From Cohnella laeviribosi DSM 21336 (GTDB taxonomy: Bacteria > Bacillota > Bacilli > Paenibacillales > Paenibacillaceae), in the NCBI RefSeq assembly GCF_000378425.1, contig NZ_KB899810.1, positions 169,688 to 233,687 of the forward strand: 64,000 bases of DNA, written 5' to 3'. How positions within the stretch are numbered: the stretch's first letter is position 1; each line of letters starts with the position of its first letter. Below, piece by piece: positions 1 to 64,000 of the stretch. A program made the position numbers and the translations under genes. The notes beneath the pieces were generated by a model. It did not search any database, was not told where the DNA came from, and worked only from the letters and a program-made list of their open reading frames with translations.

Positions 1-992
1 CCGCCGACTTGCGCGGCCAGGGCGTCGGACAGGTAGTCGCCGTTCAGGTTCAGCGTGGCGATGACGTCGAATTCGGCCGGACGGGTCAGCACTTGCTGCA
101 GGGCGATGTCGGCGATGGCGTCCTTGATCAGGATTTTGCCTTCGGCCAAAGCCGCCTTTTGCGCCGCGTTGGCCGCTTCCTCGCCTTGCTCGGCCTTGAT
201 TTTGTCGTATTGGCCCCAGGTGAAGGTTTGGTTCGGGAACTCGGTTTCGGCCACTTCGTAGCCCCAGTTCTTGAACGCGCCTTCCGTAAATTTCATGATG
301 TTGCCTTTGTGCACCAGCGTGACGGATTTGCGTTTATGCTTGATCGCGTATTCGATCGCGGCGCGGACGAGGCGCTTGGAGCCTTCGGAGGACACCGGCT
401 TGATGCCGATGCCGGACGTTTCCGGGAAGCGGATCTTTTTGACGCCCATTTCCTTTTGCAGGAATTCGATCACTTTTTTCGCATCGGCCGTTTGGGCTTG
501 ATACTCGATGCCCGCATAAATGTCCTCGGTGTTTTCGCGGAAAATGACCATGTCCACCAGATCCGGGCGTTTGACCGGGGAAGGTACGCCGCTGAAGTAA
601 CGCACGGGACGCAAGCAGACGTACAGGTCCAGTTCCTGGCGCAGCGCGACGTTCAGGGAGCGGATGCCGCCGCCGATCGGCGTGGTCAGCGGTCCCTTGA
701 TCGCGATGATGTATTCGCGGATCGCCGTCAGCGTATCGTTCGGCAGCCATTCGCCGTAGGTGTTGTAAGCTTTCTCGCCGGCGAACACTTCGTACCAGGC
801 GATTTCTTTTTCGCCGTTATACGCTTTTTTGACGGCTGCGTCGAGCACGCGTTTGGCTGCGCGCCAAATGTCGCGGCCGGTGCCGTCGCCTTCGATGAAC
901 GGAATGATCGGATTGTTCGGCACGTTCAGAACGCCGTTGGTAACGGTAATCGGTTGGCCGGAAGCGGGGGGTGCGAATTTTTCCAATTTCAT
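1..992 (-). CDS. icd: Isocitrate dehydrogenase (NADP-type), 3' end cut by window edge
   Basis: Converts isocitrate to 2-oxoglutarate and CO2 in the cytoplasmic TCA cycle. The reading frame is open from an ATG at 992 to the window edge, about 330 residues of a protein that is usually about 420-430 long. Typical family stretches are visible: the glycine-rich [11 protein letters not shown] near residue 35, [13 protein letters not shown] near 130, the substrate loop [13 protein letters not shown] near 150 and [13 protein letters not shown] near 230. An AGGAGG ribosome site lies 9 bases before the ATG. The gene follows citZ on the same strand after 110 bases, the usual citZ-icd order of Bacillus relatives; mdh would be expected beyond the edge. 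Confidence 0.96.
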
Positions 993-1044
993 AAAAGGTT
1001 TCCTCCTGCTAGATGGATTTATTCATAAGAAACCGGCGCTCCGC

Positions 1045-1071
1045 TTTCCGGGCGCCCCCTGGCGCCGGAAA
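1045..1071 (-). other. Hairpin in the citZ-icd spacer
   Basis: Twelve bases (TTTCCGGGCGCC) face an almost exact complement (GGCGCCGGAAA, one base bulged) across a four-base loop. No T-run follows on the minus strand, so this is not a canonical terminator. It may stabilise the citZ or icd mRNA end or lower read-through between the two genes. Confidence 0.5.
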
Positions 1072-1102
1072 GGGCCCGCCGGCATCGACCGGCTGAACGG
1101 GC

Positions 1103-2218
1103 TTAGCCGCGCTGTTCGATCGGAACGTAGTGCTGGCCTACCGGTCCGACGTATTCGGCGCGCGGACGAATGAGACGGTTGTCGTCAAGCTGCTCGAGAA
1201 TGTGGGCGGTCCAGCCCGAAACCCGGCTGATCGCGAAGATCGGGGTGAACAAATCCCGGGGAATGCCCAGCAGCGTGTAACAGGAAGCGGAGTAGAAGTC
1301 GACGTTCGGCTTCAGTCCTTTTTGGCCGGTGACAAGCTCTTCGATTTTGACGGAAATCTCGTAGAGCGTCGAGTCGCCTTTCAGCTCGCTGAGCTGGCGG
1401 GACATTTGCTGCAAATGCTTGGCGCGCGGGTCGCCGTTCTTGTAGACGCGATGCCCGAAGCCCATGATCTTCTCTTTGTTGTTCAGCTTGTTCTGGATGT
1501 ACGGCTCCACATTGTCGAGCGTCTTGATTTCGTCAAGCATGACCATAACCGCTTCGTTGGCGCCGCCGTGCAGCGGGCCTTTGAGCGTGCCGATCGCGGA
1601 AGTGACGCCGGAGTAAATGTCGGACAGCGTAGCGACCGTTACGCGGCTTGCGAACGTCGAAGCGTTCAGCTCGTGGTCCGCATGAAGGACAAGCGCCTTA
1701 TCCAGCGCTTTGACCGCGACGGGATCGGGCTCCTCGCCCGTCAGCATATACAGGAAATTGTGCGCGACGCCCACGCCTTTTTTCGGCGCGACCGGCTCCA
1801 GCCCCTGGCGAATGCGGGCAAAAGCGGCGACCACCGTCGGCAGTTGGGCCTGCAGCTTAACCGCTTTCCGCAGATTCGCCTCGCGGCTCATATCCTGGGC
1901 TTCTTCGTCGTACAGCGCCAGGCTGGACACGGCCGTGCGCAGCGCAGCCATCGAGTTGGCGTTTTTCGGGTACAGGCGCAAGCCCGCAATCACTTCCGGG
2001 GACACCGCCGCGTACTCGCCAAGCTGAGCGATCAGCTCGTCCAGTTCCTTCCGCGTGGGAAGCTTGCCGTGCCACAACAAATAGGCGACTTCTTCGAAAG
2101 TCGCCTTCTCCGCAAGCTCATCAATGTTGATGCCGCGATACGTCAGCACGCCATCAACGATGGAACTGATGGATGAAGTTGCTGCGACGATCCCTTCAAG
2201 ACCTTTCGTTGCCGTCAT
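1103..2218 (-). CDS. citZ: Citrate synthase
   Basis: Condenses acetyl-CoA and oxaloacetate to citrate, the entry step of the TCA cycle. The product is 371 residues, matching CitZ of Bacillus (372). Catalytic regions are intact: HADHELNAST (His, near residue 180), GFGHRVYKNGDPRA (His, near 254) and PNVDFYSAS (Asp, near 309). An upstream in-frame start exists, but the ATG at 2218 begins the conserved MTATKGLEGIVA and has GGAGAG 7-8 bases before it. The gene is transcribed before icd. The upstream region carries a candidate SigA promoter and a CcpC-type dyad, consistent with citrate-responsive control. Confidence 0.97.
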   Translation of the reverse strand: MTATKGLEGIVAATSSISSIVDGVLTYRGINIDELAEKATFEEVAYLLWHGKLPTRKELDELIAQLGEYAAVSPEVIAGLRLYPKNANSMAALRTAVSSLALYDEEAQDMSREANLRKAVKLQAQLPTVVAAFARIRQGLEPVAPKKGVGVAHNFLYMLTGEEPDPVAVKALDKALVLHADHELNASTFASRVTVATLSDIYSGVTSAIGTLKGPLHGGANEAVMVMLDEIKTLDNVEPYIQNKLNNKEKIMGFGHRVYKNGDPRAKHLQQMSRQLSELKGDSTLYEISVKIEELVTGQKGLKPNVDFYSASCYTLLGIPRDLFTPIFAISRVSGWTAHILEQLDDNRLIRPRAEYVGPVGQHYVPIEQRG

Positions 2219-2377
2219 CGTTTTCTCTCCTTCGTTCCAAATAATGTCAATCGCTTTGGACAAACGCACATCACAGGTGCGAACGCCTCGATTCAGGTCT
2301 TCCTAGCAAGCATCCCGGACATTGCGTGCGTCAGGACGCGCAAAACCGAAAAAGTTTCAGATTTTTGACCTTTTTTT

Positions 2378-2406
2378 ATGATAAACGATTTTTTGCGGGA
2401 ATGGAA
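2378..2406 (-). promoter_or_regulatory. Candidate SigA promoter for citZ
   Basis: On the minus strand TTCCAT, 17 bases, then TATCAT (five of six to the -10 consensus). Predicted start near 2371, giving a leader of about 150 nt before citZ. The -35 match is weak, as is common for regulated promoters. Inferred from sequence only. Confidence 0.5.
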
Positions 2407-2417
2407 CCGAAGCCGGC

Positions 2418-2432
2418 ATAAAAATGCTTTAT
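2418..2432. promoter_or_regulatory. CcpC-type operator upstream of citZ
   Basis: The 15-mer is an exact match to the ATAA-N7-TTAT dyad known for CcpC, the LysR-type regulator of citZ and citB in Bacillus. It lies about 12 bases upstream of the proposed -35, centred near -54. A TTAT half-site overlaps the -10 at 2382-2385, resembling the dyad plus half-site layout described for citB. Function is inferred. Confidence 0.6.
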
Positions 2433-2538
2433 CGATTGGATAATGAAATCTTGTCATACCATCACGTAAGTGTGTGCCGAATGCGGCGAAATATGCAGGC
2501 TTCGCGGCAGGACAAAGCAGCGTCTTACGGCTCTCTCT

Positions 2539-2566
2539 TTTACGCCGGCGTTTCGGGTGTTACAAT
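2539..2566 (+). promoter_or_regulatory. Candidate extended -10 promoter for ppx
   Basis: TTTACG, 16 bases, then TACAAT preceded by TG plus one base (extended -10). The predicted start near 2573 lies downstream of earlier in-frame codons and so supports translation from the TTG at 2611. Confidence 0.5.
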
Positions 2567-2610
2567 GGTCACACCCCTATCATGAACCCACAAGGAGGCG
2601 CCTGTTCATA

Positions 2611-4146
2611 TTGAATGCATCCGCAACCGTGACCGGCATGATCGATATCGGATCGAACACCGTTCGTCTTGCCGTTTATCAAGTGACAAGCGAAGGCGCG
2701 TACCGGGTCATCGACCAGGGAAGATGGTCCGCAAGGCTCAGCCAGAAGCTGACCGAAGACGGGATGCTGCCGGACGAGACCCTGCGCGAGCTGGCCGAGG
2801 TGCTTCGGCACTACCGCAACATCTGCACGATGCACGGGGCGAGCCGCATCCGCGCCGTCGCGACGGCGGCGATCCGCCAGGCGGCCAACCGCGAGCAGGC
2901 GCTTCGGCGGCTGAATCGCGAAACCGGACTGTCGATCGAATTGCTGTCCGGAGAAGACGAAGCCCGCTACGGCAGCATCGCGGTGCTGCGCACGATGAGC
3001 TATACCGACGCTTTTCTCGTCGATATCGGAGGCGGAAGCACGGAGATCAGCCTGCTACGGGACCGCAAGCTGGTTGCCGCCGTTTCCTTTCCCATAGGCT
3101 GCGTCAATACGGCAATCCGCTATGCGCTGAACGGCAAGCCGGTCTCTCCCGCCCTGCTGGAGAGAATCGAAAGCGAAACGCTGGACATGCTTCGCCGCGA
3201 GCCCTGGATTTTTTCCAAAGCCGGGCTTCCGCTGATCGGCCTGGGCGGCACGGTCCGGGCTCTGGCCAAGTACCGGAAACGCAGCGGCCACTATCCGTTC
3301 GCCAATTTGCACGGCTTCGAGATCAAGGACGGCGCTCTGGACGACACCCTGAAGACGCTGGCGTCCATGACCTTAAGCAAGCGCCGCAAGCTGCCCGGCT
3401 TGTCCAAGGACCGGGCCGACGTCATCGTGCCCGGGCTGGCCATCCTGCGCGCCGTGTTGCGGGCGACCGCCTCGCCGCGCATCGTCGTATGCGGCGCCGG
3501 CATCCGGGACGGGCTGTTTTTCGAAACTTGCCTGCCCAAACGGGAAACGCCCTCTCCGGACGAGGTGCTGAACGATAGCGTTCGTAATTTGACCGTCTTG
3601 TACCCGGCCGCTCCCGAGAAGCATCTGGCCCAGGTGAACCGGCTCGCGCTCGAGCTCTACGACCGGCTCGCCCCGGGCGCGGGCCTGCCCGCCGCGTCGC
3701 GCAAATGGCTTGACGCCGCTTCCCGCCTGTTCCGCATCGGCGCCGTCATCGACTACAACGAATGCGCGGATCATACGTTTTACATACTGTTGAACGCCCA
3801 CTGGTACGGCCTGCCGCACCGGGAAGCGCTGCTGACCGCGCTGATCGCCTCTTACCGGGGGCCCAACCAATTGCTCCGCAAGCTGTCGCCGTACCGGTCC
3901 ATCCTGGAGAACGGGGACGCCGAAACGGCTTCCAAGCTGGGCGCCCTGCTTCAGCTTGCCGCCGCTCTCGACCGCAGCGAATCGCAGGCGATCACCTCTT
4001 TGCACATTTCCGTCGAAAAGGGCAAAAAGCTGATGTTGACCGCCGATGCCCGCCACGCGCTGCCGATGGAAACGATGGAAGTCGAGGCGATCGCCAAAGA
4101 CTTCAAAAAATGCTGGGGGCTGACGCCCAAGCTCACGGTTCGCTGA
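2611..4146 (+). CDS. ppx: Ppx/GppA-family exopolyphosphatase
   Basis: Predicted to release phosphate from polyphosphate ends or to hydrolyse the pppGpp gamma-phosphate; the family does both. The N-terminal ASKHA-type domain shows the phosphate loop GMIDIGSNTVRLAVY within the first 25 residues and DIGGGSTEISL near residue 140. The C-terminal half looks like the HD-like domain of long Ppx proteins. Length is about 511 residues. The TTG start follows AAGGAGG by 12 bases; GTG at 2629 or ATG at 2638 are possible alternatives. The gene faces ppk tail to tail, so synthesis and breakdown of polyphosphate sit together but on opposite strands. Confidence 0.9.
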   Translation: MNASATVTGMIDIGSNTVRLAVYQVTSEGAYRVIDQGRWSARLSQKLTEDGMLPDETLRELAEVLRHYRNICTMHGASRIRAVATAAIRQAANREQALRRLNRETGLSIELLSGEDEARYGSIAVLRTMSYTDAFLVDIGGGSTEISLLRDRKLVAAVSFPIGCVNTAIRYALNGKPVSPALLERIESETLDMLRREPWIFSKAGLPLIGLGGTVRALAKYRKRSGHYPFANLHGFEIKDGALDDTLKTLASMTLSKRRKLPGLSKDRADVIVPGLAILRAVLRATASPRIVVCGAGIRDGLFFETCLPKRETPSPDEVLNDSVRNLTVLYPAAPEKHLAQVNRLALELYDRLAPGAGLPAASRKWLDAASRLFRIGAVIDYNECADHTFYILLNAHWYGLPHREALLTALIASYRGPNQLLRKLSPYRSILENGDAETASKLGALLQLAAALDRSESQAITSLHISVEKGKKLMLTADARHALPMETMEVEAIAKDFKKCWGLTPKLTVR

Positions 4147-4295
4147 CCTCGGCATACGCTCGCGGGCGGACGCTTTCTCTTGAAAAAAGGGAGTGGCCGC
4201 CCGCATCCGTTGCCGTCGTTTAGGACGGTTCAACGCTGCGGAGCTTTTCTCCGGCAACGGCGAGTAACTGCGTTTCTTCTTCCTTCCGACTGCCG

Positions 4296-4417
4296 ACGTT
4301 TCGGTATCCCGCTCGCTCAGAATCGTTCCGGGACGCATCACGTTTCGGTATCCCATTCGCTCAGATTCGTTCCGCGCTGCATCACGTTTCGATATCCCTC
4401 TCACTCAGATTCGTTCG
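4296..4417. repeat. Three tandem copies of a 44-bp repeat
   Basis: Copies begin at 4296, 4340 and 4384, each opening with ACGTTTCGGTATCCC or a close variant and continuing through a CTCAGATTCGTTC-like segment. The period is exactly 44 bases and the third copy is shortened. Confidence 0.8.
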
Positions 4418-4450
4418 TGTACCGTATCCGTTTCCGAAACCAGACATTGT

Positions 4451-4750
4451 TCCCGCGTCAACTCGCCATGCAGTTGCATTTATGGCAGCTGCAGTTCCGC
4501 TCACCCGGTTCGGCGGGCTGAACGCGCGATCCAGTTGCTTTTTCGGCACTTGCATCGCCGTTTCCCGCGTCAACTCGCCATGCAGTTGCATTTATGGCAA
4601 TTGCAGTTCCGCTCGCCCGGTCCGGCGGGCTGAACGCGCAATGTAGTTGCTTTTTCGGCACTTGCATCGCCGTCTCCCACAGAAATTCGCCATGCAGTTG
4701 CCTCTACAGCAACTGGAATTCCGCTCACCCGTTCCGGCGGGCTAGTCGCG
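4451..4750. repeat. Three tandem copies of a 112-bp structured repeat
   Basis: Copies start at 4451, 4563 and 4675 (period 112; last copy partial). Each contains CAGTTGC, seven bases, then GCAGCTG, GCAATTG or GCAACTG. All three can fold into the same 7-bp stem, because the differences leave G-U pairs or perfect pairs. The rest of the unit is also well conserved (CCGGTYCGGCGGGCTGAACG). Confidence 0.8.
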
Positions 4751-4807
4751 CCCTATCCCTGCAGCCCGGACCGTGCCCGTTTTGCCGGGCTGCCCGGCAA
4801 CGCCGCC

Positions 4808-6904
4808 TCACGTCTCTTCCGCCGCGGCCGCCTTCTTCCACAGCCAAAGGTTCGCCGCGGCGAACTGGCTGCGCAGCGGCGGCTCGCCCTCCTTGGCCGC
4901 AACCCGCTCGTACCCTCCGCCCGCTTTCAGTTCCCTTGCCTTGACATTGTCGCGCAAAATCAGTTCCAGCAGATTGATCAGCATCTTCTTCAAGCCCGGA
5001 TCGTACACCGGGCACATCAGCTCCACGCGGCGGCTCAGGTTGCGCGTCATCCAGTCGGCGCTGGAAATATACACTTCTTCGTTGCCGCCGTTCGCGACGG
5101 CCAATATGCGGGAATGCTCCAGAAAGCGGTCCACGATGCTGATGACGCGGATGTTCTCGCTCAGACCGGGAACGCCGGGCCTGAGGCAGCAGACGCCGCG
5201 CACGATCAGCTCGATCCGGACGCCGGCGGCGGACGCCTCGTACAGCTTGTCGATCATCGACTGGTTGGACAGCGAATTCACCTTGGCGACGATTCTGGCC
5301 GGCTTTCCTTCGCGCGCGAAGGCGATCTCCCGGTCGATCAGTTCGAACAGCTTCGGCTTGAGCCCCGACGGCGCCACGGCGAACGAACGCCAATTGTGCG
5401 GCGTCGAATAGCCCGTCATTTCGTTAAACAGCGCGGAAGCGTCTTCGCCGATGTCGGGGCGGCAGGTGAACAGGCCGGCGTCGGTATACAGGCGGGCGGT
5501 GCTTTCGTTGTAATTTCCCGTTCCGACATGGACGTACCGGCGCAAAACCCCGTTTTCCCGCCTGACGACAAGCGTGATTTTCGCGTGCGTTTTCAGCCCG
5601 ACCAGGCCGTACACGACGTGGCAGCCGGCCTTCTCCAACTGCCTTGCCCAGGCGATGTTGCGCTCCTCGTCGAACCGCGCCTTCAGCTCCACGACCACCG
5701 TCACCTGCTTGCCCGATTCCGCCGCCTTCGTCAGCGCTTGCACCAGGACCGAATGGGCGTTGACCCGGTACAGCGTCATTTTGATCGCCAGCACGTCCGG
5801 GTCGGCCGCCGCCTCGCTGATGAAGTCGTTAACCGCCTCGAACGATTCGTAGGGGTGATAAACGAGCACGTCGCGCTCGCGCACCGCCGACAGCATGTCA
5901 TCCGACTCTTCGAATTCGAGCGGATACTTCGGCTCGTACCGCGGATAGCGCAGATGATCGGCATTCGGAAGCGAACCCGCAAAGCGCGACAGGAAGCTCA
6001 GATCGAGCGGACCGTCGATTTCATGGATGTCGTCGATCGGATCCGACAGCTGAAGCTCCTCCATAAGCAGCTCGCGCGCGTCTTCGTGCATCCCCTTCTC
6101 GATCTCCAGCCGGACGGGAAAACCGCGGCGACGGCGGCGAAGCTCCTTTTCGATTTCCGCAAGCAAATCCTCCGCGCCCTCCTCGTTGAGGGCCAGGTCC
6201 GAGTTGCGCGTCACGCGGAAAGCGTGAACCGCTTCGGTCGCGTAGCCGCTGAACAGCTGGCCGATTTGCTCCTTGATCAAATCCTCCAGCAGGATGAACG
6301 ATTGCTTGCGCGTCCCCTTGCGGCCCGGAACCGGAACCGTCCGGGGCAAAATCGAAGGCACCTGCACAATGGCGCAGTACGTCCGATCCTCCTGCTTGAC
6401 GTCGGTCAGATCCGGACGCAGAACCACCGCCAAATACAGCTCTTTGCTGTGCAGCAGCGGAAACGGACGGCTCGAATCCACCGCCATCGGCGTCAGCACC
6501 GGATAGACGATCTGATGAAAGTAAGCCGCCAGCTCTTCTTTTTGCCCGTCGTTCAAATCCGGCCACTTGACGAACACGACGCCTTCCTTGGCGAGCGCGC
6601 GCATCAGTTCCCGGTAAGTTTTGTATTGGTCCCGCACCATGCGGACGATCCGCTTCGCGAGCCGTTTGGTCAGCCCTTGCGGCGTGTAGCCGGTAAAGTC
6701 CGGCTTGTTGTAGCCCGCCTTCAGCTGATCCTTCAGGCCGGCGACGCGCACGCTGACGAACTCGTCCAGATTGCTGGTGACAATCGACAAAAAATGCAGC
6801 CGTTCCAGCAAAGGCGTCGTCGGATCCTCCGCCTCCTCCAGCACCCTGCGGTTAAATTCGATCCAGCTCAAATCCCGGTTGATATATTTTCGGCTTGCCG
6901 ACAT
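4808..6904 (-). CDS. ppk: Polyphosphate kinase 1
   Basis: Makes polyphosphate from ATP. The 698-residue length fits the PPK1 family. The N-terminal INRDLSWIEFNRRVLEEA motif is present, and both histidine motifs are visible: GLKTHAK near residue 438 (the phosphorylated histidine in PPK1) and FLEHSRIL near 595. ATG at 6904 begins MSASRKYINRDL and has GGGGGT 8-12 bases before it; an in-frame TTG 15 bases earlier is less likely. A Pho-box array stands directly upstream, so expression is probably induced by phosphate limitation. The C-terminus ends in an Ala-rich tail. Confidence 0.95.
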   Translation of the reverse strand: MSASRKYINRDLSWIEFNRRVLEEAEDPTTPLLERLHFLSIVTSNLDEFVSVRVAGLKDQLKAGYNKPDFTGYTPQGLTKRLAKRIVRMVRDQYKTYRELMRALAKEGVVFVKWPDLNDGQKEELAAYFHQIVYPVLTPMAVDSSRPFPLLHSKELYLAVVLRPDLTDVKQEDRTYCAIVQVPSILPRTVPVPGRKGTRKQSFILLEDLIKEQIGQLFSGYATEAVHAFRVTRNSDLALNEEGAEDLLAEIEKELRRRRRGFPVRLEIEKGMHEDARELLMEELQLSDPIDDIHEIDGPLDLSFLSRFAGSLPNADHLRYPRYEPKYPLEFEESDDMLSAVRERDVLVYHPYESFEAVNDFISEAAADPDVLAIKMTLYRVNAHSVLVQALTKAAESGKQVTVVVELKARFDEERNIAWARQLEKAGCHVVYGLVGLKTHAKITLVVRRENGVLRRYVHVGTGNYNESTARLYTDAGLFTCRPDIGEDASALFNEMTGYSTPHNWRSFAVAPSGLKPKLFELIDREIAFAREGKPARIVAKVNSLSNQSMIDKLYEASAAGVRIELIVRGVCCLRPGVPGLSENIRVISIVDRFLEHSRILAVANGGNEEVYISSADWMTRNLSRRVELMCPVYDPGLKKMLINLLELILRDNVKARELKAGGGYERVAAKEGEPPLRSQFAAANLWLWKKAAAAEET

Positions 6905-6955
6905 GATCCAGACCCCCAATATTGCGCCTAGACAAGCGTACCCCTATTTTCTCTC

Positions 6956-6998
6956 ATTATGTCGGAAAATTGTAAAGCAAACGTTAACCATTTGTTAA
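6956..6998 (-). promoter_or_regulatory. PhoP box and -10 element for ppk
   Basis: Read on the minus strand, TTAACA, TTAACG and TTTACA are spaced exactly 11 bases apart (6998-6971), matching the TT(A/T/C)A(C/T)A-N5 direct repeats bound by PhoP in Bacillus. Nine bases further is CATAAT (6961-6956) as -10. There is no good -35, as expected for a PhoP-activated promoter. Predicted start near 6949, 45 nt before ppk. Confidence 0.7.
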
Positions 6999-7129
6999 AC
7001 GGTCGTAAGGCGTTCGGTTCGCGTCGGAATATCGCGGATAAATGAGCGGAAAGCCCTTCTTACGCGCCGTTTCGAAAGCGTTATACTTGATAATGGAGGA
7101 CATTTCCATCCAAAAAAGGAGGGCGGCGC

Positions 7130-8242
7130 GTGGGACGACACATTTGGGGCCAATGGTTGAGGCTGATAGCGGTCATCGCGGTGGCGGCGGGCGGCGCTTT
7201 CTTCATCTGGTGGGCGCTGCCCCTAGTTTATCCGTTCCTGCTCGGATGGCTTTTGGCCTATGCGCTGAATCCGCTCGTAGACTTGCTTCACATCAAGGGC
7301 CGGGCGCCGAGATGGCTCGCGGTCACGATCGTGCTGGCAGTGTTTACGCTCGCGATACTGACGGTGATTTCCGCGCTTGTCATGCGGCTTGTAAACGAAA
7401 TTATTCTGCTGTCCGGATCACTGCAGCATCTTGTAAGCTGGGTGGAACAAAGCTTTAACGAGCTGATGGAGCGCCCCGAGCTGCAGCTGCTTATCGATCG
7501 GATCAATACGTTTTACCAGCAAAATCCCGGCTACCAGGAAACGATCAACGGCCGGATTACCGATACGGCCCAAGCGCTCGCCAAAGCGGGCACCAGCCTG
7601 ATCGGTTCGTTTCTGAACGGAATCGTGAACGTGCTCTCTTCCTTGCCCGAGGTGGCGACGATCGCGGCGATCGTGCTGCTCGCCTCCTTCTTCATCAGCA
7701 AGGACTGGCACCGGCTTATGGGCAAATTCGCCTCCGGATTCCCGGAGCCGTTCCGCAAGCGTGCGGGAACGGTCTGGCACGAACTTCGCAACGCGCTGTT
7801 CGGCTATGTAAGGGCGCAGCTGATCATGATCACCATCACGGCCGTCGTCGTGACGGCCGGTCTTATCGTGATCGGCGTCAAAAACGCGGTTTCGATCGGC
7901 ATGCTGATCGGTCTCGTCGACCTGCTGCCTTACCTGGGCGTAGGCGCGGCCATGATTCCCTGGATCGCGTACGTGTTTCTGACGGGCGACGCATGGCTGG
8001 GCGCCAAATTGTCGATCCTGTACGGCATCGTGCTTGTCGCCAGGCAGTTTATCGAGCCCAAAGTGCTGGCGTCGAGCGTCGGGCTTGACCCGCTTTCCAC
8101 CCTGGTCGCCATGTTCGTCGGGCTGAAGCTGTTCGGATTTGCCGGACTGATCGTCGGCCCCGTGACCTTGATCCTGCTGGCGACGTGCCGCCGGGCGGGC
8201 GTGTTCCGGGATATCGGACGCTTTATCGTCCACGGAAAATAG
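7130..8242 (+). CDS. ytvI: AI-2E family (PerM-like) membrane transporter, YtvI-like
   Basis: A polytopic membrane protein of 370 residues. It has N-terminal hydrophobic segments (about 10-35 and 60-85), a soluble helical stretch (90-150), then further membrane segments. The family signature region (LIGLVDLLPYLGVGAAMIPW, then RQFIEPKVLASSVGLDPL) is present near residues 260-320. The family exports autoinducer-like or other small solutes; the substrate here is unknown. GTG start with AAGGAGG 8 bases upstream. In B. subtilis ytvI lies in the same citZ-pyk neighbourhood. Confidence 0.85.
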   Translation: MGRHIWGQWLRLIAVIAVAAGGAFFIWWALPLVYPFLLGWLLAYALNPLVDLLHIKGRAPRWLAVTIVLAVFTLAILTVISALVMRLVNEIILLSGSLQHLVSWVEQSFNELMERPELQLLIDRINTFYQQNPGYQETINGRITDTAQALAKAGTSLIGSFLNGIVNVLSSLPEVATIAAIVLLASFFISKDWHRLMGKFASGFPEPFRKRAGTVWHELRNALFGYVRAQLIMITITAVVVTAGLIVIGVKNAVSIGMLIGLVDLLPYLGVGAAMIPWIAYVFLTGDAWLGAKLSILYGIVLVARQFIEPKVLASSVGLDPLSTLVAMFVGLKLFGFAGLIVGPVTLILLATCRRAGVFRDIGRFIVHGK

Positions 8243-8260
8243 GCGGCTTGCCGGCCGCCG

Positions 8261-8662
8261 TCAGCGCAGCGGACCGCCGTATATGCGAAAGGAACCGGAC
8301 CGGAATTTCCGTTCGAGCCAACGGTACAGCCATCCCCTGTACAGAGGACGGGTAAACGGAAGCAGCAGCGTAATGCCGACGATATCCGAGAGAAAGCCGG
8401 GAATGACGAGCAGGAGCCCTCCGGCCATAATGCAGAGGCCGTTCAGGATGGCTTGGCCCGGCATTTGTCCGGACTGCATTTGGCGCTGCGCCTCCAGCCA
8501 TGCTTTGCGCCCCTCCGTCTGCGCCAGCAGCGCGCCGGCGACGACCCCCAGCAGCAGCAGCGCGAAGGTGGTTCCGGCCCCGAGCCAATCCGCCGCGAGG
8601 ATAATGACGGCGATTTCCGCGATCGCGGCGATGGCAAGCCACGCGCCGAATTTTCTGAGCAC
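8261..8662 (-). CDS. FxsA family cytoplasmic membrane protein
   Basis: A small membrane protein of about 133 residues. Hydrophobic segments near 8-45 and 70-90 and the typical GGLLLVIPGFLSDIVGITLLLP stretch identify the FxsA family (suppressor of F exclusion in E. coli; role in Firmicutes unknown). I chose the GTG at 8662 because GAGGAGGG lies 8 bases before it; the frame stays open further upstream without another good site. It converges with ytvI, the stops being 18 bases apart. Confidence 0.8.
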   Translation of the reverse strand: MLRKFGAWLAIAAIAEIAVIILAADWLGAGTTFALLLLGVVAGALLAQTEGRKAWLEAQRQMQSGQMPGQAILNGLCIMAGGLLLVIPGFLSDIVGITLLLPFTRPLYRGWLYRWLERKFRSGSFRIYGGPLR

Positions 8663-8872
8663 AGGTCTTCCCTCCTCCATTGTGCGCGTTCCGTTTCGCG
8701 TTTCGGTCAGACGCCCTCCTGCCGTCCGCGCCGCCAGGCGGCCTCCAGCCGCAAGCGGCAAACAGGGGGAGTCCGAGAACCGAACGGACCTGCCTATCGT
8801 ATCACCCAACGGAACGTTTTCTATGACGAACGCCGATGTACGTCCGATGAACGTCGGCGAACGTTGCAAGCC

Positions 8873-9358
8873 TCAATCCGTTTCGCCGGAAGCGGAATTT
8901 CCCGCCAATCCGAGAAGCGTAGCGTAGACGTCCGGAGCTTCGCGGTCAAGGCGCGCCGGCTTCCATTCGCGGTTTACCCAGCCGTGCAGCGTGCTTCCGC
9001 TGGCCAGCAGCAAGCCTTCGGGCTGCTTGTCTGCCAATCGGACCTGCCCGTTGCGCGTAAGATCCCCCAGCATGATTCGGTATTCGAAACGCAGCCGAAC
9101 TTTGGTCAGCTCCGTCGCTCTCGTGCAGACGGTCACCCAGTCGTCGTAGCTTGCCGGCCGGTGAAAATTCGCTTCCAGATGGACGACCGGCAGCAGCAGC
9201 CCCTTTTCTTCGATGTCCCGGTACGCATAGCCCGCTTGCCGAATCCATTCCGTGCGCCCGATCTCGAACCAGTTTACGTAATTGGTATGATACACGACTT
9301 GCATCCGGTCCGTTTCCTGGTACCGGACCCTAAGCGCATGCAGAAACCATTGGCCCAT
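8873..9358 (-). CDS. Acyl-CoA thioesterase, YbgC/FadM (4HBT) hot-dog family
   Basis: A 161-residue single hot-dog domain. The family signature YQETDRMQVVYHTNYVNWFE is at residues 13-32, with the presumed catalytic Asp17 and the following His/Asn residues. It should hydrolyse acyl-CoA or a related thioester; the substrate cannot be read from sequence. ATG start with AAAGGGGA upstream. It lies 76 bases after pyk on the same strand, separated by a strong hairpin. Confidence 0.88.
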   Translation of the reverse strand: MGQWFLHALRVRYQETDRMQVVYHTNYVNWFEIGRTEWIRQAGYAYRDIEEKGLLLPVVHLEANFHRPASYDDWVTVCTRATELTKVRLRFEYRIMLGDLTRNGQVRLADKQPEGLLLASGSTLHGWVNREWKPARLDREAPDVYATLLGLAGNSASGETD

Positions 9359-9381
9359 TTCCGTTCCCCTTTCGATAGGCC

Positions 9382-9412
9382 GGAAGCGACGGCCCGGTTC
9401 GCCGTCGCTTCC
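9382..9412. terminator. Strong hairpin between pyk and the thioesterase gene
   Basis: GGAAGCGACGG and CCGTCGCTTCC form a perfect 11-bp stem with a 9-base loop. A T-rich tail follows on the plus strand only, so on the transcribed minus strand it may act as a partial terminator or mRNA stabiliser rather than a full one. Confidence 0.5.
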
Positions 9413-9434
9413 TTTGTTTCGCTTTATGTTCGTC

Positions 9435-11189
9435 TTACAGCACTTTCGCTTGGCCCGAATAGATGACGCCTTTCTCGGCGTACAGCGTAATCTCCATGCC
9501 GTCCTTCAGCTTCTCCAGCGCGTCGCCGACGCCGACGATGACGGGGATGCCCAGATTCAGGCCGACAACCGCGGCGTGGCAGGTAATGCCTCCGCATTCG
9601 GTGACGATGGCGGCCGCCTTTTGAATGGCCGGCATATACTCCTTGTCCGTCGACGGCGCAACCAGAATCGCGCCTTCGGTCATTTTGGCGATGGCCTCAT
9701 CCGGCGTGCGGGCGGTCACGACTTTACCGGTCGCGCTCAGGGAGCCGATCCCCTGACCTTGCGTCAGCAGTTCGCCGACATGGTGGATTTTGATCAGATT
9801 CGTCGTGCCGGAACGCCCGACCGGAACGCCCGCGGTAATGACGATCGTATCCCCCACGCGGACGATGCCCGAGCGAAGAGCGCCTTCCACGGCGATTTCA
9901 AACATGCTGTCGGTCGTCTCGGCGATCTTGCCCTGCACCGGCACGACGCCCCAAACAAGCTGCAGGCGGCGGAGCACCTGCTCCTGCGGCGTGACGGCGA
10001 TAATCGGCGCTTTCGGACGGTATTTGGATACCATGCGCGCGGTATAGCCGCTCTCGGTCGAGGTGACGATGGCTTTCGCGTCGAGATCGAGCGCGGAATT
10101 GGCCACCGCCTGGCTGATCGCTTCGGTTACGGTCGTCTGCTGCGCTTTCGCCTGCTTCTGGAAAATTTCGCGATGGCGCAAAGCCGCCTCCGTGCGCTCC
10201 GCGATGCGCGCCATGGTCGCGACGGACTCGAACGGGTATTTGCCCGCGGCCGTTTCGCCGGAAAGCATGATCGCGTCGGTGCCGTCCAGAATCGCGTTCG
10301 CGACGTCGGACGCTTCCGCCCGCGTCGGACGCGGATTGCGCTGCATCGAATCGAGCATTTGGGTGGCGGTAATGACCGGCTTGCCGGCCTTGTTGCATTT
10401 TTCGATCATCATCTTCTGAACGAGCGGAACCTCTTCGGCCGGAATCTCGACGCCGAGGTCGCCGCGCGCAACCATCAAGCCGTCGGACACTTCCAAAATT
10501 TCATCGAGGTTGTCCACGCCCTGCTGGTTCTCGATCTTGGAGATGATCTGGATGTGGCGCGCATTGTGACGTTCGAGCAGCTCGCGGATCTCCAGCACGT
10601 CGCTCGCTCTGCGAACGAACGAAGCGGCGATGAAATCGACGCCCTGCTCGATGCCGAAACGGATATCGTTGGCGTCCTTCTCCGTAATGCCGGGCATGGA
10701 GATGGCGACGCCGGGCACGTTGACGCCTTTTTTGCTTTTGATCTGGCCGCTGTTCAGAATTTTGCACTTGATTTCCGTACCTTGAATGTCCAGAACGGTC
10801 AAGCCGATCAACCCGTCGTCGATCAGAATCGTCGAGCCGACGCTGACGTCTTGCGGCAGGTTCTTGTAGGTGACCGGAATCCGCTCCTTATCGCCCAAAA
10901 TCTCTTCCGTCGTCAGCGTAATCGTCTCGCCCTGCACAAGTTCGATCGGCTCTTCCTTCAGCTTGCCGAGCCGGATTTCGGGCCCCTTCGTATCCAGCAG
11001 AATCGCGACCGTCTTGCCAAGTTCCTTGCATGCCTGACGGATGTTCCGAATGCGGTTGCCATGCTCCTCATAGTCCCCGTGCGAAAAATTCAAACGGGCG
11101 ACGTTCATGCCGGCTTGAATGAGCTTTTTCGTGTTTTCCAGCGATTCGCTGGCCGGACCGATGGTGCAGACGATTTTCGTTTTGCGCAT
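9435..11189 (-). CDS. pyk: Pyruvate kinase with C-terminal PEP-utiliser-like extension
   Basis: Last glycolytic step: phosphoenolpyruvate plus ADP to pyruvate plus ATP. The 584 residues match the long Bacillus/Geobacillus form. The N-terminal barrel begins [15 protein letters not shown]; the substrate-binding segment [16 protein letters not shown] is near residue 245. The last ~110 residues resemble the phosphohistidine domain of PEP synthase, but the usual T-S-H motif reads T-C-H ([11 protein letters not shown], near 537). ATG start with GGAGGAAG upstream. It is only 62 bases after accA, with no pfkA between them. Confidence 0.96.
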
Positions 11190-11251
11190 GTCTTTTCTTC
11201 CTCCGTGGTTTATGCATCAATGTCAAAACGGCCGGACTCTCCGGACCGCGC

Positions 11252-12217
11252 TCAGACTGGCTCCAGGGTAGCGAAACGGCCCATGTTGCGAAACTTGTTG
11301 TAGCGGTCCTCGATCAGCTGCTCGGCCGTCATTCCGGACAGCTCCTGCAGCGCGCGCCACAGCGCCTCCTTGATCGTCTCGGCCTGAACCGCGGGATCGC
11401 GGTGCGCTCCGCCTTTCGGCTCGGGCAGGATCTCGTCGATGACGCCAAGCTCCTTCAGGTCCTTTGCGGTGATCTTCATCGCTTCCGCGGCCTGCTCGGC
11501 TTTCGAAGCGTCCTTCCACAGGATCGAAGCCGCGCCGTTGGGGGAAATGACGGAGTAAATCGCATTCTCCAGCATCAGCACGCGATTGCCGACGCCGAGG
11601 GCAAGCGCCCCGCCGCTTCCTCCTTCACCGATGACAACGCAGATGATCGGCACGCCAAAAAGCGCCATTTCCTTCAGATTGCGGGCGATGGCTTCGGATT
11701 GGCCGCGCGCCTCGGCGGTATCGCCGGGGTAGGCGCCCTTCGTGTCGATAAAGGTGATGATCGGCCGTTTGAATTTGTTCGCCTGCTGCATAAGCCGCAG
11801 CGCCTTGCGAAATCCTTCCGGGTGCGGGCTGCCGAAAAAGCGCTGGATGTTGTCCTTCGTGTCCTTGCCCCGCTGGTGGCCGACTACCGTGACCGGCACC
11901 CCGTTCAGCTTCGCAAGCCCCCCGACGATGGCCAAATCGTCGGCGAACAAGCGGTCGCCGTGAAGCTCGATGAAGTCGGTGAAAATCAGATGAATATAAT
12001 CAAGCGTGGTAGGACGCTGGTGAAGCCGGGCCAGATGCATGATCTGGGCGCCGCCCAGGTTGCTGTATATCTCGTCCTCCAGCTTCTTGTAGCGTTCCTC
12101 CAGCCGGTTCAGCTCGTCGGTAAAATCGATGTTTTGCTCGAGTCCGACCCGCCTAAGATGCTCGATCTTCTTGCGAAGCTCGGTCAGCGGCTGCTCGAAC
12201 GGCAACTCAGTTGACAT
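11252..12217 (-). CDS. accA: Acetyl-CoA carboxylase carboxyltransferase subunit alpha
   Basis: Pairs with AccD to transfer the carboxyl group from biotin-AccB to acetyl-CoA, making malonyl-CoA for fatty-acid synthesis. 321 residues. The crotonase-like core is recognisable from [21 protein letters not shown], the [14 protein letters not shown] oxyanion-loop region and [10 protein letters not shown]. Its ATG lies inside the last codons of accD (11-base overlap), with GGAGAG before it, so the two subunits are probably translationally coupled for equal amounts. Confidence 0.97.
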
Positions 12218-13103
12218 CGGCGCGCTCTCCTTTCCCCGCGTGCATGTCGAGCAGTTTGGTCAAGAACGCCTTCATGTCTTTGCGGTGCACCACCTTGTCC
12301 AATTGGCCGTGCTGCAAATTGAATTCGGCGGTCTGGAAGTTGTCGGGCAGCTTCTGGCGAATGGTCTGCTCGATGACGATGCGCCCCGCGAATCCGACGA
12401 TCGCTCCGGGCTCGGCGATATTGTAGTCGCCAAGGCTCGCGAAGCTGGCGGACACCCCGCCGAGCGTCGGATCGGTGAAGACGGAAATGAACAAACCGCC
12501 CTGTTCATGGAATTTGGCCAGCGCGGCGCTGGTCTTGGCCATCTGCATCAAGCTCAGAATGCCTTCTTGCATCCGCGCTCCCCCGGATGTGGAAAACAAC
12601 AAAAGCGGCAGCTTCTTTTCCATCGCCCGCTCGATGGCTCGGGTCACCTTCTCGCCGACGACGGAACCCATGCTGCCGGTAAAGAAATCGAAGCTCATCA
12701 CGCCGATGACGACCGGAAAGCCGCCGATCGTCCCTTCGCCGGTCACGATCGCGTCGTTCAAGCCGGATTTTTGCTTTTGCATTTCCAGCTTTTCTTTATA
12801 ACCCGGGAATCCGAGCGGGTCCTCGGCAATCAAGTCGGCGTCAATCTCAAAAAGACGCCCGTCGTCAAGCGTCATCGCGACGCGTTCCGAGGCGCTCAGC
12901 CGGAAGTGGTGTCCGCAGGTGGAGCAAACTTTCAGGTTTTTCTCCAATTCCTTGGTGAACTGAATCGTGCCGCACTTGGGACAGCGGTTCATCAGGCCCT
13001 CGGGAATTTCGCGTTTCGGCCTTTCTTCGGCCGGCTTCGCGTTCGGACCCGCGGTTGACGGGACGACGGCATATTTTTTCTTGTGAAACAAATCCTTGAA
13101 CAC
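12207..13103 (-). CDS. accD: Acetyl-CoA carboxylase carboxyltransferase subunit beta
   Basis: Partner of AccA in the carboxyltransferase. 298 residues with the N-terminal four-cysteine zinc finger (Cys41, 44, 60, 63: CPKCG and CSTCG) followed by the carboxyltransferase domain ([41 protein letters not shown]). GTG start with GAGGTG 7 bases upstream. First gene of the accD-accA-pyk run. I found no convincing FapR-type operator before it, unlike fabH further on. Confidence 0.97.
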
Positions 13104-13429
13104 AGCGACACCTCACATGGCGCAAAGATAGCGGGCCGTATCCGATCGCCAGATCGGCACGAGTCCGCGTCGAGCAGGCGAGACGTTCGCGATTCGGTCC
13201 GCCGAAGTGCGGGCATATAGCCGCAGGTTGTATCCGCTCAGGTTAAGGGAAACGGCCGCCGGCGCCGACCGATCGCGGCCGCGCGCGGACCGTTGCTATT
13301 CAAAACGGGATATCGAAAATGAAATAGGAATGACCGTTAACATAAAGCCTCGCGCCCGACCGATCGCCGCATTTGCGGACCGCAGAACGGTTGCATGCCG
13401 GAAATCCGCTAGACATTAGGTTTCCACGT
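13104..13429. other. Spacer upstream of accD without recognised genes
   Basis: A 326-base gap. It must hold the accD promoter (minus strand), but I see no pair of hexamers good enough to name. No gene, repeat or structured RNA was recognised. Confidence 0.4.
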
Positions 13430-13618
13430 TTACATATGCAGAATACTTCCGAGCACTTCCTGCACTTCCTGCACTTCGCCGGACGGCACCAGGATCTCGT
13501 ATTGAGGTTTGGTCAAATTGATGGGGCGCACCTGCACGAGAAAGCCTTCTTCCGTGAGGCGCTTCTGAATCCGATCCGCGATTTTGGCGGTCGGCGCAAT
13601 GTAGATGACCGTCCACAT
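13430..13618 (-). CDS. Conserved hypothetical small protein (62 aa)
   Basis: Starts MWTVIYIAPTAKIADR and ends VQEVLGSILHM. The pattern (beta strand, amphipathic helix, beta strand, short ILVP strand, helix) suggests a compact alpha/beta fold. Small proteins of this look sit near accD/dnaE in related genomes, but I do not know a function. The ATG at 13618 has GGGGG 10-14 bases upstream; a longer frame to 13747 lacks support. It lies between dnaE and accD on the same strand. Confidence 0.7.
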   Translation of the reverse strand: MWTVIYIAPTAKIADRIQKRLTEEGFLVQVRPINLTKPQYEILVPSGEVQEVQEVLGSILHM

Positions 13619-13872
13619 GAAGCGGTACCCCCAATTAAGTAGCTTTGGACAATTGGACATGAAAAAGATCGTCTTCTTGTATTCCAAGACAATCCAACGC
13701 CGCCTATCGATAAGGAAATGATAGCACAGATGTCGTAAGACTAGCAACCGAAGCGCTTGGGGCGAAAGAAACGGCTCGCGGGCCGCAAGGCGCTCCCTGC
13801 GCCGCAGAACGGGCGCCCGGGGGCGATTCGCGGCTAGGCCCCGCGGCGGATCGCCGGCTGAAGCGCCGGCGC

Positions 13873-16800
13873 CTATTTGATCCGCGCGCTGCCTTCTCCG
13901 AGCAGCGCTTCGATTTCGCGGAGCAGCTCGGGCGAAGGCTTGACGCGGTAGCTATCGTTCAGCGCGAGCGTCCGGTGCCCGCGCTCGTAGAACAGCACCG
14001 TCTGCAGCGGGCCAGGGTGCGCCGACAGCGTCGACTGCAGGCGCGCCAGCACTTCCGGCTGCTCGAACCGCTCGCCGATGCGGATGTACACCCGCTGCGG
14101 CGCATGCTTGCCCGCGGCCGTCTTGCCGCCCTCCGCGCGGCCGGGAGCCGCTCCCCCCGCGCGGAGGGGGCCGCCCATGCGCGCGGAACCGCTCGCGATG
14201 CCGGGGCCGTCCGCACGCCCCGGGCGCGGTCCCGCGCGGCGGAGGCGCTCCGCCTGCGCGGCCAGATCCGGCGCCGACAGCGGCACGATGGCGTCCGCGA
14301 GCAGCTTGAAGTCTTCGTCGCCATGCTGGAGCTTCGCCTTGACGAGCACGAGCGCGCCCTTCCCGGCGAACGCGGACGCCGTCTTCCAGACGCCGGGGAA
14401 CGCCACCAGCTCGACGCCCATGATGCGGTCCTCCAGTTCGAGGAACGCCATCGGCTGCCCGTTCTTCGTCACGATCGGCTTGACGGAGACGATCATGCCG
14501 GCGGTCAGCACCGGCGCGCCGTCCGGCGCATCCGCGAGATCGACGAGCCGGTCGAGCCTAAGCGTCTCCCACAGCGGCGCGTACTCGTCCAGCGGATGGC
14601 CGGACAAGTACAGGCCCATCAGTTCGCGCTCGAACTCCAGCGTTTGCGCTTGCGTGAACGGCTCGACCTCGGGCAGTTCGACGTTCCAGTTCGGAGAGTC
14701 GCCGAGATCGCCGAGCTCAAGCTGAAGCTGGATTTCCTCCCGCTCCTTGCGCCATGCCGCGGCCGCCTCGACCATCTCGTCCAGCGCCGCGTACAGCTGC
14801 GCCCGGTGCCCGGGCAGCGTGTCCAGCGCCCCGGCCAGCAGCAGCGATTCGATGACCCGCTTGTTGCAGGTCCTCGGGTCCACCCGCCGGCACAGGTCGA
14901 GCAGGCTTGCGAACGGCTGCTCCTTCCGCACCGCCATGATGCTCTCGATCGCCTGCGTCCCGACGTTCTTGACCGCGGCAAGCCCGAACCGGATCGCCCC
15001 GGAGCCGTCTCTTCTGACCGGCGTGAACAGCACGCCGCTTTCGTTCACGTCCGGCGGCAGAACCTCGATGCCCATGCGCCGGCATTCGTCGACGTATTCC
15101 GCCGTTTTGCGCTGGTTGCCGATGACCGAAGTAAGCATCGAAGCCATGAAGTGCACCGGATAATGCGCCTTCAGGTAGGCCGTCTGGAAGGCCAGCACCG
15201 CGTACGCGGCGGCGTGCGCCCGGCAGAAGCCGTAATCGGCGAAGCGGACGATCAGATCGTAGACGCGGTTCGCTTCCTCTTCCCCGTAGCCCTGCCGCAG
15301 GCTTCCCCGCACGAAATGCTGCCGCTGCTCGTCCAGGATCTCGCGTTTCTTCTTGCCGACCGCCCGCCTTAACAGGTCCGCTTCCCCAAGCGAAAATCCG
15401 GCCATTTTCGAGGCGATCTGCATGATTTGTTCCTGATACACAATGATGCCGTACGTATCCTTCAAAATCGGCTCCAGCGACGGGTGCGGGTACTCGACCG
15501 CCGCCTTGCCGTGCTTCGCCCGGATGAACTGCGGAATGAATTCCATCGGGCCGGGCCGGTACAGCGCCAGCACCGAAACGATGTCCTCGAACGCGGTCGG
15601 CTTCATCTCCCGCAGCACGCGCCGCATGCCCGCGGACTCCAGCTGGAAGATGCCGGTCGTGTCCCCGCGGCCGAGCAGCTCGTAGGTCGCCGGATCGTCG
15701 AACGGAATGTCGTCCCAGTTCAGCTTGCGCCCCGTCTCTTCGGCGATCCAATCGAGCGTCCGCTCGATGATCGAGAGCGTGCGCAGGCCGAGAAAATCCA
15801 TTTTCAGCAAGCCGACCGATTCCAGAAACTCCATCGAATATTGCGTGAGCGGGACGCCGTCCACGCCCTCCTGCAGCGGCACATAGTCGGTGAGCGGCTC
15901 CGTGGAGATGACGACGCCCGCTGCGTGCGTCGAGGCGTGGCGCGGCATCCCTTCGACGCGGCGGGCCATGGCGATCATCTCGGCCGTTTGGCCGCCCGCC
16001 TCGCTGAGCGCGCGGAACTCCGGGCTTTCCTTCATCGCCCGCTCGATCGACATGCCCGGCGCGGCCGGGATCAGCTTCGCCGCCTTGTCCACCTCGCCGT
16101 ACGGAACGTTCATCACCCGTCCGACGTCGCGCACGGCCGCCCGGGCGGCCAGCGTTCCGAACGTAATGATTTGCGCCACGCGGTCGCTGCCGTATTTGTT
16201 CGCCACGTAGCGGATCACTTCGTCGCGGCGCTCGTCGCTGAAGTCGATGTCGATATCCGGCATCGTCACCCGTTCGGGGTTGAGGAACCGTTCGAACAGC
16301 AGCTTGTGCTTCAGCGGATCGACATTGGTAATGTAAAGCGAATAGGCGACAAGGCTCCCCGCGGCCGAACCGCGGCCCGGTCCGGTTGCGATGCCGTGCT
16401 CGTGGGCAAAGCGCATGAAGTCCCACACGATCAGAAAGTAATCCTCGAACCCCATCCGCCCGATCACATCCAGCTCGTACGCCAGCCGCTCCTCGGCCGC
16501 CCGGCGGAACTCCGGCGGCGGCGCCGCGCCCGCAACCGGCCGCACGGATCGTTCTCCTTCGGCGCCGTCCTCCGCATCCGCCCAGCCATACCGCCTGGCC
16601 AGCCCCTTCCGGCACAGCCGCGCCAAATATTCGCCCGCCGACAGTCCTTCCGGCAGCGGATGATATTTCGGCAAAATGTGGCGCCCGAAGTCCAGCTCCA
16701 GCTCGCACCGCTCCGCGATCCGCACGGTGTTGGCGATCGCCTCCGGCACATGGCGGAACAGCGCCGCCATTTCGTCCGCGCTTTTCAGAAACAGTTGATT

Positions 16801-17517
16801 CGTATCGATTTTGAGCCGGTCGGGATCGTCCAGCGTCTTGCCCGTCCCGATGCAGATGAGCACGTCCTGCAGCGCGGCGTCGTCCTCGCGCAGATAGTGC
16901 GAGTCGTTCGTCGCCACAAGCGGGATGCCCGTCTCCTGCGCCAAGCGGATGAGACCGGCCGAAGTCTTCTTTTGCTCCAGCACGCCGTGGTCCTGGATCT
17001 CCAGAAAATAATCGTCCCCGAACAACTCCCTGTACCGAAGCGCCGTCGCCTTCGCCTCGTCGTACCGGTCGTGCAGCAGATGCTGCGACAGCTCGCCGTT
17101 CAGGCAGCCGCTCAGGCAGATCAAGCCTTCCGCGTGCGCGGACAGCGTCTCGAAATCGATGCGCGGCTTGTAGTAAAACCCTTCAAGATGCGCGATCGAG
17201 CTCAGCTTCATCAAATTGCGGTAGCCGGTTTCGTTTTTCGCCAGCAGCGTCAGATGGTAGATCGGCTGCTCGCGCCTTGACGCCCGCTCAAGCCGCGAGC
17301 CGGCCGCCATATAAGCCTCCATGCCGATAATCGGCTTGATGCCGTGCTCCCGGCACGCTTTATAGAAAGGAATGGCGCCGTACAGAACCCCGTGGTCCGT
17401 CAGCGCCAGCGCCTTCATGCCAAGCTCCGCCGCCCGTGCGGCCATCTCCCGGATGCGGGAAGCGCCGTCGAGCAGGCTGTATTCGCTGTGAACGTGCAAA
17501 TGAACGAACCCGCACAT
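13873..17517 (-). CDS. dnaE: DNA polymerase III alpha subunit, DnaE1 type
   Basis: Replicative polymerase, 1214 residues. The N-terminal PHP domain starts [13 protein letters not shown] (residues 6-18). The polymerase core has [10 protein letters not shown] near 380 and the catalytic PDIDIDF near 420, followed by helix-hairpin-helix and OB-fold regions. Before the last ~75 residues is an Ala/Arg/Gly-rich linker (about 1090-1150) that makes the protein longer than B. subtilis DnaE (1115). ATG at 17517 begins [10 protein letters not shown] with AAGGGA upstream; the frame extends another 33 codons without a ribosome site. Divergent from ytrH. Confidence 0.96.
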
Positions 17518-17557
17518 AACAATCCCTTCTTTTGTTTCGCGTGAACTCCTTTCTCCC

Positions 17558-17563
17558 ATTGTA
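17558..17563 (-). promoter_or_regulatory. Extended -10 for dnaE
   Basis: TGATACAAT on the minus strand, about 41 bases before the dnaE ATG. The -35 is poor, and the TG extension probably compensates. Confidence 0.45.
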
Positions 17564-17614
17564 TCATAAGCGCCCCGCCCCGTCCCATATAGATGGTAGG
17601 GGGAGGAATGGGAC

Positions 17615-17941
17615 ATGAACCGGTTCTATGCGCAGGCTACGCTCGACTTCTGTATCGCGTTCGGCGTCGTGCTGGGCGCGGCCATGCTCGCGGGCATGGC
17701 GTCGCTGTTTCTGTGGCGCCCGCCTGCGGACACGATGCTGGACGTTGCCGGCCGGATCAAGATATGGGCGGTCGTCGTCGCCATCGGCGGCTCGATCGAC
17801 CCGATACGCGTCATCGAATCGCACGTCATGAAAGGATACCTTTCCCCCGCCGTCGAGCAGATCGGCTATATCTTGTGCGCCTTTCTCGGCGCCCATCTGG
17901 CCACCGAACTGATCCAATGGCTGTGCCGGAACGCGGGGTGA
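17615..17941 (+). CDS. ytrH: Sporulation membrane protein YtrH
   Basis: 108 residues with three hydrophobic segments (about 12-32, 45-62 and 80-98) and the characteristic [13 protein letters not shown] in the middle. In B. subtilis ytrH and ytrI are SigE-dependent genes needed for efficient sporulation. A GGAGG site lies about 9 bases before the ATG. A weak SigE-like -10 (CATATAGA) precedes it. ytrI follows after 7 bases. Confidence 0.88.
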
Positions 17942-17948
17942 TTGACCG

Positions 17949-18443
17949 ATGCGAGTGCCCGACTTTAACCGTTACCGAAAAGGAATGCAGGCCGCAGCCT
18001 CCTTCCTGTGCGGCATGATCGTCGGCGCCGCCGTTTTCCACGGCATGGTGCTGGATCAGACGAACCGCATCATGGATCAAAATTTCGAGTTGAAGGAGCA
18101 GCTTGACCTGGCCGAGCAACAGCTTCAGGCGACCCGCAAAGATACGGTGATCCGGAGCGTCGTCGTCTACGTGGAAGAAGCGCCCGGCACCCCTGCGCTC
18201 GACCGGGTGGCCGAAGCGGAGCTCAAGGGGCGCCTTGCCGGCAAAAACGGAGACTTGAACCTTTTTATCGGCCGCAAAATCTACGACATCGGCTCCGAGG
18301 CCCGGTTCGCCCGAAAACTGCTCGAGGGCAAGCTTTACGCGGACGTCGGGGGCGAGAAAAGCTACGCCGTCAGCATCCGGACGATGCTCGTGGCCGACGG
18401 CGTGCTCACGGTATGGGTGGAGGCCCGCGAAGCCCGGAAGTAG
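17949..18443 (+). CDS. ytrI: Sporulation membrane protein YtrI
   Basis: 164 residues: short basic N-terminus, one membrane segment (about 14-34), a coiled-coil stretch (residues 38-62, QNFELKEQLDLAEQQLQ) and a soluble C-terminal domain probably outside the membrane. Partner of YtrH in the B. subtilis SigE regulon. ATG start with GGGGTGA close upstream, overlapping the end of ytrH. The order dnaE-ytrH-ytrI-ytpI-ytoI is kept, but nrnA (ytqI), found in this run in B. subtilis, is absent. Confidence 0.85.
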   Translation: MRVPDFNRYRKGMQAAASFLCGMIVGAAVFHGMVLDQTNRIMDQNFELKEQLDLAEQQLQATRKDTVIRSVVVYVEEAPGTPALDRVAEAELKGRLAGKNGDLNLFIGRKIYDIGSEARFARKLLEGKLYADVGGEKSYAVSIRTMLVADGVLTVWVEAREARK

Positions 18444-18506
18444 CCCGGGGCAGCGGCGGCCGTTTTATGATAAAATAAGGGGGATTTTATAAAAGGGGCT
18501 GCTAAC

Positions 18507-18815
18507 ATGCTGATTACCGTTCTTCAATGGACCTTCTCCCTGCTTGTGGTTGTGCTGTCCGTCCTCGCGGTCTACAACAGCTACCGCTCCCGGCGGAACG
18601 CCGATCCGGTGCTGCGGGGCCTTTACGGCGCCCGCACGAACGTGTTCATCGGGCTGACCCTGATCGTTCTCGCGCTTATCCAGATGCTGCTGTTCACCGG
18701 ATCGACGCTGCGGGTCATCGTCGGCTCGGTGTTTATGCTGATGGGGCTGTTCAACCTGTTCGCCGGCATCCGCAACCATTCCTATTTTACAAAACTCCGA
18801 TCGTCTGCGCGGTAA
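18507..18815 (+). CDS. ytpI: YtpI-like membrane protein
   Basis: 102 residues with three hydrophobic segments (about 3-22, 44-64 and 68-88) separated by a basic loop (NSYRSRRN). Matches YtpI of B. subtilis in position and appearance; function unknown. GGGG precedes the ATG. Its 3' end overlaps the 3' end of the convergent ytoI by 29 bases. Confidence 0.8.
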   Translation: MLITVLQWTFSLLVVVLSVLAVYNSYRSRRNADPVLRGLYGARTNVFIGLTLIVLALIQMLLFTGSTLRVIVGSVFMLMGLFNLFAGIRNHSYFTKLRSSAR

Positions 18816-20130
18816 GCATCGCCTTGGCCGCCGTATCGCCTTCGAGAAGGACCTGAACCTCCATCATGACGTGACGGCGGCTGGATTCGATGATGCTCGG
18901 CACGATGGAGATCGAGGCTTCGATCGGGACGGTGCGGAGGAAATACGTCGTCATGTTCTCCAGCACGTGCTCCCGCTTCCGCAGATCGCTCGCCGCCTTG
19001 GCCGCCGCCTGCTGCATGAGCGCCGTCAGCACGCCTTCGGACACCGTTCCGAGCGGTCCCGACATCTGAGGCGAAGCGATGCCGGTGAAGATCAGCCGGT
19101 TCTCCTCGTCCCGGCGCTCCGTAAACCCGCTCCACATCAGCGCGTCGAACGTCTCTCCCTGCTGGGCCTGGCGCCCCCCGAACTGCATCGACCGCAGCAC
19201 CTCGGCGCGGCTGATCACCCCGACGAGCTTGCGCTGCCGGTCGACAACCGGCAGCAGTTCGATGCCCTCCGACACCATCCGGTGCGCCGCGGAAGCGATC
19301 GGCGTATTCAACGTGACCGTCATCGGCCTGCGCGTCATCAGCTTGTCCAGCGGATAGCCCGGAGGAGAGCCCACCACGTCCTTGCCGGTAATCATCCCGA
19401 CAACGCGGTTCCATTCGTCCGTCACCGGAAACCGGGAGAAGCCCGTCTCCGCGCTCAACTTCAGGAAATCGGCCACGGTGGCCGATTGCTTTAACGCCCG
19501 GGTTCGTCCCGACGGCTCGACCAGGTCTCCGATCATCATGATTTTGCGCTGGATGAGCCGGTCGAACATCGCCCGGTTGATCATCGAAGCGACGGTGAAC
19601 GTATCGTGCCGGCTGGTCAAGATCGGCAGCTGCCGCTCGTCCGCCAGCGCCTTCACGTCGTCGCTCGTGCCGAATCCGCCGGTCACCAGCACGCCCGCGC
19701 CGTGCTCAAGCGCAAGACGGTGCGCGTTTTCGCGGTTGCCGACGATCAGCAGGCTGCCCGCGTCGATGTAACCCATCATTTCGTCGAGCTCCATCGCGCC
19801 GATGACGAATTTGTGCAGCGACTTGTCGAGACCTTCTTCCCCTCCGAGCAAGTTGCCCTGCACGATTTCCAGCACTTCCGCGAACGTGAGCTGCTCCGGC
19901 CGGTTGCGGCGCTTCTTGTCCACCCGCACCGTCCCGATCCGTTCCTTGGTGTTGACGTAACCGAGCTGCTCCGCTTCCTTGAGCGCGCGGTACGCGGTCC
20001 CTTCGGACACTTCCCGCTCTTTCGCCATCTTGCGGACCGAAATCCGGGTGCCGACCGGCAACTCGCGGATATATTGCAGCAACTGCTCGTGCTTGGTCCG
20101 ATCGCCGCCCGTTGCGTCGCCTCCCGCCAT
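18787..20130 (-). CDS. ytoI: CBS/DRTGG-domain transcriptional regulator YtoI
   Basis: 447 residues. Order of parts: N-terminal GntR-like winged helix (about 10-70, ISVRKMAKEREVSEGTAYRALKEAE), DRTGG-type domain (75-185), two CBS motifs (195-310, including MTRRPMTVTLNTPIASAAHRMVSEGIEL in segments) and a C-terminal hot-dog fold (330-445). This is the YtoI architecture; CBS domains usually bind adenine nucleotides, so it may sense energy state or c-di-AMP-like ligands, but targets are unknown. ATG with GGAGGG upstream. Confidence 0.88.
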   Translation of the reverse strand: MAGGDATGGDRTKHEQLLQYIRELPVGTRISVRKMAKEREVSEGTAYRALKEAEQLGYVNTKERIGTVRVDKKRRNRPEQLTFAEVLEIVQGNLLGGEEGLDKSLHKFVIGAMELDEMMGYIDAGSLLIVGNRENAHRLALEHGAGVLVTGGFGTSDDVKALADERQLPILTSRHDTFTVASMINRAMFDRLIQRKIMMIGDLVEPSGRTRALKQSATVADFLKLSAETGFSRFPVTDEWNRVVGMITGKDVVGSPPGYPLDKLMTRRPMTVTLNTPIASAAHRMVSEGIELLPVVDRQRKLVGVISRAEVLRSMQFGGRQAQQGETFDALMWSGFTERRDEENRLIFTGIASPQMSGPLGTVSEGVLTALMQQAAAKAASDLRKREHVLENMTTYFLRTVPIEASISIVPSIIESSRRHVMMEVQVLLEGDTAAKAMLTAQTIGVL

Positions 20131-20383
20131 GGCTTGGCCCTCCTTTTTTTCCGAGTTTCGAATGAATAGATTATACCGGATTCCGCCGTCTCGCGCATGC
20201 CCAACCGTCCGGGCGTTTCCTCTCCCGTTTCAACATCTTCAGGGAAAAAATGACAAATCCCCCATCATCACCATTTCCAATTCGCAGGAAAATGGGTAAA
20301 GTAGAAACTGTAGCGACGAAAATTATTTTTACAATTTCCGTCTTTTTTCAAATTTTTTCGACAATGGTGGGGGCGGTTCGTGA
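20131..20383. other. AT-rich divergent spacer between ytoI and the histidine kinase
   Basis: More AT-rich than its surroundings (T- and A-runs at 20320-20360). TACAAT near 20331 could be a -10 for the kinase gene, but no matching -35 is clear. No gene seen. Confidence 0.35.
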
Positions 20384-21757
20384 GTGGCAACCTTTTGGCA
20401 CATCGTCAAGCTCGATTTGTTTTATTCCTTGCCCCAAACGTTCATGATCTGGGCGCTCAGCTTTTCGCTGCTGGAGCAAAAACCGGAGCGGCTCGTCCGC
20501 AAGCTGATTCTCTTGACGGTTACGACTTCGGTTTATACGGATGCGCTCGTCTTTTTTCTGCCGTTTCAACTGCATGTGATCAATTCGATGTTGGCCAATG
20601 CCGCCATGCTGTTTCTCCTGTTCCGGTCCTTGCCGCTCAAGCATAAGCTCGGAATTTTTGTCAGCGCATACCTGATCGCCATCATTACCGATCTGCTGTT
20701 TACCCAGATCGTCATGGCGATCACCGGTCTTACCGACCGGGACGCCATTTTGCAAGGGCCGCTGTGGGTGCTGATCGTGGGACTGTATCCGGTGCTGCTC
20801 GCGGAAGGCCTCCTCGCCTTGTATATCCGCAAGAAGAAATTGAAAACGATTCGAAAGCTGTTTACCAAAGTCGTGCACAGCTGGTCGACGGGGCTCGGGA
20901 AGCTGGTCGTGCTCGTCGCGCTTCAGTTTATTCTGCTCGGCTTGATTCAGTTTTTTCACGCCGATCAAAGCGAGAGCGAACTGATCGTGTCCGTTCTCGT
21001 TTGCGCCGCGATCGTGCTCAGCCTGATCTCCCTGGTTAGCGTCGTGCGCCTTTTGGCCAGCGCCAGGGAGGAGGCCGCCCGCATGGCCCAGGAAGTGTAT
21101 GTGGAAGACATCAGCCGCATGTTCACGTCGATCCGCGGGCAGCGCCACGATTTTCTCAATCATGTCCAGGTCATGCACACGATGCTCAAGCTGGGCAAGT
21201 CGGATGAGCTTAAAGCCTATATGGCCGATATCGTCAAGGACATTCAGGATGTCAGCGGGATCGTGCACCACCCTTCCCCGCCTCTGGCCGCGTTTCTGAA
21301 AGCGAAGACCGCCGTGGCCGAAAGCCGCAACATCAAGTTTACGTGCGAGCTGTCGGATACGTGGAACGACCAGTCCACGATCCGGACGATCGACGTCGTC
21401 AAAATCGTCGGCAACCTCGTCAACAACGCGTTCGACGAGGTGGAGCAACTGCCGCCCGAGGAGCGGCGCGTGCACGCCGACATCCGCTGCCACCCGGAGC
21501 ATATCGAGCTGGTTGTCAACAACCGGGGGCGCGTGCTTTCCGACATGGAGCTGAAGCGGATTTTTAAGCCGGGCTACACGACCAAGCGGAACGAGCACTC
21601 CGGCCTCGGCCTGTCGATCGTGCACGAACGGGTCAATCATTATAAAGGGACGATCGACGTGCAGTCCAATTCGACCGACGGCACCACCTTCCGCATCACC
21701 CTTCCTCACAAGCACACGCCTCCGGCGGAAGGAAGCGGCAGCATTCTTTTCGGGTAG
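20384..21757 (+). CDS. Orphan sensor histidine kinase, SpoOB-type (CitA/NatK/AgrC-like)
   Basis: 457 residues. About six membrane segments fill the first 210 residues, with no extracellular sensor domain. The phosphoacceptor box RGQRHDFLNHVQVMHTML is near residue 255, the SpoOB-like type with H-D-x-x-N-H. The ATPase domain follows, with NLVNNAFDEVE (N-box) near 348 and HSGLGLSIVHERV (G-box) near 410. Such kinases usually have a response regulator next door; here the downstream gene is the split gerE and no regulator is seen, so the partner is elsewhere. GTG start; the ribosome site (GGGGGCGG) is some 12 bases upstream. Confidence 0.85.
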   Translation: MATFWHIVKLDLFYSLPQTFMIWALSFSLLEQKPERLVRKLILLTVTTSVYTDALVFFLPFQLHVINSMLANAAMLFLLFRSLPLKHKLGIFVSAYLIAIITDLLFTQIVMAITGLTDRDAILQGPLWVLIVGLYPVLLAEGLLALYIRKKKLKTIRKLFTKVVHSWSTGLGKLVVLVALQFILLGLIQFFHADQSESELIVSVLVCAAIVLSLISLVSVVRLLASAREEAARMAQEVYVEDISRMFTSIRGQRHDFLNHVQVMHTMLKLGKSDELKAYMADIVKDIQDVSGIVHHPSPPLAAFLKAKTAVAESRNIKFTCELSDTWNDQSTIRTIDVVKIVGNLVNNAFDEVEQLPPEERRVHADIRCHPEHIELVVNNRGRVLSDMELKRIFKPGYTTKRNEHSGLGLSIVHERVNHYKGTIDVQSNSTDGTTFRITLPHKHTPPAEGSGSILFG

Positions 21758-21945
21758 ACATTGCGCCGGGACGGCCTCTCCGCCGCCGAAGAAAGAGCGG
21801 AGGGGCGGCTGCGGCGCTCCTATGTATTCCCCCTCGCCTGCCGGGGTTCGCGCGCCGAGCATCAAAAAACCTCCTCTCCCGCCCTCATCCGTGGTGAGCG
21901 GCGAAAAAGAAGGTCGTTTGTCGCTTCGGTCCCCGTTGATGACCG

Positions 21946-22026
21946 TCAGATTTTCAGCTCCCCAAGCTTGATCAGCTCGACAACCGCCTGCGAACGCCCC
22001 TTTACGTTTAACTTTTGCATCACATT
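21946..22026 (-). pseudogene. gerE: gerE, 3' part (last 24 codons) cut off by an inserted element
   Basis: On the minus strand, codons from the ATG at 22020 read MQKLNVKGRSQAVVELIKLG and end ELKI before TGA. This is the C-terminal end of the GerE/LuxR helix-turn-helix (B. subtilis GerE ends MQKLGVKGRSQAVVELLRMGELEL). The first 50 codons lie at 33528-33379 on the same strand. Joining at the shared AATG gives exactly 74 residues, the length of B. subtilis GerE. So this is not decay but an interrupted gene, probably restored by excision in the mother cell. Upstream of the junction the frame continues into element DNA without a start. Confidence 0.9.
22023..22026 (-). other. Left attachment core (attL) in gerE
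   Basis: Minus strand reads CACGTGACG AATG TGATGCAAAAG. The AATG (or the following GA, also shared) is the likely crossover region. The element-side arm has TTCAAA, which mirrors TTTGAA in the other arm when the circle is closed, giving an inverted repeat centred on the AA of AATG, as expected for a serine-recombinase attP. Confidence 0.65.
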
Positions 22027-22109
22027 CGTCACGTGTTTTGAATTACGCAACTTACGCAACCGATTATCGAACGAATCCGCCGCGGATTCGCCGGTTGGGA
22101 TCGCCGGTT

Positions 22110-23714
22110 TCAGATGTTTTCCCCAAGGCCGAACGTCAGCTCGACCCGCACTTCTCCCGTCTCCGACACCGTGATCCGCTCGATCAGCTGTTTCAGGATC
22201 AGGCTGAATGCGTCAAGCTCCTCCTCGTCGTCGTAATTCAGCTCCAGCAGATCGTCCAGCGCTTCTTGGGCTTCCTCCTCCAGCCTACGCATCCGGTCCC
22301 GGGTCTGGCGCAGTTCCCTTAGATCCGCGAGCCGCTTCTCCAACCGGCCGATTTCCTTCTCGAACTGCCGCTTTTCGAATTCCATCTGCTGCCTGTCGAT
22401 CCGGCCGTCAATCCAGTCTTTATGCAGGGAGAACGCCGCTTCCCGGTACCGTTCGATTTTGGCGCCAAGCTCGGCGGCCTCCTTTTCCTCGTTGGACCCG
22501 TCGTTTTGGAGCAAGTGGCGGCAGCTCTCGAACAAGCTTTCAACCGACGCGCAGGCGGACAGCTTGGCGGAGAGGCTCTCCACCAGCGCCTCCCTGAAAT
22601 CCTCATAGGGCAGCCAATAGGCGTTCCGGCATCCGGCGTCTCCTTGCCGCCTGCGCTTGGAGCAGCACAGATAGCGGTACGCCTTGTCTTGCGTTCGGGA
22701 GCGAACCGGCTTCGTCTTCATGCTCACCAGGGAAGCGCCGCAATGCGCGCAGAAGATCATGCCGGCAAAAAGATTTTTGCGGTTGCGGACGCCGCCGCGC
22801 CGCCCCCCTCCGCGCTTCAGGCGGATGTCCTGCGCCGCTTGAAACAGTTCGGGGGAGACGATCGCTTCATGCGTCGGGCCGACGGCGGAACGTTCCCACG
22901 AGGCTTTGTCGCGCTGCACCAGTTTTTTGCGCCGGTCGTGCAGATCGGTCAGGCTGTGCACTTTGACCGTCTCGTATTTGCCGAAAACGTTGACGCCCGT
23001 ATACGCCTCGTTCTGCAAAATGCGCTGAATCGTGGTAACGCCCCAAACGCCGCCTTTAGGCGAAGGAATGAGCCGTTCGTTCAACGCCTTGGCGATCTTT
23101 TTTTCCCCAAGCTTGTGCGCGGTGTACAGGGTAAAAATTTCGCGGACGATTTCGCTTTCGCGCTCGTCGGGAACGAGCGTCTTTCTCCCGTCTACCGTCG
23201 TTTTTTTATATCCGTACGGCGCGACGCTTCCGGTAAAATTCCCTTTCATCGCCGATTGCCGGATGCCGCGCCGCGAGCTTAGACTGATCATTTCGCTCTG
23301 CTTCTGGTTGACCGCGGAAAAAATTTGAAACTTGAATTCGTCGCGGTCGAGTCCCGAATCGTAGTTTTCGTCAATGGAGATCAGCCGGATGTTCAGGGAA
23401 TCCGCCAGCATCCGTTTTAAGGCCATCGAATCGACCAAATCGCGCGAAAATCTGGACAGCGAGGCGAAAATGACCGCTTGAAAGCGACGCGCTTTGGCGT
23501 CCTCCAGCAGCTTTCGAATCGCCGGACGCTCGATCATGCTGGTGCCGCTGTCCCGGTCTTCGTAGATCCATTCGTCGCAGACTTCCAGTCCGATTTGCCG
23601 CGCTTTTTCCCGGCATATGCCTTCCTGATGCTCCGGGCTGTCTTTCTGGCTTTCTTTGGTCGTGCTGACCCGGACGTAAATGGCGGCAACCGGTTTGACC
23701 CTCTGCTGCAACAA
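22110..23714 (-). CDS. Large serine recombinase (integrase/excisionase of the gerE element)
   Basis: About 534 residues. N-terminal resolvase domain with the nucleophile in AIYVRVST (Ser near residue 17) and the catalytic Arg region SLSRFSRDLVDSMAL near 90. Then the recombinase domain (165-280, with PYGYKK and AYTGVNVFGKYE), a zinc ribbon (CAHCG near 328, paired with CC and C residues near 358-370), a long coiled coil (about 415-500) and an acidic C-terminal part. This is the SpoIVCA/phiC31-type layout. It should join attL and attR and thereby restore gerE. A TTG at 23714 follows GGGGGAGG by 8 bases; neighbouring TTGs are possible. No clear own promoter was found. Confidence 0.92.
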   Translation of the reverse strand: MLQQRVKPVAAIYVRVSTTKESQKDSPEHQEGICREKARQIGLEVCDEWIYEDRDSGTSMIERPAIRKLLEDAKARRFQAVIFASLSRFSRDLVDSMALKRMLADSLNIRLISIDENYDSGLDRDEFKFQIFSAVNQKQSEMISLSSRRGIRQSAMKGNFTGSVAPYGYKKTTVDGRKTLVPDERESEIVREIFTLYTAHKLGEKKIAKALNERLIPSPKGGVWGVTTIQRILQNEAYTGVNVFGKYETVKVHSLTDLHDRRKKLVQRDKASWERSAVGPTHEAIVSPELFQAAQDIRLKRGGGRRGGVRNRKNLFAGMIFCAHCGASLVSMKTKPVRSRTQDKAYRYLCCSKRRRQGDAGCRNAYWLPYEDFREALVESLSAKLSACASVESLFESCRHLLQNDGSNEEKEAAELGAKIERYREAAFSLHKDWIDGRIDRQQMEFEKRQFEKEIGRLEKRLADLRELRQTRDRMRRLEEEAQEALDDLLELNYDDEEELDAFSLILKQLIERITVSETGEVRVELTFGLGENI

Positions 23715-23743
23715 GGGCAACGCCTCCCCCGCTTTCGAGCATG

Positions 23744-23772
23744 AAAAAGGCCGTTTGACGATTCATCAAACG
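23744..23772 (-). terminator. Intrinsic terminator after the 55-residue gene
   Basis: CGTTTGA, seven bases, TCAAACG, followed by a T5 run on the minus strand. It lies between the 55-residue gene and the recombinase. It belongs to a sequence repeated at 31839-31907. Confidence 0.65.
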
Positions 23773-23811
23773 ACCCTTGCCCTTCTTAGGACACGGCTTG
23801 TACGAGTTCGG
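23744..23811. repeat. Direct repeat copy A within the gerE element
   Basis: Terminator plus flanking DNA similar to copy B (31839-31907). Both begin AAAAAGGCCG, contain a TTGAC...TCAAACG hairpin and CCCTT, and end in ACGGCTTGTACGA followed by a TCCGG/TTCGG-like end. Both copies have the same orientation. The metabolic cargo lies between them. Confidence 0.65.
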
Positions 23812-23953
23812 AAATTTTTTTTGCCCGGTCGCTTGGCAGCCGATTTCGCCGGATTCGGATCACGGTCTCCTTCGCCAAACGGTTCACGATCTCGCCAAGG
23901 TCCCTCGCGCCTTCTTGAAAATGAAGCTGGAACGCACGTTTCCGGCTTCCCAC
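23786..23953 (-). CDS. Small basic protein of 55 aa next to the recombinase
   Basis: Reads MGSRKRAFQLHFQEGARDLG and ends KKISELVQAVS. Rich in Arg/Lys and probably all helical, with a strong ribosome site (GGAGGAG 8 bases before GTG at 23953) and its own terminator. I do not recognise the family. Its position directly upstream of a large serine recombinase and its size are like recombination directionality factors (SprB of SPbeta is 58 residues), which make excision possible. That role is a guess. A GTATACTT element upstream could be a SigA or SigE -10. Confidence 0.6.
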   Translation of the reverse strand: MGSRKRAFQLHFQEGARDLGEIVNRLAKETVIRIRRNRLPSDRAKKISELVQAVS

Positions 23954-24049
23954 CGCCGCTTCTCCTCCCAACCCTTTTTTTACAAGTATACATCCGCAGC
24001 GGCTTGACTTATGAAAATGGACCGGGAAATGTTGACCGTCTCGTCCGCC

Positions 24050-25198
24050 TCACCACTCCGCAATCGAACCGTCCGCATGCCGCCAAACCGGATTTCGCCA
24101 CTTGTGGCCGATCTCCGCCGCTTTGCGGACTTTGTCCTCGTCAATCTCGACGCCCAGCCCGGGACCGCTGGGGATATCGACATAACCGTCGCGGTACGTA
24201 AACACGGACGGATCTTTAAGAAAGTCCAGCAGATCGCTGCCCTCATGATAATGGATGCCCAGGCTTTGCTCTTGAATAAACGCGTTGTGCGCCGTGGCAT
24301 CCACCTGCAAGCTTGCCGCGAGCGCAATCGGTCCCAGCGGGCAGTGCGGCGCCAGCGCCACATCGTACGCTTCCGCCATGGCCGCGATCTTCTTGCATTC
24401 GGTGATGCCGCCCGCATGCGACAAATCCGGCTGGACAATATCCACACAGCCGTCGGCCAGCACCCGTTTGAAATCCCAGCGGGTAAACATCCGCTCTCCC
24501 GTGGCGATCGGAATGGAGGTATGGCGGGCCAGCTCTTGGAGATGCTCGTTGTTTTGCGGCAGCACCGGCTCCTCGATAAACATCGGATGAAACGGCTCCA
24601 GCTCCTTGACCAGCACTTTCGCCATCGGCTTATGGACGCGCCCGTGGAAATCCAGCGCGATGCCGAAGCTTTTGCCGACCGCTTGCCGCGCCGTGGCCAC
24701 CCGTTCGACGGCCGCGTCGACTTTGTCGAAGCTGTCGATGTATTGCAGCTCTTCCGTCAGGTTCATCTTCACCGCCGTAAAGCCGTGGCCGGCCGCTTCT
24801 TTAATCGCTTTCGCCACGTCGCTCGGCCGGTCGCCTCCGATCCAGGAATAAACCCGCATCCGGTCCCGGCAAGCGCCGCCCAGCAATTGATGGACCGGGG
24901 CCCGGTAGAACTTGCCCTTAATGTCCCACAGCGCCTGGTCGATGCCGGCAATCGCGCTCATCAGCACCGGCCCGCCCCTGTAGAACGAAGCCCGGTACAT
25001 CAGTTGCCACAAATCTTCGATGCACATCGGATCTTTTCCGATCAAGGCGTCGGCAAATTCGTGCACGGCCGCCCGGACGGTTTCCGCCTTCCCTTCCACG
25101 ATCGGCTCGCCCCATCCGGAAATGCCTTCGTCCGTTTCCACTTTCAGAAACAGCCAGCGCGGCGGGACCACAAACGTTTCAAAACGGGTGATCTTCAT
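24050..25198 (-). CDS. dgoD: D-galactonate dehydratase (enolase superfamily)
   Basis: Dehydrates D-galactonate to 2-keto-3-deoxy-galactonate. 382 residues, the same length as E. coli DgoD, with long stretches I recognise as near-identical: [16 protein letters not shown] at the start, [33 protein letters not shown] (metal ligand Asp and base His, near 183-185), [45 protein letters not shown] and [16 protein letters not shown] (second catalytic His near 285). AGGAGG lies 8-9 bases before the ATG. Next gene after the two-component system on the same strand. No kinase (dgoK) or aldolase (dgoA) accompanies it, so the product must be used by genes elsewhere, or the true substrate is a related sugar acid. 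Confidence 0.9.
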
Positions 25199-25265
25199 CG
25201 GAAATACCTCCTAAAGCGAATGGAAGAATAAAAGAAATACGGCATATACGGTCCGGCCGGATGCG

Positions 25266-26903
25266 TCAACGCTGCTGCCGGTATTGCTGAGGCGTCAGGC
25301 CGTAATGCTTCTTGAACACTTTGATGAAATAGTTCGGGTTTTGATAACCCAATTCCAGGGCGATCTCGTAAATTTTAGCGGCACTGTTTTTCAACAGGGA
25401 GGCAGCCTTCTCCATCTTGACCCGGACGATAAAATCGCTTACATTCTCGCCGGTTTCCGCTTTGTACACTTGCGAAAGATAAACCGGGTGCATGTACAAT
25501 CGGCCGGCCAAATCCTGCAGCGTAATCGCCTCGCCGAGATTTTTAAGGACCTGCTGCCGGATCTTTTCCACGATGGAATACCGCGTATGCGCCAGCTCCT
25601 TCTCCGCGTAATGCCGCAGTTTGCCGAGCGACTCCAGCGCCCAGGCTTGCAATGCGGAAAAGGACCGGCACGGCGCAAGCCCGATCGCATTGGACAGTTC
25701 CGGGCCGATAATCTCCGCCAGCTCTTTACCGTACTTATGCGCGATAAAACAGCAGGCCGAATAGATCGTGAAAAAAGCTTCGATTAAATAATCTTTCGAT
25801 TCGCCGGATTTCGGGCCCAATTCCTCGAAGATCGCCTCATACTTTTCCTCGATGCCCTCCCAATCGCCGACTTCAAACAAATGAACGAGCAGCGGCGGCT
25901 CGTATAACCGTTGCAGCGAACGGGTTTGCGACAAGCCCGGTTCCTCGGACGCGAACGCGATCACGTCGCTCTGCCTGCCGATCTGCTTCCGGAACGCCGA
26001 CAGCGCGCTCTGATAGAGCGGGCTTAACTCTTCGGGAAAAAGCCCCCACTTGCCGATCAGCACCGACACTTTGCCTTGCAAATAATGGTTGACGCTTCGC
26101 TGCAGCTGCGCCGCCAATTGTTCGAACCGGCGCCTCAGCGGTTCCGAAAGCGCCTGTCCGCGCTCCGACGTTTCCGCTTCCTTCGCCCCGACCGCAAACA
26201 CCATAAAACCGTGGACATCCTGGCAGTGCCATAATGGAAAATGGCCGCTAAAAATTTCTTCCGCCATGTTCCCGATCGCGTACTGCAGCAGAGACAGGCT
26301 GTAAAAGTCCTGTTCCGGCATCTCCTTCTCCAGCCGGATCAGCATTAACGCGACCGAATCCCCCGGGGCGATGGGAATGTCGAACATCTTTAGCTTTTCC
26401 GCGAGCAATTGCGGCGAAATCCGTTTTCCTTGCAGCAGATCGTTCAGCAAATCCGCTTTCAGCTTCGGCAGATGCTCCCGCATCGTGCGCAACGCCCGAT
26501 GGTAAGCGTCATACGTTTCGACTTCCGCGCGCAGCTTGTCGACGACGCGGGCCACTTTCGCCAAGATCTCTTCGTCGCTGACCGGCTTGAGCAGATAGTC
26601 GGATACATGATGCTTAATGGCCTGCTGGGCATAGGCGAAATCCGCGTAACCCGTCAGCAGCAAGCATTTGACGTTCTTCCATCTCGCGCCGATTTCCTCG
26701 ATCAGCTCCAGCCCGCTCATGCCGGGCATGCGAATATCCGTAACGACAATATCCACCGGCGCATACGCCAAAATATCCAGCGCTTCCAAACCGGAATGCG
26801 CCTTGTACACCTTGCCGATCCCGATTTCCGCCCAGGGGATCAGCGTTTCCAGACTTTCCACCACACTGGCTTCGTCGTCTACAAGCAGCATATGAAACAA
26901 CAT
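25266..26903 (-). CDS. Response regulator, YesN/AraC type
   Basis: 545 residues. Receiver domain at residues 1-120 with acidic pocket D9-D10 and phosphoacceptor Asp56 (VVTDIRMPGMSG) and Lys near 105 (LLKPVSDEE). A long helical middle region (120-440) is followed by an AraC-type double helix-turn-helix in the last 100 residues (LGEAITLQDLAGRLYMHPVYLSQVYK and ALELGYQNPNYFIKVFKKHYG). ATG at 26903 starts two bases after the stop of the kinase gene. It should activate the importer genes when phosphorylated by the adjacent kinase. Confidence 0.9.
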   Translation of the reverse strand: MLFHMLLVDDEASVVESLETLIPWAEIGIGKVYKAHSGLEALDILAYAPVDIVVTDIRMPGMSGLELIEEIGARWKNVKCLLLTGYADFAYAQQAIKHHVSDYLLKPVSDEEILAKVARVVDKLRAEVETYDAYHRALRTMREHLPKLKADLLNDLLQGKRISPQLLAEKLKMFDIPIAPGDSVALMLIRLEKEMPEQDFYSLSLLQYAIGNMAEEIFSGHFPLWHCQDVHGFMVFAVGAKEAETSERGQALSEPLRRRFEQLAAQLQRSVNHYLQGKVSVLIGKWGLFPEELSPLYQSALSAFRKQIGRQSDVIAFASEEPGLSQTRSLQRLYEPPLLVHLFEVGDWEGIEEKYEAIFEELGPKSGESKDYLIEAFFTIYSACCFIAHKYGKELAEIIGPELSNAIGLAPCRSFSALQAWALESLGKLRHYAEKELAHTRYSIVEKIRQQVLKNLGEAITLQDLAGRLYMHPVYLSQVYKAETGENVSDFIVRVKMEKAASLLKNSAAKIYEIALELGYQNPNYFIKVFKKHYGLTPQQYRQQR

Positions 26904-26905
26904 TC

Positions 26906-28621
26906 TCACCCGCATTCGTCGGATTCCCATTTCATCGTCACGCTCAACCCGCCGCTTTCCGAACGGGCCAGCTGCAGTCCGGAACCGCCCTTGTAACGGT
27001 GCAGCAGGCGCTGATGCACATTCCAAAGGCCGCAGCCCATCTCGTCGTCCATCGGCAGCGCCAATTGCTGCTGCAGCTTGGCCATGGCCTCGTCGGACAT
27101 GCCGCCTCCGTTGTCTTCGACCACAATCCGGTGCTCGCCGCCGGACGACCGGCCGGTTATGCGGATAATGCCGTAACGGGCGCTTCTTTCGACGCCGTGG
27201 ATAACGGCGTTCTCGACAAGAGGCTGAATCGTGAGCCGGGGAATCCGCAGCTTGCGCATCGATTCGGGAATGCCGATTTCAAAATGGAACCGTTCGATCC
27301 GCAAATTTTGAATCACCAGGTAGTTCGTCACCAGCTTGATTTCTTCCTCGATCGTCGCCATTTCGCTTTCGACCCGGGTCGCATACCGGTAATATTGGCC
27401 CAGGTTCAAGGCCATCGCGGCGACGGCTTCGGTTTCGCCCAGGCTGGCCATATTTTTGATGTAAAAAAGACAGTTGTACAAAAAATGCGGATTGATTTGC
27501 GACTGAAGCTGCTTCAGGGTGGCTTCGCGCAGCCGGATTTTTTCTTCGTAAATCGTTTCGATCAATTGCTGGATTTGCTCGGCCATTTCGTTGAACCGCA
27601 AAATCAGATACTCGAACTCGTTGTGCACTTTGTTCTGCAGCCGGATCGAATAGTTGCCCGTCTTCAGCCCCTTGACGCCCCGAATCAACTGCTTGATCGG
27701 CATTTGCACTTGCCAGTACAGCAGCAGCGCGGCCGAAAGGCTCAGCGCAAGCAGCAAAGCCGCCGAACCGTAAAACAAATTGCGGCTTTTCGTTATCGGG
27801 CTCAAAATTTCCTCCAGCGGCTCGTAATCGACCAAATACCAGCCGGGCAAGCTTTTCGACTGCACATAGTTCACGGAGTATTTCTTTTGATGAATTTTGA
27901 CAATCTCGCTCCCGCTTGGCTCCAGCGATTTCCGGTTCAACAGGGAAACCATCTCGCTGATGATCGCCGAATCCGTATCGCCGCTCACAATCGGCTCCGA
28001 CTGCGGATGATAGAAAAACGGGTTCGCCTGATCGGTCCGCCTGAATTCCGCCAGCATGTTTTGGATGTTGTCGGCCAAAAACCGGACTTCGACGAGCAGA
28101 TCCGTCTGCTGCCGGTCCACGTACGTATATCGGGAAAAGTAAGCCTCTTCCCCGCCGCTTTCCGCCGGCACGTAATCCCAGGTTTGGCTTTCCCGCTTCA
28201 TCAGCTGCCGGATATCCCGGTCGGTGATGGAATAATCCGTCGACACGATTTCCTTCGACTCCGGCGAATAGACGGTCAGCTGATTGACCCAGGTGCTCGT
28301 CGCGCTTTGCAAAATGAGCTGTTCTTCAATCTTCGAGCGCTTGCGGATCCGGTCGTACGGCGCGTCCGTTTTCCAGCTTTCCATGTAGTCCCGGATGCCG
28401 GGCGAGCGGCTGGCAATGATCGCAAACTTGGACAGCTGGTCGAGATTGGACTCCATTTGGCTCATAAAAAACGAAAGGCGATTCCACGTGGACGATTCGA
28501 TTCCCGCTTTGACGACGTCGACGCTGACCTGATTGGAATAGCCGTAAAGCGCGAGAATCGGGACGAGCAGCGACGCGATCAGCAACACCATTTTGTGGAA
28601 AATGTTGATTTTGACGGGCAT
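26906..28621 (-). CDS. Sensor histidine kinase, YesM type
   Basis: 571 residues. Membrane segments near 10-30 and 280-305 flank a large extracellular sensor domain; a HAMP domain follows (about 305-360), then the His-kinase box QINPHFLYNCLFYIKNM (His near 378) and an HATPase domain (VENAVIHG near 470, EDNGGGM near 505). This is the LytS/YesM class that works with AraC-type regulators on carbohydrate uptake. The ATG lies 6 bases after the permease stop, so the kinase is cotranscribed with the importer it probably controls. Confidence 0.9.
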   Translation of the reverse strand: MPVKINIFHKMVLLIASLLVPILALYGYSNQVSVDVVKAGIESSTWNRLSFFMSQMESNLDQLSKFAIIASRSPGIRDYMESWKTDAPYDRIRKRSKIEEQLILQSATSTWVNQLTVYSPESKEIVSTDYSITDRDIRQLMKRESQTWDYVPAESGGEEAYFSRYTYVDRQQTDLLVEVRFLADNIQNMLAEFRRTDQANPFFYHPQSEPIVSGDTDSAIISEMVSLLNRKSLEPSGSEIVKIHQKKYSVNYVQSKSLPGWYLVDYEPLEEILSPITKSRNLFYGSAALLLALSLSAALLLYWQVQMPIKQLIRGVKGLKTGNYSIRLQNKVHNEFEYLILRFNEMAEQIQQLIETIYEEKIRLREATLKQLQSQINPHFLYNCLFYIKNMASLGETEAVAAMALNLGQYYRYATRVESEMATIEEEIKLVTNYLVIQNLRIERFHFEIGIPESMRKLRIPRLTIQPLVENAVIHGVERSARYGIIRITGRSSGGEHRIVVEDNGGGMSDEAMAKLQQQLALPMDDEMGCGLWNVHQRLLHRYKGGSGLQLARSESGGLSVTMKWESDECG

Positions 28622-28627
28622 CCGGGA

Positions 28628-29446
28628 TCAGCCTTTGACGGCGCCGGCCGCCAGTCCGTTGATAATGAATTTTTGCGCCGCCAGGGCGATCACCAGCACC
28701 GGAAGCGTAATGATGCACGCCGCCGCCATCAAACCGCCCCAGTTCACTTCGGAATAGGACAGGAAGTTGAAAATCGCGATCGGAAGCGTTTTCGTCTTCT
28801 CGCCGGCCAAAATAATCGAAAACATAAAGTTGTTCCAGGAAAAAATGATCGACATCAAGGAAGCGGTCATCACGCCCGGCCCCGAAATCGGCAGCACGAT
28901 GCGCAGAAACACTTTCATCTTGCCGCAGCCGTCGATCGCGCCCGCTTCTTCGATTTCGTGCGGCAGCGCTTCGAAATACGAAATCATGATCCAGATGACG
29001 AACGGAAGCCCGACCAGCATATGGCTCAGAATCAGCGCGGTATACGTATCGACCAGTCCGAGCGAATTGAAAATGATGAACCACGGAATCAAAAAGGAGA
29101 TGCCGGGGATGATGCGCGCCGCCAGAATGGTCAGCCCCAGGCCGTTTAGGCGGTAACGCGCAATGCCGTAAGCGGCGGGCAAGCCGAGCAGCAGCGAGGC
29201 CAGCGTCGAGCCGATAGCGACGATAAAGCTGTTGATCATGTACTTGAAAAAATGGTACTGGTTGAACACTTCGGCGTAATTTCTTCCTGTCGGGCGGAAC
29301 CAGAAAAAGTTGCCGGGCGACTGAATCTGCACCTGCGTCTTGAACGAGGCCATCACCATCCAGATAAACGGGAACGAAAACACAAACAGCACCAGCCAGG
29401 TCGCCGTATTCGACAACAAACGGGCGAACGCATTCCTTTTCTTCAT
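28628..29446 (-). CDS. Carbohydrate ABC transporter permease (MalG/YesQ type)
   Basis: 272 residues with six predicted membrane segments. The EAA loop that contacts the ATPase is visible (EEAGAIDGCGKMKVFLRIVLPISGPG, near residues 185-210). The ATG overlaps the stop of the upstream permease (ATGA) and has GGAGGTG upstream. No ATPase is encoded in the element; importers of this family in Firmicutes often share one MsmX-like ATPase encoded elsewhere. Confidence 0.92.
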   Translation of the reverse strand: MKKRNAFARLLSNTATWLVLFVFSFPFIWMVMASFKTQVQIQSPGNFFWFRPTGRNYAEVFNQYHFFKYMINSFIVAIGSTLASLLLGLPAAYGIARYRLNGLGLTILAARIIPGISFLIPWFIIFNSLGLVDTYTALILSHMLVGLPFVIWIMISYFEALPHEIEEAGAIDGCGKMKVFLRIVLPISGPGVMTASLMSIIFSWNNFMFSIILAGEKTKTLPIAIFNFLSYSEVNWGGLMAAACIITLPVLVIALAAQKFIINGLAAGAVKG

Positions 29447-30324
29447 GAAGACACCTCCGTGTTGCGGCGGACCACGATCAGCGCGAGCGTCAGCCCCATG
29501 ACCAGCAGGAAAAAGACCACCAGCAGCGAGGACGCGAGTCCAAGCTTGAAATATTGAAAGGCCAGCACGTAACCGTAAATGTTCAGCGTTTCGGAAGCCG
29601 TGCCCGGTCCGCCCTGCGTCGTGGCATAGATAATATCGAACGTCTTGATGACGTCGATCAGCCGGAGCATGACGGCGGTCAAAATGGTCGGGCGCAGCAG
29701 GGGAAGCGTAATGTACCACAATTTTTGCCGGCGGCTCGCGCCGTCGACATCCGCCGATTCGTACGGCTCTTGCGGAAGCGTCGTCAAGCCGGCCATGACG
29801 ATGAGGCAGACCATCGGCGTCCATTGCCAGATGTCGATGACCATGAGCGACGGAATCACTTGGCCGATGCTGCCGAGCCAATGGAGCGGCTTCAATCCGA
29901 TCGCCTGCAGCAACGCGTTGAAAATGCCGTTGGTCGGCTCGTAAATGAGCACCCACACCAATCCCATGGCGACAGGCGTGGCGACCATCGGCAGCAGGAA
30001 GATCGTCTTGGCGAGCCCCCTCCCGCGGAATTCGCGGTGCAGGAGCAAAGCGATGGCAACGCCCAGCACGGTTTCCGCCGCCAACGCGCCGAAGGAAAAA
30101 TAAGCGGTTGCCCCTAATGCATGCCAGAAGCGGCCGTCTTTAAACAGCGCAATGTAGTTGTCCAGGCCGACCCACTTCGGCGGCGAGGCGGCCGACATGC
30201 TCCATTCGAAGAAACTTAACCGCAAGGTATACGCGATCGGAAACGCCATCATCACGAGCACAAACAATAGAGCCGGCAGCGTCACGATCCATTTGAACCT
30301 TTTTTCCATCCACGAAGCCAACAT
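29443..30324 (-). CDS. Carbohydrate ABC transporter permease (MalF/YesP type)
   Basis: 293 residues, six membrane segments, with the EAA-like loop ESADVDGASRRQKLWYITLPLL near residue 200. Start taken at ATG 30324 because GAGGG lies 6 bases upstream; an in-frame TTG eight codons earlier is the alternative. It lies between the binding-protein gene and the MalG-type permease and overlaps the latter by four bases. Confidence 0.9.
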   Translation of the reverse strand: MLASWMEKRFKWIVTLPALLFVLVMMAFPIAYTLRLSFFEWSMSAASPPKWVGLDNYIALFKDGRFWHALGATAYFSFGALAAETVLGVAIALLLHREFRGRGLAKTIFLLPMVATPVAMGLVWVLIYEPTNGIFNALLQAIGLKPLHWLGSIGQVIPSLMVIDIWQWTPMVCLIVMAGLTTLPQEPYESADVDGASRRQKLWYITLPLLRPTILTAVMLRLIDVIKTFDIIYATTQGGPGTASETLNIYGYVLAFQYFKLGLASSLLVVFFLLVMGLTLALIVVRRNTEVSS

Positions 30325-30387
30325 CGCATTCCCTCTTTCCGTGTTCAAATCGGGAAGGGGGCTTGTTCAGCCCCCCCTTGCGCATCC

Positions 30388-31710
30388 TTATTTTTCGCCG
30401 TCAATGAGAGCTTGGAACGCTTGATTCGCCTTATCCGGCGCTGCCTGAACGTCTTCTCCCAAAATCGCCTGGATGACGATTTCGCCGATGATGTCGCGCG
30501 CCTCGCCGACATTGACGACAAGCGGACGGTCGTGACCGACGCCGACCTTCGACGATTCCCGGATGACTTCCACCAGTTCGGCCGGGAAGCCCTTGACGCC
30601 CTCGGGATCGTTCCATACCGAGTTGCGCACGCCGGGATTTCCGCCCTGCTGCGTCTTCAGCATGACTTCTTTGCCGGTCGCCCATTTGATAAACGCCCAG
30701 ACGGCGTCCTTGTTGTCCGATTGCGCATTCATGCCAAGCGCCCATGAGGTGATGCTGTAAGGCTTGGCGCCGGCGCTTCCGGCCGGGAAGCTGGCGAAGC
30801 CGACGTTTTCCGCAACGGTCGACTTTTCCGGATCGACCGCGTTTTTGTAAATCGCGCTGGCATCGGTGTAGAACGCGGCTTTCCCTTGCGCGAATACGCC
30901 CATCGCTTGCGGCCAGGAGAAGTTCAGCACGCCGGGAGGACCGTAGTCTTTCAGCCACCGGCCGTAGCGCGAGAAGCCTTTGACGGCTTCGGGCGTGTTC
31001 ACCGTCGCCTTGTCGCCTTGCATAAAGTCGCCGCCTTCCGAGAAGACGAAGGACGAAACCTGCGTAACCAGCACGGCCGTCTGGCCTCTGGCGACAAAGC
31101 CGTATACGCCGTTGTCCGGATCGTGCACTTTTTGGATCGCGGCTTCAAGCTCGTCCAGCGTTTTCGGAACTTGCAAGTTCGCCTTCTCCAGCAGGTCTTT
31201 GCGGTAGTACAGCACTTCCTGTTCCGAAATAATCGGGATCGACAGCAGCTTGCCGTCCACCGTCGTCGTGTCCAGGGCGGATTTGGAGAAGTCTTCGAAA
31301 TCGATCTCCGCCTTGTCCTTCTCCACGTAACCGTCCAACGGCTCGTACCACCCGTTCTTGTAAAACTGCCTGCCTTCTTGCAGCGGACGCGTCATGAACA
31401 CATCCGGATCGGACGCTTTGGTCGTCAGTTGGACCGAAAGCTTCTGCGACAGCTGGTCCTCGGCGAAGCCCTGGATTTCCACTTTCAATCCCGTCTGGGC
31501 TTCAAACTCCGGCAACAGTTCCTTAATGGTTTCGGCCCAGGGATGGTTGGCCACATAGAACGTAATCTTTTTCCCTTTGAAAGGCTGGGCGGCTCCTTCG
31601 CTCGAAGACGGACTTGCGCCGCTGCCGCCGCCGCTGCCGCATCCGGCCGTAAGCGCAACCGCAAGCAGTGCGGACAAACATGAGCCAAGCCGCTTATTGA
31701 TCCTTTTCAT
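30388..31710 (-). CDS. Sugar-binding lipoprotein of an ABC importer
   Basis: 440 residues. Lipoprotein signal peptide: basic MKRINKR, hydrophobic core, lipobox LTAGC with Cys near residue 24, then a Gly/Ser linker. The mature part is a family-1 extracellular solute-binding protein (ITFYVANHPWAETIKELLPEFE, SIPIISEQEVLYYRKDLLEKA, INSWALG-like SITSWALGMNAQ). First gene of the importer operon; GAGGGGG before the ATG. Substrate unknown; together with dgoD and a YesMN pair, a galactoside, oligosaccharide or sugar acid is likely. Confidence 0.92.
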   Translation of the reverse strand: MKRINKRLGSCLSALLAVALTAGCGSGGGSGASPSSSEGAAQPFKGKKITFYVANHPWAETIKELLPEFEAQTGLKVEIQGFAEDQLSQKLSVQLTTKASDPDVFMTRPLQEGRQFYKNGWYEPLDGYVEKDKAEIDFEDFSKSALDTTTVDGKLLSIPIISEQEVLYYRKDLLEKANLQVPKTLDELEAAIQKVHDPDNGVYGFVARGQTAVLVTQVSSFVFSEGGDFMQGDKATVNTPEAVKGFSRYGRWLKDYGPPGVLNFSWPQAMGVFAQGKAAFYTDASAIYKNAVDPEKSTVAENVGFASFPAGSAGAKPYSITSWALGMNAQSDNKDAVWAFIKWATGKEVMLKTQQGGNPGVRNSVWNDPEGVKGFPAELVEVIRESSKVGVGHDRPLVVNVGEARDIIGEIVIQAILGEDVQAAPDKANQAFQALIDGEK

Positions 31711-31838
31711 GCTGCATCCCCCTCAAATCGTTTTTCATAGAAAAATATACCTTTCAATTCCCTGGATCATATAGAGAAAAATTTTAAGATGGATAGAACG
31801 TTTTTAATCTGTTTGCGCCCGTCCGGCCGCGAAAGACC

Positions 31839-31872
31839 AAAAAGGCCGCTTGACCCTTTCGGTCAAACGGCC
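31839..31872 (-). terminator. Intrinsic terminator after the PilZ gene
   Basis: GGCCGCTTGACC and GGTCAAACGGCC form a 12-bp stem (one mismatch) around CTTTC, followed by T5 on the minus strand, 55 bases after the PilZ stop. Confidence 0.75.
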
Positions 31873-31907
31873 CTTCTTGCGAAATGAAACGGCTTGTACG
31901 AATCCGG
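31839..31907. repeat. Direct repeat copy B within the gerE element
   Basis: Partner of copy A at 23744-23811; shares the terminator hairpin and the downstream ACGGCTTGTACGA. Recombination between the copies would remove 8.1 kb with dgoD, the two-component system, the importer and the 55-residue gene. Confidence 0.65.
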
Positions 31908-31926
31908 TATGGGGTGTCCGCCCGCG

Positions 31927-32457
31927 TCATTCCGTCATTTTCTTTTTCTCGATCTCTATTTTTTGCATCGTTTGGACCAGGCGCTGCTGCTCTTTGGGAT
32001 CGACTTCGATGAAGTCGATTCCGTACATGATCTCTTTCATGGTTTCCTCTTTTCGCACGATCTTTCCTTTAAAAGAGAACTCCTCGCCATGAAGCGCGAA
32101 ATGCAGCTGCACAAAAATCCGCTTGCGAACGGGCAAATCGAATTCGCAGCTCAATTTCACCCCCGTGCGGCTGATGTTCTCGATTTTCCCTTCTCCTTTT
32201 CGATTGGTTAACGGCTCCAGCAGCGGATCTCCGAAACCGATAAACGCAAACAGGCATTGTTGATCGGGAAGCTGGATCCGGTACCCGCGCCTTCTTTCCA
32301 TCTCCGCCAATTTGGCCTGCAAACCGCTAATCGACTCTTTTAATCCGTTGATCTGGTCGTCTTTTTTTCTTAATTGCTTTATATGGAACCAGTACCCGAA
32401 CAAAAAGACCACCAGCAGCAGCAAAAACATAGACAGAATCATGATCGCCGTTTTCAT
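31927..32457 (-). CDS. Membrane-anchored PilZ-domain protein
   Basis: 176 residues: N-terminal membrane anchor (about 4-24), short coiled coil (30-55), then a PilZ domain. The c-di-GMP motifs RRRGYR (near 56-61) and NISRTG (near 92-97) match the RxxxR and (D/N)xSxxG pattern, so it should bind c-di-GMP. Role within the element unknown. Promoter TCGAAA-N18-TATAAT upstream, with a dyad operator over the start site, so the divergent XRE protein probably represses it. DNA is more AT-rich than the cargo genes. Confidence 0.82.
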   Translation of the reverse strand: MKTAIMILSMFLLLLVVFLFGYWFHIKQLRKKDDQINGLKESISGLQAKLAEMERRRGYRIQLPDQQCLFAFIGFGDPLLEPLTNRKGEGKIENISRTGVKLSCEFDLPVRKRIFVQLHFALHGEEFSFKGKIVRKEETMKEIMYGIDFIEVDPKEQQRLVQTMQKIEIEKKKMTE

Positions 32458-32546
32458 CTCGCAAGCTTACCCTTTCCTGACATGGTGAAAACCCTCCATC
32501 TTTCACTGAAACGAACCAACCATCCGGTTTGATAGTCCTAAAGACA

Positions 32547-32562
32547 TAGTCTATTGAGACTA
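32547..32562. promoter_or_regulatory. Dyad operator 1 (XRE site)
   Basis: Perfect inverted repeat TAGTCT-ATTG-AGACTA directly after the -10 of the PilZ promoter, covering its start site. A degenerate copy (TAGTCCTAAAGACATA) adjoins it at 32533-32548. Confidence 0.6.
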
Positions 32563-32616
32563 ATTATACGACATTCTTTTTATTTTTTCGACTTTTTTTG
32601 CATAAAAAATATTTAT

Positions 32617-32636
32617 AGACTTTAAATCTCAAGTCT
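32617..32636. promoter_or_regulatory. Dyad operator 2 (XRE site)
   Basis: Inverted repeat AGACTT, 8 bases, AAGTCT, overlapping the proposed -10 of the XRE gene. Shares the AGAC/GTCT half-site with operator 1, suggesting autorepression by the same protein. Confidence 0.55.
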
Positions 32637-32702
32637 GAATATCTTCCGCCTCTTGCGTACAGTTTAAAAGCTAAAGGTACAGTTACCTAGGAGGTGGTAA
32701 TA

Positions 32703-33041
32703 ATGAGTAATTTGCCAAAGCTTATCGGGGAACGGATTCGAAATTACCGGAAAGAAAAAGGGTGGAGCCAAGAGGAATTAGCCCACATCGCCAATCTCCA
32801 CGCCACCTATATCGGGCAGTTGGAGCGCGGAGAGAAGAATGCCACTTTGGAAAGCGTGGAAAAAGTGGCGAATGCGTTGGAGATCCCGTTGGAAAACCTT
32901 TTTCGGTCGATCCACTCCAACCCGGATTCCCAAGAGTATACGTTGACCCGGATCGTTACCTTTTTACAAACCAAAAGCGTCGAAGATCAAAAAACGTTCC
33001 TCAAGCTGCTGGAATTATTGTCGGATTGGAAATCCAAATAA
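32703..33041 (+). CDS. XRE-family repressor (SinR/Xre-like)
   Basis: 112 residues. Helix-turn-helix XRE domain at about 6-62 (LIGERIRNYRKEKGWSQEEL, then HATYIGQLERGEKNATLESVEKVANAL), followed by a short helical C-terminal segment that may mediate oligomerisation. ATG at 32703 has AGGAGG 8 bases before it. Only plus-strand gene of the element. It probably regulates itself and the PilZ gene through the dyads in the shared gap; whether it also controls excision is unknown. Confidence 0.88.
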   Translation: MSNLPKLIGERIRNYRKEKGWSQEELAHIANLHATYIGQLERGEKNATLESVEKVANALEIPLENLFRSIHSNPDSQEYTLTRIVTFLQTKSVEDQKTFLKLLELLSDWKSK

Positions 33042-33072
33042 CGAACGTTCGGTTAGCAGTTAGAGGCGGAAG

Positions 33073-33345
33073 CTATACTCCACCTCCCCTGTGATCGCAA
33101 ATGGCCTTTTCAAGTTCTCGATTCTTTTCAGCCGCATCTTGTCCGTCGTATCGTCTTTCCCGTACATGCTCCAATCGCCGCGCAACGATTTCTTGATCGG
33201 AAGTTTCCAAATCGTCTGACGAATGCCTCGCCAAATCTAATATCTTTAGAGTACGGCCGTTTTTGTTTTCTTGCGAAAACCCGGTATCCCCGCAAACGAT
33301 GCCCCAGAAAGCCTTGCGGCTTCTTGGAGGCATCCCCTTCAACAT
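33073..33345 (-). CDS. Right-end protein of the element (90 aa), read in frame with gerE 5' part
   Basis: Reads MLKGMPPRSRKAFWGIVCGD at its start and ends EKAICDHRGGGV; charged and probably helical in its C-terminal half. Unrecognised. The frame is continuous with the gerE 5' part, so before excision a 151-residue chimera could be made (50 GerE residues, then TGFEIHKGSYG and this segment). A separate start at 33345 has AAAGGG about 9 bases upstream. It could be a real small gene or simply an open junction frame. Confidence 0.45.
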   Translation of the reverse strand: MLKGMPPRSRKAFWGIVCGDTGFSQENKNGRTLKILDLARHSSDDLETSDQEIVARRLEHVRERRYDGQDAAEKNRELEKAICDHRGGGV

Positions 33346-33378
33346 TCCGTACGACCCTTTATGGATTTCAAACCCCGT

Positions 33379-33528
33379 CGCATTGGAAATGTGGTTGCGA
33401 ACGGTTTTCTCACTGATAAACAATTGCTGGGCAATATCGCGAGTTGTTTTGTCCTGCACTAACAGTTCAAAAACTTCGCGTTCCCGATTGGTGAGAAGGA
33501 ATTTGTTTTTATGGTCGCTGCCTGTCAA
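33379..33528 (-). pseudogene. gerE: gerE, 5' part (first 50 codons)
   Basis: TTG start, AAGGAGG about 11 bases upstream, then MTGSDHKNKFLLTNREREVF continuing ELLVQDKTTRDIAQQLFISE and KTVRNHISNA. This is nearly the B. subtilis GerE N-terminus (LLTKREREVFELLVQDKTT...). The helix-turn-helix is cut inside its recognition helix by element DNA (next codons read TGFEIHKG). With the 24 codons at 22020-21946 the gene has 74 codons. GerE works in the mother cell late in sporulation, as a DNA-binding switch within the SigK regulon. A SigK-type promoter lies upstream. An in-frame TGA just before the TTG rules out a longer protein. Confidence 0.92.
33381..33384 (-). other. Right attachment core (attR) in gerE
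   Basis: Minus strand reads CATTTCC AATG CGACGGGG. Shares AATG, and GA one base further, with the left junction. The positions differ by exactly 11,358 bases. Confidence 0.65.
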
Positions 33529-33592
33529 CGTGTGTCACCCCTCCTTGCCCGGGAATGGAAGTGTTTACAAGGTCCAGGGATACAGTCAACTT

Positions 33593-33620
33593 TATCATAT
33601 GAAACCCTACTCTCTGTGGT
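33593..33620 (-). promoter_or_regulatory. SigK-type promoter of gerE
   Basis: On the minus strand AC (33620-33619), 17 bases, then CATATGATA (33601-33593), an exact fit to the SigK -10 CATANNNTA and -35 AC. Predicted start about 33586, 58 nt before the TTG. The same pattern precedes the giant repeat-protein gene. Confidence 0.7.
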
Positions 33621-33830
33621 GCTGCAAACCGGACATTTGGGCGTACTGCCTCTGAGATAAGCTTTGGTCCTGCCACCTTGCAACACAATCCCTGAACGGG
33701 AGTTACTGCACAATATATGATTCCGCGGGATGCCGCGCAACTGTACAAACACCTATTTTCGGCGGTAAAACGCGATACGGCCCTCCCGCGTCGGCATCGA
33801 TCGCGAAAAGGACCGTATGAGGGCTTGTTT
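33621..33830. other. Spacer upstream of gerE
   Basis: About 210 bases without a gene or clear signal. It also holds the 3' flank of the convergently oriented lipoprotein transcript; no convincing terminator stem with a T-run was found. Confidence 0.35.
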
Positions 33831-34637
33831 TTAGCGGCGCGTATACGTCGGGGCCGTTCTCGCCCGGCCTGTCGTGCCGGTTCCCGCGGGTTCGGGGAAA
33901 ATGCGTTCGACCAATGCGTTAAATTCGTTGATCATGCCCTGAATCGGATGGCCTTGACGGAAGTCGGCGGCAAGACGCGCCATCCGTTCGTAGAAATCCG
34001 GGTTTGCGGACACGTACACATTTTCGGTCGAAGGCGACATGCCTTTGACCAAATCCGCAACCTTGTTTTTGAGCATTTCGGACACTTCGACGCTGGTTCC
34101 GCCGTACGCCGTCCCCGTTTGGCCGCCGACGCCGTCATAACCCGACCGGCCCGGCGCCGCGGCGCGCGGCGTTACGCTGAACGGATTGCCGGAGCCGATG
34201 CCGCGGCCGGCCAAAGGCGCACCTAAGCCATTGACGCGATTGCTGCGATAATGAGAGCGGACGTTCGTCTTCGTGCTTTGCTTGGTGCCGTTGGGCTCTT
34301 CCGTGATAGCGACATAAGCGTTCCGGTCCGTCAGCAGGACATAAGCCGACTTGATTTCCGGAAGCGCGGCCAGCTTGCGGGAGATTTCTTGGCTTACTTC
34401 CATCTTCGTGTTGCCGTGAAGACCGACAACGTTATTGTTCAGCCGCTGGGTACCGCGGACGCGGTTCATTTCGTTCGCTTGGTCGTTGGCAAACCGGTTG
34501 TCGCCGAGACTTCTCATCTTATGGCCGAAATTGTTGGGACGAATGTTTTTGTTGCCCAGATCGCCCTGATTGGTACAGGCGGACAACGCCAACGCGGCCG
34601 ATAACACGAGAGTCGCGGAAGCCAATCCCTTACGCAT
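33831..34637 (-). CDS. YhcN/YlaJ family sporulation lipoprotein
   Basis: 268 residues with a lipoprotein signal (MRKGLASATLVLSAALALSAC, lipobox Cys near residue 21; here cut into its parts: basic start, hydrophobic core, LSAC). The mature protein has the YhcN/YlaJ pattern of an alpha/beta domain (EVSQEISRKLAALPEIKSAYV, then NAYVAITEE) that recurs as KVADLVKGMSPSTENVYVSA, with a Gly/Pro-rich linker between. Such lipoproteins sit in the forespore inner membrane and affect germination or outgrowth. ATG with AAGGAGGAG upstream. A TATAAT at 34678-34683 (complement) may be its -10. Confidence 0.85.
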   Translation of the reverse strand: MRKGLASATLVLSAALALSACTNQGDLGNKNIRPNNFGHKMRSLGDNRFANDQANEMNRVRGTQRLNNNVVGLHGNTKMEVSQEISRKLAALPEIKSAYVLLTDRNAYVAITEEPNGTKQSTKTNVRSHYRSNRVNGLGAPLAGRGIGSGNPFSVTPRAAAPGRSGYDGVGGQTGTAYGGTSVEVSEMLKNKVADLVKGMSPSTENVYVSANPDFYERMARLAADFRQGHPIQGMINEFNALVERIFPEPAGTGTTGRARTAPTYTRR

Positions 34638-34724
34638 CGAACTCCTCCTTATGGTCTGATTCGGCTTCTTCCGCCGCATTATAGGTTGACCCCGGAGAAG
34701 ATCGAATATGCCTGAGCGGGCCGC

Positions 34725-34753
34725 TTGACAACGGAACACTTTACACCTAGTAT
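34725..34753 (+). promoter_or_regulatory. SigA promoter of fabH
   Basis: TTGACA, 17 bases, TAGTAT: a perfect -35 and a four-of-six -10 with ideal spacing. Predicted start near 34760. Confidence 0.75.
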
Positions 34754-34768
34754 GGAAGAAAGCGAAAA

Positions 34769-34785
34769 TTAGTACCTGGTTCTAT
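34769..34785. promoter_or_regulatory. FapR operator upstream of fabH
   Basis: TTAGTACCTGGTTCTAT closely matches the FapR operator (TTAGTACCTGGTACTAA-like) known from fatty-acid genes of Bacillus and Staphylococcus. It begins about 9 bases downstream of the predicted start, so FapR would block early elongation; malonyl-CoA would release it. Confidence 0.75.
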
Positions 34786-34819
34786 AACCAGATATCAAAA
34801 CCTTACGGAGGTCGATTTT

Positions 34820-35830
34820 ATGGTTCCCCGCATCGGACCCGAAGCCTTTTACTCGCAAGCCGAAATTACGGCCATAGGCAGCTATGTACCGGACAATCGG
34901 TTAACCAATGACGATTTGTCCGCCATGGTGGAAACAAGCGACGAATGGATCGTCCGGCGCACCGGCATCCATGAGCGAAGAATCGCGGGACCGCGCGAAT
35001 TTTCCAGCCATCTGGCCATCCAGGCGGTTCGGAACCTGATCGACCGTTATGGACGGAATCCGGCGGATATCGATGCCGTTATCGTGGCTACGACGACGCC
35101 CGACCACTTTTTCCCGTCCGTCGCTTCAAGGGTGCAGCAGGCGTTCGGAATCGAATCGGCGCTCGCCTTCGACCTGAACGCGGCATGCGCGGGGTTCGTA
35201 TCCGCGCTTCAAACGGCCAACGGGCTTATTCTTACCGGAGCCTACCGTAAAATTCTTGTGGTCGGAACGGAAACATTATCCAAAATCACCAATTACACCG
35301 ATCGTTCGACCTGCATTTTGTTCGGCGACGGGGCGGGCGCCGTTCTTCTGGAGCGAACGGAACACGGCGCTTTCCTGGCCTCGCACGCGGTGACTGAAGG
35401 AGAAGGAGGGATTCAGGTTTATGCGGCCGGCCTCTCCGCCGAGCTGGACGGACAGCCGCTTGACGGAGACGGCAAAATCGTGCAGAACGGACGGGAAGTG
35501 TACAAATGGGCGGTATCGACCATCCCGGAGGGAATGAAGCGTCTGCTGGAAAAAGCGGGAATGACCGCCGCCGATCTGGACTGGTTCGTTCCGCACAGCG
35601 CCAATCTCCGCATGATCGAGGCCATTTGCGAGCGGCTCGGCTTTCCGTTCGAGCGTTCGCTGCACAGCGCCGGTCCCTACGGCAACACTTCGGCCGCTTC
35701 CATTCCGCTTGCGCTTGATCTTGCCGTTTCGGAAGGCAAGCTGAAAAAAGGCCATCGGCTGGCGCTGTACGGATTCGGCTCCGGCCTGACGCAGGCGGGG
35801 CTGCTGCTGGAATGGAGGTTGGACGGTTAG
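34820..35830 (+). CDS. fabH: 3-oxoacyl-ACP synthase III
   Basis: Starts fatty-acid chains by condensing a short acyl-CoA with malonyl-ACP. 336 residues with the KAS III triad: Cys123 (LNAACAGFVSAL), His near 258 (VPHSANLRMIEA) and Asn near 288 (YGNTSAASIPLAL). In Firmicutes FabH often prefers branched primers, so it probably helps make iso/anteiso fatty acids. ATG with GGAGGT 8 bases upstream. It stands alone: no fabF follows. Next gene is convergent, 66 bases away. The SigA promoter and FapR operator point to control by malonyl-CoA level. Confidence 0.93.
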   Translation: MVPRIGPEAFYSQAEITAIGSYVPDNRLTNDDLSAMVETSDEWIVRRTGIHERRIAGPREFSSHLAIQAVRNLIDRYGRNPADIDAVIVATTTPDHFFPSVASRVQQAFGIESALAFDLNAACAGFVSALQTANGLILTGAYRKILVVGTETLSKITNYTDRSTCILFGDGAGAVLLERTEHGAFLASHAVTEGEGGIQVYAAGLSAELDGQPLDGDGKIVQNGREVYKWAVSTIPEGMKRLLEKAGMTAADLDWFVPHSANLRMIEAICERLGFPFERSLHSAGPYGNTSAASIPLALDLAVSEGKLKKGHRLALYGFGSGLTQAGLLLEWRLDG

Positions 35831-35896
35831 CCGTCCTGCCGGCGTTGTCGGCTGGCCGGCCGTTCTCCTGCGCGGCGGCATCCGGAAAGGCCGCGC

Positions 35897-37432
35897 TCAC
35901 GCTTTCCGGCTGGCCCCGCGCTTGCGCGCCCGCTTCGGCAGCTTTCCGCTCCGCCGGTTCATCCGCTTCGCACGCCGCTTGCCCCGCTTCGTCCGCCGCG
36001 GCCTTTTCCTGCGGCCCTTTGGCCGTTTGTTCGGCGGCTTCGGTTCGTCCATCGGCAAGCCAAGCGGGATCAGCGCCAGCTTCTCGTTGGGAATCGCGCG
36101 CACGTCTTCGAAGCGGAACCCGCCCTCGATCAGCGCCCGCGGGGAAGGAAAGGGACGCTTCCGGCCTTTTTCCAGCAGGTAGACCGTCGGTCCGATGCCG
36201 CGCACCAGGCCCGACAACGGCTCCTCCGGCATCGGCAGGACGGCGCGCAGCGCGTCCAGCCGTTCGCGAAACGCCTCGACGCCGTATACGCGCTGCGCCA
36301 TCCGCATGCTGCGACGGCCGACTTCAAGCCGAAGCGCTTCGCTCGCGAGCAATTCGGCCGTGGCTTTCGTCAGGCCGGCGATATCGCCCGGGGCAACCAA
36401 ATAATCCTGATTGCCGGTCGCCCGCATCAGTTCCGTCAATCCTCCCGAGGCAAAGGCGACAACCGGCTTGCCGAAGAGCATCCCTTCCAGCGCCGGCATC
36501 CCGAACCCCGCCTCGGCAAGACTCGGCACCACGACCAGATCCAGCGCCGGGTATAGCGATTCGATTTGTTCGGTATAGCGCACCCAGGCGAACCGGTGAG
36601 CAAGCCCCGCCCCTCTCGCCAGCTCCAGGCACGACCGGACATACGCATCGTCGTCCGCCGCGCCGCCCGCAATCAGCAGCCTGAGCTCCGGATCTTGAAG
36701 GGCAAGGGGAATCATGGCCTGAACGAATTCCTTCAGCCCCTTCTGCGGATGCAGCATCGAGGCGACAAAACCGGCGACCCGATGATGCTCTGCCCACCCG
36801 TTGCTTCTGCGCAATCTGGACCGGGAGGACAACCAATTGGCCGGCTCCAAATCGTCCGGGCTTCGAAACGGAGGCAGCACGATCGCCTTCTTCAAGCCCG
36901 ACTCCGGCCCGAACGGGGCCAGCGTCGCCAGGGAAATGCCGACGATCGCGTCGCTGTACGCACTGATGACGGCTGCGGCCTTCGGTCTTTCCGGGCCGTC
37001 TCTGCCGGAGTCGGCTTCGATCGTCTCCATAAGCGCCCAGATCACGGGGATCCCCAGCGCTTTGGCCGCCATCGCGGGGAGCGGATGCACGCAGGTATTC
37101 ACCCAGACATAAGCGGGACGCTCCCGCTGCAGCAGCTCGATCAGCCGGTCCCATACCGGGTGGCGGCGCATGGCCTCCAATTCCCGTTCAAGGCGCGTTT
37201 CCCCGTTCTTCATGGCGAAGCAGAGCGGAATCCCCAGCACCGCCGTCCGCAACCCGACGTCTCTCGCTTGCCGCGAAATGGCTCCTTCTTTAGGCACGAC
37301 AAGCGCGCATTCGAACAGGCGCTGCAATTCCTTGGCGAAAACAAGCAGCAGCTTCTCCGCACCCGTCGCGTGAACCTCGTTGGACAAGTGGGAAAAAATC
37401 AGCAGCTTCGGACGCTTGGACGTTACCGGCAT
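35897..37432 (-). CDS. Glycosyltransferase family 4 with very basic tail
   Basis: 511 residues. GT-B fold: N-terminal domain from MPVTSKRPKLLIFSHLSNEV with GAEKLL near residue 25, C-terminal nucleotide-sugar domain with GFVASMLHPQKGLKEFVQAM near 222 and the E-x7-E-type segment SLAEAGFGMPALEGMLFGKPVVA near 310. After residue ~410 is a short module VYLLEKGRKRPF...ALIEGGFRFEDV also present in the GT2 gene at 40625-42010. The last ~50 residues are almost only Lys/Arg/Pro. ATG with GGAGGG upstream. Last gene of the spore-surface glycosylation run. Confidence 0.85.
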   Translation of the reverse strand: MPVTSKRPKLLIFSHLSNEVHATGAEKLLLVFAKELQRLFECALVVPKEGAISRQARDVGLRTAVLGIPLCFAMKNGETRLERELEAMRRHPVWDRLIELLQRERPAYVWVNTCVHPLPAMAAKALGIPVIWALMETIEADSGRDGPERPKAAAVISAYSDAIVGISLATLAPFGPESGLKKAIVLPPFRSPDDLEPANWLSSRSRLRRSNGWAEHHRVAGFVASMLHPQKGLKEFVQAMIPLALQDPELRLLIAGGAADDDAYVRSCLELARGAGLAHRFAWVRYTEQIESLYPALDLVVVPSLAEAGFGMPALEGMLFGKPVVAFASGGLTELMRATGNQDYLVAPGDIAGLTKATAELLASEALRLEVGRRSMRMAQRVYGVEAFRERLDALRAVLPMPEEPLSGLVRGIGPTVYLLEKGRKRPFPSPRALIEGGFRFEDVRAIPNEKLALIPLGLPMDEPKPPNKRPKGRRKRPRRTKRGKRRAKRMNRRSGKLPKRARKRGASRKA

Positions 37433-37494
37433 CCCGTTTTCCCTCCCTCCGGCGCGATTGTTCCATCAGCGGGAAAGCCGCGAGCAGCCCGTGT

Positions 37495-38640
37495 TCATGG
37501 GGCCAGGGCGGCATCCAGCAGCTGCGTCAGCCGGTTCGCATACGTATGGTCCCGCATCGTCCGCTGCAAGGCCCGCAAAGCGATCCTTCTCCGTTCTTCC
37601 TCATGGTTTAAGTAATACTCCACCTTGGCCGCCAGATCTTCAGGCGAATCGTAGGTCACGATCTCTTCCCCCGGGGCGTAAAACAGCGGCAGATCGCTTC
37701 TGGGGTCCACAATCTGCAGCGTTCCGCAAGCGGCAATCTCGAACACCCGCGGATTCGGCGATTGAGCGGCTATGTTCGCTCCGTTGCGGTTGTACGAATC
37801 GTTTTGATAATCCCGGTGAACGTTAATCACGACGCTATGCGCATGGTAATATTCGGACGTCTCGACCGGCGCCATCCATCGGCCGAGCTGAATGCGTTTT
37901 TTCCATCGCTTGAAATCGGGCAGCCGGTCCCACCACAAGCCGGACACAAGAAAAGAACGATGCTCGATGAGGGGCAGCAGCCGGGAAAACAGGCGGACCC
38001 GGTTCCAATACGCGGAGCCGATGAAGCAAACGTCGCTTCGCCGGACCTGCTTGGGTCTGCGCGGGCGGTAGAAATCCGGAAACACGCCCAGCGGGAGATA
38101 ATGGACATGCGGACATCCTAACCGCTCGTAAAACGGAACGCAGTTTTTTTCCAATGTAAACACATAATCGTAATGAACGGCAAGCAGGCTTGTAATGTCC
38201 GTGTAGTACGGATCGTCCGTAAACCAGACCGCGGTCCGGATGCCGCTCATGCGGATCGCTTCCGCCTGCTCCGGCGGAAATTCCATGCCTTCGAGCACGA
38301 GCACGAGATCGGGACGTTCGGCACGGGCGATCCGGGCGACGTCGTCTTTGGGCGAGACGGCGATGACCCGCTCCGCCAGCCCGCCCAGCGTAATCCGGAT
38401 GCCTTCGTCCAAAGGGCTGTACGGAAAGCCTTTGCCCGAAGCGACAAACAGCACCGAAATCGGACGCCGTTCGAAAGACCGCAGCGATTTTTGAAGAACA
38501 GCCTCGCAAACGCCCTGCCAATGCCCGTGCCGAAAACCCGCCGCCATGCCGTCGCTCCGGCCTCTCCTGTAGGGCAAGCTCCAATTTGCGGGTCGTCCGG
38601 GCTTGCCCGGACGCGACTTTTTGTGGCGGGTACCTGCCAA
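37495..38640 (-). CDS. CgeB-family glycosyltransferase
   Basis: 381 residues. After a basic start, residues 24-43 are five tetrapeptides ending in Gly (YRRG RSDG MAAG FRHG HWQG). Then the CgeB/DUF3880-type sequence: LFVASGKGFPYSPLDEGI, WFTDDPYYTD near 145, FIGSAYWNRVRLFSRLLPL near 200, NVHRDYQ near 275 and PNPRVFEIAACGTLQIVD near 300. CgeB of B. subtilis glycosylates the outermost spore layer (crust). TTG start with GGAGGG 7 bases upstream. An AT-rich sequence (CATATATATA on the minus strand) about 50 bases upstream may be a sporulation -10. Confidence 0.85.
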   Translation of the reverse strand: MAGTRHKKSRPGKPGRPANWSLPYRRGRSDGMAAGFRHGHWQGVCEAVLQKSLRSFERRPISVLFVASGKGFPYSPLDEGIRITLGGLAERVIAVSPKDDVARIARAERPDLVLVLEGMEFPPEQAEAIRMSGIRTAVWFTDDPYYTDITSLLAVHYDYVFTLEKNCVPFYERLGCPHVHYLPLGVFPDFYRPRRPKQVRRSDVCFIGSAYWNRVRLFSRLLPLIEHRSFLVSGLWWDRLPDFKRWKKRIQLGRWMAPVETSEYYHAHSVVINVHRDYQNDSYNRNGANIAAQSPNPRVFEIAACGTLQIVDPRSDLPLFYAPGEEIVTYDSPEDLAAKVEYYLNHEEERRRIALRALQRTMRDHTYANRLTQLLDAALAP

Positions 38641-38765
38641 ATCCGTCCCTCCTCGCGTGCGCCTTGTTCTCCAGATTCAATATATATATGCGTCAGGCAT
38701 TTGTCGGACATGGATAGATGCCCGTCCGCGCGCGCTCATTCTCGAAGGTTAGGAACGAGAACGCC

Positions 38766-38802
38766 AAAAAACCGTCCTGCCCCGAGAAAAAGGGGGGACG
38801 GT
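38766..38802 (-). terminator. Intrinsic terminator after the small-gene group
   Basis: ACCGTCC and GGACGGT, with inner CCCC/GGGG pairing, followed by T6 on the minus strand, just after the 98-residue gene. It separates the CgeB/GT4 pair, which therefore needs its own promoter. Confidence 0.7.
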
Positions 38803-38823
38803 CCATCCCATAAGACAATGCCG

Positions 38824-39120
38824 CTAAATCTCCAGGTTCTTTCCTTCCTCCAGTCCTTGGGCATAGCCGGAGTTATAGCCGATGTCATACGCATCGTCGA
38901 AGCCTTTGCGGTACGTTCCCCGCGCGGGGACGCCGCGCCGTCCGGCCCGTTTGCGCGCTGTGCGTTGGCCGCGTAAGGGGCGCGCCCGTTTCCGCTTGGC
39001 CGCTTTCGGCGGACGCCCGCGCCGCGTTCCGTTTCCAGCCGCCGGCGCCCGCCGGCTCTTGCGGCGCTTCGGCTTTGGCGCAAGCGCCATCGTTCGCGAT
39101 TCGGGTTTCAGCAGCCTCAC
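38824..39120 (-). CDS. Small basic protein with tandem aromatic-x-x-Gly motif (up to 98 aa)
   Basis: Residues 15-68 are Lys/Arg/Pro/Ala-rich. Residues 70-93 form a run of tetrapeptides (YRKG FDDA YDIG YNSG YAQG LEEG). The motif is nearly all of the non-basic sequence, so the gene looks like a free-standing copy of the N-terminal module found on the neighbouring glycosyltransferases. Start uncertain: GTG at 39120 overlaps its GAGGAG; ATG at 39090 lacks a ribosome site. No known family recognised. Confidence 0.6.
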   Translation of the reverse strand: MRLLKPESRTMALAPKPKRRKSRRAPAAGNGTRRGRPPKAAKRKRARPLRGQRTARKRAGRRGVPARGTYRKGFDDAYDIGYNSGYAQGLEEGKNLEI

Positions 39121-39131
39121 TCCTCGCCGTT

Positions 39132-39404
39132 TTAAACCTGCTGCTCGTAAGCCAACTGATGTCCGTCCTCAAACCCTTGGGCAAAGCCGGCTTTGTAGCC
39201 GGCATTGTAAGCTTGTTGCGGCCCGGAATAGGCCGGCGGCATGGCCGGTCTCGCCGGTTTCCGTCTGCGGCGCCCGGCCTGCGGCTTGACGCCGTTCGAA
39301 CGCCGCGAAGCCCTCCGCCTCTTCGCGGGAAAGCCTCCGGCCCGATGCCGACGTCCGGCGCGCTTCTTTCCGCCTGCCAAGCGGCGTCCGGATCGCCTCA
39401 TCAT
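39132..39404 (-). CDS. Small basic protein with tandem aromatic-x-x-Gly motif (90 aa)
   Basis: Starts MMRRSGRRLAGGKKRAGRRH; over 40% Arg/Lys up to residue 52, then residues 66-81 read YNAG YKAG FAQG FEDG, ending HQLAYEQQV. Same layout as the neighbouring 98-residue protein. The ATG overlaps the TGA of the upstream gene, with GGAGGG 8 bases before it, so the two are translated together. Function unknown; probably a spore-surface component. Confidence 0.65.
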   Translation of the reverse strand: MMRRSGRRLAGGKKRAGRRHRAGGFPAKRRRASRRSNGVKPQAGRRRRKPARPAMPPAYSGPQQAYNAGYKAGFAQGFEDGHQLAYEQQV

Positions 39405-39709
39405 ACGCGCATCCCTCCCGCCTTCGGGTTGGCTGTCCGGTTCGGGCGCAGCTTCTTCGCCGATAGCCAAGGAGCCGCCGCCGTTCCTTGTTTCGGCGGC
39501 CGCCAGGTGCCGCCCGTTGCCGTTCCGAGCAGCGCTCTCTGCATATTGGAGAGGACCCGTACATGTTCGCGGATCGCCGCGGCGGTTCCGGCATCGGCTT
39601 CGGTTACGTCCGCCACGCTTTCCAACATTCTGGCCAGCGCCTCCTGGCTGCGGGCGATGGAAGCCAGAAGGGACAGCTTGATTTCCCATTCAAGCGCAAG
39701 CCGGCTCAT
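39401..39709 (-). CDS. Small helical protein of the spore-surface locus (102 aa)
   Basis: N-terminal half amphipathic helical (LALEWEIKLSLLASIARSQE, then ALARMLESVADV), C-terminal part Gly/Thr/Pro-rich. It resembles the next two upstream small proteins in the pattern hLxxhAxxQxxhAxhLE, so the three may be paralogues. Starts four bases inside the end of the 110-residue gene. Unrecognised family. Confidence 0.6.
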   Translation of the reverse strand: MSRLALEWEIKLSLLASIARSQEALARMLESVADVTEADAGTAAAIREHVRVLSNMQRALLGTATGGTWRPPKQGTAAAPWLSAKKLRPNRTANPKAGGMRV

Positions 39710-40038
39710 CCGTCCGAATCCCCCAGATCGAATCCTTCCATCATGGACGAAACGCCGCTATCGCTTCCCTCAGGATCAAGAATCGCCTTCATGTTGCGGT
39801 TCAGCCCGTTGCACAGCTTGGTCAGGCTGTCGATCAGATCCACGTTTTGCTTGTGAAACCGGATGGATGCGGAAAGCTGATCCAATTGGACGGGATACGC
39901 ATCCGGCGTCGCATGGTTCAACAACCAATTTCGCACCTTTTCCGCTTCCGCCGCCTTTGCCTCCAGAATCATCGCCACGTTCCACTGCAACTTGGCCAGC
40001 GCATCCAACGCCACCAAATACGCGTCCTCGCGCGACAT
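39706..40038 (-). CDS. Small helical protein of the spore-surface locus (110 aa)
   Basis: Starts MSREDAYLVALDALAKLQWN; helical throughout, with a second helix (LDQLSASIRFHKQNVDLIDS) and an acidic, Asp/Ser-rich C-terminus. Pattern shared with its two neighbours. Overlaps the following gene by four bases. No known function. Confidence 0.6.
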   Translation of the reverse strand: MSREDAYLVALDALAKLQWNVAMILEAKAAEAEKVRNWLLNHATPDAYPVQLDQLSASIRFHKQNVDLIDSLTKLCNGLNRNMKAILDPEGSDSGVSSMMEGFDLGDSDG

Positions 40039-40100
40039 TGTGCCGTCCTCCTCCCTTCGGCGCCCAAATTCCGCAGGCCGGTTATCCCCGGTTCCGATTT

Positions 40101-40388
40101 TTATTCTTCATCCGTCGTTCCGGCTGCCTTGACGAGCTGGGTCAAGCTGTCGGCCATCGCCTCCTGAAATTCGGCGATCGAGTTGACGTAGGCGATGACG
40201 CTTTTGGTCACCTGCGACGAACTTTCAAGAAGTCCGTCCAGGCCGTTCAATTGAGGATGTTCATCCGGCAGCGCCTGGACCAATTGCGCCATACGGACCG
40301 CCACATGCCGCTTGGCATCCAATATTCTGGCCATGTGTTGATGGGAATGGGACAAATGGACAACGATTTCCGTCAAAAGTTCCTGCAT
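40101..40388 (-). CDS. Small helical protein of the spore-surface locus (95 aa)
   Basis: Starts MQELLTEIVVHLSHSHQHMA; two long amphipathic helices, ends AAGTTDEE. His-rich first helix. First of three similar small genes. The ribosome site is poor (GGACGG about 12 bases upstream). A 236-base gap separates it from the GT2 gene upstream, so a separate promoter is possible (CATATGCTG near 40435 on the minus strand resembles a SigK -10, but lacks a matching -35). Confidence 0.6.
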   Translation of the reverse strand: MQELLTEIVVHLSHSHQHMARILDAKRHVAVRMAQLVQALPDEHPQLNGLDGLLESSSQVTKSVIAYVNSIAEFQEAMADSLTQLVKAAGTTDEE

Positions 40389-40624
40389 GCGATTTTTGCC
40401 ACCGTCCTTTGCTGGCGAACTGCCGTATCTCTACAGCATATGCCTTTCGGCCCCCCTTGCCACATCCGGCATCGCGGCGGGTAAAAGCGGCGCGGACGCG
40501 GCATCGGGCGGGAGCCGCTCCGCTCCCGGCTTGTCCGAAGGCGCCGCCGGGGAAGGCGAAACGAGGCACCCCCGCATCGGCCTTCGCACCCCGCGGTCCG
40601 CCTCCCCGCAACCGCCCGTAATCG

Positions 40625-42010
40625 TCACAGCCGCTGGCGCAGCACGGGGGGCGCCACAATCGGCAAGCCTTCCGCAAACGCGGCTACGTCTTCGGGCTGG
40701 AGCACGTCGGTTCTTTTCAAATGAAAATGCCACATGCGCATCGCGGCTTCGCTGGCAATTCGCCGTATGCATCCGCCCTCCCGGTGATATTTCGTGCCGT
40801 CCGGCAGCATGACGATCCCGGTTTGCTCTCCCTGCCACCGTCTTGCCGCTTCCTCCGCGCCGATCGGAGCCGCGGTCGGCCAACGCTTCAAATCCACTTG
40901 CGAAACGCGGGTAACCGGGAACAGAGGTTGGCCTTCGACGGGATGACGCTTGCCGTCCTCGATCCAGTATACGCCCGCGCCAATGCCCTGAACGGCGATC
41001 CGGTCGGGGTACAGCGCCGTCATGCCGGGAAGCTGCTTCTGCGCCTGGCCCGCCGCCTCGGCCTTTTGCAGAACCCGATGGATCCATTCGTACGGGTTTT
41101 GCCATTTGTCCGCGAAATAAAGCTTGTTGCGGTCGTTGACCTGTGCAAACCGGTCTCCCAGCGCCCGTATGCTCACGCTTCCGAAGTGATGGATAAACGT
41201 ATCTTTCGCGATGACCAGACTGCGTCCGAGCAAACGGACGCGGATGTTGTAATCGTCATCTTCGAAATTCCCCAGCTCGAAGCCCTCGTCGAAATAACCG
41301 ATCCGCTCGAACAGTTCCCGGCGAAACAGCAGGCAAAAGCCGACAAGCCGGTCCGTGCGCCGCCAGCGGGATGAATCCGAACGGTTGAATTTGGCCGCGA
41401 ACCGGGGCATTTGCCGCACGTTGTCGTAGGGCACGGGAATCTGCTGCTCGCCGCTCGCGTAATTGGTGACCGGCCCGACCATGCCGATGCGCTCGTCGCT
41501 GTTCAAGCACGCCAGCATGTTGTCCAGCCACCGTTCGGTAACGACCGTATCGTTGTTCAGCAGCACGATATGGCTCCCTTTGGCCATCATCAAGCCGACG
41601 TTAACCGCGCCGGCGAAGCCGCGGTTCGCGTCCAGCATCCGGCTGCGGACCTGGCCTCCGAACGTGCGCAAATAGGCTGCGGTGCCGTCTGTAGAGGCGT
41701 TGTCCACGACGATGATTTCATAAGGCGAATGCGTATGTTCCATAATGCTGGCGATGCAGAGCTTGAGCTTGCCGAGCTGGTTGTACGTCGGAATGATGAT
41801 GCTGGTCCCCTCGAATCCGCTGCCGAAGCTTTGCATCCCGAACTGCACGCCTTCCTCGTAACCGGCCCGGAAGCCTTCGTCGTAGCGCTGGCCGGCGTTC
41901 GGATGCGGACTTCCGCGCAAACGGCTGCTCCGCTTGGGCCGCCGGACGGGACCGGTACGGGGCGGACGGCGTTCGGACCGGCCGCGGGTTTGCTTTCTTG
42001 CCGCACTCAT
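40625..42010 (-). CDS. Glycosyltransferase family 2 with N-terminal aromatic-x-x-Gly module
   Basis: 461 residues. Residues 1-40 Arg/Lys/Pro-rich; 43-58 read YDEG FRAG YEEG VQFG. GT-A domain from TSIIIPTYNQLGKLKLCI with VVDNASTDGT near 97, LLNNDTVV (the D-x-D-like motif) near 150 and FEDDDYNIRVRLLG near 235. The C-terminal part (about 365-400) has YWIEDGKRHPVEG, like the module in the GT4 gene. ATG at 42010 with GAGGTG 6 bases upstream. It should transfer a sugar from a nucleotide donor, probably to a spore-surface protein. Confidence 0.85.
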   Translation of the reverse strand: MSAARKQTRGRSERRPPRTGPVRRPKRSSRLRGSPHPNAGQRYDEGFRAGYEEGVQFGMQSFGSGFEGTSIIIPTYNQLGKLKLCIASIMEHTHSPYEIIVVDNASTDGTAAYLRTFGGQVRSRMLDANRGFAGAVNVGLMMAKGSHIVLLNNDTVVTERWLDNMLACLNSDERIGMVGPVTNYASGEQQIPVPYDNVRQMPRFAAKFNRSDSSRWRRTDRLVGFCLLFRRELFERIGYFDEGFELGNFEDDDYNIRVRLLGRSLVIAKDTFIHHFGSVSIRALGDRFAQVNDRNKLYFADKWQNPYEWIHRVLQKAEAAGQAQKQLPGMTALYPDRIAVQGIGAGVYWIEDGKRHPVEGQPLFPVTRVSQVDLKRWPTAAPIGAEEAARRWQGEQTGIVMLPDGTKYHREGGCIRRIASEAAMRMWHFHLKRTDVLQPEDVAAFAEGLPIVAPPVLRQRL

Positions 42011-42049
42011 GCTGCTCACCTCTTCTGTCCGTGATGAAAGCCGAAGCGA

Positions 42050-43159
42050 TCAACGCCGGATCTCGGGACCTTCCCGCAATCCGGCCATCCGATCGGCCAG
42101 ATGGCCGAAATCGACCGCGACCTTGCCGGTTGTCTCCGCCAGGCGGACGCAAATGGGAACCGCGGCGATGCCCGCGGCGACAAGCGCCAAGTCGAACGGA
42201 CAGCCGGCCGCTTCCCGGGCGGCTCTTTCCCAGTCGTTCATTCCGCCTACGGGACCGACGGCGGCCGTTACCTGCACCCCTTGTTTCCGGAGCGCCCGCG
42301 CAAGCGGCTCGGCCGCGTTGCCGACGGCCAGAATGCGGCGTCCGCTCATCAGCTTCGGCCAATACCCTTCCTCGTCCAGCGAGTAGTTGATCGTGGAGGA
42401 CGTAAGACGGACGCTGTCCGGACGGATGCCGTGCGCCTGCCACACCTTGAACAGGAGCGGCTGAAACAGCGGTTTGCGGGACAGCGGAACCCCGACGACG
42501 GACGCGCGCCTTACGGCCTCCGCCAACACGTCGCGCGCTTGCGGATCGGGCACGTTTACGCCCGCATAGGACAGAAACGGTCCCAGCCTGGCGACTTCTT
42601 CGGCGGGCATCACCGTCTCCTGGGCCATCGCGAGCAGTTCCCCGTCCCCAAGCCGCACAAGCGAGTAGGGAATCCCTCCGGTCAGCGCCCGTTCCAGCTC
42701 CTCATAAACGAAGGCGGGGCCGAGCAGCGGCAGCCCTTGCGGCCGAAGCGCCGCGATGCCGGCCGCGATCACGCTTTCCACGGTCACGTTCGGGAAGACG
42801 GCGTCGGCCGGCAGCCTTGCTTCCAGAATCCCTTCTCCGCCGTCGTAATAGCCTTGAAGATAGCCTTTTCCGTACGCCTTTTCCCATTGCCGCCCCGTTG
42901 CGGAATTTCTCGGATTGGACGAATCGCCGTTCGCCTTCCGTTTGCCTTTCGGAGACGTGCGAAGCTTGCCGCGTCCGAATCGTCCCGGTTTCCGGCTTCC
43001 GGACGCCAAGCGCCGGACGAGCCCCCTCGCGAACGCCCTTCCCTTCGCTTCAGGCCGCGCAAGACCCGGCCCGGCCGGCCGGCGATGCCGCCGTTTCGCT
43101 TTCCGGCTCCTCCGGACCGCCGGAACCGCTCCCGGTCCTGCTTCGGCCCGGGCGTTCAA
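42050..43159 (-). CDS. GT-D fold glycosyltransferase (DUF1792-like) with aromatic-x-x-Gly module
   Basis: 369 residues. Residues 10-78 are very basic; 96-110 read YGKG YLQG YYDG GEG. The catalytic part has YSLVRLGDGELLAM near 170, the D-G-E signature of the GT-D (DUF1792) family, and a Rossmann-like C-terminus (GRRILAVGNAAEPLARALRK, FDLALVAAGIAAVPICVRLAE). In other bacteria GT-D enzymes extend glycans on serine-rich surface proteins. The TTG start overlaps the stop of the nucleotidyltransferase and follows AAGGAG by 8 bases; start inferred from this. Confidence 0.8.
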   Translation of the reverse strand: MNARAEAGPGAVPAVRRSRKAKRRHRRPAGPGLARPEAKGRAFARGLVRRLASGSRKPGRFGRGKLRTSPKGKRKANGDSSNPRNSATGRQWEKAYGKGYLQGYYDGGEGILEARLPADAVFPNVTVESVIAAGIAALRPQGLPLLGPAFVYEELERALTGGIPYSLVRLGDGELLAMAQETVMPAEEVARLGPFLSYAGVNVPDPQARDVLAEAVRRASVVGVPLSRKPLFQPLLFKVWQAHGIRPDSVRLTSSTINYSLDEEGYWPKLMSGRRILAVGNAAEPLARALRKQGVQVTAAVGPVGGMNDWERAAREAAGCPFDLALVAAGIAAVPICVRLAETTGKVAVDFGHLADRMAGLREGPEIRR

Positions 43160-43881
43160 GGAAGCGCTCCTTTCAACCTTTTGCCAGCCTCCTCCAGCGA
43201 TTCGAACGTTCCGGCATCCGTCCACCATCCGTCCACCACCCGGTAATGCAGCCGGCTTGCCCGCGCATATTCGTTGTTCACGTCGGTAATTTCCAATTCA
43301 CCCCGCCGCGACGGGCGTATCCGTTCGACGATTTCGAACACGTCGGACGAATAAAAATACAGGCCGGTCACGCAATAGGGGGATTGCGGGATTTCCGGTT
43401 TTTCTTCGATATAAAGAATTTTGCCCGTCTCTTCTTCCAGCAGCGGGACGCCGTAGCGCCGGGGATCGCCCACTTTTTTCAGGAGCACCATCGCCCCTTC
43501 GCGCTGCTTCTCGTAAGCCTCCACAAAAGGAACCAGCGATTGTTCGAACAGATTGTCTCCAAGCAGCACCGCAAACTTTTCGCCAGGCCCGATCACCGGC
43601 CGCGCCAATTCGAGCGCCTGCGCGATTCCGCCCGCTTCCTCCTGAACCCGGTACAAAATCGATACGCCCCAATCTCTCCCGCTGCCCAGCACGTCCGCAA
43701 ATCCCCCAAGCGAAGACCGCCCCGTCACGATGACGATATCGCGGATGCCGGCGTGGCGCAGTTTGGCCACTCCATGGCAAATCATCGGATACGTCCCTAC
43801 GGGAAGCAAGTGCTTGTTGGTCCAATAGGTCAGCGGCTTCAGCCTCGATCCCGTACCGCCGGCCAGTATGACTGCTTTCAA
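43156..43881 (-). CDS. Glucose-1-phosphate thymidylyltransferase-like nucleotidyltransferase
   Basis: 241 residues. Sugar-nucleotide activation: NTP plus sugar-1-phosphate to NDP-sugar. Signature MKAVILAGGTGSRLKPLTYW at the N-terminus, KHLLPVGTYPMI, VLLGDNLFE near 110 and the acceptor region EEKPEIPQSPYCVTGLYFY near 165. Shorter than RmlA (about 290), like the short archaeal/Firmicute form. TTG start with GAGGAGGG 8 bases upstream. It probably supplies donor sugar for the surrounding glycosyltransferases. Confidence 0.88.
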   Translation of the reverse strand: MKAVILAGGTGSRLKPLTYWTNKHLLPVGTYPMICHGVAKLRHAGIRDIVIVTGRSSLGGFADVLGSGRDWGVSILYRVQEEAGGIAQALELARPVIGPGEKFAVLLGDNLFEQSLVPFVEAYEKQREGAMVLLKKVGDPRRYGVPLLEEETGKILYIEEKPEIPQSPYCVTGLYFYSSDVFEIVERIRPSRRGELEITDVNNEYARASRLHYRVVDGWWTDAGTFESLEEAGKRLKGALP

Positions 43882-43918
43882 CGGACACCCTCCTCGTTAA
43901 TGGCTGACACTTTGCGTT

Positions 43919-44653
43919 TTATAGGAAATCGTGCGGATCAACCTGCCATTTCTCCATGAACAGCCGACGGTTCCGTTCCACCAGTTGCTGCATGGCGGCG
44001 GTTCCGTACTGTTTGAAGCTCGCGCTGCCTTCGTGGTGAATCAGGCAGTCCCGGCACATCAGCAGCCCGAACCCATGGCGCCTTGCCCGCAGGCAGTAGT
44101 CGTCATCCTCGAAATGTCCGGGAGAAAACCGTTCGTCCAGCTCACCGATCCGCTCCATGAGTTCTCTCCGGAACGCAAGGCAGAAGCCGACGAGCCGGTC
44201 GACCCTCTCCCATTTGCCGGGATCGGAGACGTTCGCTTTCGCCGCGACTTGCTGAAATTGCTCAAGATCGGAATAAGGATAACGAACCTGCTGTCTCCCG
44301 CTGGCGTAATTGGCGACCGGACCGACCATCCCGATCTCGGGCGAGCTGTGCAGCGCTGCCGACAGGTTGTCGAGCCAGCGGGCGGATACGACCGTATCAT
44401 TGTTGAGCAGCACCAGCGTATCCCCTGACGCAAGGCGAAGGCCTTTGTTGCATGCAGCCGGAAACCCCTCGTTTGCCGCCAGCGACACCACAGCCAGCTT
44501 CTCGTCACGGCACCAGCTAACCGTTCCGTCGCGGGAGCCGTTGTCGACCACGATAATTTCGTAGGGAACGGCCGTATGCTTGCGGATCGAATCGACGCAT
44601 CCCCGCAGCAGGTCGAGCCGGTCGCATGTCGGAATGATGATGGATGCTCGCAC
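43919..44653 (-). CDS. Glycosyltransferase family 2
   Basis: 244 residues. GT-A fold from RASIIIPTCDRLDLLRGCVD with VVDNGSRDGTVSW near 38, LLNNDTVVSARWLDNL near 82 and HFEDDDYCLRARRHG near 175. Very similar in motif order to the GT2 gene at 40625-42010 (both contain IGMVGPV.NYASG..Q), so the two are probably paralogues. It lacks the basic and Gly module at its N-terminus. GTG start, with GGGAGGG about 10 bases upstream, one base after the upstream stop. Confidence 0.85.
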   Translation of the reverse strand: MRASIIIPTCDRLDLLRGCVDSIRKHTAVPYEIIVVDNGSRDGTVSWCRDEKLAVVSLAANEGFPAACNKGLRLASGDTLVLLNNDTVVSARWLDNLSAALHSSPEIGMVGPVANYASGRQQVRYPYSDLEQFQQVAAKANVSDPGKWERVDRLVGFCLAFRRELMERIGELDERFSPGHFEDDDYCLRARRHGFGLLMCRDCLIHHEGSASFKQYGTAAMQQLVERNRRLFMEKWQVDPHDFL

Positions 44654-44654
44654 G

Positions 44655-45929
44655 TTAGGCCGTCCCTCCCGCCGCATTGCGATTGCGGATGCCGTCCGGG
44701 AAATGAAGCCGGGCTCCCCGAAGCGACATCGCTTCCTGCCAGGCTTCCGCAAGATCGCCGGCGGCAAGCCGAATTTCTTCCCGCCCCGGCAGGCCCTTCG
44801 CCGCTAACGCCGGTCTCCAATGAACCGATACCGCCGTGCCGACGGCCAGCCCCTTCAAGAGGGCTTTCGCATGCGCTTTGGCGGGAACGGACAGCTCGGC
44901 CGCTCCGATCGTCTTCAGCGCCCGGCGGGACAAAGCGAACGGCAGCGACGCCAACGTATTCATGCGCAGGTCGGGTCTGTTCAGCGTCGTATTCAGAAAT
45001 TCGTGAAACCGGTCCAGTTCGTTTCTCCGCCGAAACGTGCCCAGAAAGGGGGAGCGGTCGTTCAGCGCCACATCCAGTCGCCCGTCGGCCGCCCACAGCA
45101 GCCGGGCCAGCTTATCGGCCGAAACCGGCTGCAGGCCGTCGACGGCCAGCACGATATCCGCGCCGGCAAGCTTCGCGCCCAATGCCCGTCCGATATCGGG
45201 ATGAACGTCTTCGGGCAGATGGACTACGGTTGCGCGAGAATGGCTTCTGGCCGTTTGCAGGAGCGGCTCCGATGCGTTTCCGAGCACGATGACGATCTCG
45301 TCGAGAGGCAGCCTATCGAGCTGCTTCAGGACGGACGCAAGCGCGTCTCCGTTCTCTTCGGCGTAGACAACCGCCGCCGCGCTGCCGTTAAGCGGAATCG
45401 GAACGCAAGGGGACACAATCCCGGCACCCGCCCCAAATCCTTCGGCATAAGCGCGCGCTCTCGTCCAGGCCGTCTTGGCGTCGCGAACCGCCAACCCGGG
45501 TTGCTGCCGCGTCCTTTGTTGCCATTGCCGCCGCATATAGGCCCGCATCTCGTCCGCATTGCCGGACGGATGCTCCGCGCGCCAGACCGTTCCGTCATGC
45601 CGGCCCGCCCGCCAAAGCTGCGCCGGAAGCGCCGGGCTTGAACGCCGATTGCGAAATTCCGCGGGCCGGGTTGAATTCCGCCCGCTTCGTATTGCGGTTC
45701 GGTTGGCGGAGCGGCCTGCGAACCGGCTGCGGGTTCGCCCTGCGGGACGGCCGACGGTCCGGACGGCACGAACGCCGGACCGTTTGGCGCCTCGCTTGCC
45801 CGGAGATGCGGTCCGTTTATGGGCGCCGGACGTCCCGATTTTGGCCGGCGGACGCCGCCGCTGTCCGCCAACTTCCTTTGCCCGTTTGAGTCCGATTTTT
45901 CCTGTTGGCTTCAGCCCGGCATTCTTCAA
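44655..45929 (-). CDS. Glycosyltransferase-like protein with long basic N-terminus
   Basis: 424 residues. Residues 1-110 are Arg/Lys/Gly/Pro-rich; 160-168 read YAEG FGAG AG, a short form of the locus motif. The rest resembles a GT-A domain (DALASVLKQLDRLPLDEIVI, then VLGNASEP; VHLPEDVHPDIGRALGAKLA; DIVLAVDGLQPVS with a D-x-x-like metal site). Closest in layout to the GT2 gene just upstream. TTG start with GGTGAG 5 bases before it, two bases after the upstream stop. Confidence 0.7.
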   Translation of the reverse strand: MKNAGLKPTGKIGLKRAKEVGGQRRRPPAKIGTSGAHKRTASPGKRGAKRSGVRAVRTVGRPAGRTRSRFAGRSANRTAIRSGRNSTRPAEFRNRRSSPALPAQLWRAGRHDGTVWRAEHPSGNADEMRAYMRRQWQQRTRQQPGLAVRDAKTAWTRARAYAEGFGAGAGIVSPCVPIPLNGSAAAVVYAEENGDALASVLKQLDRLPLDEIVIVLGNASEPLLQTARSHSRATVVHLPEDVHPDIGRALGAKLAGADIVLAVDGLQPVSADKLARLLWAADGRLDVALNDRSPFLGTFRRRNELDRFHEFLNTTLNRPDLRMNTLASLPFALSRRALKTIGAAELSVPAKAHAKALLKGLAVGTAVSVHWRPALAAKGLPGREEIRLAAGDLAEAWQEAMSLRGARLHFPDGIRNRNAAGGTA

Positions 45930-45930
45930 T

Positions 45931-46770
45931 TTATCTCACCATCCATCGCTTACGGTCGGCATCCTCGTAACCGCCGCGGACGCCGGTCTTTTCAAGCAGC
46001 CAATGAACAGCTTCCAGATGGTCGCCGACAATGAGGGGCTCCAAGGAGTTTTTTTGCTCCCTCCTTGTGCGCGGCGGATTCAATCGGCCGACGCCTACAT
46101 GCTGCACGCGCTGCACGTTCAACCGGGCATGCACGGCCATCGTATGCGCGAGCGGCGGCACGGCCAACGCGGCGGCGCCGATCGTCTCCAGCGCCCGGCG
46201 GCTGATCGCGTGGGGCACGGCCGTCATCGAAGCGCCCCGCAGATCCTCCCGGCCAAGCAGCGCATTCAGCGCATGCTTTGCCAGCACGACCCGATGCACG
46301 ATATGCCTGTCGGTCGGGCCCGAATAATCGTTCAGCGCCACGTCGACCCCCTTCTCCACCGCTTCGACGAACGGCCGCAGCAGCCTCGAGGGAATGATCA
46401 TGTCCGCGTCGATGAACAACAAAATTCGTCCCCGCGCTTCCCTCGCGCCTACCGCGCGTCCGACATCGTGGCCAAGCGGACGGTCGAAGGCCAGCACATT
46501 TGCCCCGCAATCGCGCGCGATTCGCAGCGAACCGTCGGTCGAACCGTTGACGACTGCGATCACCTCCGTACGGGGATGAACGCGGAACGCTTCCCGAATG
46601 ACGGAAGCCAGTGTGCGCCGCTCATTCATGACGGGGATGACGACCGAAACTTCCGGCGGATCCGAGCGATCGGGTCCCGGGCCGGACGGCCGCACGGGGA
46701 AAACGCCAACGGCCGCTCTTTTCCGTACTGGCCCGCGCCCCAGGCGGTTTTTGCCCGTTTTTCTCCTCAA
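45931..46770 (-). CDS. Glycosyltransferase family 2 (first gene of the glycosylation operon)
   Basis: 279 residues. After a 40-residue basic leader, [35 protein letters not shown] near 75, [16 protein letters not shown] and [15 protein letters not shown] (D-A-D metal motif) near 120. This is the GT2 pattern of enzymes that glycosylate surface components. TTG start with GGGGGTGA upstream. A CATACAAT element about 41 bases before the start and a surrounding dyad mark its promoter. The genes to 40625 are overlapping or separated by under 40 bases, so they form one transcript. Confidence 0.82.
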
Positions 46771-47295
46771 TCCACATCACCCCCAGGACGGACAACGGTG
46801 TGCACATGACATTGTATGTGCAACGTGTCCATCCGCAACGGCATCTGTACAGTGGCGGCGGGACGAGTATACGTACTTTGCGAACAATCGTCCGATTTGG
46901 CCCGGCCGTTGCCGTCCCTTGGCACATGCCGCCTTTTTGCCGTACTTGGCCTTTCCCTGCCTGCCGCCTGCGCAACGAAAGGGTTCGCGATCTTCCCCCT
47001 CTCCGCCTGTCGCCTATGTACACCGGATTTTCTCCTGGCTTGTCCGGCCGTTCGAACCAAAAAACGCGACCGCTCCCTATAACGAACGGCAAGTCGGCAC
47101 ATTCGAGCGGAACTCCCAAAGCGAACGGGCTTCAACGCGCGGATGGCCCGTCGTTTCAAACCGCACGGCAACGCGGGGTTCACCCGATTCAAGGCGGGTT
47201 CGATCGGTTGCCGGAAAAGGCAAATGCTGACGGTTCAGAAGCCGTCCCGAACATGTCCTTCAAATAACGGAAACCGAATCGGGGATGTCAGCCGC
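46771..47295. other. Spacer upstream of the glycosylation operon
   Basis: About 525 bases. The promoter signal at 46801-46822 is the only element I can support; the rest shows no gene, repeat or structured RNA. Confidence 0.45.
46801..46822 (-). promoter_or_regulatory. Sporulation-type -10 inside a dyad before the glycosylation operon
   Basis: Minus strand CATACAAT (46818-46811) is a perfect SigE -10 consensus and near-perfect for SigK. No good SigE -35 or SigK AC lies at the right distance, so an activator may be needed. It is embedded in TGCACAT-N8-ATGTGCA, a perfect 7-bp inverted repeat that could be the regulator's site. Confidence 0.5.
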
Positions 47296-47335
47296 AAAAA
47301 AACGGTTCAACAGAGTCGCTCTGTCAAACCGTTTT
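47296..47335 (-). terminator. Intrinsic terminator of the giant repeat gene
   Basis: A long stem (AACGGTTTGACAGAG pairing with CTCTGTTGAACCGTT) with a CGA loop, followed by T7 on the minus strand, starting five bases after the stop codon. A-run on the other side makes it potentially bidirectional. Confidence 0.85.
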
Positions 47336-47339
47336 GATG

Positions 47340-50300
47340 TTATTTCGAGCCTACGGCGATCCACTGAATCCAGCCTTGCGGTTCGGGTCCCAAACGGGTT
47401 CGCATAATCTCCAGAACAGCTTCGCCTGGCTGCTTGCTCTTTAAAATACAGGCGCAGGAGGGGTGATCCGAAAGGGCGACGACAACGTATGAGGTATCCG
47501 CAAACGGCTCGCTGAATTTCAAGATGACGTCTATGCTTTCGGCAGGACCGGAGAAATGGTACGGCTCGTTGCCGAACAATAGGGATACGTTGGAAGACGC
47601 TGCCGCTACCGGGAAAAAAGCCAGTTGTGCGCCGCCTATGCTCCCCGCCGCCAGCTTCGCACCGTCCACGCTCCCGTCCGCCAATTTCGCTCCGGTTACG
47701 CTGCCATCCGCCAGCTTTTCGCCGGTTACACTGCCGTCGGCCAACTTCTCGCCGGATACGCTGCCGTCGGCCAATACCGGCGGATCACCGCTGCGAGCCG
47801 CATTCGAAACGGCCTTTTGCAAATCGCCCAGCAGATCAGTCAACTCGCCGGACAACTTGTCGGACGTTACGCTGCCGTCGGCCAGGTTCGATCCCAGGAC
47901 CGCCTTCTCCGCAAGATGGCCGCTCACGATGGAACCCGGAACGATATGCAAGGACGTGACGCTGTGCAGGCCAAGCTTCTCCGAATGGACGGAACCGTCC
48001 TGCAATTGAACGGTGCCTACGCTGCCTTCGGCCAGTTGTTTCGTCCCCACCGCACCGTCTGCCAGGTGGACCGACCGGACCGCACCGTCCGCCAAGTGGA
48101 CCGTCCCGACCGAGCCTGCGGCCAGTTGGTTTGCGCCCACGCTGCCTGCGGCCAACTTGTCGGAAGTGACAGCCCCGTTCGCCAGCCGATCCGTGCCGAT
48201 GCTGCCGGCCGCCAGCTTTTCCGGGGAAATGCTTCCATCCGGAAACGCCGCCGGATCGACCGGCTGCACGGCGATGTCGAGCACCTCGCGCAGCTCCGTT
48301 GACAACCGGCTGTACGTGACGCTGCCTTCGGCCAATTGTTTCGTCCCCACCGCACCGTCTGCCAGGTGGACCGACCGGACCGTACCGTCCGCCAAGTGGA
48401 CCGTCCCGACCGAGCCTGCGGCCAGTTGGTTTGCGCCCACGCTGCCTGCGGCCAGCTTGTCGGAAGTGACGGCCCCGTTCGCCAGCCGATCCGTGCCGAT
48501 GCTGCCGGTCGCCAGCTTTTCCGGGGAAATGCTTCCATCCGGAAACGCCGCCGGGTCGACCGGCTGCACGGCGATGTCGAGCACCTCGCGCAGCTCCGTT
48601 GACAACCGGCTATATGTGACGCTGCCTTCGGCCAGTTGATTCGTCCCCACCGCACCGTCTGCCAGGTGGACCGACCGGACCGCCCCGTCCGCCAAGTGGA
48701 CCGTCCCGACCGAGCCTGCGGCCAGTTGGTTTGCGCCCACGCTGCCTGCGGCCAGCTTGTCGGAAGTGACGGCCCCGTTCGCCAGCCGATCCGTGCCGAT
48801 GCCGCCTACCGCAACTTTAGCTTCGGTTACCGTCCCGTCGGCCAAATGAGAGGTCTGAATCGATTTGGGAATCACATGCGACGAGCCGACGCTCCGGGCT
48901 GCCAGCTTTTCCGCGTCCACCGAGCCGGCGGCAAGCTGCAAGGCTCCCACGCTCGCCTTGCCAAGCTTCTCCGACGTTACCGATTCGTTCGCCAGATGAT
49001 TCGTCTCCACGCTTTGCAAAGCGAGTTTGGACGAGGTGACGCTGGCGTCGGCGAGCCTGTCTTCGGTAATCGGCTTTCCGGCCATCGCGAGGTAATCCAG
49101 CAATTGAACCGACAGCTTGCGGGTGGTTACGCTCCCGTCCGCGAGCTTTTGCTCCGAAACCGCTCCGACGGACAACTTGGACTCCGTGACGGAGCCGTCG
49201 GCTAGCTTCCACTCCGAAACCGCCCCGTCCGCCAGCTTATCCCTTGTCACAGCACCGCTTGCAATCTTGCCCGTCGTCACGCTGCTTGCGGCCAGCTTAT
49301 CGGCCGATACCGCATCGTTTGCCAGCTTTTCCCCGGTTACGCTCGAAGCCGCCAATTTGCCATCGGTGACCGATTCGTCCCGCAAATGCACGTTCGTGAC
49401 CGATCCGGGCTCCAGCCGCTCCGAGTCGATGCGCTGTTCGGCCAGCTTAACGAAATGAAGCATATCCGGCGCCAGGTGCGGCAAGGAGACGGCTCCCCTT
49501 TGCAAATGGTAGCCCTGCACCGAGTCCGGTTTCAAATTTTTGCTTCCTACGCTTTCGACCAACAATTGCTCGGCGCCGACGCTCCCCGGAGCCATCTTGG
49601 CTAACGTTACGCTCCCGTCCGCCAGCTTTTTCTCCGTGACGGAAGCGTCCGCCAGCGCCCTCTCGCCGACGCTGCTTCCCGCCAGATGGCTGGCCCTTAC
49701 CGCGCCCGCCCGAAGATGCTCTCTGCCGATAACTTCAGGCTGAAGCTGGGCAGAACCGACCGAACGCTCCGCCAAATGCGCGTTTTCCACGCTTCCCGGC
49801 TGGAGCTGCCGGCTGCCCACGCTTTTTTCGGCCAGCTTGACAGTCGTGACCGCCATATCGGCGAGCTTGTCGGTCGACACGCACTCCGGCGACAGCTTCA
49901 GCGAAGTGATCAGATGGTCGGACAAATGATGCGAAAAAACGGACCGCACGCCCAGTTGGCGTTCCCCGACCGCCCCCGGGGCGATGATCTCGGTCGTGAC
50001 CGATTCCGGCCGCAGCGCGGCCGTTCCGACCGACTGATCGGCCAGATGGCCCGATTCGATCGATTGGGCCCGCAGATGCCGGCCTTCGATCGCCAGCTCG
50101 GCGATCGCTTCGCCGGTAACCGACGCTTCCGCAAAGTGATGCGGCCTCAATTGCCCCGGACCCAGCTTTTCAAAGGTTACGCTTCCGTCGCCCAGGTGCT
50201 CCGCGCGAACCGCGCCGGCCGCCAGATGCGGGGAGCCGATGGCCCCTTTGGCCACATGCGCCGCCTTGACCGATCCCTTCGCTAGCTGAGCGTCGCCGAT

Positions 50301-51989
50301 CGCCCCTTCCGCAATATGCTTGCGCTCAACGGCTTCGGAAGCGATCTGGGCAGAACCGATAATTTCCTCCTGCAGATGTTCCCGCCTGACCGAATGATTG
50401 GCCAGGTGGCGGCCATCCACGGCGCCGTCGGTCAAATGGCGGCGCTCCACCGCGAAATCCGCCAAATGGTCCGCCCCCACGCCGCCTTTGGCCAGGTGGC
50501 GGGAAAGCACCGCCTCGTCGGCGATTTTGCCCGATGTCACGCTTTGATCGGCGATTTTCGTCGACGTGACCGCGTGGTCGACCAGTTTCGCGGTCGCGAC
50601 CGATTGCTCCGCAAGCTTCGGGGCCGTAATGGCTCCGTTCGCGATATGCTGGCTCTCAACGGCTTCTTGCGCGAGATGGACGCCTTGAACGGAACTGCTT
50701 TGCAGATGTCCCGACTCGATCGTTTGCAAAGCCAGTTTGCTTCCGGTGACCGATCGCTCGGCGAGTTCGTCCGTATCGACGGAGCCTTTGGCGAGATGCT
50801 CGGACGATACCGCTTTCGGAGCCAAATGCTTTCCCTGCACCGTCCCCGGAGCCACGTGATCGGCAAGAATGAGTCCGGGCTTCAAATGGCGGGATTCGAT
50901 CGCTTCCCGGGCCACCTTGCTCGAGACAACCGCTTCGTCCCGCAGCTTGGCGGAAGTGACGGCCCCTTCCGCGAGCTTGGCGGTGTCGATCAGCTCATTG
51001 GACAAATTCTCCCTGCGGATCGCTCCGCTGCGGATTTTTTCGGCGGTCACCGACTGGTCCTTGAGCAATTCCGTCGTAATGATGGCATGGCTCAGATGCT
51101 TCGATTGAATGGAGCCTTCGGCAATTTTGTCCGCGCTGATCGTACGGTCCGCAAGCTTCTCCGAGGTGACGCTGCCGTCCCGCAGCTTCTCGCTCGTGAT
51201 GGAACGGTCCCGAATTTTCTGGCCGGAAATCGAGTTTTTGGTCAGATGCTCGCCTGTGATCGATTCGGGAGCATACTTGGAAGAGGTGATCGAACCGTCG
51301 GCCAGCTTGATCGCCGTCACCGCGAAGTCCGCCAGCGCCTCGGTCGTCACCGACTCGGCCGCCAGATGGGACGGACGGACCGCGTACGGGGCGAGCTTGT
51401 CGCCGGTCACCGCCGCTTCCGCCAGATCGTCGGTATACACGATCGGCTCCGGTTGCGGCGTTCTCCTCTCGGCCAGTTTCTTGTGACGCCGGTCGCGAGA
51501 TTTGCTTTCCTCCGTTTCGTCCTCCTCCTGCAGCTCGCCCGAATCGGATTCTTCCTGATCCGCGGCGGGAGGGGAAGTCCCGTTTTGCAACAAGTCGGCG
51601 AGCGCCTGCGTCGCCTCGTCCTGCTGCCGCTCCGCGTAAGAGACGACGGTGACGATTTCCTCCGCCTGATCGGAGATCTGCGGTTCTTCGGCAAGCTGCT
51701 GCAGCACCGCGGGCAACTCCGGTCTCGCCGCCGCTTCCGGCTGCTTCGGGTTCTCGGAAGCATCCGGCTCAAGGTCTTCCTTCGCCGCTTCCCTAGCCGT
51801 CTGCCCCGCCGCCTTGGCCTGCTCCTTGCGGGGAGGCTCCGCGACGGCGGCAGATTCGTGAACCGCCACTGGCTTGTCGCTCTCTTTTTTTATCTCATCC
51901 AGCCATTGAAGCTCGGATTGGTTCGGATTGTCGACGAAATAGAGCGGTCGGCGCGTTCTGGGCGTTTTTTTCCCTTTGCTTTTTTTCAT
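47340..51989 (-). CDS. Giant decapeptide-repeat spore-surface protein (1549 aa)
   Basis: N-terminus basic ([20 protein letters not shown]), then acidic/Ala-rich to about 180. Residues ~185-1440 are about 120 tandem decapeptides of the form D-G-S-V-T-x-x-K-L-A, with hydrophobic positions 4 and 9 and a small residue at 10, as expected for a regular beta-solenoid or fibre. The C-terminal ~100 residues form a globular cap ending in [12 protein letters not shown], resembling H-type lectin or phage-fibre tip domains. No signal peptide, so mother-cell assembly on the spore is likely. Start ATG 51989 has GGAGAGG 6 bases upstream. A SigK-type promoter lies just before it. Internally, a 300-bp unit (100 residues) is repeated almost exactly. 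Confidence 0.8.
48021..48800. repeat. Near-identical 300-bp tandem units inside the giant gene
   Basis: Sequence at 48021, 48321 and 48621 repeats with a period of exactly 300 bases (10 decapeptides); copies differ by a few bases, and the last is partial. Each full unit includes the non-decapeptide interruption [20 protein letters not shown]. Recent duplication; likely length-variable between strains. Confidence 0.85.
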
Positions 51990-52020
51990 ATTCCTCTCCT
52001 TCCCAACGGGCAATCTAACG

Positions 52021-52048
52021 TATCATATGCATTCACCCATGGGCACGT
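52021..52048 (-). promoter_or_regulatory. SigK-type promoter of the giant repeat gene
   Basis: On the minus strand AC (52048-52047), 17 bases, CATATGATA (52029-52021). Identical in -10 and spacing to the gerE promoter. Predicted start near 52014, about 25 nt before the ATG. Confidence 0.72.
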
Positions 52049-52134
52049 CACGAAGAATGAACTTGCAAACACATCCATTTACTTTTTTCAAATCAGGGCG
52101 TATAGTATAGAAAAAGCAGGTTTTGTATCGGGGC

Positions 52135-52160
52135 AACTTTGTGGCCCGTTCGCCAAAGTT
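52135..52160. promoter_or_regulatory. Inverted repeat in the mntH leader
   Basis: AACTTTG, 12 bases, CAAAGTT (stem extendable through GGC/GCC). It lies about 45 bases before the mntH ATG and downstream of a TATAGT-like -10. It may be a metalloregulator operator or an mRNA hairpin; it does not match the MntR consensus I know. Confidence 0.4.
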
Positions 52161-52202
52161 ATTGACCGGCACAACAAAAAGCGCGGAAGAGGTGAAACGC
52201 CA

Positions 52203-53552
52203 ATGAATCAAGATACAGCCGTAACGCCTGCGGAACCGCAGGGCTGGCGGAGAGCGGGGAGACGCCCTTCGCTGCCCGAAGCCTACCGCTCGCTGAAAAT
52301 TCCGAAGCACGCTTCGCGGTTCCGCAAATTTCTCGCTTTCGTCGGCCCCGGATACATGGTCGCCGTCGGATATATGGACCCCGGCAACTGGGCCACCGAT
52401 ATTGCCGGCGGTTCGCAGTTCGGTTACGCGCTGCTTTCGGTCATTCTGCTCAGCAATCTGATGGCGGTCGTGCTTCAGGCGCTGGCAGGCAAGCTCGGCA
52501 TCGTCACGGGACGCGACCTGGCGCAAGCGTGCAGGGACCATTACAGCAAGCCGGTCAATTACGCCCTGTGGTTTTTGTGCGAGCTCGCCATCGCCGCCTG
52601 CGATCTGGCCGAAGTGATCGGCGCGGCGATCGCCCTCAACCTGCTGTTCGGAATTCCGCTTGTCTACGGCGTTATTCTGACGGCCATCGATGTGCTGCTC
52701 ATTCTCTTTTTGCAGAACAAAGGCTTCCGCTATCTGGAATCGTTCGTCATCGCGCTGATTTGCGTCATCGCGCTGTGCTTCGGGGCCGAGCTCTTTCTGT
52801 CCCAACCGGCGATCGGCGAAGTGATGAAGGGATTTGTGCCGACCCAAGAAATCGTGACCGATCCGTCCATGCTGTACATTGCGATCGCGATTTTGGGAGC
52901 GACGGTCATGCCGCATAATCTGTATTTGCATTCGTCCATCGTGCAGACGCGCCAGTTCGATCAGACCGAAACGGGCAAGCGGCAGGCAATCCGCTTCGCC
53001 ACGCTCGATTCGACGATCGCCCTGTTTTTCGCCCTGTTCATCAACGCGGCGATCCTGATCGTGGCCGGCGCCGCGTTCCACACGACGGGGCACGCCGAAG
53101 TGGAGGATATCGGCGAAGCGTATCATCTGCTGGCGCCGCTGCTTGGCACCGGACTTGCTTCGGTCTTGTTCGGAGTGGCTTTGCTGGCATCGGGGCAAAA
53201 TTCCACCCTGACAGGCACGCTTGCGGGACAAATCGTCATGGAAGGGTTCCTGAACCTCCGCATGCCGGCCTGGCTGCGGCGGCTGATAACCCGGCTCATC
53301 GCCATCGTGCCGGCCGTCATCGTCACCGCCCTTTACGGGGAAAAGGGCACGACCGACCTGCTCATTTTGAGCCAAGTGATTCTTTCCTTGCAGCTGTCGT
53401 TCGCCGTCGTCCCGCTCGTCCAATTTACGTCCAGCAAAAAGAAAATGGGCGCGTTCGCCAACCGTCCGTGGCTGGCTGCGGTCGCGTGGACGATTACCGT
53501 CCTTATTGTCGCGCTTAACGGCTACTTGCTGGTTGAGACGATCTTGGGCTGA
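52203..53552 (+). CDS. mntH: Nramp-family divalent metal (Mn2+) transporter
   Basis: Proton-driven manganese/iron importer. 449 residues with 11 predicted membrane segments. Signature motifs: [16 protein letters not shown] in the first segment (Asp-Pro-Gly-Asn metal site) and [17 protein letters not shown] in the sixth (Met-Pro-His). Long hydrophilic N-terminus of about 45 residues. ATG with AGAGGTG 8 bases upstream; a terminator follows. Divergent from the giant repeat gene. Confidence 0.93.
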
Positions 53553-53575
53553 CCGCCGCGCTCCGGCACAAAACA

Positions 53576-53600
53576 GGGCCTGCTCCGGCAGGCCCTTTTT
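53576..53600 (+). terminator. Intrinsic terminator after mntH
   Basis: GGGCCTGC, TCCG loop, GCAGGCCC, then T5. Perfect 8-bp stem 24 bases after the mntH stop; also near the convergent glycosyltransferase stop. Confidence 0.9.
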
Positions 53601-53604
53601 GCGT

Positions 53605-54750
53605 TCAAGGACGATGCTGCGCCACGATCCCCGCTTCCTCGAGCCATCTTTGCGCCGTGTGCGCCCAGGTGAACCGGGACAGCGCCCTTTCCCGTCCCAT
53701 GCGGCCCATCCTTTCCCGCAGAGGGTCGTCCCGCAGCAATTGGGACAGGCGATCGGCAAGGCCCTGCGTCAAATGTTCCCGCTCGACGAGAAAGCCGGTT
53801 ACGCCGTCCTCGACGATTTCGACGATTCCGCCCGACCGCGCGGCGACGACGGGAACTCCGGAAGCCATCGCTTCAACGTTGACCAGGCCGAACGCTTCCC
53901 GCTCGTCCGAAGGCACGGCGGCCGCATGCGCCATGGCGAACCAACCGGGGATTTCGAGATGGGAGACGTAAGGCTGAAAATGAACGTGCTTGGCAAAGGG
54001 CTTCGCCATTTTGTGCAGCCGTTTGACGTATGGGGTGCGGTAAGAGGACCCGTAAAAGGCGCTGCCTACAATGACGAGCAGCACGTTCGGCACGTCCCGG
54101 ATCAGCCTCGGCATGGCGGCGAGCAGATGGTGGACGCCCTTGCGCGGAATGAGCCGCCCGACATACATGACGATGCGCCTGTCTCCCCAGCCGCGTCTGT
54201 GCCGTTCCGCATCCGGGTCCAGGACGCCGAACCGGTCCGTCTCCACCCCGAGATGATTGACGCGGATTTTATCCGCCGTTTCGGGCGCCCTGGCTCTTAC
54301 TTGGGATGCAAGGTATTCGCTGTTGACCAGAATCCGGTCGGCCATGCGCAGGCACGCCCTCGTCATTTTCGGCCCGAGATAAGGGGGGGAAATAAACGTC
54401 GTCGAATGCAAGCTGAGCCAGATTCGCGCGCCGGGCATGCGCCGCCGGATCTTGCGGACCAGCAGCGGACGGTTCTCCACCTGGATGATGTCCGGACGGT
54501 ACGCGGCGAGGCTGCGGAGCACGCGTTCGGCATAGGCGGACTTGTCCGCGGCCGGATAGCGGATGCAGTCCGCTCCGTTCCAACGCTCCCGCTTCGGCAG
54601 CCCCCGGGCGGTGCGGCCGTAAATGCGGGCTTCGACGGAAGAGGCGAGCAGCGGAACGACCTTTTCCACCACCCGTTCGACCGGTCCGCCCCGCGGCGAA
54701 GGCACGGCATAGGCTCCCGGGGTGACAAATGCAACTTTCAGAATCTCCAT
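53605..54750 (-). CDS. Glycosyltransferase family 4 (CotSA-like)
   Basis: About 381 residues. GT-B fold: N-terminal VAFVTPGAYAVPSPRGGPVE with the Gly-rich loop, middle ILVNSEYLASQVRA, C-terminal IVMYVGRLIPRKGVHHLLAA near 190 and the donor-binding DEREAFGLVNVEAMASGVPVV near 285. Similar enzymes (CotSA type) modify the spore coat in Bacillus. It is outside the main spore-surface run. The ATG at 54750 has GGGAGGGG only 2-3 bases upstream, so an earlier start (to 54804) or a later non-ATG start remains possible. Confidence 0.82.
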   Translation of the reverse strand: MEILKVAFVTPGAYAVPSPRGGPVERVVEKVVPLLASSVEARIYGRTARGLPKRERWNGADCIRYPAADKSAYAERVLRSLAAYRPDIIQVENRPLLVRKIRRRMPGARIWLSLHSTTFISPPYLGPKMTRACLRMADRILVNSEYLASQVRARAPETADKIRVNHLGVETDRFGVLDPDAERHRRGWGDRRIVMYVGRLIPRKGVHHLLAAMPRLIRDVPNVLLVIVGSAFYGSSYRTPYVKRLHKMAKPFAKHVHFQPYVSHLEIPGWFAMAHAAAVPSDEREAFGLVNVEAMASGVPVVAARSGGIVEIVEDGVTGFLVEREHLTQGLADRLSQLLRDDPLRERMGRMGRERALSRFTWAHTAQRWLEEAGIVAQHRP

Positions 54751-54942
54751 CCCCTCCCTCGCTTCGGTTATTGGACGCCGCAAACGGGGAAAAAAGCAGC
54801 CCAACCGGGCGCTTGTCCATTCGGCGGACGCTTTTTGAGTTGATCTTTGCAGAGCGATGTGTCACACTAAAATGCGCGGCGAACGCTTTGCTGCGTGATT
54901 CGAAACGCCGCCAATACCAAGGCAAAAGGAGTGGCCGGACGA

Positions 54943-55752
54943 ATGGACCGTTGGCTGCTGCGCACCATGACAGAACTTACATCGCGCAAATTCGTCTCCC
55001 GCCTGACGGGACGGTTCGCCAAGTCCTCTTTCAGCCGCCGCCTGATCCCCCGGTTTGTCGCCATGTACGGAATTGCGGTTGAAGAAGCGGAAAAAAAGCT
55101 GGAGGAATACGGCTCGCTGAACGAATTTTTCACCCGCCGTCTGAAGCCGGGAAGCCGGCCCGTCGACGGAAACGCCGAAGCGCTCGTCAGTCCGGTCGAT
55201 GCGCGGGTCACCGCGTGCGGTTCCGTCTCCAAAGGCATGCTGCTCGAGGTCAAAGGCCAGACCTACACGTTGGATGAGCTGTTGAACGGTTCTCCCCGAA
55301 CTTCATTATATGAAAACGGGCGGTTTTGGGTGCTTTACTTGAGTCCCAAAGATTATCACCGGATTCACGCCCCCTGCGACGGCACGATTGCCGAAAGCGA
55401 GCATATCCCGGGGCGGGTGTACCCCGTCAACGAATTCGGCCTTACGTCGATGCGCCGCGTGCTGTCCCGCAACGAAAGGCTTGTCACCTATATCCGCCAC
55501 GACGCAGGCGAGATTGCCGTCGTCAAGGTCGGGGCGCTTAACGTCAGCAGCATTCAATATGTGTCGCCCAAGCCCAAAACGCTGGACCGGGGCCAGGAGC
55601 TGGCGTATTTCGAATTCGGCTCGACGGTCGTTTTGCTGGCCGAGAGCGGCATCTGCGACGCCCGGGAAGATCTGAAGCCCGGCGACAACGTCAAAATGGG
55701 CGAGCGGCTCGGTACGCTGGCGGGTAACCGGAAAGGGAAGGCGGAACCCTGA
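54943..55752 (+). CDS. psd: Phosphatidylserine decarboxylase
   Basis: Makes phosphatidylethanolamine from phosphatidylserine at the membrane. About 269 residues. Typical stretches: LNEFFTRRLKPGSRPVD, VSPVDARVTACG, SPKDYHRIHAPCDGTI and near residue 225 the self-cleavage site, here F-G-S-T (EFGSTVVLLAE) instead of the usual L-G-S-T. The Gly-Ser bond and following Thr are intact, so pyruvoyl formation should occur. ATG chosen at 54943 with AAGGAG 11 bases upstream. Divergent from the glycosyltransferase. Confidence 0.92.
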   Translation: MDRWLLRTMTELTSRKFVSRLTGRFAKSSFSRRLIPRFVAMYGIAVEEAEKKLEEYGSLNEFFTRRLKPGSRPVDGNAEALVSPVDARVTACGSVSKGMLLEVKGQTYTLDELLNGSPRTSLYENGRFWVLYLSPKDYHRIHAPCDGTIAESEHIPGRVYPVNEFGLTSMRRVLSRNERLVTYIRHDAGEIAVVKVGALNVSSIQYVSPKPKTLDRGQELAYFEFGSTVVLLAESGICDAREDLKPGDNVKMGERLGTLAGNRKGKAEP

Positions 55753-56032
55753 CTTGAACCGCACAAAATGGAGCTGGCTCTAAAGAAAGCAATCTGCTCC
55801 GGAGACGGCCCCCTGGCAACGCAATGAATCCGCTCAGACACCGCGCATCCGTTGGCGCTGTCGCAGACTGCAGCCAATCTTAGACCGATTTTCGGCACCG
55901 ATCTGTACCGCGCTTTTCAGGTCCGGAGAGATGATGGATTGGGGGGAATTTGCGGGTTTTCCGGAGTCCAAAACGCTTGATTGGATTGGATGATTTCCAG
56001 TGTCCCCCTAGAGCAAAACGCTTCTAGCGCAA
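55753..56032. other. Spacer between psd and the AraC gene
   Basis: About 280 bases with no gene recognised. Small hairpin CTAGAGCAAAACGCTTCTAG near 56008. Otherwise unremarkable. Confidence 0.4.
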
Positions 56033-56084
56033 AATGAACCTCCGGCCCCGCACGGTTACAGGGGTCTGGGAGGTTCATTCTTTT
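56033..56084. terminator. Bidirectional intrinsic terminator
   Basis: AATGAACCTCC and GGAGGTTCATT form a perfect 11-bp outer stem, with inner CCCC/GGGG pairs; T-rich tail on the plus strand and on the minus strand (complement of the preceding A-run). It ends the minus-strand AraC transcript and probably also plus-strand read-through from psd. Confidence 0.8.
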
Positions 56085-56120
56085 ATGCGGGGACCGGCTT
56101 CCAATCCGCGAGAGGGCCGG

Positions 56121-56906
56121 CTAACGAAGCTCGGAAGGGCTTTTTCCCGTATACTGTTTGAACTGCCTGCTGAAGAAGAAGATGTCCCGGTAGCCGAGCG
56201 TCTCCGCCACCTCCGTCACGTTCATTCCCGCATGCGTGAGCAGGTGCTGCGCCCGTTCGATGCGCATCCGGATGATATAGGATTGGACGGAAACCCCGAT
56301 GATCTCCTTGAACTTGATGGAAAAGTACCGGGACGACAAGCCGGCTCTGGCCGCCAGATCGTTCACCCGGTGCGGAAGACCCGGATGCTGCCGGATGTAG
56401 TTGGCGACTTCCCGAATGCTCTCGACCAGCTGGTTGGAAGCCTTGCGCTCCACGGGCTCCTCGCGGTCCTGGCGCAGCAGTTGGATAAGCAGCTGCTTTA
56501 AGATCAGCCGGGCCTCCTCCTCCCAGCCGAACGGCTTGACCAGGCAAACCCGCACGTATCGCGACAGCAGGTTCTCGAACTCCAGCGCGTCTTCGAGGAC
56601 GCGGTACGACTCGGGAACAAGCGTGACGGGCTCCGTGACGTCAAAATGAATATACGTGAGCACAAGCGGCTTCTGAGGGTTATGCGTCGCCGTCGGATGC
56701 TCGCCCGGCCGGAACAGGAAGCAGCTCCCTTTGCTTACCGCGTACGTCTTGCCGTTCAGCAGCACTTCTCCCTCTCCGCTCCAAACATAAAACAAATCGT
56801 AATTGGCCAGCGGCTTATCGCGTTTTTGCCATTTCCACCCCGGCTCGCACACGATCTTGGCGAAAGAAGAAAGCAGCTTGAACGATTCCGGCTTAGCGTT
56901 AAGCAT
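56121..56906 (-). CDS. AraC-family transcriptional regulator with cupin sensor
   Basis: 261 residues. N-terminal cupin-like domain (about 25-110, LFYVWSGEGEVLLNGKTYAV and FRPGEHPTATHNPQKP) that usually binds a sugar, then a C-terminal double helix-turn-helix (VNDLAARAGLSSRYFSIKFKE and VTEVAETLGYRDIFFFSRQF, ending GKSPSELR). ATG with AAGGAGG 8 bases upstream. No target gene adjoins it: the upstream flank is a 600-base stretch without a clear gene. Confidence 0.9.
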   Translation of the reverse strand: MLNAKPESFKLLSSFAKIVCEPGWKWQKRDKPLANYDLFYVWSGEGEVLLNGKTYAVSKGSCFLFRPGEHPTATHNPQKPLVLTYIHFDVTEPVTLVPESYRVLEDALEFENLLSRYVRVCLVKPFGWEEEARLILKQLLIQLLRQDREEPVERKASNQLVESIREVANYIRQHPGLPHRVNDLAARAGLSSRYFSIKFKEIIGVSVQSYIIRMRIERAQHLLTHAGMNVTEVAETLGYRDIFFFSRQFKQYTGKSPSELR

Positions 56907-57515
56907 GAACGGTTCCTCCTTGTTTCCTTGCGGGCGAGCAGCCCGAGCGATTCGGCGATGCCCCGAATGCGGGCTAAACCCCGGCGGATTTCCGCTTCTT
57001 CCAGGTGAGCGAATCCGGACAGCGCCGACGGAAGGACGGCTTGTCCCGCGGCGAAGCAGGTCGCGCCGTCGCCCCATTCGGCGCCGTGCCGCCTGCCGTG
57101 TCGTACAACAGGATGTAGGTTTCCCGGTTTCCCCTCCGTTACGCGTACGCAAGCAAGCCATCACCGGACGGAAAGGAGCGGCCGGGATCGGCGCCGCAAA
57201 ATGCCTTCTGCGATGCGGCCGCGGCTTCGATCCATGCCGGCACCGCCGCCCGCAAGGCGGCTGGAATCTCACCGCTTGCTCCCGCAATTGGACATCGCTT
57301 TTTCCGCACGGGATTGGGACTATTGTTTTCAATGTAGTTGGGTTCTTTTTATTTGTCAATAAAACGCGCCGGACGCGAACCCCTTGCCGATTTCGCCCAC
57401 TTTTTTCCCCGGAAATGACTGCGATCGGTGACGCTCCCCTCTCAATGGTGTATAATAACTGCGAACGTATGGCGATGACGAAACGCCGAACACGATTTGT
57501 GGAAGGAAGGACGTT
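56907..57515. other. 609-base stretch without a supported gene
   Basis: Open frames exist on both strands but none has a ribosome site or recognisable product. On the minus strand next to the AraC gene a frame reads EEAEIRRGLARIRGIAESLG, which looks helical and may be the remnant of a lost gene. Contains the promoter of the aminotransferase gene at its right end. Confidence 0.4.
57428..57456 (+). promoter_or_regulatory. SigA promoter of the aminotransferase gene
   Basis: GTGACG, 17 bases, TATAAT preceded by TG. Perfect -10; start near 57463. Confidence 0.65.
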
Positions 57516-58829
57516 ATGAACCCCCTCGCACAGCAGTTGAACGAGACGATCGAGCGGGAGCAGCCGCGTTATGCCGAAATGCTCTCGGGGTTAGGCAAGG
57601 CGATTTATTTTCCGAAAGTCGGCATTTTAAGCCAATCCGCGGAAGCGAAGCAAAAGGCGAAAACCTACAACGCCACCATCGGCATCGCAACGGAAAACGG
57701 CAAGCCGATGCACCTTAAGGTGATCCAGGACAAACTGTCCGCTTACGATCCGAAGGACATTTACGAATATGCGCCTCCGGCGGGCAAGCCGGAGCTTAGG
57801 ACCGTATGGCGCGATAAAATGCTTAAGGAAAATCCGTCGATCGCAGGCAAGACGATCAGTCTTCCGATCGCCACCAACGCGCTGACGCACGGTCTCAGCA
57901 TCGTGGCGGACCTGTTCGCCGACGCGGGCGACGCGGTCATTTTGCCGGATAAAAACTGGGAAAACTACGAGCTGACGTTCGGCGTTCGCAGGGGCGCCGT
58001 CATGGTCGAATACCCGCTTTACGACAAGGACAACCGCTTCAACGCGGCCGGCCTCCGCGACGCGCTGCTTGCGCAGAAGGACAAAGGGAAGGCCATCGTC
58101 CTGCTGAACTTCCCGAACAATCCGACCGGGTACACGCCGGGAACGGAAGAATGCGAAGCGATCGTCGCTGCCATCAAGGATGCGGCCGATGCGGGCATCA
58201 ACGTCGTGGCGGTCACCGACGATGCGTACTTCGGCCTGTTCTTCGAGGACTCCGTGCATGAATCGCTGTTCGGACGGCTGTGCGGATTGCACGAACGCGT
58301 ACTTCCGATCAAAGTCGACGGAGCGACGAAAGAGGAATACGTGTGGGGATTCCGCGTCGGCTTCATTACGTACGGCGGTTCGTCGGAAGCCGCTTTGGCG
58401 GCGCTGGAGCAAAAGACGCTCGGCATCATCCGCGCCACCATCTCGAGCGGCCCTCATCCTTCGCAGACGTTTGTGCTGGATGCGCTGAAGTCGCCCGACT
58501 TCGAAGCCCAGAAAGCGGAGAAATTCGCGATCATGAAAAGGCGCGCCAACAAGGTGAAGCAGCTTCTGGACAGCGGCAAATACGGCGCCGAGTGGACGTA
58601 TTATCCGTTCAATTCGGGTTACTTCATGTGCCTGAAGCTGCTTACGGCCGACGCCGAGGCGGTGCGCCAGCGGTTGCTCGACCAGTATCAGGTGGGCACG
58701 ATCGCGCTTGGCCCGACCGATTTGCGCGTCGCCTTCTCCTGCATCGAGGAGCCGTATCTTGAAGATTTGTTCGACCGCATTTATCAAGCGGTGCTGGATG
58801 TCAAAGCCGGGGCAGCCAGCCGCACGTAA
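57516..58829 (+). CDS. PLP-dependent aminotransferase, fold type I (aspartate aminotransferase-like)
   Basis: 437 residues. Aminotransferase class I/II pattern: ATNALTHGLSIVADLFADAG (cofactor phosphate region), NFPNNPTGYTPG near 193, TDDAYFGLFFED near 228, the PLP lysine in KVDGATKEEYVWGFRVGF near 275 and LRVAFSCIEEPYLEDL at the end. Substrates cannot be told; the family includes tyrosine/aspartate-type enzymes. Monocistronic: own promoter, GGAAGGA ribosome site and a strong terminator. Confidence 0.85.
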   Translation: MNPLAQQLNETIEREQPRYAEMLSGLGKAIYFPKVGILSQSAEAKQKAKTYNATIGIATENGKPMHLKVIQDKLSAYDPKDIYEYAPPAGKPELRTVWRDKMLKENPSIAGKTISLPIATNALTHGLSIVADLFADAGDAVILPDKNWENYELTFGVRRGAVMVEYPLYDKDNRFNAAGLRDALLAQKDKGKAIVLLNFPNNPTGYTPGTEECEAIVAAIKDAADAGINVVAVTDDAYFGLFFEDSVHESLFGRLCGLHERVLPIKVDGATKEEYVWGFRVGFITYGGSSEAALAALEQKTLGIIRATISSGPHPSQTFVLDALKSPDFEAQKAEKFAIMKRRANKVKQLLDSGKYGAEWTYYPFNSGYFMCLKLLTADAEAVRQRLLDQYQVGTIALGPTDLRVAFSCIEEPYLEDLFDRIYQAVLDVKAGAASRT

Positions 58830-58840
58830 TATGGACGGCA

Positions 58841-58875
58841 AAGCCGCCGCGCGATAGTAGCGCGGCGGCTTTTTT
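58841..58875 (+). terminator. Intrinsic terminator after the aminotransferase
   Basis: AAGCCGCCGCGC and GCGCGGCGGCTT form a perfect 12-bp stem with a 7-base loop, followed by T6. Confidence 0.92.
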
Positions 58876-59019
58876 AGGTCCTGACCTGTTTTGGCATGGG
58901 TATAGCGGGCATACGTTCTGTTCGCGTGGGCGCAGGCAAGCGCGGAACGGCCCGTCGGCCGTCCTTCTTGCCATGACGGGGTTTTGGTCCCCGCATCTAT
59001 TCCGCATTCCGCGCCTTCG

Positions 59020-60276
59020 CTAGTCTTCATCGTCCTCGGCATCCGGGCGGGCGATCCGCCGCGGCAGCAGCCAGCCCGTCCACAGCAGCCCCGCGGCCAG
59101 CGCGACGGCCCACATCCCGAACGAGAACGGCCGGGCCGCAAGCGCGGAAGCAAGCCAGAGCCAAACGCAGGAAACGACGCCGGCCGCGCGGGCGACGGAA
59201 GCCGCGCCGGTCCGGCGCTTGTCCGCGGGCAGCGGCACGGTCGCCGCATGCTCGGCGAAACGCACCCTGCCGAGCTCGGTCAGCTGCAAGCCTCCCGCTG
59301 CGACACCGACCGCGAACACGATAAGATCAACGATCGGCCGGGAGGCGAACAAGGCGATGGCCGCCATCAGGACGTTCCAGCGCCAGAAGGCGCCGAACGT
59401 CTCGCCGCGCAGCAGCGTCTTGGCGTACAGATAGCGCCATGCGTATTCGCTGCGCCGCGGCAGCATGTCCGCCGTCCACGCCGCCCACGGTCGCTTGGCC
59501 GGACGCGACGCCTCCGTTCTCACCTCGACGAACCAGCCCAGAAACCGCATCCACCGCCGGCGCGCCGCTCCTTCTTCCGCAATCAGCGCATTCCATGGCA
59601 GCTTATGCCGCTGCGGCAGACGGACGAGGACCAGGAGCAGCGCGGCGCCAAGCGCCGCGAACGCCGCCGCGGGCCAGAACGGCTTGAGCAGCAAAGCAGC
59701 CGCAATCGCGGCATTGGCCGCAAAGCGGATCAGGCGGAGCAGCCGCCGAAGGAAGACGGCGGCGACTCTGCGCTCCTCCCACGCCGTCCAGGCGTTCCAC
59801 GCGCCAAGCAGGACGAACGCCAGTCCGGCTCCCCACAGCGGCCTCGCGTCGGCCACGGCTGCGGTTTCGGGCGCCCGCACGTACAACGGCGCAAACGCGG
59901 CGAACGCGGCCAGCATCCGCAGGCCGGACGCGACGGCCGCTTTCCGGACCTGCGGCCGGATGACCGCGTCCAGCAAATCCCTTTCCAGCGGCAGCAGGAA
60001 GACCGTGTCCGAAGGCAGCAAATAGGTGCGCAGTGGAGTATAGAAGGCGGCCAGCGTCAAAGCGGCAACGCCGACGGCCGCGGCGGGCCAATCGGCGGGC
60101 ATGTCCGACAGCAAACGGACATATCCCGAAACGATGGCGATGGCCAGCGCAGCAAACGCAAGTCCGCCGCTTTGGAGCACATACCGAAAATAAGGAACGA
60201 TTTCGTTGCGGAAAGCGGCTGCCCGTCCGGCCCGAAGGGCCAGCAATTCCGAACGGGAACGACGCCCTTCACTCAC
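59020..60276 (-). CDS. ecsB: ABC transporter permease EcsB
   Basis: 418 residues. Hydrophobic membrane protein with about eight segments; the N-terminal RSELLALRAGRAAAFRNEIVPYFRYV is typical of EcsB. With EcsA it forms an exporter that in B. subtilis affects secretion, competence and regulated intramembrane proteolysis (RasP function). GTG start overlaps the end of ecsA by 8 bases; AAGGGGG upstream. The coding sequence is very GC- and Ala/Arg-rich. Confidence 0.85.
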   Translation of the reverse strand: MSEGRRSRSELLALRAGRAAAFRNEIVPYFRYVLQSGGLAFAALAIAIVSGYVRLLSDMPADWPAAAVGVAALTLAAFYTPLRTYLLPSDTVFLLPLERDLLDAVIRPQVRKAAVASGLRMLAAFAAFAPLYVRAPETAAVADARPLWGAGLAFVLLGAWNAWTAWEERRVAAVFLRRLLRLIRFAANAAIAAALLLKPFWPAAAFAALGAALLLVLVRLPQRHKLPWNALIAEEGAARRRWMRFLGWFVEVRTEASRPAKRPWAAWTADMLPRRSEYAWRYLYAKTLLRGETFGAFWRWNVLMAAIALFASRPIVDLIVFAVGVAAGGLQLTELGRVRFAEHAATVPLPADKRRTGAASVARAAGVVSCVWLWLASALAARPFSFGMWAVALAAGLLWTGWLLPRRIARPDAEDDED

Positions 60277-61024
60277 CGGGCTTGCCCCCTTCTTCGGCCG
60301 CCAGCACCAGCTTTTCGAACGCGTCGTCCAGCGTATCGGCGCCGCCTGCCGCCTTTACCGCCTCGGGCGTTCCCTTCGCGATAATGCGTCCTTGATGCAG
60401 CACGACGAGCCGGTCGGCCCGGCGTTCCAGCGCAGGCAGAATATGCGAGCTGAGCAAAATGGCCGAACCGTTGGATTTGGCCTCATCGAGCGCGCCGACC
60501 AGCGCCCGGGTCGCCAGCGGATCGAGCCCGAGAAACGGCTCGTCGATGATGAGCAGCGAAGGCGCGGCAAGCAAAGCGTTCATGAGCATCACCTTCTGCT
60601 TCATCCCTTTGGACAGCGTGTCGGGCAGCGCGTCCATCGCCTTGTCCATGCGAAACGTAGCCGCCAGCCGCTCGATCCGCCGATCCGCTTCGTTCGGTTC
60701 CAGACGATACGCCATCGCCGTCCAGCGCAGATGTTCGGCAACCGTCAGATGGGGAAAAAGAGAAGGCTGCTCCGGTACATACGCGCAGGACGAACGATAC
60801 TTCTCCCGATCGTCCTCCAGCCGGACGCCCGATATTCGCACTTCCCCTTCGTGAGGCAGCATCAGACCCAGAATATGCTTGATCGTGGTGCTTTTGCCCG
60901 CTCCGTTCAGCCCGATCAATCCGACCAGCTCGCCCGGCTTGACGTCGAACGTTACTCCGTGCAGGACCGGCTTGCGCCGGCTGTAGCCCCCCGTTAACCG
61001 ATGAATGTCCAATGCAGGCGTCAT
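60269..61024 (-). CDS. ecsA: ABC transporter ATP-binding protein EcsA
   Basis: 251 residues. Walker A GLNGAGKST near 38-46, signature LSKGMKQK near 140 and Walker B LLIIDEPFLGLDP near 158, H-loop SSHIL near 192. Partner ATPase of EcsB. ATG at 61024 with AGGGGGAT upstream. The hot position next to ecsB with overlapping ends shows one operon. Promoter TTGTGC-N17-TATAAT directly upstream. Confidence 0.92.
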   Translation of the reverse strand: MTPALDIHRLTGGYSRRKPVLHGVTFDVKPGELVGLIGLNGAGKSTTIKHILGLMLPHEGEVRISGVRLEDDREKYRSSCAYVPEQPSLFPHLTVAEHLRWTAMAYRLEPNEADRRIERLAATFRMDKAMDALPDTLSKGMKQKVMLMNALLAAPSLLIIDEPFLGLDPLATRALVGALDEAKSNGSAILLSSHILPALERRADRLVVLHQGRIIAKGTPEAVKAAGGADTLDDAFEKLVLAAEEGGKPGE

Positions 61025-61058
61025 GCGAGATCCCCCTGGCTTCGTTTTCCATACCCGA

Positions 61059-61087
61059 ATTATACCTGAGCGAACCGGACGGCACAA
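61059..61087 (-). promoter_or_regulatory. SigA promoter of ecsAB
   Basis: TTGTGC, 17 bases, TATAAT on the minus strand; start near 61052, about 28 nt before ecsA. Confidence 0.65.
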
Positions 61088-61110
61088 AAAATCCGGCGAT
61101 TAACGCCGGA
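61086..61110 (-). terminator. Intrinsic terminator upstream of the ecs promoter
   Basis: TCCGGCG, five bases, CGCCGGA, then T6 on the minus strand. Shields ecsAB from transcription coming through the repeat region. Confidence 0.7.
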
Positions 61111-61382
61111 AGGTGCGAATCCGGGAGACTCGGGGACTCTATGAAACGACACGCGGCATAACGCGGGTGGAGGATTTCTTCGGAAGTCGCGTATAGATCA
61201 GCCTCGCGATCAAACCCTTGCGCATGGATTAATCACTTGGGTGAATCAATCTCGCAGATGTTCAAACCTGAGTATCGATCGGCAATCGCTTCAACGATCA
61301 TCCTCGGAACAATCATCCTCAACGGACCGTAGTTCCCTTAATCTTGCCAAAAACGGCCGATGTTCCGCCAGATCGGACTCAG

Positions 61383-61505
61383 GATCCGCTATTTCATCAA
61401 AATTCGTGCAAAAGTTGGGCTTTCGGGTACAATAGCGGATCTCCTGTCCGCAAAAAGGCAAAAGGCGCGGTGAAGACGAAACATAGCGGATTCTGTGTCC
61501 GCGTC
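61383..61505. repeat. AGCGGAT palindrome cluster
   Basis: GATCCGCTATT (61383) and AATAGCGGATC (61431) are an 11-bp inverted repeat. AGCGGA...TGTCCGC hairpins occur at 61434 and again at 61485. Looks like a family of small extragenic palindromes. Confidence 0.6.
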
Positions 61506-61604
61506 CATCCTTCAGCGGCAGGTTCTGCCCCCGTCCGCGCGCCTTCCGGAGCGCTTCCCGCGCCGGGCCTGGGGGAGTAGGGCGCAATCGGCATCAGCCT
61601 AGTC

Positions 61605-61835
61605 GAGTTACGGCTATATGGCGCCAAACGGGCACGTTGCCGCAACGCATCAGAGCGCAGCCGCACCGGGTTCGCGAAGTACGGCTACACGGTGCTAACA
61701 AGCGTATACATCGTGCCAAAATGCAGGCAAACCGGGCTCACGGAGTACGGCTATATGGCGCCAAACGGGCGCATTGCCTCAACGCGTCAAGGCGCAGCCG
61801 CACCGGGTTCGCGAAGTAGCCGCATGGCGTTAACG
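61605..61835. repeat. Tandem ~70-bp repeats
   Basis: Units starting with G(T)TACGGCTATATGGCGCC-like sequence at about 61608, 61678 and 61747, ending in CCGGGTTCGCGAAGT or CCGGGCTCACGGAGT; a shortened fourth follows. First and third copies are nearly identical, the second is diverged. Confidence 0.75.
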
Positions 61836-61941
61836 TGCATATCCGTATCATGCGGCCGCACTCCCGCGTGGAGAGTCCCTTGACGTCAGCGGGACACATG
61901 AATCCGGTGCCGGCGTCAGGCGGCAGGCGTTCCCGCTTCCG

Positions 61942-63708
61942 CTATTCCGCCGGGCCGGAAGGCTGCGCCTGACGTTTTTCCTTCAGCCAACGGGGAGCCC
62001 CTTTGTCCTTGTCCTTTTTCTTTTTCTTCCGGTCGGCCTTGTTTTTGGCGGTCCGTCCCGGCGCATTGGCCGTTCGTCCTTGCGCATGCGTCTCGTGCGC
62101 ATGCATCTCGTGCGCATGCGACCCGGCCCGGCCCGGCGCACCCGCGGCTCGTCCCGGGACGTACGTCCCGGCGCTTCCCGGAGCGTGTATCCCGGCTCTT
62201 CCCGAAGCGTGCGTCCCGGCGCTTCCCGGGGCGCGCACTGCCGCCGGCCCCGGCGCTGCAATCCGCCCCGGCGCCGCCGTGCCCGCGCCGCCCGGCCCCC
62301 TTGCGCCCGAGCTGCCGCCTTCGGGCGCTCCGGCCTGCCGTCCGCTTCCGGCGGACGGCGCCGGCTTGCGGCCGGGGGACGATTGCCCGTCCCCCGCCTC
62401 CGCGCGATGCCGCCGGGCCTCGGCCGCATCGATTACCCGTCCTTCGCGCAGCGCCTTCTCCGCGAACGCGATGCCGAGCTTCTTGCCGAGCTTGGCGGCG
62501 ATAAACTTCTCCTGCGGCGTGACCAGCGTCGCCGAAATGCCCGGCCGGCCTATCCGCCCCGTCCGGCCTGCACGGTGCACATAATGGTCGGCGTCCAAAG
62601 CCGGCTCGAACTGGACGACAAGCGACAGGCCCGGAATGTCGAGCCCCCTTGCCGCAACGTCGGTCGCGACCAGCAGCTTCGTCCGTCCTTCCCGGAATCG
62701 GCGCAAGGCATCGCCCCGGTCCCTGCCGCTGGTGTCGCCGTACAACGCATCCGCGGCAAAGCCTTCGTATCTGAGCTTGGCGACCAGCTCTCCGATCTTA
62801 TCGGTATCGTTGACGAAGACGAGCGTGGAGGACGGATGGAGCGACCGGACAAGCCGGCGGACAACGTCGATCTTGTCCCTCCGGTCGCAGACGAAGTACC
62901 AGTGTTCGATCGTTTCCGGCAGACCGGACGCTTTCCCTTCCGTAGCCGCATCCGCTTCGAACGGCTGCCGCAGCCAGCGGGTCTCCGCTTCCCGCATCGC
63001 TTCCGAACGGGTGGCGGAGACGAACACCGTCTGCCTGTCCGCGGCCGCGCCTTTCAGAATCGCTTCGACATCCGCTCTGCCGCCGAGCGAGAAGATGCGG
63101 TCGGTCTCGTCGACGACGACGATGCGGACGGCGTGCAGCGGCAGCTTCTTGCGAAGCGCCACCTCCCGCACCCGTCCCGGCGTCCCGACGACAAGCGGCG
63201 GCTTGCTTTTCATCCGCTCCAGCTGCCGCGACAGCGCCGCGCCGCCGATTAAGGCGACCGTCCGGATGCCGAGCGGCTCGCCGTACGTTTCCGCTACCCG
63301 GACGATTTGCATCGCCAGCTCTTGCGTCGGCGCCAAGATGACGGCCTGGGTTTCTCGCTTGGCCGGATCGAGCCGCTGCAGCAGCGGCAGCAAATACGCG
63401 AGCGTCTTGCCCGAGCCCGTCGGCGAGCGGAGAATGCCGTCCCGTCCGGACAGCAGCTCCGGCCAAGCCTGCGCTTGCACCTCCGTCGGCTCCGCGATTC
63501 CCGCTTCGGCGAGCTTGCCGGCAAGGCGATGGTCGAGTCCCAGCGAAACGAAGGGATTCGCCATTTCCCGGGGCGCGGCGGATTCGGAGCCCGCCGTTTT
63601 TCCTCCTTCCTCACGTTGCCCGCCGGGCAGCGGCTCTCCTGCATGTCCTGCTTCGGGCGCCTGCCCTGCGGCTTGCAAACCTTCAGGCGATTGATGCGTT
63701 TCGTTCAT
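61942..63708 (-). CDS. DEAD/DEAH-box-type RNA helicase with altered motif II and long low-complexity tail
   Basis: 588 residues. Helicase core about 45-420: motif I SPTGSGKT near 95, motif Ib GTPGR, motif II VDETD (Asp-Glu-Thr-Asp instead of Asp-Glu-Ala-Asp), motif III SAT near 225, motif V ATDVAARGLDIPG near 345 and motif VI HRAGRTGRIGR near 375. The Q-motif region (NPFVSLGLDHRLAGKLAEAGIAEPTEVQAQAW in part) is present. Residues 450-550 repeat short Ala-Pro-Gly/Gly-Arg-Ala units and the end is Lys-rich, suitable for RNA binding. ATG at 63708 with GAGGAG upstream. Confidence 0.88.
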   Translation of the reverse strand: MNETHQSPEGLQAAGQAPEAGHAGEPLPGGQREEGGKTAGSESAAPREMANPFVSLGLDHRLAGKLAEAGIAEPTEVQAQAWPELLSGRDGILRSPTGSGKTLAYLLPLLQRLDPAKRETQAVILAPTQELAMQIVRVAETYGEPLGIRTVALIGGAALSRQLERMKSKPPLVVGTPGRVREVALRKKLPLHAVRIVVVDETDRIFSLGGRADVEAILKGAAADRQTVFVSATRSEAMREAETRWLRQPFEADAATEGKASGLPETIEHWYFVCDRRDKIDVVRRLVRSLHPSSTLVFVNDTDKIGELVAKLRYEGFAADALYGDTSGRDRGDALRRFREGRTKLLVATDVAARGLDIPGLSLVVQFEPALDADHYVHRAGRTGRIGRPGISATLVTPQEKFIAAKLGKKLGIAFAEKALREGRVIDAAEARRHRAEAGDGQSSPGRKPAPSAGSGRQAGAPEGGSSGARGPGGAGTAAPGRIAAPGPAAVRAPGSAGTHASGRAGIHAPGSAGTYVPGRAAGAPGRAGSHAHEMHAHETHAQGRTANAPGRTAKNKADRKKKKKDKDKGAPRWLKEKRQAQPSGPAE

Positions 63709-63768
63709 CTCGCAAACTCCTCGTATAGTATTTTTCGAAGGCAGTTGTGAGTCTATTTCCAGTCCCAA

Positions 63769-64000
63769 AGGGGACTGGAAGCCGCCTTCAAAATTTCCAG
63801 CCAGCTCCTTTGAAAATTGCAGTCAGGGACTGGACTTTCCGGCATGTCTCCGGACAATGGAACTTAGGGTCCATTCGGGGAAATTCGTCTCACTCCTGTA
63901 GCTGCGTCTACATCTGAAGTCTGTTTCTCCGGCTCTCGCTCGAACTTCTTACCCGCTGGCTGTTCCCTTCGGCAACCCATGCCCGACGGTAGCAGCGTCG
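63769..64000. other. Window end, no gene recognised
   Basis: Contains the palindrome CCAGTCCC-AAAG-GGGACTGG (63759-63778), close to the helicase start on the minus strand. Nothing else recognised in the last 220 bases. Confidence 0.4.

Follow-up and report, generated by a model that had tools for sequence, protein, structure and literature searches.

A non-phage recombinase-encoding element in gerE of Cohnella laeviribosi and its predicted excision during sporulation

Introduction

The literature consulted describes mother-cell gene rearrangement in a handful of cases. One of them concerns gerE: in Bacillus cereus ATCC10987 the gin element is reported to leave this gene in sporulation, with AA as the predicted crossover (PMC5595907). 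In the stretch analysed here, 64,000 nucleotides from Cohnella laeviribosi DSM 21336 (hereafter the window), gerE also lies in two parts, which raises the question of what separates them and whether the intervening DNA is able to leave the gene intact, and at what moment.

Results

Re-reading of both ends of the intervening DNA located the gerE halves where an earlier note on this sequence had placed them, in a Paenibacillaceae host, as it had proposed, namely Cohnella. On the minus strand gerE is interrupted after codon 49 by an element of 11,358 bp (Table 1), and in this split state the 5' half runs on into the element as an ORF of 151 aa. The motif AATG is common to both junctions (33384-33381 and 22026-22023), with a spacing of 11,358 bp, just as had been described. 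When the halves are fused at the shared AA, 74 codons are obtained in frame. This part of the earlier reading stood, but the division is 49 plus 25 codons and not 50 plus 24. The joined gene takes its codon 50 from the 3' side, where it reads GTG (Val) as in intact relatives, while the GCG (Ala) read at the break is element sequence and not gerE. In the related carrier G026 host and element sequence diverge on either side of AA, and the exchange is therefore placed within this dinucleotide. Exact removal of the element would thus restore the gerE frame, as is expected of sporulation gene-intervening elements such as skin, SPbeta, vfbin and gin.

Table 1. Features of the split gerE locus and its element, in window positions
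Feature	Position	Strand	Remarks
gerE-intervening element	22027..33384	-	11,358 bp separating two AA crossover dinucleotides
gerE 5' half, codons 1-49	33382..33528	-	TTG start at 33528, AAGGAGG immediately upstream; match to Pfam GerE (PF00196) limited to profile positions 3-40 of 57
gerE 3' half, codons 50-74 and stop	21946..22023	-	
attL	33360..33407	-	gerE arm, AA (33384-33383), element arm
attR	22003..22050	-	element arm, AA (22026-22025), gerE arm
Large serine recombinase, 536 aa	22110..23720	-	Resolvase, Recombinase, zinc ribbon; PHROG integrase
55-aa ORF	23786..23953	-	GTG start, GGGAGGAG upstream; candidate recombination directionality factor
Enolase-superfamily enzyme	24050..25198	-	mandelate racemase / muconate lactonizing type
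AraC-type response regulator	25266..26978	-	start uncertain
Sensor histidine kinase	26906..28621	-	His_kinase
ABC-type permease 2	28628..29443	-	
ABC-type permease 1	29443..30348	-	
Extracellular solute-binding protein	30388..31710	-	
PilZ-domain protein	31927..32457	-	
XRE-type helix-turn-helix regulator	32694..33041	+	

The genome carries spo0A and one uninterrupted sigK. An intact gerE copy elsewhere, named beforehand as the observation that would speak against the proposal, was searched for and none was found in the 102-contig draft, where the next best match reached 36.5 bits vs 97.1. A GerE-domain ORF of 89 aa on contig 25 was considered as a second gerE and rejected, being another LuxR-type protein. 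A draft in so many pieces invites the suspicion that an assembly error fused unrelated contigs; however, both gerE halves lie within one 234-kb contig, and nine single-contig genomes of the family have a split gerE and the recombinase 2-61 kb apart, so that such an error is hardly conceivable.

Domain searches agreed with the previous description of a large serine recombinase adjoining one gerE half, and its frame is uninterrupted. It is the only recombinase among the scanned element ORFs, with no further one and no girAB-like pair. The cargo is a six-gene operon predicted to serve sugar uptake, which is also present elsewhere in other Cohnella. Pfam and PHROG matches were likewise in line with the view of this cargo as non-phage: no phage structural or replication genes were found among nine element ORFs with Pfam, nor among the four compared with PHROGs (the small ORF, recombinase, XRE and PilZ), of which only the recombinase and a generic regulator gave good matches.

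The 55-aa ORF lies directly 5' of the recombinase. Of 52 distinct upstream regions, 42 hold a homologue at this place (34 of 44 when the eight seeds are set aside) and 10 have no detectable one; reverse-strand controls gave 0 at E<1e-3. The ORF could be assigned neither to a PHROG family nor, above the cut-off, to a Pfam family, no similarity was detected to solved PDB chains, the integrase-YotN (SprB) fusion included, and a Foldseek search with a low-confidence model (mean pLDDT 69.6) returned 0 matches. Skr, the 64-aa directionality factor (RDF) of the skin element, is reported to overlap the 5' end of spoIVCA (PMC6957869). The 55-aa ORF is placed like Skr, and its product is a candidate directionality factor of the recombinase.

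The recombinase clade was found in 40 of 394 family genomes, about one in ten of the Paenibacillaceae searched, six of them among 37 Cohnella genomes, and in 13 more carriers of a class sample outside the family. The gerE 5' half is broken at the identical codon in 52 of these 53 carriers, after HIS[N/K] in 6/6 Cohnella, 39/40 family carriers (those six included) and 13/13 class-sample carriers; the remaining one, the family carrier G286, shows only the 3' half. Because the break is common to all 52 carriers in which a 5' half was found, it is not due to chance. The search of relatives for an intact gene at this site, suggested in the earlier note, revealed an uninterrupted gerE in the other 31 of the 37 Cohnella genomes; eight of these 31 have recombinases, only 29-32% identical. 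Among 38 named loci, 36 have a gerE half at most 10 kb from the recombinase (one of them, L099, with only the first gerE codons, at a contig end) and the other two stop at a contig edge. A pattern for the intact junction, tried as a census of intact gerE (354/394 matched), proved unreliable, as the attR of several elements reads HISNVMQK-like (e.g., G025, G032), and for this reason the carriers were read individually. A search for carriers on plasmids gave one weak match, of 26% identity.

Both junctions could be read in 34 of the 40 family carriers, and AA was common to all 34. Symmetry of the element arms across these carriers was 0.686 when centred at AA vs 0.15-0.35 with the centre shifted by 1-4. 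As an inverted repeat about AA, the two element arms in the window agree at 13/22, a modest symmetry, and the attR arm of G031 is without it (5/22), so the G031 element may not excise. The recombinase frame was stop-free in 41/41 family matches, with dN/dS of 0.04-0.11 (17 pairs, 7 distinct). The 34 gerE 3' halves comprise 33 DNA forms and seven proteins, with 6170 synonymous vs 418 non-synonymous pairwise codon differences, a conservation that may largely predate the insertion. A broken recombinase next to a still split gerE was observed in two of the 38 named loci, P. lemnae (L111), where it is truncated, and P. cisolokensis (L114), where it is spread over several frames in an element of 3.3 kb. 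If this damage is genuine, gerE of these two would be lost or would have to be rejoined in trans. These damaged relatives and the G031 attR, together with the limited arm symmetry in the window, could indicate a dead insertion by which gerE was permanently lost in this Cohnella strain. Nevertheless, no interruption affects the recombinase frame, either AA site or either gerE half in this strain, and the joined protein differs at 2 residues from the most frequent form of intact Cohnella GerE, which makes a dead insertion very improbable.

Element sizes vary widely, from 2.6-3.2 kb with the recombinase and little else to 36-63 kb in a second recombinase group, of which two (G013, G031) contain phage genes; the cargo of congeners ranges from a prophage or a defence island to almost none. 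Named carriers include Cohnella terricola and Paenibacillus terrigena, the latter with an element of 2.6 kb. In 51 regions upstream of the small ORF and recombinase, scans with generic consensus motifs showed no clear mother-cell promoter (p=0.04 for sigma-E and p=0.14 for sigma-K), and sigma-A scored p=0.02 in the same regions. A sigma-70 scan of 21900-24100 found 0 promoters vs 0.7 expected by chance, and is thus little informative.

Discussion

The DNA within gerE codon 49 is a non-phage recombinase-encoding element that would probably be excised exactly in the sporulating mother cell, thereby restoring the 74-codon gene. That excision would take place during sporulation we infer from the precedent of gin, whose predicted crossover is likewise AA (PMC5595907), from the inverted-repeat symmetry about AA, from the constraint on the recombinase and the gerE 3' half, and from the small ORF placed like skr (PMC6957869). 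We therefore hypothesize the following course of events. Recombinase-mediated attP x attB exchange at AA would have brought the element into gerE; in the mother cell, production of the 55-aa protein, or of both proteins, would switch the recombinase to attL x attR exchange; excision would release a circle of 11.4 kb and functional GerE would be made late, while the forespore would retain the element and transmit it. The cargo would be exchangeable, in this case a captured sugar-uptake operon.

Another possibility is an ordinary integrative element or relative of a prophage, with gerE as a mere attachment site, excision being rare or triggered by damage outside sporulation and the host sporulating without full GerE function. 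When phage Xeni_IDv2 infects P. larvae, it is reported to insert into gerE (PMC12453123), the second recombinase group occurs in large elements, two of them with phage genes, and a mother-cell promoter was not found. However, unless excision is required, the uninterrupted recombinase of near-empty elements is difficult to account for, although L114 has lost it, and the B. cereus counterpart is described as sporulation-specific and not induced by mitomycin C (PMC5595907). We thus regard an ordinary element as unlikely.

An element excised in sporulation would be of a known kind, with a metabolic cargo and a broader range than in the literature consulted. It shares with gin the non-phage nature, a serine recombinase, a predicted crossover in the AA of codon 49 with an inverted repeat around it, and a rejoined GerE of 74 aa (PMC5595907). 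In contrast, gin measures 28.6 kb and has three recombinases, girX apart from girC, and restriction-modification genes (PMC5595907), whereas the Cohnella element has one recombinase, immediately preceded by the small ORF, and carries genes for sugar uptake. The skin element of B. subtilis (SpoIVCA and Skr) likewise combines a serine recombinase, an RDF encoded on its 5' side and a rejoined sporulation gene (PMC6957869), but it is prophage-derived and its target is sigK, uninterrupted in the Cohnella genome. In SPbeta, the large serine recombinase SprA and the 58-aa accessory protein SprB are reported to suffice for excision from spsM in sporulation (PMC4191935), a comparable pairing of a large recombinase and a small protein (structures 9dxd, 9dxh), although SPbeta is an active phage with a target other than gerE.

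A broader proposal, to which we give even chances, is that an ancient switch of recombinase and small protein at gerE codon 49 spans the class Bacilli. Prophages, defence islands or even a whole sugar-uptake operon would plug into it, leave the doomed mother cell at every sporulation and persist in the spore, and the cargo-less switch of 2.6-3 kb would stay since its loss would leave the host unable to make GerE. At this codon some sites are empty and others hold a bare switch, a phage or metabolic cargo. Comparison among them can test how a mobile element enters a developmental programme, because one recombinase clade marks split gerE in nearly all of its carriers. The recombinases of this clade and their att sites also constitute a diverse integrase set sharing one conserved target.

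As for phages, the recombinase of Lily, Xenia and related phages of Paenibacillus larvae is 46% identical over 98%. Xeni_IDv2 resembles the element in integrating in gerE (PMC12453123); these are, however, free phages, and the available text on them does not report excision in sporulation. In an unrooted recombinase tree (n=63; 18 of 81 loci, the intended outgroup among them, were left out at motif extraction), the window element stands beside P. ginsengihumi, apart from the group with phage-type neighbours. Among IMG/VR loci, a gerE half was visible in 7 of 22, within the sequence covered.

Interruption of gerE in Cohnella laeviribosi

The gerE gene of the window is divided by an element of 11,358 bp, measured from the AA of codon 49 at one junction to the AA at the other, and fusion of the two halves at this dinucleotide gives a gerE of 74 codons. 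The earlier note had proposed both this span and a 74-codon join, and these hold; its placing of codon 50 as Ala on the 5' side does not, since that codon is Val and comes from the 3' side. The fused GerE departs by two residues, both close to its start, from the form shared by 15 of 31 uninterrupted Cohnella genes. As long as gerE is split, its 5' half continues into the element as an ORF of 151 aa, in which the GerE domain covers profile positions 3-40 of 57 and its last third is missing; the matching 5' fragment of B. cereus GerE is reported as inactive (PMC5595907). The host is a Cohnella (Paenibacillaceae), whose genome holds spo0A and one uninterrupted sigK.

Features of the split gerE and genes of the element, the latter in order from the 5' side
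Feature	Window position	Strand
gerE 5' half, codons 1-49	33528 (TTG start) to 33382	minus
Unassigned stretch		
XRE regulator		opposite strand
PilZ protein		
Solute-binding protein		
Two permeases		
Histidine kinase		
AraC-type response regulator		
Mandelate-racemase-type enzyme		
55-aa ORF		
Large serine recombinase, 536 aa		
gerE 3' half, codons 50-74 + stop	22023-21946	minus

The earlier note had also named two checks, an intact second gerE in this genome and intact gerE in related ones. No second copy was found in this genome. The gerE 5' half is present in all 37 Cohnella genomes, and the gene is uninterrupted in 31 (in one of these, G007, the last few residues are altered) and broken at the same codon in six. 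Exactly these six carry the window's recombinase or one 48-50% identical to it, while eight of the 31 have recombinases only 29-32% identical.

Between the recombinase stop and the attR dinucleotide (attL and attR being the element ends) lie 83 bases. Comparison of nine element ORFs with Pfam and four with PHROGs revealed no phage gene other than the integrase-type recombinase, which agrees with the non-phage cargo claimed earlier. Relatives of the solute-binding protein (E<=1e-80) occur in 14 of 36 other Cohnella genomes. Five of these loci were fetched: L232, L233 and L236 have the complete six-gene order, L234 and L235 have five genes and lack the enzyme, and none is the gerE locus. Because its relatives stand away from gerE in other Cohnella, the cargo resembles a captured catabolic operon, and from its protein families we would guess that the substrate is a sugar.

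Conservation of the break and of the recombinase

The recombinase was found at E<=1e-90 in 40 of 394 family genomes (best three candidates per genome scored). The gerE 5' half was located in 39 of these carriers, on the same contig as the recombinase in 35, and is broken after HIS[N/K] in all 39; the fortieth, G286, showed only a 3' half, adjoining the recombinase. Among 398 Bacilli sampled evenly, 18 were carriers (E<=1e-80), 13 of them outside the family; all 13 have the 5' half broken at the same codon, and 12 showed the 3' half, which in G558 was not seen in 39 kb around the recombinase. A gerE half is present in 36 of 38 named loci, which span Paenibacillus, Cohnella, Aneurinibacillus, Fontibacillus, Metabacillus, Mesobacillus, Neobacillus and others; one of the 36 (L099) holds only the first gerE codons, at a contig end. 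Loci L107 and L110 stop at contig edges, and the corresponding genomes (G202, G068) have split 5' halves. No intact gerE was met among the carriers surveyed, the survey unit being genomes with this recombinase, with gerE split by other recombinases outside the count.

The recombinase frame is uninterrupted in 36 of the 38 named loci, and dN/dS is 0.04-0.11 in 17 pairs (dS <1.5; 7 distinct) from the 28 of 58 listed loci extracted by motif. The recombinase of P. lemnae (L111) is truncated, and that of P. cisolokensis (L114) has its match spread over several frames, with gerE still split alongside in both; there gerE may be lost or rejoined in trans, or the damage may reflect sequencing errors. 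The 34 gerE 3' halves have 33 DNA forms and 7 proteins, a conservation part of which may predate the insertions.

Attachment sites and proposed mechanism

Both junctions were read in 34 of the 40 family carriers, the set being without G286 and G068, G122, G161, G202 and G291 (3' half unfetched or off contig). AA is common to attL and attR in all 34. The element arms form an inverted repeat about it, with 10-20 of 22 positions matching in 33 elements and 5 of 22 in G031; mean arm identity (18 positions) is 0.686 when centred on AA and 0.15-0.35 when the centre is shifted by 1-4. By eye, the arm pattern is approximately TTCAAAACACAT....AA....ATGTGTTTTGAA. For gin, the gerE element of B. cereus, the authors predicted cleavage at the AA that closes CATCTCAAA on its 3' side (gerE nucleotides 138-146; PMC5595907); this is the same codon-49 dinucleotide.

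Directly 5' of the recombinase stands an ORF of 50-70 aa, with a pattern common across loci in alignment: a basic start, a short hydrophobic strand and a helix with LA/LV. Upstream regions from 55 of 56 loci gave 52 distinct sequences, and a profile built from 8 seeds matched 42 of these, or 34 of 44 without seeds; no reverse-strand control passed E<1e-3 (best 0.046). Skr, the 64-aa recombination directionality factor (RDF) of the B. subtilis sigK element skin, is likewise encoded at the recombinase 5' end, overlapping that of spoIVCA (PMC6957869), and SprA and the 58-aa SprB are together reported to suffice for excision of the spsM prophage SPbeta (PMC4191935). Given its conservation and these precedents, we propose the small ORF as a candidate RDF. 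In Metabacillus and Mesobacillus (L089, L091), an ORF of about 160 aa resembling a recombinase catalytic domain replaces it.

This anatomy supports a scheme in which attP x attB exchange at AA would integrate the element, and attL x attR exchange with a small helper would remove it, restoring gerE. We infer mother-cell timing of excision by analogy with gin and skin; promoter scans upstream of the recombinase brought out no distinct mother-cell promoter. The P. larvae phage Xeni_IDv2, for which Xenia is given as the closest phage, has its integration site in gerE, with a nine-base repeat (PMC12453123), and the Xenia integrase is 46% identical to the window's recombinase; therefore, assuming a Xenia-type integrase in Xeni_IDv2, the clade is tied to gerE integration by observation. 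The gerE insertions encountered in print are gin, the P. larvae phage and a prophage in B. glycinifermentans gerE, which is noted in PMC5595907. In the literature covered by our search, neither a Cohnella gerE element nor a family-wide survey was found, and the word gerE is absent from the main text of a large serine recombinase atlas (PMC10083194).

Element sizes and other arrangements at gerE

From AA to AA, 32 family elements measure 2.6 to 62.8 kb. In the unrooted recombinase tree (63 sequences), the 11 loci with a motif-flagged upstream ORF of phage late-regulator type all belong to one group. It includes the recombinases of all twelve elements of at least 36 kb, and also those of three small elements (G312, G026, G320); a tail tape measure protein is encoded in G013, and phage replication and RecT genes are present in G031. 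The window's element falls outside this group, in one whose sized members span 2.6-33 kb and where C. terricola (G032) has a DRT2-type reverse transcriptase and a type I restriction system.

Genus g17 gave no junction pattern match in 16 genomes and lacks this recombinase. The standard junction and this recombinase are also absent from G285, where no gerE 5' half was found, and from G158 (L218), where the GerE C-terminus is altered. A stop-containing second copy of the 5' half lies elsewhere in the G133 chromosome (L223, C1:6819-6947).

In G031 (L042, L075) the recombinase is inverted beside the gerE 5' half and the attR arm is without the usual symmetry, so this element may be locked in. Cohnella sp. 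GbtcB17 (G026, L043) has two 2,866-bp element copies in tandem inside gerE; they show no difference over 2,800 compared positions and flank a complete attP-like site. At two further loci (L213 in G159, L094 in G354), gerE is split and its 3' half occurs twice in a row, 1.0-1.6 kb apart, a layout that looks like accretion of two elements or cassettes.

In L220 (G119), L221 (G147), L222 (G071) and L046 (G008), gerE is intact and an extra 3' half lies 1-3 kb downstream, with cargo between them; in L222 the cargo includes a fragment of an AAA-ATPase that matches PADLOC PDC-M62A. All four genomes are outside the set of family carriers, and the loci are perhaps gene-preserving cassettes mobilised in trans. 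Thirteen further genomes have at least two matches to the intact-gerE junction pattern. Similar ORFs (LFDTGCAATVFDTD and alike), presumably retropepsin-like, recur beside or inside gerE elements in L046, L077, L221 and L222.
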